A stretch of 23,744 nt of DNA from a virus: positions 1 to 23,744 of IMG/VR virus record IMGVR_UViG_3300021093_000364. One strand, 5' to 3'. Under the pieces are notes generated by a model that did not search any database, was not told the DNA's origin, and saw nothing but the letters and a program-made list of their open reading frames with translations. The translations under genes and the position numbers were made by a program. This document shows, piece after piece, positions 1 through 23,744 of the stretch (within the stretch, counting starts at the first letter, position 1; every line of letters begins with the position of its first letter).

Positions 1-390
1 CGTCGTCAGGATACTAAGAATCGTCAGAATAGTATTGATGATATGCCTGATTATCTCAAACTGACTTTGCTTGAGGATATCCGCGTTCATTTTGAGCAGG
101 GTCTACGCCTCTACAACCGTCTTCTAGAGAAGGGAGTAGCAAAGGAGTGTGCAAGGTTTGTACTACCCTTAGCGACCCCTACAAGACTCTATATGACTGG
201 TTCTGTAAGGTCATGGATACACTACATTGATCTGCGTTCTGCACACGGTACACAGAAGGAACATATGGAGATTGCAGAACTTATTCGTTGTATCTTTACT
301 TGTCAGTTCCCTGCAGTATCTGAAGCACTTGGATGGACTCGTGAAGGATGTGCTGAGTGTAATGATGCACCTTCCATCACCATTGAATAA
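1..390 (+). CDS. thyX: Flavin-dependent thymidylate synthase ThyX, C-terminal part (5' end outside window)
   Basis: The frame is open from base 1 to a TAA at 388-390, giving the last 129 residues of a protein that begins upstream. The ThyX C-terminal signature is clear: an RFVLPLAT stretch, then an aromatic/TG segment, then RSWIHYIDLR followed by a hydrophilic histidine/glutamate segment. In this family these residues form the substrate-binding half of the FAD-dependent enzyme that methylates dUMP to dTMP. The N-terminal RHRxxS flavin motif would lie outside the window. ThyX is common in T4-like cyanophages, where it supplies dTMP for replication, and the downstream phoH, gp33, gp59 and gp32 genes fit a replication/nucleotide operon. 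An internal ATG at 43 is not a credible start, because the conserved reading frame continues upstream of it. Confidence 0.88.
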   Translation, partial: RRQDTKNRQNSIDDMPDYLKLTLLEDIRVHFEQGLRLYNRLLEKGVAKECARFVLPLATPTRLYMTGSVRSWIHYIDLRSAHGTQKEHMEIAELIRCIFTCQFPAVSEALGWTREGCAECNDAPSITIE

Positions 391-393
391 ATA
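386..393 (+). promoter_or_regulatory. Possible T4-type late promoter (AATAAATA) at the thyX stop codon
   Basis: The octamer AATAAATA differs from the T4 late consensus TATAAATA at one base and sits 25 nt upstream of the TTG start at 419. It overlaps the end of thyX. In AT-rich DNA such matches next to stop codons can arise by chance, so this is a weak call. Confidence 0.3.
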
Positions 394-418
394 TCTGCAT
401 ATAGAATGGAGGTTTAAA

Positions 419-667
419 TTGCCAACGTATCCTGTAGTTAATAAAGAAACTGGTGAACAGAAAGAAGTGACAATGAGTGTCCTTGATTGGGATCAATGGA
501 AACAAGACAATCCACAATGGGAAAGAGATTGGTCTGATCCATCAACTTGTCCTTCATCAGCAGAAGTCGGTGAAGTTTATGACCGACTTCGTAAAACTCA
601 TCCTGGATGGAATGATGTCCTTCACAAAGCATCAAAAGCACCAGGTTCAAAAGTAAAACCAGTTTGA
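419..667 (+). CDS. Small conserved cyanophage-type protein of unknown function (TTG start)
   Basis: This is an 82-aa protein. I chose the TTG at 419 because a strong Shine-Dalgarno GGAGG (408-412) lies 6 nt before it, and because the resulting N-terminus, PTYPVVNKETGE, looks like the usual start of this small phage family. An upstream ATG at 227 in the same frame lies wholly inside thyX. The protein is rich in Trp and charged residues (DWDQWKQDNPQWERDW) and ends in PGWNDVLHKASKAPGS. The N-terminus faintly resembles FmdB-type zinc-ribbon proteins, but only one cysteine is present, so metal binding is unlikely. It lies 6 bp before phoH and is probably cotranscribed. No function can be assigned. 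Confidence 0.7.
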   Translation: MPTYPVVNKETGEQKEVTMSVLDWDQWKQDNPQWERDWSDPSTCPSSAEVGEVYDRLRKTHPGWNDVLHKASKAPGSKVKPV

Positions 668-673
668 TCTAAT

Positions 674-1432
674 ATGCCTGCTAAGAAAAGAAATATTCCA
701 CAGAATCCTGTTCCTTTTGGAATGAGTAATCGTCAAATGAAGAGGAAGAAACCAATTAATCTTGATTTAATGAGGACAGTTGAACCTCTAACAAATAATC
801 AAGAATTGCTATTCCAATCTTATAAGAAAGATCAGAACATTGTTGCATATGGTGCAGCGGGTACAGGTAAAACTTTCATCACTCTTTATAATGCATTGAA
901 AGATGTACTTGATGAGAAATCTTTTTACGAAAAAATTTATATTGTAAGGTCTCTTGTTGCAACTCGTGAGATTGGTTTTCTTCCGGGTGATCATGAGGAT
1001 AAATCCTCTCTTTATCAGATTCCATATAAGAATATGGTAAAGTATATGTTTGAGATGCCTGATGACTCTGCATTTGAGATGCTCTATGGTAATCTTAAAA
1101 CTCAGGGAACCATTAGTTTCTGGAGTACTTCTTTCATTCGTGGTACAACTCTAGACAATTGTATTATTATTGTTGATGAGTTTCAGAATCTAAACTTTCA
1201 CGAACTTGATTCTATTATCACTCGTGTTGGTGAAGACTCTAAGATTATGTTCTGTGGTGACGCAACACAATCTGACCTAGTGAAAACTGCAGAAAAGAAT
1301 GGTATTATTGATTTTATGCGAATTCTAAATGTTATGCCTTCTGTTGATGTAATTGAATTTGGTGTTGAAGATATTGTTCGTTCAGGTCTCTGTAAGGAAT
1401 ATCTAATTGCAAAATCGGAATTGAATCTATGA
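674..1432 (+). CDS. phoH: PhoH-like P-loop ATPase
   Basis: This 252-aa protein is a PhoH-family NTPase. Walker A is GAAGTGKT at residues 60-67. The PhoH-type LVATREIGFLPGD segment is at about 94-106. Walker B is IIIVDEFQN at about 164-172, and a sensor-like FCGDATQSD follows at about 193-201. The family has the helicase superfamily 1 core, without the C-terminal helicase lobe. PhoH is very common in marine cyanophages. Its cellular role is unclear: it is historically linked to phosphate stress and more recently to RNA metabolism. There is no strong Shine-Dalgarno before ATG 674, so translation may be coupled to the upstream gene 6 bp away. The stop overlaps the next start by 4 bp (ATGA). Confidence 0.9.
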   Translation: MPAKKRNIPQNPVPFGMSNRQMKRKKPINLDLMRTVEPLTNNQELLFQSYKKDQNIVAYGAAGTGKTFITLYNALKDVLDEKSFYEKIYIVRSLVATREIGFLPGDHEDKSSLYQIPYKNMVKYMFEMPDDSAFEMLYGNLKTQGTISFWSTSFIRGTTLDNCIIIVDEFQNLNFHELDSIITRVGEDSKIMFCGDATQSDLVKTAEKNGIIDFMRILNVMPSVDVIEFGVEDIVRSGLCKEYLIAKSELNL

Positions 1433-2109
1433 CATTTATTCATCATAATTTTTTAGGTGACATTGAACTAGAATGTAAAACAACTGAAAGCATTCGTCTC
1501 TATAATCTTCCTAATGGTAACTGGGTGCCTTCAATCACTTCAGTTACCTCTTTTTACAATCGTCAGATTTTTGCAAAGTGGAGAGAAAGAGTAGGTCTAG
1601 AAGAAGCAAATCGTATTACAAAAAAAGCAACAGCAAGAGGAACTGATTTTCACCAAGTGTGTCAGGACTACCTTGAAAACAAGGAGTTGAACTGGGATAA
1701 TTATCAACTCCTGACAAAACACATGTTTCATCATGCAAAACCATATCTGGATAAGATAAATAATATTCATGCAATTGAAAGAACTCTTTATTCAGAATAT
1801 CTTGGATTGGCAGGTAGAGTAGACTGTATTGCAGAATACGAAGGTGAACTTGCTGTTATTGACTTTAAGACATCAGAAAAAATTAAACCAGAAGCATGGA
1901 TTGAAAATTACTTTGTTCAAGAGACATTCTATGCTGCTGCATATTATGAACTGACTGGTAAGGTAGTTAAAAAACTCATCACATTAATGGTTACTCCAGG
2001 TGGAGAAGTCAAAGTATTTGACAAAAGAAACAAAGACGACTATATTAGACTATTAGTTCGTTATATCAAAGAATTTGTACATCACAATACTGGGTCAAAT
2101 GGAGAATGA
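1429..2109 (+). CDS. PD-(D/E)XK superfamily exonuclease (RecB/Cas4-like)
   Basis: This 226-aa protein has the RecB-like nuclease motif order: ARGTDFH with His75, then GRVDCIA with Asp132, then VIDFKTS with Asp145 and Lys147, then the QETFYAAAYY motif with Gln164 and Tyr168. These residues coordinate divalent metal and form the catalytic centre in the family. The size fits a stand-alone exonuclease domain with no helicase part. It lies between phoH (4 bp overlap) and gp33 (11 bp overlap), within the replication operon. A role in DNA end processing, recombination or host DNA breakdown is likely, but the exact substrate is inferred. Similar genes occur at this place in many T4-like cyanophages. 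Confidence 0.78.
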   Translation: MTFIHHNFLGDIELECKTTESIRLYNLPNGNWVPSITSVTSFYNRQIFAKWRERVGLEEANRITKKATARGTDFHQVCQDYLENKELNWDNYQLLTKHMFHHAKPYLDKINNIHAIERTLYSEYLGLAGRVDCIAEYEGELAVIDFKTSEKIKPEAWIENYFVQETFYAAAYYELTGKVVKKLITLMVTPGGEVKVFDKRNKDDYIRLLVRYIKEFVHHNTGSNGE

Positions 2110-2356
2110 GTTAGAGAAAGTACTTGAAAGTAAATTCTTTTGTCCTTCTAGGTTTGCACAAGAGATTGAATCTTTAGTGCAAACCAATGAAGAGATGAAC
2201 TACATTGATGCGATTGTTTACTTTTGCGAGAAGAATAATATTGATGTGGAGTCCGTTCCTAAACTTATCTCAAAACCTTTGAAGGAAAAGATTAAGTATG
2301 AAGCAATGGAACTTAATTTCTTAAAGAAAACTTCCCGTGCAAAATTGATTTTTTGA
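2099..2356 (+). CDS. 33: gp33-like late promoter transcription accessory protein
   Basis: This 85-aa protein resembles cyanophage gp33. It has an acidic N-terminal helix (ENELEKVLESKFF), a central YIDAIVYFCEKN segment, and a basic KPLKEKIKYEAMELNFLKK end followed by KTSRAKL. In T4, gp33 bridges RNA polymerase and the sliding clamp to activate late transcription. I chose ATG 2099, which overlaps the upstream nuclease gene by 11 bp. An in-frame ATG at 2075 would only add residues read from inside that gene. The position directly before gp59 is the usual cyanophage arrangement. Many TATAAATA-like late promoters in this window are the expected targets of the gp33-dependent system. The identification rests on sequence pattern and position and is fairly secure. 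Confidence 0.75.
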   Translation: MENELEKVLESKFFCPSRFAQEIESLVQTNEEMNYIDAIVYFCEKNNIDVESVPKLISKPLKEKIKYEAMELNFLKKTSRAKLIF

Positions 2357-2953
2357 ATGATGCCCGTTGATGCCTATCGTCAATATCTTGCTTTGAAGAA
2401 TCACTTCACCAAAGACAGTTATGACTATCACAAGTATTGTGGTAAAAGTCGTGCGACCGTACAATCTTTTTATAAACGGAAAGACCGATTTTGGTTTGAA
2501 AAAGTAGCAAGACAAAAAACAGATCAAGAAGTTATAGAATTCTTTGTAGCAAACTTTGTATCTTGTCCTGATCCAGAAACTCTGTGGATTGGAGAAATGA
2601 TTAAAGAAGGAGAGGAAAGATACACAAATTGGAAGAAAAAAGTTCAATCACTCTCCTATCTTTTTAAAGAAGAATCAGAGGAAGTCTTCAGTCAAACTAA
2701 AGTAGACGAAGTATTTCAGTGTTCAAAAGGTCATCCTTTGATTCTTAAAAAGTTCCTGAGCGGTAAAATTAGCTTGGAAACTATGGTCATTTACAATAGA
2801 ATATTCCTGTTCGGGAATGACTATGACCAAAAATTACAAGACCCGGTGTGGCAAACCGTCAGTCGTAAAATTAGAAAGTACAATCCTTTTCTAAATATTG
2901 ATGTACAACGTTATAAGTCAATTCTAAAAGAAATTATTCTAGGAGATGCATGA
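2357..2953 (+). CDS. 59: gp59-like loader of gp41 replicative helicase
   Basis: This 198-aa protein looks like cyanophage gp59. It opens with DAYRQYLALKNHF and continues with a basic, aromatic-rich KDRFWFEKVAR segment, as in the T4 helicase-assembly factor (217 aa), an all-helical two-domain protein. In T4, gp59 binds fork DNA and gp32 and places the gp41 helicase on gp32-coated DNA. The start follows the gp33 stop directly (TGA then ATGATG), so the second ATG at 2360 is an equally possible start. The stop overlaps the next start by 4 bp. gp32 itself lies two genes downstream, which fits their joint role. Confidence 0.8.
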   Translation: MMPVDAYRQYLALKNHFTKDSYDYHKYCGKSRATVQSFYKRKDRFWFEKVARQKTDQEVIEFFVANFVSCPDPETLWIGEMIKEGEERYTNWKKKVQSLSYLFKEESEEVFSQTKVDEVFQCSKGHPLILKKFLSGKISLETMVIYNRIFLFGNDYDQKLQDPVWQTVSRKIRKYNPFLNIDVQRYKSILKEIILGDA

Positions 2954-3294
2954 GTTTCTTTAAATCTCAAGTCGTCCGTGCAGAGATGGCTGAAATCTCA
3001 GAAATGCAAGAACAAATTTATAAAAATGTTTTTGAGTTTCCTCGTATGACTAAAGAGGAAAAGATGTTTCATGTAAATCTTCTTGGACAACTTTTAGAAA
3101 AACAAAAAGTGCTTTATACTCGTCTGAGTTTGTCAGATGATCCTGAAGCACAAGAAATGAAAAAACGTATTGTTGAATCAGCGTCAATGATGGGTCTTCC
3201 ATCAAACGTTGATATGAATGTGATCTTCAACAACATGAGCAAGATGCTTGAAGCAATGCGCGAAAGTATTGACGAAACAGGTTCAGACCTGTAG
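2950..3294 (+). CDS. DUF1825-like protein of unknown function
   Basis: This 114-aa protein is probably all-helical. It has no membrane segment and no recognisable catalytic motif. The first part (SFFKSQVVRAEMAEISEMQEQIYKN, given here only as an approximate span of residues 2-26) and the following EEKMFHVNLLGQLLEKQKVLYTRL-like segment at about 37-60 resemble the DUF1825 family, small proteins found mostly in cyanobacteria. Phage members are common between gp59 and gp32. A Shine-Dalgarno AGGAG (2941-2945) lies close to ATG 2950, and the gene overlaps gp59 by 4 bp. The final codons hold the -35 element and palindrome of a probable gp32 promoter. The function is unknown; the family suggests a gene shared with the host. 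Confidence 0.7.
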   Translation: MSFFKSQVVRAEMAEISEMQEQIYKNVFEFPRMTKEEKMFHVNLLGQLLEKQKVLYTRLSLSDDPEAQEMKKRIVESASMMGLPSNVDMNVIFNNMSKMLEAMRESIDETGSDL

Positions 3295-3297
3295 AAT
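3269..3297 (+). promoter_or_regulatory. Sigma70-like promoter for gp32 with a palindromic spacer
   Basis: The -35 TTGACG (3269-3274) and -10 TAGAAT (3292-3297) are separated by 17 bp, which is ideal spacing for a host sigma70-type promoter. Transcription would start near 3304, about 40 nt before the gp32 ATG. The spacer contains a perfect 16-bp palindrome, ACAGGT-TCAG-ACCTGT (3277-3292). The promoter overlaps the last codons and stop of the upstream gene. Confidence 0.5.
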
Positions 3298-3344
3298 AAC
3301 GAAGTACACAAAAGCCAAATCCGTACAAATACGAGGTAATCCGA

Positions 3345-4283
3345 ATGTCTTTTAACGATCTCAAAAAGCAATCTTCTCTTGGTTCGCTCACTGCGAAACT
3401 GGTTAAAGAAGTAGAGAAGATGAGTACAACTTCTGGTGGTGCTGATGAGCGTCTCTGGAAACCTGAAATGGACAAAACTGGTAACGGTTTTGCAGTGATT
3501 CGTTTCCTTCCTGCACCAGAAGGTGAAGAACTTCCTTGGGCAAAATTGTATACTCATGCCTTCCAAGGTCCTGGTGGTTGGTATATTGAAAACTCTCTGA
3601 CTACCACTGGTCAGAAAGATCCTGTTTCTGAGTACAATCGTGAACTCTGGAACAGTGGTAGTGAAAAGGATAAAGAAACTGTTCGTAAGCAGAAGCGCAA
3701 ACTGTCTTACTACAGCAACATCTATGTTGTAAAGGATCCTGCTAATCCTGCAAACGAAGGTAAAGTCTTCTTGTTCAAGTATGGTAAGAAGATCTTTGAC
3801 AAGATCATGGAAGCAATGCAACCTGAGTTTGAAGATGAAACTCCGATCAATCCCTTTGACTTCTGGCAGGGTGCTAACTTCAAACTCAAAATCGTAAAGA
3901 AAGATGGGTATTGGAACTACGACAAATCAGAATTTGACCGCGTTGCACCACTCCTGGATGATGATGATGCTCTTGAAGCCATCTGGAAGAAGCAATACTC
4001 GCTCGCTGCGGTAACTGCTCCTGATCAATTCAAGTCCTATGAGCAACTTGAAGCACGTCTGAAAATGGTTCTAGGTCAAAAGAGTGCTCGTGCTGCAATT
4101 CAAGAACAAGAAGATCAGTATGATTCCTATGTTCAAACTCCTTCCAAAGAGGAAAGTGTGATTGCAGAACTGGAAGAGTCCTTTGCTCGCTCTAAGTCAC
4201 CTTCACTTCCTGTTGTGAATAAGGAAACTGATGAGGATGAAGATGATGCGTTGTCGTATTTTTCTCGCCTTGCAAATGACTAA
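3345..4283 (+). CDS. 32: gp32-like single-stranded DNA-binding protein
   Basis: This 312-aa protein aligns by eye with T4 gp32 through the OB-fold core: SYYSNIYVVKDP, then ANEGKVFLFKYGKKIFDKI (about residues 126-144), then the DFWQGANFKLK and YWNYDKSEF motifs. A LAST-like basic/Ser motif, KKQSS, is at residues 7-11, the site used for cooperative self-binding. The C-terminus is very acidic (DEDEDD near the end), the usual partner-binding tail for gp59, polymerase and other proteins. It has no cysteine at all, so the structural zinc site of T4 gp32 is absent. Shine-Dalgarno GAGGT (3333-3337) is 7 nt before ATG 3345. The gene has its own promoter candidate upstream and a hairpin terminator downstream. 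gp32 coats single-stranded DNA at the fork and during recombination. Confidence 0.93.
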   Translation: MSFNDLKKQSSLGSLTAKLVKEVEKMSTTSGGADERLWKPEMDKTGNGFAVIRFLPAPEGEELPWAKLYTHAFQGPGGWYIENSLTTTGQKDPVSEYNRELWNSGSEKDKETVRKQKRKLSYYSNIYVVKDPANPANEGKVFLFKYGKKIFDKIMEAMQPEFEDETPINPFDFWQGANFKLKIVKKDGYWNYDKSEFDRVAPLLDDDDALEAIWKKQYSLAAVTAPDQFKSYEQLEARLKMVLGQKSARAAIQEQEDQYDSYVQTPSKEESVIAELEESFARSKSPSLPVVNKETDEDEDDALSYFSRLAND

Positions 4284-4315
4284 ATAACAATACCTGTAAG
4301 TCGCATTATAGGTGG

Positions 4316-4339
4316 AAGAGGTGCCTTCGGGTGCCTTTT
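4316..4339 (+). terminator. UUCG-loop intrinsic terminator after gp32
   Basis: AAGAGGTGCC (4316-4325) pairs with GGTGCCTTTT (4330-4339) around a TTCG tetraloop closed by C-G, giving a 10-bp stem if G.U pairs are counted. The U-rich 3' side gives it terminator form. The wobble pairs work only on the plus strand, so it acts on rightward transcripts leaving gp32, 33 bp after its stop. Confidence 0.75.
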
Positions 4340-4343
4340 CTTG

Positions 4344-4351
4344 TATAAATA
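4344..4351 (+). promoter_or_regulatory. T4-type late promoter for the first GIY-YIG gene
   Basis: This is a perfect TATAAATA, followed by GTATTG, which extends the match toward the T4 late consensus TATAAATACTATT. It is 25 nt before ATG 4377. By T4 geometry transcription would start at about 4357, at the second base of the right inverted-repeat arm, so late transcripts would lack the left arm. Confidence 0.75.
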
Positions 4352-4376
4352 GTATTGCGACTTACAGAGTAGAACT

Positions 4377-4997
4377 ATGGAACTCAAAGAGTATCACTAT
4401 GTCTATTATTCCTATGAGGAATATGGTAGAGGATATTTTGGTAGTAGAACTTGTAAATGCTTACCAGAAGACGATACAAAGTATTTTGGTTCATTCAAGG
4501 ATAAAAGTTTTAAACCAACTCAAAAGATAATCCTAAAAGATGACTATACCACAAGAGAAGATGCATATATTGATGAGATTGTTTTGCAAGAGTATTATGA
4601 GGTAGTTGAAAATCCACACTTTGTAAACAGAGCATATCAAACTTCTACTGGATTTAGTAGAAAAGGCGCAACTCCTCATAATAAAGGAAGTAAAATGTCT
4701 GAAGAACAAAGAAAAAAATTGAGTTATTCTTGTAAAGGAAGAACACTATCCAAAGAGACCAAAGAAAAAATAAGTAAAAGTTCTAAAGGAAGAAAACTAT
4801 CAGAAGAACATAAAAGAAAAATTGGCGAATCTAATAAAGGAAAATCCAGACAAACAAAAGAAGGTTTAGAAAGGCTTAAAAAAATGCAACAGGAAAGAAA
4901 AGGAAAACCTGGAAGAAAACATTCTGAAGAAACTAAAAGAAAAATTAGTGAAGCAACTAAAGGTAGAGTTCCTTGGAATAAGAAATTATTGGAATAA
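4377..4997 (+). CDS. Free-standing GIY-YIG homing endonuclease with NUMOD3 repeats
   Basis: This 206-aa protein has an N-terminal GIY-YIG-type domain: YVYYSY at 8-13, GYFG at 19-22 (the YIG element), Arg24, and an FVNRAY asparagine at residue 84. From about residue 95 it carries a chain of short basic NUMOD3-type DNA-binding repeats of the form KG-R-LSEE-K-KIS, at about 102, 120, 138, 155 and 179-197. This architecture is typical of phage Seg/Mob homing endonucleases, which cut HEG-less copies of a neighbouring gene to spread. gp32 and gp53 on either side are uninterrupted, so it is intergenic rather than intronic. Its 3' end overlaps the convergent gp53 gene by 12 bp. The leader AGAGTAGAACT before the ATG is identical to that of the second GIY-YIG gene. 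Confidence 0.85.
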   Translation: MELKEYHYVYYSYEEYGRGYFGSRTCKCLPEDDTKYFGSFKDKSFKPTQKIILKDDYTTREDAYIDEIVLQEYYEVVENPHFVNRAYQTSTGFSRKGATPHNKGSKMSEEQRKKLSYSCKGRTLSKETKEKISKSSKGRKLSEEHKRKIGESNKGKSRQTKEGLERLKKMQQERKGKPGRKHSEETKRKISEATKGRVPWNKKLLE

Positions 4998-5654
4998 TCT
5001 TATGTTATCACCTCTTTTTAGAGTTTGTGAAATATACTGACTAGATCCCTTCTTATATGTCATAATTTGTTCCATATCATTCAACACAACATTAATATAA
5101 TCTGGTTTGAGTATAAAAATATTTCTCTTTTTGTTTTGAATATTTTCTTCGTACTCAAGATTAGTCACTTCTCTAGTAATATTTGATTGTGTTATTGTTT
5201 GACCTATTATTGGATCAAAATAAGAAACGGTAAAGTTCTGTGGAACAATTAATCCTTCTTTTACTATTGTTGCTCCAAGTGAGTTTCTGACACCAGTGCA
5301 TTCATAGTGACGAACTTGATTTAAAACTTCTTCTGAACCATACTTATCAATTAAGAAGTTATAAAATGCTTGTTGAGTTAATGGCCACTCTGTTTGAACA
5401 TTGACAATATTGTTTGCAATCAATATTAACCAATCAAGAGTTGCATCTCTGTAAACCTTGTATGCAACATTGTCTGGTCTTTCATCTCCAATTATTTGAT
5501 ACTTAGTGAAGAATGAAAGGTCTCCAAAGATATCATCCCGAAGTTTTCCTCTTTTGAAAAGATTTTTTACTCTTGAATAATCGGATATTTTACGACCATC
5601 TTTAGTCGTATTGACATATTCAAAATCAGGAACTTGACGGAAGTAACTTGGCAT
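4986..5654 (-). CDS. 53: gp53-like baseplate wedge subunit
   Basis: This 222-aa protein (T4 gp53 is 196 aa) opens with YFRQVPDFEYVN and has the gp53 pattern: a FTKYQIIGDERPDNVAYKVY-like element at about 49-68 (phage wedge proteins have 'RPEELA.AIYG' here), then the DWLILIANNI segment at about 74-83, a short W-containing loop, and a C-terminal region with IFILKPDYINVVLNDMEQ at about 189-206. gp53 joins the wedge to the hub in the T4 baseplate. The start is 1 nt downstream of the gp48 stop, with an AGG ribosome-binding element inside the end of gp48. It is the last gene of a leftward operon and converges on the GIY-YIG gene. Confidence 0.82.
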   Translation of the reverse strand: MPSYFRQVPDFEYVNTTKDGRKISDYSRVKNLFKRGKLRDDIFGDLSFFTKYQIIGDERPDNVAYKVYRDATLDWLILIANNIVNVQTEWPLTQQAFYNFLIDKYGSEEVLNQVRHYECTGVRNSLGATIVKEGLIVPQNFTVSYFDPIIGQTITQSNITREVTNLEYEENIQNKKRNIFILKPDYINVVLNDMEQIMTYKKGSSQYISQTLKRGDNIRLFQ

Positions 5655-5655
5655 T

Positions 5656-7008
5656 TTAGTAACCTATATGATCTGTTAGAATATCTTTATTTGTATAGTC
5701 AGTGCTATAAATTGGATCAATTTCACTAAATCTTAATGATATTTGATATGAAGTCATTGTTCTTGAACCATCTGTAAATGTCATGTAACTTCCATCAGGA
5801 GTATAATCAACATCACAACTAAGTAATGCACAAGTTTTAATTCTGTTAATAGATGGATGATCTATTAATGCACCATTATTATCATATGCTTTATATTTAA
5901 TATCAAATACAAATGGTGATTTTAAAAATACATTACTTTCAGTTGTTCTTACTGACATCGCTTCTTTAAAAAATCTAATAATATTTCTTACTGCAGTTGC
6001 TTCTGTTGCCTCTCTTGGCGATAATCTAAAAGTAAAGTTAAATGGTCTCAATTGTGGTCCATTGAAAAGAAGTTCTAAATTTGGATTTAAAACTGCACCA
6101 GTCGCTCTTGATAAAAGTCCTTGAATACCTGCTGCTTCTTGTGCTAAAAACAATTTTATAATAGATGATTGTGATTTTGCTTGTGTTGCTATATCTCCTA
6201 GTATTTGTTGCATACTCTCTGCAAGTGCTGGTGCATTTGGCCTATTCATTAATGTAAATGATGCTGCAGCTACATATGAATCAATTGCGTTTAGTGACCC
6301 ACCAGACCAATCAACACTATTATTATCACTGATACTAGGTTGAATTGGTAACGTTACTTGTCCGTTAATTTTCTCCTGACTTGTTTTTCTAGTTATTGAG
6401 CTTCCTGTGAATGATGGTGTGATTGTACTTCCAACTATTTCTTTTAGAGTAAAAATAATTCTGTCTTGTTTATTACTTGCTAAATCTAATGGATAATAAA
6501 GAGGTTCACCAAAATCTGTTCTTCCCAAAGACTTTGGTGAATCAATGTTTATAGGATCAGGATTTTGAACTGCAGCAGTTACATTTGGATCTGCTGTTTG
6601 TTGAATTGTTGGAGAGGGTGTTTGTTCTGGACCGTGTATTAAACTGTTTGCTTGTGTTGATCTTTGTTGATAATCAGTAACACCTAAATCATACAAAGAT
6701 TTTTCTGTGGTTATTTTTGCTTGATTTTTGACAGATGTAATCACATCTGGTTGACTAAAATATTCTTTTTCTGTAGATGTAGTTTGTCCTGGAGTTGGTG
6801 AAAAAGTTTCACCTCTTGGTATTGTTCCTATTTCTTTTATAGTACTAGGGTCATTGGGAACTGAACTGTATATTGTAATTTTGCCAGGTGTTGTTGAGTT
6901 TTCGTCATCAATGGTTAATGAATAGTTGCGATTTTGTAAGTTTTTTCCATACTGATCATTTGGATCTGCTTTAAAATAATTTCCCTCTTTAGTCCCGTAA
7001 GTTGACAT
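5656..7008 (-). CDS. 48: gp48-like baseplate tail tube cap protein
   Basis: This 450-aa protein resembles T4 gp48 (364 aa), which caps the hub and starts the tail tube. The diagnostic core lies in the C-terminal half: LNPNLELLFNGPQLRPFNF at about 310-328, followed by FRLSPREATEA. Repeated polar stretches make up the first 160 residues, which are longer and more low-complexity (Thr, Pro and Gln rich) than in T4. Shine-Dalgarno GGAGGG (7020-7015 on the minus strand) is 6 nt before the ATG. A late-promoter-like TATAAATG lies upstream. It is followed 1 nt later by gp53, and the two are probably translated together as baseplate parts. Confidence 0.82.
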   Translation of the reverse strand: MSTYGTKEGNYFKADPNDQYGKNLQNRNYSLTIDDENSTTPGKITIYSSVPNDPSTIKEIGTIPRGETFSPTPGQTTSTEKEYFSQPDVITSVKNQAKITTEKSLYDLGVTDYQQRSTQANSLIHGPEQTPSPTIQQTADPNVTAAVQNPDPINIDSPKSLGRTDFGEPLYYPLDLASNKQDRIIFTLKEIVGSTITPSFTGSSITRKTSQEKINGQVTLPIQPSISDNNSVDWSGGSLNAIDSYVAAASFTLMNRPNAPALAESMQQILGDIATQAKSQSSIIKLFLAQEAAGIQGLLSRATGAVLNPNLELLFNGPQLRPFNFTFRLSPREATEATAVRNIIRFFKEAMSVRTTESNVFLKSPFVFDIKYKAYDNNGALIDHPSINRIKTCALLSCDVDYTPDGSYMTFTDGSRTMTSYQISLRFSEIDPIYSTDYTNKDILTDHIGY

Positions 7009-7067
7009 CAGAAACCCTCCCCAACTACAAGAGGATTAAGTATCTCAATTTTTTGTAGAGTATGAGA

Positions 7068-7075
7068 CATTTATA
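7068..7075 (-). promoter_or_regulatory. Probable late promoter for gp48-gp53 (TATAAATG)
   Basis: Read on the minus strand, 7075-7068 is TATAAATG, one base from the T4 late consensus, 59 nt before the gp48 ATG. The leader carries a weak 6-bp hairpin (CTACAA/TTGTAG) just before the strong GGAGGG ribosome-binding site. Confidence 0.5.
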
Positions 7076-7095
7076 GTTCTTTTTTATCTATTTAG

Positions 7096-7479
7096 TTATG
7101 GTTTCTTCAAGAATCTTGCATAAGGAATAGAACGAAGATATTCAATCTCATTATTTTTTATGATATGTAATGGTCCAGCGACTTCTTGCCATGTATAATT
7201 TCTTACAGTTCCCCAGTGAAAATTTAATCCTCTAAATCCCCACCTTTGAATATCAATACATGCAATCAATGGATGAACATCAAAAGTAATACCTGGTGTT
7301 TTTGCAAGATATATGAAAGTATAATATTTACCGACCTCTGGTATAAATTCAGTTTCTCTAAAGATACTAAGAATTTCCATCATGATTGAATCTGGATCAC
7401 TAATTCCCTTTATTCTTCTTTTGAGTTGAGTTACTCTAGACGAAGAAGATCTAATATCTTTACCGAAACCTTCTGCCAT
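7096..7479 (-). CDS. Conserved phage protein of unknown function in the tail/head block
   Basis: This 127-aa soluble protein starts at the base where gp4 stops (TAATG, one shared base), so the two are translationally coupled. After a basic N-terminal region (QLKRRIKG, residues 18-25) it has a beta-rich part with KYYTFIYLAKTPGITFD-like sequence at about 52-68, then an HPLIACIDI strand and a GFRGLNFHWG motif. The last resembles small beta-barrel modules seen in many marine phage proteins. It has no signal peptide, no membrane segment and no catalytic pattern that I recognise. The setting between gp4 and gp48 suggests a virion or assembly role, but that is inference only. Confidence 0.6.
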   Translation of the reverse strand: MAEGFGKDIRSSSSRVTQLKRRIKGISDPDSIMMEILSIFRETEFIPEVGKYYTFIYLAKTPGITFDVHPLIACIDIQRWGFRGLNFHWGTVRNYTWQEVAGPLHIIKNNEIEYLRSIPYARFLKKP

Positions 7480-7931
7480 TACCTGATACCTAATTCCGAT
7501 TCGGTTATCACGCGAAAACCTATCATGTGGTCGTCACACCATTCTTGAATTGATTTCCATTTTGCTTGATTCACCATATAAGTTTTCATCTCATTTAAAT
7601 ATGTTTGCTTTTTTTTATTTCCCTTCACTGGAGGTATAGTTTGTTTTTTTGGTTTTATTTCTATGATATATTTCCTCACTTTATTGTCATTTTCTAAAAC
7701 TTCAATAATGAAATCTGGAAAATATCTACAAACCTTATTTTTAACTGGATTAAAATAAGGAACACAAAATTCTTCTGAACCATATCTTAATACGTTTGGT
7801 GTTCTATCACACCATCTCATAAACTTTAATTCCCAAGAACTTCTATAAACGATATTTCGTGGATTTCCAATATATTTTTCTGGATTTTGTGGATGAAAAA
7901 ATCCCTGATGATATTTTGAATCACGCGGCAT
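7479..7931 (-). CDS. 4: gp4-like head completion protein (PD-(D/E)XK fold)
   Basis: This 150-aa protein matches T4 gp4 (gp50): NPEKYIGNPRNIVYRSSWE, then GSEEFCVPY, then a YFPDF aspartate (Asp73), then the EIKPKKQT motif with Glu91 and Lys93. This is the PD-(D/E)XK nuclease-like core of the family. gp4 completes filled heads before tail joining. I set the start at 7931, not at the longer ATG at 7970, because a strong GGAGG lies just upstream on the minus strand and the shortened N-terminus matches the family. A perfect late promoter TATAAATA lies 42 nt upstream on the minus strand. Confidence 0.85.
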   Translation of the reverse strand: MPRDSKYHQGFFHPQNPEKYIGNPRNIVYRSSWELKFMRWCDRTPNVLRYGSEEFCVPYFNPVKNKVCRYFPDFIIEVLENDNKVRKYIIEIKPKKQTIPPVKGNKKKQTYLNEMKTYMVNQAKWKSIQEWCDDHMIGFRVITESELGIR

Positions 7932-7973
7932 TTTTTCCTCCCATATCTTTACTACATAATATATAAGCAAAAA

Positions 7974-7981
7974 TATTTATA
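7974..7981 (-). promoter_or_regulatory. T4-type late promoter for gp4 (minus strand)
   Basis: Plus-strand TATTTATA reads TATAAATA on the minus strand, a perfect late consensus. It lies 42 nt before the gp4 ATG and only 5 nt from the divergent gp54 start, so it defines the divergence point between the leftward and rightward tail blocks. Confidence 0.7.
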
Positions 7982-7986
7982 GATAC

Positions 7987-8655
7987 ATGGCTGCACCTGC
8001 ACCATTAACAAAAACGGTATCAGATTTAAAAGCGTCTATTCTTAGACCAGCATTAACTTCTAATTTTCAATGTTGGTTTCAACCACCATCAGAAGTTAAT
8101 GATTGGTTGTCGCAAAGAAAAGATGCGGGTCTTGGTAACTATTCCTCATCTCAAGATGATCTAATTTCCTTATCATGCTCTGAGGCAACGTTGCCAGGTT
8201 CATCTTTAGCAACTCATGAAATTAATAATGACTATAGTGGTGTAACAGAAAGACATGTATATAGAAGACAATATGATGATAGAGCTTCATTTACTTTCTA
8301 TGTTGATAGTAATTATGAAATACTCTACTTTTTTGAAAATTGGATCGCATACATTGTAAATGAACAAAGAACTGATTCAAATGCGTTTGGTCCACGGATA
8401 GATCAACGCAATTTTTCATATAGAGTTAATTTTCCAAAAAATTATCAACAAATAATTTATATTACTAAATTTGAGAAAGATTATACAGGAAAATCTTTAG
8501 TGTATAATTTTATTCAAGCATATCCAATCAGCATTGATTCTATGCCTGTATCATATGATTCATCTCAATTGCTAAAATGCACTGTGTCATTTACTTATTC
8601 TAGGTATATTATCAATTCTAAAACTATACCAACTTCAACATCTCCAGTCGCTTAA
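7987..8655 (+). CDS. 54: gp54-like baseplate tail tube initiator (tube-like fold)
   Basis: This 222-aa protein has the tail-tube-related pattern of cyanophage gp54. It has a QCWFQPPSE segment near residue 28, LSCSEATLPGSSLATHEI at about 61-78, and VTERHVYRRQYDD, a loop typical of gp19/gp54/gp48 tube proteins. It then has FTFYVDSNYEILYFFENWI at about 100-118 and a CTVSFTYSRYI strand near the end. It is shorter than T4 gp54 (320 aa). gp54 sits on gp48 and nucleates tube polymerisation, and the neighbouring gp48 and gp53 fit that role. The paralogous tail-tube protein gp19 is the alternative. The ATG has no Shine-Dalgarno and no obvious plus-strand promoter close by. Confidence 0.68.
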   Translation: MAAPAPLTKTVSDLKASILRPALTSNFQCWFQPPSEVNDWLSQRKDAGLGNYSSSQDDLISLSCSEATLPGSSLATHEINNDYSGVTERHVYRRQYDDRASFTFYVDSNYEILYFFENWIAYIVNEQRTDSNAFGPRIDQRNFSYRVNFPKNYQQIIYITKFEKDYTGKSLVYNFIQAYPISIDSMPVSYDSSQLLKCTVSFTYSRYIINSKTIPTSTSPVA

Positions 8656-8689
8656 TAAATAATCACACTGAAACTTTCTATAGGGATAT

Positions 8690-8754
8690 TATAAATATTA
8701 ATGCCTGAACTGGTGGTTCTTTTCAGGAAGAATGGGAGCAGAAATGCTCCTTTC
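8690..8754 (+). ncRNA. Putative short late transcript: promoter, two hairpins and terminator in the gp54-gp26 gap
   Basis: A perfect late promoter TATAAATA (8690-8697) would start transcription near 8703-8704. That is exactly where a stem CCTGAA (8704-8709) / TTCAGG (8722-8727) begins. A second hairpin follows, GGAGCA-GAAA-TGCTCC (8735-8750), a GNRA-loop terminator with a short T-run. The predicted product is about 50 nt with no reading frame. It may be only a leader/terminator pair rather than a functional RNA. Confidence 0.35.
8735..8754 (+). terminator. GAAA-loop intrinsic terminator downstream of gp54
   Basis: GGAGCA (8735-8740) pairs perfectly with TGCTCC (8745-8750) around a GAAA tetraloop, followed by TTTC. 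It lies 80 nt after the gp54 stop and 84 nt before gp26. The T-run is short, so efficiency may be modest. Confidence 0.6.
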
Positions 8755-8799
8755 AAAGAAAAAGAAATATTGATACTTCTTTAAAGGTTAAAATAACTT

Positions 8800-8807
8800 G
8801 ATAAATA
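8800..8807 (+). promoter_or_regulatory. Probable late promoter for gp26 (GATAAATA)
   Basis: GATAAATA is one base from the T4 late consensus and lies 30 nt before the gp26 ATG, downstream of a terminator. It would therefore give gp26 its own late transcript. Confidence 0.55.
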
Positions 8808-8837
8808 ACTTAAACATTAATTATCTGAGATTTTAAA

Positions 8838-9557
8838 ATGCCTTTGCCTCGAATTTCTACGCCGACATATGAGTTGGAACTTCCATCTACTGGAGAAGCA
8901 ATTCAATATAGACCATTTTTAGTTAAAGAAGAAAAACTTTTAGTATTAGCACTTGAAAGTGAAAATACAAAAGAGATTACAACAGCAATCAAAAATGTAA
9001 TTAAATCTTGTATTCATACGAAAGGAATCAAAGTAGAATCTCTTCCAACATTTGATATTGAGTATCTCTTTTTAAACATTAGAGGTAAATCTGTTGGAGA
9101 AGAAATTGAAGTTAATATCATCTGTCCTGATGATGGAGATACTTTTGTTCCTGTGAAGATTAATATTGATGACATTAAAGTTCAAAAGCAAGAAGAACAT
9201 ACAAACAAAATTAAGGTTGATGATTCAATCGTAATGGAAATGAAGTATCCATCTCTTGATCAATTCATTAAGAGTAATTTTGATTTTAGTTCTGACACTT
9301 CTATGGATCAATCATTTGATCTTGTTGCTGCATGTATTGATAAAATTTATAATGAAGAGGAAGTTTGGACTGCATCTGATTGCACCAAGAAAGAACTTGT
9401 AGATTTCCTTGAGCAAATGAATTCATCTCAGTTCAAAGAAATTGAGAAGTTTTTTGAGACGATGCCAAAACTATCTCATGAAGTTAAAGTTAAAAATCCA
9501 AAAACTGAAGTTGAAAGTACGGTAGTACTGGAGGGACTCTCAAGTTTTTTCGCATAG
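8838..9557 (+). CDS. 26: gp26-like baseplate hub protein (T4 baseplate family)
   Basis: This 239-aa protein has the pattern of the T4 gp26 / 'T4 bacteriophage base plate protein' family: an N-terminal PRISTPTYELELPSTG-like opening at about 4-19, then the YRPFLVKEEKLLVLALES segment at about 24-41, then IEYLFLNIRGKSVGE. A mid-domain follows with one Cys (ICPDDG), and the C-terminal half is rich in acidic helix. T4 gp26 (208 aa) helps assemble the hub. The frame ends EGLSSFF-Ala-stop. The final codons include a T-run that is a classic slippery heptamer, and a second open frame lies directly downstream in the -1 phase. A minor longer product of 298 aa is therefore expected. Confidence 0.8.
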   Translation: MPLPRISTPTYELELPSTGEAIQYRPFLVKEEKLLVLALESENTKEITTAIKNVIKSCIHTKGIKVESLPTFDIEYLFLNIRGKSVGEEIEVNIICPDDGDTFVPVKINIDDIKVQKQEEHTNKIKVDDSIVMEMKYPSLDQFIKSNFDFSSDTSMDQSFDLVAACIDKIYNEEEVWTASDCTKKELVDFLEQMNSSQFKEIEKFFETMPKLSHEVKVKNPKTEVESTVVLEGLSSFFA

Positions 9558-9575
9558 CACTGGTCCACATGGACC
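9545..9575 (+). promoter_or_regulatory. Candidate programmed -1 ribosomal frameshift signal (slippery site plus hairpin)
   Basis: The heptamer T-TTT-TTC (9545-9551) is in phase with the gp26 frame. Ten nt later comes the perfect hairpin GGTCC-ACAT-GGACC (9562-9575). The zero-frame stop TAG (9555-9557) lies between them. The -1 frame is open from 9515 (after a TGA at 9512-9514) to 9733, so the two frames overlap only in the 43 nt that hold the heptamer. A slip would give ...FF-RIALVH-MDLE... and a 298-aa fusion. Confidence 0.65.
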
Positions 9576-9733
9576 TTGAGAGTTACTTTAAACTTAATTT
9601 CTCCTTGATGCAGTACCATAAATGGTCTTTATATGAAATTGAAGGATTGATACCTTGGGAAAGAGATATCTATGTTGAATTATTGAAATCACACTTAGAA
9701 GAAGAAAAAGCAAAACAACAACAAAATACTTAA
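9569..9733 (+). CDS. Small -1 frame ORF after gp26, likely expressed as a gp26 frameshift extension
   Basis: From the ATG at 9569 this is 54 residues: a mostly helical, charged protein with MDLESYFKLN at the start, an LIPWERDIYVELL segment at about 27-39, and a Lys/Glu/Gln-rich tail. There is no Shine-Dalgarno before the ATG, which sits inside the loop of the GGTCC/GGACC hairpin. Independent initiation is therefore poor and fusion by -1 frameshifting from gp26 is the better reading, adding RIALVH before the Met. This arrangement, a tail protein followed by a short frameshifted helical extension, mirrors tail assembly chaperone pairs in other phages. The ORF stop abuts the convergent GIY-YIG gene with no gap. 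Confidence 0.65.
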   Translation: MDLESYFKLNFSLMQYHKWSLYEIEGLIPWERDIYVELLKSHLEEEKAKQQQNT

Positions 9734-10375
9734 TTAGTTTATTTGTCTTACTAATTTTTCAACTTTTATAATATCTTTACATCTTTTTCTATTTCCTTTA
9801 TAAAAACCGCAAATATTACCTGCACTATATCCATTATTTTTTGCCCATGTAGATAATCCACATAAAATAATTTCGTTTTTGTTTTCAAAAGTAATTTTCC
9901 ACCAATTAGATTTTGGATGATTTTCTCCTTTTCTTGAATCCCTCATTTTTTCTCTAGTTTTTTGTGAGGCAGTTTTGCCGTAATTTGGATTTTTTTCTCC
10001 AATATTTACTAATCTCAATTTTTCTTTGTGTTCTTTTGAAAGAGTTTTGTTTTTGTTCAATTCTCTTAAATTTTCTCTAAATTGTGGAGAGCGAATAGCA
10101 CCACTTGCACCATCACCACCATCAGTTCTGTTATGTAAAATACCAGTTCCCAAGTCCTTTCTACCGAATAAACCAATCATATATTTTTCGTGCTTGAATG
10201 CTTCTTCTTCGGTGAGATTTTGTTTAAGAAATATTATTCTGGACTTATCTTTTGGTGGTTTTATATCATCTTTTTTTCTATTGTAGTACCTTTTGCCCGA
10301 CCCTTTACCTATGTAATAGGGAGTTCCGTCTATCCGCAAATAGGCGTAGGTATAAAATCTATATGGATTTATCAT
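9734..10375 (-). CDS. Free-standing GIY-YIG homing endonuclease with NUMOD3 repeats
   Basis: This 213-aa protein has an N-terminal GIY-YIG domain: FYTYAYLR at 7-14, YYIGKGSGKR at 20-29 with Arg29, the KHEKYMIGLFG helix with catalytic-type Glu63, and Asn82. NUMOD3-type DNA-binding repeats follow (LSKEHKEKLRLVNIG near 112-126, then NPNYGKTASQKTREKMRDSR near 129-148). A C-terminal winged-helix-like segment comes last, with LCGLSTWAKNNGYSAGNICG at about 171-190 and a YKGNRKRCKD basic end. It lies on the opposite strand to both neighbours, which are intact, so it is a free-standing intergenic endonuclease. The leader GAGTAGAACT before the ATG is identical to that of the first GIY-YIG gene, although the proteins are only distantly similar. 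Confidence 0.87.
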   Translation of the reverse strand: MINPYRFYTYAYLRIDGTPYYIGKGSGKRYYNRKKDDIKPPKDKSRIIFLKQNLTEEEAFKHEKYMIGLFGRKDLGTGILHNRTDGGDGASGAIRSPQFRENLRELNKNKTLSKEHKEKLRLVNIGEKNPNYGKTASQKTREKMRDSRKGENHPKSNWWKITFENKNEIILCGLSTWAKNNGYSAGNICGFYKGNRKRCKDIIKVEKLVRQIN

Positions 10376-10403
10376 AGTTCTACTCTTAAACTGACTGCAT
10401 TAG

Positions 10404-10411
10404 TATTTATT
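10404..10411 (-). promoter_or_regulatory. Late promoter for the second GIY-YIG gene (AATAAATA, minus strand)
   Basis: On the minus strand 10411-10404 reads AATAAATA followed by CTAATG, close to the extended T4 late consensus. It is 28 nt before the ATG. The predicted start near 10398 is the second base of the proximal inverted-repeat arm, just as at the first GIY-YIG gene. Confidence 0.6.
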
Positions 10412-10413
10412 CT

Positions 10414-10437
10414 AAAAGGAGGAGATTTCTCTCCCCC
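10414..10437 (-). terminator. GAAA-loop terminator on the minus strand upstream of the second GIY-YIG gene
   Basis: Read leftward, GGGGGAGA (10437-10430) pairs with TCTCCTCC (10425-10418) around a GAAA loop, followed by TTTT (10417-10414). One pair is G.U on the minus strand but A.C on the plus strand, so it is oriented leftward. No minus-strand gene lies upstream to be terminated, which suggests it belongs to the endonuclease module. Confidence 0.7.
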
Positions 10438-10485
10438 CTACCTTACAGATTGCAGTCAGTTAAGGTATTATTATTTATCATTGTC

Positions 10486-10493
10486 AATAAATA
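10486..10493 (+). promoter_or_regulatory. Probable late promoter for the tape-measure/hub operon (AATAAATA)
   Basis: AATAAATA is followed by GTCG and lies 36 nt before ATG 10530. It is the only late-type site I see in the gap before the long rightward tail operon, so it is the best candidate for driving it. Confidence 0.5.
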
Positions 10494-10529
10494 GTCGTAT
10501 AGAAGAAGAGAAACTAAAGCAGCAGCAAA

Positions 10530-12827
10530 ATGGGTCCTGACGAGTTAGATGATTTACTGGAAAGTATAAGAGCGGAGGGTAAAAAAGAATCCGCTCTTGC
10601 TTTGTATGAAGGAACCAGAGAGGAAGATCTTGTTAATGAAGATGTAGACGAAAGAATATTAAGAATACTTGGTCTTGATGAAGTTTTTGATATTGATTAT
10701 GGAACTTATCTAACTCTTCTTCGTGAGAAGTTAGCAGAAGCAAGAATGGTTGATAAGAAAATATCAACTGAAGAGAGTATGCTTCTGACTGATGAATTCA
10801 AAAGAGTAAGAGGAAATGTAGGTAGATTTAGAATTAGAAGAAAGAAAATAACTTCGGAGAACTTAGGAGTAACTGGACCTATCCGAGTATCTACTGAGAA
10901 GTTTTATCTAACTTCAAAAGCAGTTATTCCACAACCAGCAACTCCTGTCACAGAATCTTCTGAAGATGTAAAGAGTATTGAGGAAGCAATTGATAAGATA
11001 CTTAAGAGTTTAACTGACCAAAATAAACTCACGAAGAAAAAAGCAGACGAAGAAAGAAAATCTGACGAACAAAGAAGAAGAACTAAAAGAGAAGCAGATT
11101 TAGAAAAACCAATTCAAAAAGCAGCAGCACTTGTTAAAAAGATAGTTGCTCCATTCCAAAGTATTCTGGATAGAATCATGAGATTCATTCAGTTTACTTT
11201 GCTTGGTTATTTTGTTGATAAGGTTTTGAAATGGTTTGCTGATCCAGAGAATGATAGAAAAATCAAAGTTCTTGGTAGATTCTTAAAGGATTGGTGGCCT
11301 GCATTATTGACTGCATATGGATTATTTGCAACACCTTTTGGATTGTTTGTTCGTAGCACTTTGAAAATGCTGCGAGAATTTATTCCTCAGATGGCAAGAT
11401 TCATTGCTGCTAATCGTTGGTTATCTTTGTATACTGTGGCTGCGATTGGAGCAGCGACAAAGATAAAAGAATCCGAAAGGATGAAACCACTGACAGAAAA
11501 ATCTCAAGAAGATATTAATAAAACACTACAGAGTAAAGAATCTCCTTGGTATCAAAAACTTGGAGCATCTTTTGCTGGACAAAGTTTGAATGCTCCTGGA
11601 GGACCTAAAAATCCAATAGGACTACCTACTCCATCTGCTATGTATAATGGTGGTGGTTTGGTTAAAGGAAACATATTATCTAATAATGGTGGAATAAAAA
11701 GAAGATCATTTTTTGGTGGTGGAGAAGTTGATAGAATCGTAGATGTTAATGATATTGCATTTGATGGTGGTGGTGGAATTGATAATGATAGTGGTTTAAG
11801 AATTACTGGTGCTGGTCCTGATACGCAACTGATTGCAGCACAACCTGGCGAAGTAATGATATCTAAAAAAGCAGTTGATAAGTACGGAGCAAACTTTTTC
11901 CTTGGATTGAATAAGAGAGCAGGTGGAACTAATATTCCTAGAATGGTTAACAATATTCAACTTGCTCAAGGTGGAGGAAGAGTTAAAGGAAATATTAGCG
12001 GATTCCAGGACGGTGGAATGGTTGGTGGATTTGGTAATTTATTGAATAAATTAGGATCCATGGGACTTCCTGGAACTGGTAGCGTTATAGCACCTAGAGG
12101 AAGTCAAATGGGATTCCAGAATAAACTTCTAGGTATTCCTCTGAACAGAACAGTAATAAATCAGCAAGCGGGACAAAGACTTTCTCCAAAAGCAATACAA
12201 AGGTATAATCAAAGTCCTTCTGCTCCAAGTGTAATAAAACCTTGGAGTCCTTATGATTCAACTCAAGTTAGTTTTCCTAAGAGTTCTTCTAGACCACAAA
12301 GTAGTGATGGTTTGAATCTTAATTTCAAACAGAATGTACAAACGATACAAGGTGCTGCTCAAACACAAGAAAAAATGATGCGTGAAATGGGTGTCCAACC
12401 TTCTGGGTATGTTAATCTTCGTGGACAACCAATCAATCTTGGACCACAATCAAAACTATTGGACTACAATCAAAACTATCTGCACCAATCAATCTCTGCA
12501 CCAATCAATCTTGGACTACAAAGAGGTAACTTAAGAAATGCTATTAAATTAGCATACACCCCAACCGAAACAGATAGAGACGAGTTATATCAAAATAGAA
12601 TCAATCCTATCAATCTTGGACCACAATCAAAACTATCTGCACCAGGAACACCTGTCATCAGTAGTAAAACACAGATGATTGTCCTTCCTCCAACTACCTC
12701 TGTTGCACCAAAACCACAAACACCAACGATCTCTGGCACTCAAATACCAGAGTTTAGTATCGTTGCAAATACTGGTCATAGATCTATGATTTCTGATGCT
12801 CTTGGTATCGCGGATCTTGTAGGATAA
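10530..12827 (+). CDS. Large tail structural protein, tape-measure/hub-like
   Basis: This 765-aa protein has an acidic N-terminus, then a charged coiled-coil-like stretch rich in Lys, Glu and Arg (about 160-195). Next is an amphipathic/hydrophobic segment with SILDRIMRFIQFTLLGYF (211-228) and further hydrophobic helices to about 310. A glycine-rich part with a GPDTQLIAAQPGEVMISKKA element at about 429-448 follows, a pattern common near the end of phage tape-measure and tail proteins. The C-terminal third is low-complexity Pro/Gln/Ser sequence with internal repeats (NLGPQSKL). It is followed 4 bp later by a larger protein with a related hydrophobic segment. The T4 counterpart could be gp29 (tape measure), but I cannot prove homology by eye. 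There is no strong Shine-Dalgarno. Confidence 0.55.
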   Translation: MGPDELDDLLESIRAEGKKESALALYEGTREEDLVNEDVDERILRILGLDEVFDIDYGTYLTLLREKLAEARMVDKKISTEESMLLTDEFKRVRGNVGRFRIRRKKITSENLGVTGPIRVSTEKFYLTSKAVIPQPATPVTESSEDVKSIEEAIDKILKSLTDQNKLTKKKADEERKSDEQRRRTKREADLEKPIQKAAALVKKIVAPFQSILDRIMRFIQFTLLGYFVDKVLKWFADPENDRKIKVLGRFLKDWWPALLTAYGLFATPFGLFVRSTLKMLREFIPQMARFIAANRWLSLYTVAAIGAATKIKESERMKPLTEKSQEDINKTLQSKESPWYQKLGASFAGQSLNAPGGPKNPIGLPTPSAMYNGGGLVKGNILSNNGGIKRRSFFGGGEVDRIVDVNDIAFDGGGGIDNDSGLRITGAGPDTQLIAAQPGEVMISKKAVDKYGANFFLGLNKRAGGTNIPRMVNNIQLAQGGGRVKGNISGFQDGGMVGGFGNLLNKLGSMGLPGTGSVIAPRGSQMGFQNKLLGIPLNRTVINQQAGQRLSPKAIQRYNQSPSAPSVIKPWSPYDSTQVSFPKSSSRPQSSDGLNLNFKQNVQTIQGAAQTQEKMMREMGVQPSGYVNLRGQPINLGPQSKLLDYNQNYLHQSISAPINLGLQRGNLRNAIKLAYTPTETDRDELYQNRINPINLGPQSKLSAPGTPVISSKTQMIVLPPTTSVAPKPQTPTISGTQIPEFSIVANTGHRSMISDALGIADLVG
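12429..12643 (+). repeat. Degenerate direct repeats inside the 765-aa tail gene
   Basis: The block ATCAATCTTGGACCACAATC followed by AAAACTAT and CTGCACCA occurs near 12432-12460 and again at 12609-12643. Partial copies of GGACTACAATCAAAACTATC and CTGCACCAATCAATC lie between. In protein these encode PINLGPQSKL and similar peptides. The pattern suggests recent local duplication within a low-complexity C-terminus. Confidence 0.65.
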
Positions 12828-12831
12828 TACT

Positions 12832-15825
12832 ATGGCAACTATAGATTCCAAAAAACTTCTACCAGCAGGAAAACCAGGTGGTTCAATAGTTGAATCACAG
12901 AAACCATTATTGGTCCCTGTAAATAATGTCCTGTTTAAAAAAGATGTTAAGATATCTCAGAAACTTTTAAAACCAGCAGATGAAGAAAAGGAATCTGGTG
13001 GTAGTTTAGTTGTTATCAAGAAAAAGATTGCAAAGATAAGTGATATCATACAGAGCACTTATTTAATTGAACAGAGTGAGAATAATCGTAAAAGAAGAGA
13101 AAAAGAAAGACAAAAATCAGAAGAACGAGAGAAGCAATTAGAAACAAGAAAACCAACTAAGGTTAGTGAAAAGAATCTTGCAAAGATATCATTGCCTGGT
13201 AGGAGTATTCTTGATACAATCAATAGATTTCTTGCATTTACTCTAATTGGATATCTATTTGATAAGTATAATCAATTCTTACCTAAACTTGTTGAATTTA
13301 CTAAACTGATAACTCCTGTTGCACAATTTATTGAAGCGTTTGGAAAGAATGTAATCAATAGAGTAATTGATTTTGTTGATGTTGGATATCAAGCATATGA
13401 TAAAGTTCGCGCAGAGATTAAAAATATTGGTGGTGAAGGAGCACAAAAAACATTTGATGAGTTTTCTAAGAATTTAAATACAATTTTAAATGGTGCAATT
13501 GGTGCTGCAATGTTGATTGCAAGCACTGCTCCACGATCTCCAAAGGGAGTTTCTGGTGCAATTGGTGCGGGTATGGGTGCGGGTAGAGGATATGGATATA
13601 CTCCAGAACCTTTAACTCCTGGAGTAAAACCAGGAACTACTGAAGGTAGAGCAATTACAAAAGCTCAAAGAGATGCGGCAAGAAATGCTGCTAAAGCAAC
13701 TAGAAGAAATGCTGCAGCAGCAATAAGAAGAGGAATTGCTGGAGAAACTACTGAACAAGCGGCAAAACAATTAGCATCTCAAGGTGCAAAGCAATCTCTA
13801 AAATCATTGGTTGGTGTTCCCATTATTGGTTCTCTCATTGGTTTTATAATTGATACTATTGTTTTCCGAGAGAAACCTACAAGAGCTGCGGCTGGTGCAG
13901 TTGGAAGTGCTATAGGACAAGGCGTTGGAATTGCTCTTGCGGGAGGAACTACATTTGGACTTGGTGCTGGTATTGGTATGTTTGTTGGTGGTTTTGTTGG
14001 TGACATGCTAGGTAAAACAATATATGATGCACTTAATGGTTATAAACCAGAACCAATACCTGCTAAAGCACAGGGAGGTCAAGTTTCTGGAGGTCAGTCA
14101 AGAGTTGCTACTTCTAGAAGAATTAAAACTACTCCAAGAAGAACAAGAAGAAGTTATATTCCACAAAAAACACAACCAGGAAAAGATATTGGTGGAAAGC
14201 AAAAGATTGAACAATTATATGGTAAGGATGAACCAGGAAAGAGAAGCGCACTAAGAGCACTTAGAAAGAGTTCTGAAGATCTCAAAAAGATGAAGTCCTT
14301 GAATGGCGTTGCTGGTGCTATGTTTGGTGCTGGTATTGATATGTCACTAGGTCAGAAACCAGATAAGAAACTTGCAGCATCTCTTGGTAATACTTTTGGT
14401 TCTGTGATTCAAGCTGCTGTTGATGCTGAACTTGATTCTTCATTCAATGACATCTCAAGAACTATTGCAATGGCAAATGGTGGTGTAGTTCCATCAAGAG
14501 AAATTGGAGGTGGGATGAGTATCGGTGAAAAGATTGGTAAGTATATTTCTAATGCTTTTTCAATCGCACTTGAAAGTTCTGCTGCTAAGGTGTTGCAGAA
14601 CCTAAATCAAGAGTTTAATTTGAAAGGTGGACCTCCTGGTTCTACGCCAGATGCAGGACCAGGTGGTGGACCTTTAACTCAAGACCAACAAGAAGCATTT
14701 GAAAAAATAAAAAAAATTGCAGAGAAAGTTGGGTCTCCAAATCCATCGGTTACTGCTGCAATTGCTATGCTTGAAAGTGGGTGGTTGGCAAATCCCGATA
14801 GTGTTTATTTTGCAAGTGGAAAAACAAATCCATTTGGCCAAACTGGTAAGGGACCTAAAGGTTCTGTAGTTGGTGCTGATGGACAAGAACACGCAGTATA
14901 TAATAACCTTGAGGAAGGTGTTAAAGCGCACGTTGATCGTTGGAAACAATCTTATAAGGGAAAAGATGATAGAGAAGTTATTGAAAGTATACGACAAGGA
15001 TTACATGGTGGACCTGGATATTACAATACAGATCCCAACTGGACTAATAAGGTCATGTCTGTATTGCAAAGTTCTAAAGCACCAAAACCAAGTAAATTAA
15101 CTAGTGCCCAATTCAAAGCTGTATTACCAGAAGGAAATCCACAATTAACAAGTGGTTTTGGTTTAAGAAATGTTAGATGGGGATCTAAATATCATGAAGG
15201 AATTGATATTGGTGTTGATGCTGGTTCTAGAGTTTTATCCTTGAGTGATGGTGTTGCCAGAATTATTAGTAATGCTACTTGGGGATCTCATGGTCAAGCT
15301 GTTGTTATTGATCATGGAGATGGAAATTCAACATTATATGGTCACGTTAATCCAACAGTAAAAGATGGTCAAAAAGTTAAAAAGGGAGATAAAATAGCCA
15401 CAGTTAAAGCATGGAAGAACGGAGAATATAATGCAGATCCTGGCGATAATACTCACCTCCATTTAGAATATAGAATGGGTGGAGTTGGATTTGCTGGAAG
15501 AGCGGTAGATCCATCTGGGTATTTAAATTCTTTAGCACCTAGATCTCCAGCGCCAGCACCACTTGGAAGAGTAATAAGATCTGTTAATGTTGATGGAACA
15601 ATTTATACTGAGCGAGAAGGTGGAAAATATTATCAAAATGGAAAACCAATTACCAAAGCATTATTTGATGCTGTTAAAAAAAATCATCCATCTGCATTTG
15701 GATTGCAAGCATCGCTAACACCATCTCAACAAACAAGAGAGATTGCATCATTACAACAAAGTCCATCGTATGCATTGGTCAAAAATAATACCATCCTTTA
15801 TCAAAAGGAATTCGTTCTTACTTAA
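12832..15825 (+). CDS. Tape-measure-like tail protein with glucosaminidase-like and M23 peptidase domains
   Basis: This is a 997-aa protein. Residues 80-110 form a Lys/Glu/Arg coiled stretch. SILDTINRFLAFTLIGYLFD (125-144) parallels the neighbouring 765-aa protein. Residues 215-400 are Gly/Ala-rich with hydrophobic helices (for example LVGVPIIGSLIGFII, 326-340). Residues 615-745 look like a glucosaminidase or lytic transglycosylase domain, with AIAMLESGW and candidate catalytic Glu648 followed by TNPFGQTG. Residues 765-900 are an M23 (LytM) peptidase with a full zinc set: His788 and Asp792 (HEGID), His838 (YGH), and His875/His877 (HLH). The two enzymes would cut peptidoglycan glycan and peptide during DNA entry. 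T4 instead uses a lysozyme in gp5. Shine-Dalgarno AGGA is at 12821-12824. Confidence 0.72.
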   Translation: MATIDSKKLLPAGKPGGSIVESQKPLLVPVNNVLFKKDVKISQKLLKPADEEKESGGSLVVIKKKIAKISDIIQSTYLIEQSENNRKRREKERQKSEEREKQLETRKPTKVSEKNLAKISLPGRSILDTINRFLAFTLIGYLFDKYNQFLPKLVEFTKLITPVAQFIEAFGKNVINRVIDFVDVGYQAYDKVRAEIKNIGGEGAQKTFDEFSKNLNTILNGAIGAAMLIASTAPRSPKGVSGAIGAGMGAGRGYGYTPEPLTPGVKPGTTEGRAITKAQRDAARNAAKATRRNAAAAIRRGIAGETTEQAAKQLASQGAKQSLKSLVGVPIIGSLIGFIIDTIVFREKPTRAAAGAVGSAIGQGVGIALAGGTTFGLGAGIGMFVGGFVGDMLGKTIYDALNGYKPEPIPAKAQGGQVSGGQSRVATSRRIKTTPRRTRRSYIPQKTQPGKDIGGKQKIEQLYGKDEPGKRSALRALRKSSEDLKKMKSLNGVAGAMFGAGIDMSLGQKPDKKLAASLGNTFGSVIQAAVDAELDSSFNDISRTIAMANGGVVPSREIGGGMSIGEKIGKYISNAFSIALESSAAKVLQNLNQEFNLKGGPPGSTPDAGPGGGPLTQDQQEAFEKIKKIAEKVGSPNPSVTAAIAMLESGWLANPDSVYFASGKTNPFGQTGKGPKGSVVGADGQEHAVYNNLEEGVKAHVDRWKQSYKGKDDREVIESIRQGLHGGPGYYNTDPNWTNKVMSVLQSSKAPKPSKLTSAQFKAVLPEGNPQLTSGFGLRNVRWGSKYHEGIDIGVDAGSRVLSLSDGVARIISNATWGSHGQAVVIDHGDGNSTLYGHVNPTVKDGQKVKKGDKIATVKAWKNGEYNADPGDNTHLHLEYRMGGVGFAGRAVDPSGYLNSLAPRSPAPAPLGRVIRSVNVDGTIYTEREGGKYYQNGKPITKALFDAVKKNHPSAFGLQASLTPSQQTREIASLQQSPSYALVKNNTILYQKEFVLT

Positions 15826-15841
15826 ATAGTAATAAAAAGAT

Positions 15842-17191
15842 ATGTCAAGCAAGGAGTCATTACAATTTAATCAGTTTGAAGTTTTTTCAAACAAAAATAA
15901 GAAATCGGTAGACATGAGATCTATTCCAAGAATAGAGTATCGTGAAAGTGTTTTGTCTCCTTTTATAATGATAACAGCACAGATTGTTGAAACTGGAAAC
16001 ACAATGTCTGCAGATGATGGATCTGGTGCTACAGTATCTGCACTTGAAGGACTTAATCTTCAAGGAACCGAAAAGGTTTTATTTGAAATAGAAGATGCGA
16101 ATGGGAATAAGATAAAACTTACTGATGACAATGACTTGAGAATTGCTACTGTATCAAGAGTTGCTCAATCATTTAAAAATATTTCATATCAACTGAATAT
16201 CGTTTCTAAAGAAGCATATGATAATACTCTTTGTGATACAAGAGTAATAACTAAATTTGATGGTAAAATATCCGATAGTGTTAGTAGAATACTAACTCAG
16301 TTTTTGAAAACTCAAAAAGATATTGAAGTTGATGAGACAATCAATACTTATGAAAAATGGGGCATAGATGAATATCCATTTGATAAAATATTAGAACTAC
16401 AGCAGATTGGTGTTCCTAATATTAAAGATGCTCTTGGAAAAACTTGTGGATATCTTTTCTGGGAAACTTCTGAAGGATATAAGTTTAAATCACTAGATAA
16501 CCTTTTCAAAGTGACTGGATCATTTCCTAATTATAAAGATAGTAAGGGAAGAAAAATTAAAAACTTTATTGAAAATAAAAAAGTTGACAGCACAACTATT
16601 CCTCAAGGATTTGATAACAAGATACTTCATTCTAAAATTGATAGAACAATAGATGCTCTTGGTCAATTTGAATCCGGTGCATATGGAACTGTCCTTGAAT
16701 TTTTTGATGAGGTCAATAAAACATATACTAAAAAAGATCCATTTATTCCACCACCAGATGGTAATGGTGAAATTGCAGGAAAAGAACTACCACAATTTAA
16801 TGAAGAGTATGCAGGTAAAGCAACTGTTAGGATAGTTACTCAAAGAGATATTGGTCAAACCTTTAGTTCTGGTGATTCTATAGAAAAACAAGTAGAGCAA
16901 AATACAAAAGAAGGTGTTGTAGTTGAGGATGTTTTACAACAATCTCAACAAAATTATAGACAAAAATTTAATATGTCTGCAGAGATTATAATAGCTGCTG
17001 ATTTTAGTCTACATGCTGGTGATTTGGTTTATTGTGAGTTTCCTGAACTATCTACAAAAAGCACCCTCACAAAAACACCTAAGGATAGTGGCATATATAT
17101 GATATCGGATCTATGTCATTATGGTGATAAGTCAAAAACTTATACAGGACTGCGACTGGTAAGAGATTCTTTCGGAGTAAAGGTAACCTAA
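15842..17191 (+). CDS. gp27-like baseplate hub protein
   Basis: This 449-aa soluble protein opens with a polar tail, then a hub-type beta domain: SPFIMITAQIVETGNTM (about 39-55), KVLFEIEDANGNKI, then YQLNIVSKEAYDN. A mid-part with GYLFWETSEGYKFKSLDNL (about 202-220) is typical of hub proteins of the T4 gp27 / Mu gp44 type. The C-terminus contains AEIIIAADFSLHAGDLVYCEFP and GLRLVRDSFG, as in the last strands of that fold. gp27 forms the central ring that joins spike to tube. The context (tape-measure genes before it, spike-like genes after) supports this. A late-promoter-like CTTAAATA is at 15821-15828, but the Shine-Dalgarno is weak. I rate gp27 as likely rather than certain and give no symbol. 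Confidence 0.6.
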   Translation: MSSKESLQFNQFEVFSNKNKKSVDMRSIPRIEYRESVLSPFIMITAQIVETGNTMSADDGSGATVSALEGLNLQGTEKVLFEIEDANGNKIKLTDDNDLRIATVSRVAQSFKNISYQLNIVSKEAYDNTLCDTRVITKFDGKISDSVSRILTQFLKTQKDIEVDETINTYEKWGIDEYPFDKILELQQIGVPNIKDALGKTCGYLFWETSEGYKFKSLDNLFKVTGSFPNYKDSKGRKIKNFIENKKVDSTTIPQGFDNKILHSKIDRTIDALGQFESGAYGTVLEFFDEVNKTYTKKDPFIPPPDGNGEIAGKELPQFNEEYAGKATVRIVTQRDIGQTFSSGDSIEKQVEQNTKEGVVVEDVLQQSQQNYRQKFNMSAEIIIAADFSLHAGDLVYCEFPELSTKSTLTKTPKDSGIYMISDLCHYGDKSKTYTGLRLVRDSFGVKVT

Positions 17192-17192
17192 C

Positions 17193-17408
17193 ATGGAAAG
17201 AAGTATTCAACAACACATTAACGATGATAGAGATGAACTAGATAATCCACAACTTTCTTCTCAGCGCCGTCGTCACTTAGAGGGTGAACTTAATTCTTTA
17301 GAGAAATATCAAGCAAATCATCCTGATGAAGATCACGATCCAACTCCCTTAGAATTATTTTGTGATGAAAATCCAGATGCATCTGAATGCAGAATTTATG
17401 AGGATTAA
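17193..17408 (+). CDS. cp12: CP12-like regulator of Calvin cycle enzymes
   Basis: This is a 71-aa protein. The C-terminal motif PLELFCDENPDASECRIYED (residues 52-71) has the CP12 redox element: Cys57 and Cys66 flanking Asp, Pro and Glu, with a terminal Tyr/Asp. In cyanobacteria and plants CP12 binds GAPDH and phosphoribulokinase when oxidised and shuts down the Calvin cycle. Phage copies are thought to push carbon into the pentose phosphate pathway for NADPH and nucleotide synthesis. The N-terminal cysteine pair and the usual AWD-VEEL core of plant-type CP12 are absent, so PRK binding may differ. It lies between the hub gene and an 802-aa tail gene, whose ATG overlaps its stop by 1 base, so it is made with tail proteins late in infection. 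Shine-Dalgarno AAGG is at 17180-17183. Confidence 0.78.
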   Translation: MERSIQQHINDDRDELDNPQLSSQRRRHLEGELNSLEKYQANHPDEDHDPTPLELFCDENPDASECRIYED

Positions 17409-19816
17409 TGTCAGAATCAGCACAAAATAGATATTTCAGAAAGCAATTAGAGAAACGACTTGGCAAATCCATTATTGGAATAGGTCAGGTTGTTTCGGAG
17501 GAGTTTGAAGTTGCTCAGAGACAGCAGGGGAAATTTACTTCTTATAAAGAACAAGCATCTGGAGTTCTTCTTAATAAGTATAAAGTAAGAATTTGTTCAG
17601 CAACAAATGATACTGAAAGAGTTGATGATTTAATAGATGCTTACGGTCAATCACCAACTTCTGGATTGCGTGGAGAAGCATGTCCAACTCCAGCGTATCC
17701 AGTAAACACTTATGTAACAATATTTCAAGATCCTTTAACTCAACTTTATTATATTGAACATGCACATATAAACACAAAAGCAGATCTTCCAAAGACAAAA
17801 GAATTTGCTGGTTGTGGTGCTGCAAGTGGATTTATTCCTGGTTCTATAAACTTTAAAGTACCACAAAGTTGTATAGATCCAAAGGGTAGTGGTGTTGCAT
17901 CTGGATCTGAAGTACCAAGAAATACTGTTCCTAGTAAAGAAGATGAAAAACAAAATACTCATAATGAAAGCATAGAGATACGAAGTTCATGTATTCCTGT
18001 TGATACTGCTGCAATCAATAAAGAACTTGAAGGACTTATTAAGTTTGTTGAAGAACTTAAAAATGGAGTTTTGGGAGAAGATAGTTTCTTACAAACGAGT
18101 CAAGAATTTTTAGATCAAGTTCAGTCTAAAGTAAATCAAGTATCTCAAGCAATTGCAAATTCTATTACTTGGTTGATTGATAAAATTCGTAAGTATATAA
18201 TGAGACAGGTTAATGGAATAGTTAATAATACAATAGGAAATGTTTATTTAAATATAAGATTTTCAATTTTAGAAGCAAATGATCAGGCTCTAAATTTAAT
18301 ATCATGTTTGTTCCTAGAAATTTTAAATAATCTTGCTAATCTTATTGCTGACTTTTTAAATGAGTTAATTGATACTTTTTTAAATACTGGTCTTTGTGTA
18401 ATAGAATCATTCCTGTCTTCTTTAATTGGAAGTATATTACCAGCATTATTGGACTCCATAAATTCAATTCTTGGTCCAATTTCTAGTTTAATTGGAGAGA
18501 CGATATCTCTTGCTAATGATGTTATTTCTTTTGTTGAATCAATTATTGATTTTCTTAGTTGTGATGTTCAGCAATTATGTCCAGTAACTAATGAGTGGAA
18601 TTTCCTTGAAGGTGGAATAGATTCATCTCAATTCTCACTTTCTACTTTAGATTTCAACTCTATTTTTGAGAGTGCATCATCTTTTGCTGATAGTGTTATT
18701 GCACTTGGAGAAATACCAGGTGACATTACAAGTAGTCTTTCTGGACTAAATGCACAGGAAATTGCACAAAGTGCAATTGATTCTGCACTAGATTGTGTTG
18801 GTCTTGAAGAGTGTGGAGTTCCTACAGTATCCTTCTGGGGATCTGATGGTTCCGGAACGACAGGTGATGTTGTAGTAAGTACTGCTGGTGAAATTCTTGG
18901 TATTAATATCATAACTCCTGGAAGTGATTATTCTAGTGAACCGACTGTTTCAATTAATGATTCTTGTGGAACAGGAACAGGTGCATATGGTACTGCAGTG
19001 ATTGGTGATGTTAATGTTTATACTGATGATGGAACTATTGTAGATCCAGATAATCCAGATAATACTAGAGAACAAGAAACCGTTACTGGTGTTGTTGATG
19101 TGATTATTAATAATTCTGGTTATGGATATCTATCATCACCTGATGGTAGCATTGGTGGTATGAATAGAGTAATTGCAGATCGTTGCCAAAGTTTAATTAG
19201 AAGAGGTGATACGAATAAGTGGGAAGGTCCATTTGATCCAGGAGAGGTTATTGATATTAGAGTTGGAGATACTGTAAGACTTGCAGGAATTCCTGAATAT
19301 ATTTCTCAGGAAAATACTTCTATTACTACTCCACCTTGTCCAGATCTTGTTTCTTCTACCTCACCATCTACAACTTATCCTGTTGCTGTTTCTATAGGTG
19401 GTGTTTATATTCAAGATCCTGGATTTGGATTTAGTGATGGTGATACAATTACAGTTATAACTAACGGTGTAGGGACAGATATAACTAACGGTGTAGGGAC
19501 AGATATAACTAACGGTGTAGGGACAGATATAACTAACGGTGTAGGGACAGATGTGGGAACAGGTGGAGGAACATCTGGTAATGGTGCAGAACTTGTTCCT
19601 GTCATAGGTGGTAATGGTAGAATTATTGATGTTAATATTTTTAAACCAGGTATTGGATTCACTAACATGCCAACACTTAAACTAAATACCAGTACAGGTT
19701 ACAATGCTACTTTAATTCCAATTCTTTCATTCAAGAGAATTGATGAAAATACCGCATTTAGTATTCCTGCTGGAACTCAATTGATTCAGGTTGTGGATTG
19801 TGTAGGTAAAAACTGA
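17408..19816 (+). CDS. Large tail/baseplate structural protein with tandem repeat
   Basis: This is an 802-aa protein. The N-terminal 120 residues include KYKVRICSATNDTERVDDLI and a TYVTIFQDPLTQLYYIEHAH strand pair, somewhat like an OB-fold as in spike proteins (weak inference). Residues about 215-400 form a long helical/hydrophobic region (LLDSINSILGPISSLIGET). The C-terminal half is beta-rich, with Gly and Asp repeats of the VYIQDPGFGFSDGDTITV type. Residues 684-715 are four exact copies of ITNGVGTD, from a 24-bp DNA repeat. Cysteines are scattered through the sequence. It overlaps cp12 and the next gene by one base each. A virion role near the spike is likely, but I do not recognise a named T4 protein. 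Confidence 0.65.
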   Translation: MSESAQNRYFRKQLEKRLGKSIIGIGQVVSEEFEVAQRQQGKFTSYKEQASGVLLNKYKVRICSATNDTERVDDLIDAYGQSPTSGLRGEACPTPAYPVNTYVTIFQDPLTQLYYIEHAHINTKADLPKTKEFAGCGAASGFIPGSINFKVPQSCIDPKGSGVASGSEVPRNTVPSKEDEKQNTHNESIEIRSSCIPVDTAAINKELEGLIKFVEELKNGVLGEDSFLQTSQEFLDQVQSKVNQVSQAIANSITWLIDKIRKYIMRQVNGIVNNTIGNVYLNIRFSILEANDQALNLISCLFLEILNNLANLIADFLNELIDTFLNTGLCVIESFLSSLIGSILPALLDSINSILGPISSLIGETISLANDVISFVESIIDFLSCDVQQLCPVTNEWNFLEGGIDSSQFSLSTLDFNSIFESASSFADSVIALGEIPGDITSSLSGLNAQEIAQSAIDSALDCVGLEECGVPTVSFWGSDGSGTTGDVVVSTAGEILGINIITPGSDYSSEPTVSINDSCGTGTGAYGTAVIGDVNVYTDDGTIVDPDNPDNTREQETVTGVVDVIINNSGYGYLSSPDGSIGGMNRVIADRCQSLIRRGDTNKWEGPFDPGEVIDIRVGDTVRLAGIPEYISQENTSITTPPCPDLVSSTSPSTTYPVAVSIGGVYIQDPGFGFSDGDTITVITNGVGTDITNGVGTDITNGVGTDITNGVGTDVGTGGGTSGNGAELVPVIGGNGRIIDVNIFKPGIGFTNMPTLKLNTSTGYNATLIPILSFKRIDENTAFSIPAGTQLIQVVDCVGKN
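19457..19552 (+). repeat. Perfect 24-bp tandem repeat, four copies, coding
   Basis: The unit ATAACTAACGGTGTAGGGAC plus AGAT is repeated exactly four times at 19457-19480, 19481-19504, 19505-19528 and 19529-19552. It is in phase with the gene and encodes ITNGVGTD four times. Because 24 is a multiple of three, copy-number change would not break the reading frame. Confidence 0.95.
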
Positions 19817-20433
19817 TGGCAGAAGAGAAGGTTTATTCTTTTAATAATATAGGAACCACTGAAGGTGAGGTTCGTTTTGGTGATGAGATGAAAAATAATG
19901 TCAAAATGGCAGTTATTGTTCGCAATATATTTCCAACTTCTTTCAGAAGATCTCATTATATGGGTCTTCAAATGACAGGTAAACTTGCAGGATCTACTAT
20001 TAATAGTGCTCCTGCCTGCTATCAAATCTTGTGTGGAGAACAACCAGTTGATGGTGTTTCATTTGTTGCATATGCAGAGAATGGTGACATGATTATCGGA
20101 GCACCAAAAGGAAGAATCCGAATGTATGCTCAAGACATTGATATTATTGCTTCTGGCAACGGAACTAATACTGGTTGGGTCAATGTATTATCAAATGCAA
20201 AAGTTAATGTTGAATCTGGAACAGTTCAACTTCAGTCATCTGATGCTTTGAGTTTAGGTACTGAAAGAAATCTAAACTTAAATGTTCCTGGTAGATATAA
20301 AATTACTTGTGGTTCAATGAAAGTAGTTGAAGGTGCTGATGTTTCTCCTATCAGCAGTCCTCTTGGTAGTGGTGTAAATACAGTCATACAACAATTAGAA
20401 GGTCTTAAGAAGTTGATTGAGAGTATAACATAA
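19816..20433 (+). CDS. Spike/needle-like beta structural protein
   Basis: This 205-aa protein has a central run of short alternating beta strands: GDMIIGAPKGRIRMYAQDID (about 90-109), then IIASGNG, VNVLSNAKVNVESGTVQL, and LSLGTERNLNLNVPGRYKI. The pattern matches the triple-stranded beta-helix of tail needles such as the C-terminal part of T4 gp5. The N-terminus has a short globular part with two Cys (about 68-73). Its ATG overlaps the upstream stop by 1 base (TGATG) with an AGG ribosome-binding element. Position after the hub gene suits a central spike component. Homology to gp5 is inferred from strand pattern only. Confidence 0.55.
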   Translation: MAEEKVYSFNNIGTTEGEVRFGDEMKNNVKMAVIVRNIFPTSFRRSHYMGLQMTGKLAGSTINSAPACYQILCGEQPVDGVSFVAYAENGDMIIGAPKGRIRMYAQDIDIIASGNGTNTGWVNVLSNAKVNVESGTVQLQSSDALSLGTERNLNLNVPGRYKITCGSMKVVEGADVSPISSPLGSGVNTVIQQLEGLKKLIESIT

Positions 20434-20434
20434 T

Positions 20435-21385
20435 ATGGAAGTTACCGATTTACATGTAGGAAAGCAATTACAAGTTGTTTCTAATCTTCCTGGTGGAATA
20501 CCAGGACCACCTAATGTTGCTCATGGTTTTGGTCCTACTGCAGTTCCTGGTGCAGTTTGGGCAGATGGTGGATTTCATGTTGGTTCTCCAATTTTTGCTC
20601 CAGCAGAAACCTGTGTTGGGTTCACAAGACCACCAGTAACAAATACCAAAGCAGCGTTAGTAAAATCAATCCTATCAATTACAAGTAGAGGTTTTACCCC
20701 AACACCCATTGATGTTATTGTTGGTGATCCTTCTGGACCTGTTGGGGTAAGCGTCAATTCTATTCTTATCAATATTATATCTCCAATTACAAATGGGATT
20801 GGTCTTTTAAATTGGACTGGAGCAAAAACTTTTGTGGGGGCAAAAGCACAAACTGGTTTAGAAGTTCGTGCTGGTGCAACCGCTGATGTTGGTAAAGAAT
20901 CAACAATTGGTGATGTTGTAGAAAGTGGTTCAAGAGTTATAAATGGAGCTCTTGTTGTAAATGGTGCTACTCATATTAACGGTTTCTTATCTTTTAATAG
21001 TTCAATTGTAGGAACAACAAAGAAGTTTGATATTCCTCATCCTACTAAAGAAAATTATAGGTTAGCACATGCTTGTATTGAGGGTCCTGAAAATGGTGTT
21101 TATTTTAGAGGTAGATTAATTGATGCAAATGTGATACAATTGCCTGAATATTGGCGTGGTCTTGTAGATCCAGAAACGATTACAGTAAATCTAACACCGC
21201 ACGAATCCTATCAAGAGTTGTTCGTAAAAACGATTGAGTGGGGAACTAAAATTTTTGTTGTAAATAATTCAAGTGGTCCTATAAATTGTAGTTATACAGT
21301 TTATGGTAAGAGAAAAGATGTTGCTGATTTGGTTGTTGAATATGAAGGTAATGAAGCAAAAGATTGGGATTTGAAGGGGAAATAA
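20435..21385 (+). CDS. Tail appendage protein with fibre-type C-terminal domain
   Basis: This is a 316-aa protein. The N-terminal half is Gly/Pro rich, with a hydrophobic VSVNSILINIISP stretch. At about 155-205 it has repeat strands (TIGDVVESGSRVINGALVVN), common in fibre shafts. The last 110 residues form a domain seen in many phage fibre/appendage proteins: KFDIPHPTKENYRLAHACIEGPE, then GVYFRGRLI, LPEYWRGLVD, ITVNLTPHES, YGKRKDVADLVVEYEG (approximate order from residue 202). That domain recurs as a separate short gene at 22873-23211. It starts 1 nt after the upstream stop. Confidence 0.62.
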   Translation: MEVTDLHVGKQLQVVSNLPGGIPGPPNVAHGFGPTAVPGAVWADGGFHVGSPIFAPAETCVGFTRPPVTNTKAALVKSILSITSRGFTPTPIDVIVGDPSGPVGVSVNSILINIISPITNGIGLLNWTGAKTFVGAKAQTGLEVRAGATADVGKESTIGDVVESGSRVINGALVVNGATHINGFLSFNSSIVGTTKKFDIPHPTKENYRLAHACIEGPENGVYFRGRLIDANVIQLPEYWRGLVDPETITVNLTPHESYQELFVKTIEWGTKIFVVNNSSGPINCSYTVYGKRKDVADLVVEYEGNEAKDWDLKGK

Positions 21386-21388
21386 AAA

Positions 21389-22876
21389 ATGGGAATCGCG
21401 TCAGATATTATTTCAGATTTAAGTGAAAATAAACAGCAGGCATATGAAGGGATTGAATTCCTTCAAAAAAATATTCTTGCAAAAGATAATCAAAAAGAAC
21501 TTTATGATGCTGCAATTGTAAGTATTGATGCTGATCTTTTTGCTGAAGTAGAAAATGTTAATGACAAACTTCAAGATACGAAAGATGCATATCAAGCAAG
21601 AATAAATGCTGGGTGCAGAACAGATATGTTCTGGAGAGTGCTTGGTGTTAGTACTGGATCTGATGGAATTGGAGGCACAGATGAATATTATAATCTTCAG
21701 GTAACTAAATTATCTTTAGTTGGTTACTCCACTGCAGGAATAGGATCTACCACTGGAGTTGGTCTTGCAACTGATGGTAGTGTTGCATTCTTAAATGCCA
21801 ACGGAGGTATTACTACATATCCTACTAGAAGTTTATTTGGATTTGAACAAAAAAATCTTTATGGTCTTAAGTACTATGATGAACCATCTCAAAGAGATAT
21901 TGGTGATACCTTTGTCACAAGTTTTATTGGAACAATCAGTATTGGATCTAGTATTTTAACTGTAATGTCCCCTATAGGGTCAGGGACAACAATTGGAATT
22001 GAACCGGGACAATTCGTTAGTGCATCAAAGAATGGTGTATTTCCTTTAGGATATGGTGAGGTCGTAGGACTTGGAACATCTCTTGCAGATCTTAGTGTTT
22101 TATCTGGAGTAGGAAATACTGTTGGTGTTGGTACAACAACACAACTAGTCAATACCCTTATATTAGATAATGTTGTTTCCATAGGTGCATCTGCTCCAGA
22201 GCAAGATGGTTCTTATGTAACTTTTACGGTTTATAAAAGTCCTGCGGGAATTGGAACAACAGCAATCAGTTATTTTAGAATACCATTCGCATCAAATCCA
22301 TTTAGTCCGCAAACTCTTGGGATTATGAATAGTGACCAATATGGTATTGGAAAATCAATTTTCTATGACAACTCTGGATTTAATTCAAATTCGCAAACAT
22401 GGAGTCCAGAATTTGCTCATGATGAAATTGATCTGGGTGATGGAGATAGTATTCCTGCAGTTAAAGAACCAGATGTTGGAGCAGGAAAGATTTATTACAC
22501 TGTTGGTTTCTCTAGTTATCCTGCAAATCCAATTGGTGGAGGAAGAGCTGCTGAAGGCACAACATTTACACTTAACACTGCTCTTATTGGATTTTTTACT
22601 CTCTATGAGAATCCTTCATCATGTCCAACTCAAGAGACAAACTTGACAAATGCGATTAATGCAGCAAACACTGCAGAGTCAAATATTCAATCGGATCTAG
22701 GTGATTTTAATTATAAAATTGATGCAGTGAATGCAATCAGAGATTTAAGAACTGATATTCAACTAGAAATTTGGGGTAATCGTCAAGCAATTGGAGGTCT
22801 AGCAGACGACATAGATAAGTATGATACTGCTATTGAGTATCTTGGAGTTACAACTATTACATCACTATTACCATGA
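21389..22876 (+). CDS. Virion structural protein, unknown specific role
   Basis: This 495-aa protein has helical N- and C-terminal parts (about 1-72 and 415-480, rich in Asn, Asp and Ala, coiled-coil-like) around a beta-rich, Gly/Ser/Thr-rich middle (for example GIGSTTGVGLATDGSVAFL). The layout suggests a long, trimeric or extended structural protein. Shine-Dalgarno AAGGGG (21374-21379) lies 9 nt before ATG 21389. Its stop overlaps the next start by 4 bp. It is often present in cyanophage tail operons near spike and fibre genes, but I cannot name it. Confidence 0.6.
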   Translation: MGIASDIISDLSENKQQAYEGIEFLQKNILAKDNQKELYDAAIVSIDADLFAEVENVNDKLQDTKDAYQARINAGCRTDMFWRVLGVSTGSDGIGGTDEYYNLQVTKLSLVGYSTAGIGSTTGVGLATDGSVAFLNANGGITTYPTRSLFGFEQKNLYGLKYYDEPSQRDIGDTFVTSFIGTISIGSSILTVMSPIGSGTTIGIEPGQFVSASKNGVFPLGYGEVVGLGTSLADLSVLSGVGNTVGVGTTTQLVNTLILDNVVSIGASAPEQDGSYVTFTVYKSPAGIGTTAISYFRIPFASNPFSPQTLGIMNSDQYGIGKSIFYDNSGFNSNSQTWSPEFAHDEIDLGDGDSIPAVKEPDVGAGKIYYTVGFSSYPANPIGGGRAAEGTTFTLNTALIGFFTLYENPSSCPTQETNLTNAINAANTAESNIQSDLGDFNYKIDAVNAIRDLRTDIQLEIWGNRQAIGGLADDIDKYDTAIEYLGVTTITSLLP

Positions 22877-23211
22877 TTACTATCGGTCATCCATCAGTTA
22901 AAGATTATAACTTAAACCTTGAAAGTTTACTTGGTCCAGAAAATGCAGTATTCTTTAGAGGTAGAGTTACAAGTAAAAATGAAATCAATCTTCCAAGTTA
23001 TTGGGAAGAGTTTGTAGAACAAACAACAATTTCTGTTCACTTAACTCCTATTGGTGCTCATCAGAATGTAATCGTAAAACGTATTGGTGAAAATAAAGTA
23101 TTCCTTCAATCAAGCGGTGGTATGCCCATTGATTGTTATTACCTAGTCATCGGTGAGCGCAAGGATGTGCCACGTCTCAAAGCGGAACAGCGGGTTGGCA
23201 CGGAGGACTGA
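22873..23211 (+). CDS. Small stand-alone fibre-type domain protein
   Basis: This 112-aa protein matches the C-terminal domain of the 316-aa gene product two genes upstream: GPENAVFFRGRV matches GPENGVYFRGRL, LPSYWEEFV matches LPEYWRGLV, ISVHLTPIG matches ITVNLTPHE, and GERKDVPRL matches GKRKDVADL. It lacks the N-terminal shaft. It is likely a virion appendage or accessory domain protein. The ATG overlaps the previous stop by 4 bp (ATGA). The 3' end is richer in G and C than most of the window. Confidence 0.6.
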   Translation: MITIGHPSVKDYNLNLESLLGPENAVFFRGRVTSKNEINLPSYWEEFVEQTTISVHLTPIGAHQNVIVKRIGENKVFLQSSGGMPIDCYYLVIGERKDVPRLKAEQRVGTED

Positions 23212-23224
23212 TTCGTGCTATGAT
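23195..23224 (+). promoter_or_regulatory. Sigma70-like promoter for the small gene at 23250
   Basis: -35 TTGGCA (23195-23200) and -10 TATGAT (23219-23224) are 18 bp apart, a plausible host-type promoter. Transcription would start about 23231, 19 nt before the ATG. The -35 lies within the end of the previous gene. Confidence 0.4.
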
Positions 23225-23249
23225 ACTTAGGTAATCAACGGACGACCGA

Positions 23250-23432
23250 ATGCAAGACGAGTACCTCTCACGCTGTGTGGTGGACCCTATCAAACGAACC
23301 GTGTATCTGTATTCCAATCAAGGTAACACAAAAGAAGTATGCTGTGACACGGTTGAAGAGTTTATGAGCGTGTTGGACTTCGTGCGTAACACCGTGGATG
23401 AAAAAACACTTTCTTACGCAAGTCCTCTCTGA
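23250..23432 (+). CDS. Small conserved-looking phage protein, unknown function
   Basis: This 60-aa protein has two short beta-like segments (CVVDPIKRTVYLYSN, residues 9-23, and EVCCDTVEEFMSVLDFVRN, about 29-47), no membrane segment, and three Cys. Codon and base use is richer in G and C than the AT-rich tail genes. A sigma70-like promoter lies just upstream, suggesting expression separate from the late tail operon. Ribosome binding before the ATG is weak (ACGGACGACCG). I do not recognise a named family; small proteins of this style are common in cyanophages. Confidence 0.55.
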   Translation: MQDEYLSRCVVDPIKRTVYLYSNQGNTKEVCCDTVEEFMSVLDFVRNTVDEKTLSYASPL

Positions 23433-23525
23433 AACCAAAATAGACTTTTAATTTCATTTTCTTCTTAGTAAATTTCCGGTATGTTTTATCTATTTAAAAA
23501 ATTTTGGGGTAAAAATTAAGCACCC

Positions 23526-23533
23526 TATAAATA
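23526..23533 (+). promoter_or_regulatory. T4-type late promoter for the LAGLIDADG gene
   Basis: This is a perfect TATAAATA 22 nt before ATG 23556, in an otherwise gene-free 123-nt gap (23433-23555). The rest of the gap is AT-rich with no strong hairpin. Confidence 0.7.
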
Positions 23534-23555
23534 ATAGAAAAATTACATAAAGCAT

Positions 23556-23744
23556 ATGGACAATTTTAGTTGGTTAGTTGGTATTTTTGAGGGTGAGGGA
23601 TGGATTGGACTTAGGAAGAAAAACCAAAAATATAAAAATAAAACATATACTTATTATCAACCTGGAATGTCTATTACTATGACGGATGAAGACATTATTA
23701 AGCGTTTATGTTTTATTTTAAATCAAAAAACTTATAGAACTTTT
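23556..23744 (+). CDS. LAGLIDADG homing endonuclease, N-terminal part (3' end outside window)
   Basis: The open frame from ATG 23556 runs to the window edge without a stop and gives 63 residues. WLVGIFEGEGWIGL at residues 6-19 is the LAGLIDADG helix motif, with the acidic residue after it that binds the catalytic metal. The following PGMSITMTDEDIIKRLC (about 37-53) is the typical beta strand/helix of this fold. It is AT-rich and Lys/Tyr-rich, like the GIY-YIG genes. A perfect late promoter lies upstream. The family makes site-specific double-strand breaks for homing; whether this one is free-standing or part of an intron cannot be seen here. Confidence 0.8.
   Translation, partial: MDNFSWLVGIFEGEGWIGLRKKNQKYKNKTYTYYQPGMSITMTDEDIIKRLCFILNQKTYRTF

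Follow-up and report, generated by a model that had tools for sequence, protein, structure and literature searches.

The 23.7-kb virus record analyzed here, which in its full length we call the window, comes from a T4-like cyanophage and encodes gp32 together with baseplate and tail genes, and the question it raises is what purpose is served by the similar sequence arrangement found ahead of two endonuclease genes on opposite strands. The first of these is an ORF of 206 aa on the plus strand (4377..4997), directly 3' of the gene for the gp32 single-strand binding protein (3345-4283), and the second an ORF of 213 aa on the minus strand (9734..10375), between gp51 and the next tail-region gene. 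Both are NUMOD3/GIY-YIG-like, NUMOD3-positive in Pfam and of the homing-endonuclease kind; the second was also similar to homing-endonuclease PHROG 314, and a GIY-YIG domain did not score in Pfam for this ORF. Elsewhere in the window four 24-bp tandem repeats (ITNGVGTD) were noted at 19456-19535, within an 802-aa ORF (17408-19816).

The arrangement ahead of the second gene (module 2, minus strand) opens with an upstream T4-type late promoter, GATAAATA (10472..10479), and a predicted small antisense RNA of about 53 nt (10414..10466) starts five bases further on. This RNA, assigned from its fold and from stem and arm covariation, begins ACCUUAACUGACUGCAAUCUGUAAGGU with its first base A at 10466 and consists of hairpin 1 (10440..10466), in which a stem ACCUUA/UAAGGU showing compensatory changes encloses the antisense arm in its loop, followed by an intrinsic terminator with a GAAA loop and TTTT (10414..10438). 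The core of the 5' arm, AACTGACTGC (10452..10461), is complementary to 10389-10398, and CUU at 10464-10462 pairs with AAG at 10387-10385 to give three extra pairs. The downstream late promoter for the endonuclease mRNA, AATAAATA (10404..10411), has its predicted +1 at 10398, and the leader (10376..10398) is made up of the 3' arm GCAGTCAGTT, the Shine-Dalgarno region AAGAG and GAGTAGAACT; its full sequence, GCAGUCAGUUUAAGAGUAGAACU, with first base G at 10398, is followed by ATG. The arms (10464-10451 and 10399-10385), the terminator and the AATAAATA box were all found where the original prediction had placed them, while the upstream GATAAATA, the arm-enclosing stem and the exact coincidence of the start of complementarity with the predicted mRNA +1 had been missed.

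Module 1, on the plus strand, begins with a late-promoter-like CTAAATA (4280..4286) which overlaps the gp32 stop codon and is followed by a predicted RNA start at 4292. Its small antisense RNA would be about 51 nt (4292..4342), with the 5' arm CTGTAAGTCGC (4294..4304) complementary to 4357-4367 and an intrinsic terminator with a UUCG loop (4317..4342), and after the downstream late promoter TATAAATA (4344..4351) the mRNA has its predicted +1 at 4357 and a leader (4357..4376) containing the 3' arm GCGACTTACAG and GAGTAGAACT. The inter-arm distance is 50 nt (arms 4294-4305 and 4356-4367) compared with 51 nt in module 2, and GAGTAGAACT-ATG, an exact 13-mer occurring only at these two places within the window, is identical in both, as had been claimed. 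The predicted fold of the small RNA had an energy of -25.2 kcal/mol (z -5.5, no shuffle as good) for module 1 and -20.5 kcal/mol (z -3.0) for module 2. The same order was observed in both window modules and in 187 distinct modules of related viral DNA: a T4-type late promoter (TAAATA), followed after 5 nt by a short hairpin whose loop holds the 5' arm and by an intrinsic terminator, then a second late promoter TATAAATA, 5 nt, a leader running from the 3' arm to the Shine-Dalgarno and the endonuclease ORF, the cassette measuring ~115 bp.

The terminator had previously been regarded as cargo without a target. We reject this, as in the complete modules checked a promoter-like TAAATA precedes the module's first base at an almost constant distance of 5 nt (4 in rare cases), so that the terminator has an RNA of its own to end, predicted to be ~50-60 nt. 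At 10472-10493 two late-promoter boxes stand back to back: the minus-strand GATAAATA assigned to the small RNA, and a plus-strand AATAAATA (10486-10493), which probably supplies a promoter to the displaced downstream gene at 10530.

On these features we consider it reasonably probable that each module is a tandem antisense-RNA/mRNA cassette which limits translation of the endonuclease's late mRNA and adds to this, at a second level, an I-TevI-like block of read-through. The first late promoter would make an RNA of 50-60 nt carrying 10-15 nt of antisense sequence in the loop of a short hairpin and ending at the intrinsic terminator, and the second, consensus late promoter would start the endonuclease mRNA at the first base complementary to that loop, with complementarity reaching the Shine-Dalgarno. 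The small RNA would pair with the mRNA 5' end, its own or that from another genome copy with the same arm, and would cover or crowd the Shine-Dalgarno so that translation is limited and a potentially harmful nuclease is kept low or pulsed at late times. Any terminator read-through RNA would hold both arms and could form the same pairing in cis, and transcripts from upstream would then be unable to express the endonuclease either. Since the small RNA appears to match the first bases of the endonuclease message, the gene probably carries its own silencer, and the presence of late promoters for both RNAs suggests that the nuclease is limited or pulsed. What the sequences show directly is the anatomy and geometry of the modules, their terminators and pairings with compensatory change, and their prevalence and portability; that both promoters are used, that the RNA pairs in trans and represses, and to what end, we infer from them.

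The prevalence of the module was observed directly in several scans. A DNA-pattern scan of IMG/VR for ATAAATA-spacer-GAGTAGAACTATG returned 105 stretches, nearly all with a complete module; because such a pattern preselects, relatives of both window proteins were also collected by protein similarity alone. In this homology-only set of 77 distinct ATAAATA-leader-ORF loci, 96% carried, upstream, a stretch of 8 nt or more that complements the start of the leader, compared with 7.5% when leaders were re-paired, and TAAATA lay within the correct upstream interval at 74 of the 77 loci against a background of 5%. An ORF-blind scan, which required a pair of TAAATA boxes separated by 48-95 nt together with 8 or more complementary nucleotides in a row, gave two matches in the window and six in the isolate S-SRM01, with none in six Markov-4 versions of S-SRM01 and none in its reversed sequence. 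As these controls were empty and re-paired leaders rarely match, the module is not due to chance. Extended to S-SRM01 plus seven large IMG/VR genomes (1.6 Mb), the scan identified 31 modules, 30 of them immediately 5' of endonuclease-type ORFs as judged by N-terminal sequences, a sample of which was checked with Pfam; the controls gave three matches in three Markov-4 versions of all eight genomes and two in reversed sequences, or about one per 1.6 Mb.

Among named phages BLAST returned a full-length match to the module only in S-SRM01, where the gp32-linked copy has predicted RNA starts at MW015081 positions 17966 (ACCTGATC) and 18034 (GTCACCCG); the paper describing S-SRM01 makes no mention of promoters, terminators or small RNAs. 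Behind another S-SRM01 module an endonuclease-like ORF (L291, 62515-63273) is annotated 'translation initiation factor 2', a label also carried by its matches in phages B23 and Sf-CH5 and which looks like a misannotation. T4 gave no match in the two-promoter scan. A pattern search of the marine isolates P-TIM68, S-B43, S-SM2, Bellamy, SynMITS9220M01, S-SCSM1 and RN05-S found no real module, the single pattern match in S-SCSM1 being without hairpin or terminator by eye, and three matches in cellular genomes were to the leader pattern only, in unrelated MAGs. Searches of Rfam gave no match in the window up to E = 1.

The geometry of the predicted starts was strikingly constant. Spacing from the upstream box to the RNA start was 5 nt in 180 of 186 distinct modules, a count tilted slightly toward 5 as the detector favours 5 nt on tied scores, with printed modules showing 5 directly; -1 was T in 168/186, and the downstream box was TATAAATA in 179/186. 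In 186 of 187 modules the first complementary base is the predicted mRNA +1. Pairing from +1 to +8 was imposed by the selection rule; outside this interval it was 83% at -1, 24-59% at -2 to -6 and 94, 89 and 85% at +9 to +11, dropping past +11 (about 55% at +12) as the leader passes the arm. By sequence these are T4-type late-promoter features, with NATAAATA/NCTAAATA 5 nt before the predicted starts and, at the upstream site, T at -1 and a purine at +1. The cyanophage late promoter has been described as NATAAATA (PMC2984593), and T4 late promoters have an 8-bp TATA box placed roughly one helical turn ahead of the start and lack a -35 element (PMC2988020). C at -12, which is frequent in the upstream boxes of modules, is the normal form in phage Aeh1 (PMC2988020). 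Conservation of the first two bases of the upstream box is below that of the downstream box, so it may be a weak promoter. The leader itself was less constant than had been proposed: the GAGTAGAACT ending is present, but since AAGCAG, AAAGCAGAACT and GAGCAGTT endings occur too, a fixed leader is not universal.

The paired arms and above-chance covariation on which the original prediction was to stand or fall were both found. Leaders began with 69 different sequences over their first 8 nt, each with its partner kept, and in 24 modules of the same geometry the arm helix had a covariation score of 0.726, compared with 0.198 when shuffled and at most 0.153 when slid, and both partners had changed in 9 of the 10 pairs; the arm changes are thus compensatory, as claimed. 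Because the two matching sequences vary in concert among copies, the pairing matters. Wobble-only arm changes also preserve pairing. Covariation of the hairpin 1 stem was clear but modest (0.314 against 0.191 shuffled, 4 of 6 pairs compensated), with stem types ACCU/AGGU, GCUU/AAGC, GUCU/AGAC and GCCU/AGGC across groups; this small stem was tested by fixed-geometry counts, as the CC/GG core common to the stems meant that swapping could not discriminate. The shuffles ignore kinship and related sequences inflate scores, so all these covariation figures are to be read as supportive rather than exact. The 5' strand is partly common to both helices and the two pairings are therefore mutually exclusive, as for a hairpin opening onto its target. 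A terminator hairpin was present in 187/187 modules, the stems being of 111 kinds and the loops for the most part GAAA or UUCG. The predicted duplex energy was -21.1 kcal/mol with the module's own leader and -8.7 kcal/mol with other leaders.

The module appears to have arrived with the endonuclease genes. In P-TIM68, S-B43, S-SM2 and Bellamy gp51 is overlapped or directly adjoined by the gene that follows it, where the window has the endonuclease and module in between, and ~30 nt of the gp51 3' coding end are found on both flanks of the inserted gene (9695-9733 and about 10499-10531). This duplicated gp51 3' end is an insertion footprint, possibly with co-conversion. The module was absent from the empty sites of related phages; the upstream TAAATA was missing at their gp51 sites, and behind the gp32 stop it was missing from all six gp32 3' ends examined. 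Since the empty sites are without TAAATA, the upstream promoter came with, or was built for, the element, and exploitation of a pre-existing host promoter by the insertion was ruled out; the box overlaps a stop codon in 63/186 modules.

Portability was also evident from the partner genes, in line with the earlier proposal of a regulatory cassette travelling with homing-endonuclease genes, of which the regulatory part stood, while an 'insulator' role would account for a part of its function at most. The suggested tie to GIY-YIG genes is not exclusive, as HNH and probably PD-(D/E)XK genes also carry the module: by Pfam, GIY-YIG, NUMOD3 and HNH partners were supported and PD-(D/E)XK was weak (E = 0.006). 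The latter is an ORF behind one module (L007) which resembles a PD-(D/E)XK nuclease and would widen the partners to a third nuclease fold. A single arm type accompanies several kinds of nuclease (GIY-YIG/NUMOD3, HNH), and up to 40 arm types were found with one kind.

The main rival, should the small RNA prove silent, is control of the I-TevI/segB/mobE type, a cis switch and insulator in which only read-through RNA from upstream promoters matters and the short RNA is functionless; the terminator would stop read-through, failing which a long-range helix would hide the ribosome site, and late mRNA starting from within the 3' arm would be freely translated. The ribosome-site hairpins of T4 I-TevI, I-TevII, I-TevIII and segB and of Aeh1 mobE are alike in gene class and in having a late promoter between paired arms, a 3' arm that abuts the ribosome site and a 5' arm that only late transcripts lack (PMC2988022). 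The modules have these same parts, with TATAAATA or AATAAATA between the arms and an mRNA predicted to start with the 3' arm's first base, and the ribosome site is predicted to be hidden in read-through RNA: leader positions +1 to +8 were predicted unpaired at 73% in late mRNA and 1% in read-through RNA, and the Shine-Dalgarno region at 57% and 24%. With its leader open in the one and closed in the other, the module also contains this known type of control. These known hairpins differ, however, in being short and local with no second promoter, inter-arm terminator or separate 5'-arm stem, and the module is not a single local hairpin of this kind. The T4 endonuclease genes checked were without a second promoter or long-range arms of the module kind. 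The cis switch alone accounts neither for a late-promoter box that arrives with the element and keeps a constant 5-nt distance to the 5' arm, nor for the conservation of the small arm-enclosing stem, nor for module 2, ahead of which there is no minus-strand gene; moreover, a terminator placed between the arms would seldom let the cis helix form. We regard a cis switch with a functionless short RNA as possible but rather doubtful. The fixed upstream promoter, the arm-presenting stem, which is unnecessary for a simple cis hairpin, and the position of module 2 favour a functional small RNA. Against it, both promoters are of the late type, so that net expression at any time is unaccounted for, pairing works in cis too, so that every pairing result also fits the I-TevI-type rival, and the Shine-Dalgarno itself is only partly covered, given the fall in pairing between +11 and +12.

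That the arms act at the DNA level, as an inverted-repeat operator for the endonuclease (as for I-TevI on its own late promoter) or as a recombination or insertion site, seems to us very unlikely. T4 intron endonucleases do bind operators overlapping their promoters (PMC2988022) and the downstream promoter is flanked by the arms as an inverted repeat, but the same arm occurs with unrelated nucleases and a single nuclease type with many arms, wobble-only changes keep the pairing, complementarity is anchored on the RNA start, and the terminators and small stem would be left without a role. An ordinary terminator and late promoter whose arms reflect chance or ancestry has next to no likelihood, since, normal as such elements are between genes in these phages and related by descent as the modules are, 69 leader 8-mers keep their partners, re-paired leaders seldom match, 31 modules stand against about one control match per 1.6 Mb, and covariation far above shuffles (0.73 against 0.20) and slides already contradicts it.

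Returning to the tandem antisense-RNA/mRNA cassette, several known systems share parts of it. The C4 antisense RNA of phages P1 and P7 is a small RNA made from its target's own strand, upstream of the target, and the module shares with it a same-strand upstream RNA complementary to the ribosome-site region of the target. In C4, loops likewise pair near the target ribosome site and a variable loop sets specificity (PMC5320573); C4 differs in being cut from a larger transcript by RNase P and in serving phage immunity and lysogeny. The module has a separate predicted promoter and terminator, a different fold, an endonuclease target and a lytic phage as host; its anatomy suggests an RNA with its own start and terminator rather than one processed by RNase P, and the C4 Rfam covariance model gave no match in the window up to E = 1. 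CfrI of S-PM2 is likewise a non-coding RNA of a cyanophage with a link to a homing endonuclease gene (F-CphI), but is about 225 nt and lies on the opposite strand, overlapping psbA (3' end) and F-CphI, whereas the window modules are on the endonuclease coding strand and adjoin gp32 and gp51. In S-PM2 a related endonuclease-like gene begins inside F-CphI, leaving no room for a module. In type I toxin-antitoxin systems and plasmid copy control, small antisense RNAs with a recognition loop control a harmful or dosage-sensitive product, as proposed here; these are usually encoded on the opposite strand or from a divergent promoter, while the module lies in tandem ahead of its target with a separate copy of the complement. 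In the open literature on cyanophage endonuclease control and on phage small RNAs with homing endonucleases we found nothing like the module, which agrees with the original prediction that it is undescribed; subscription journals were mostly outside this coverage and an earlier description is possible.

The arms might further act as incompatibility types, the small RNA of one arm silencing in trans incoming endonuclease genes with the same arm, whatever the nuclease, while genes with other arms escape. We consider this unlikely. Selection for different arms within one genome was not significant (one identical pair seen, 2.2 expected), and an excess of different arms no greater than chance gives no support to selection for non-crossing arms. 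One stretch (L277, about 3190-3262) has a small-RNA hairpin and terminator after a lysozyme-like gene, with no second promoter, leader or endonuclease behind, and no matching leader was found elsewhere in its 111-kb record. Orphan small RNAs as free-standing immunity genes were rejected, as this was the sole endonuclease-less case with sequence behind it among 54 stretches of one arm type, and it had no matching leader. If the arms were incompatibility types, their diversification would be driven by competition among selfish genes, like plasmid antisense-RNA incompatibility groups.

The module provides a simple annotation signature for endonuclease genes in cyanophages, several of which are now hypothetical or misnamed, and its nearly 190 natural variants with matched arms form a large natural set of antisense pairs in which predicted binding is stronger by about 12 kcal/mol for own than for swapped partners. 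If the small-RNA reading is true, this would be the first case known to us of free-standing homing endonuclease genes with a small-RNA control system of their own. As these genes are a very common class of selfish DNA in phages, it would also offer a testable answer to how homing endonuclease genes avoid damaging the host genome.
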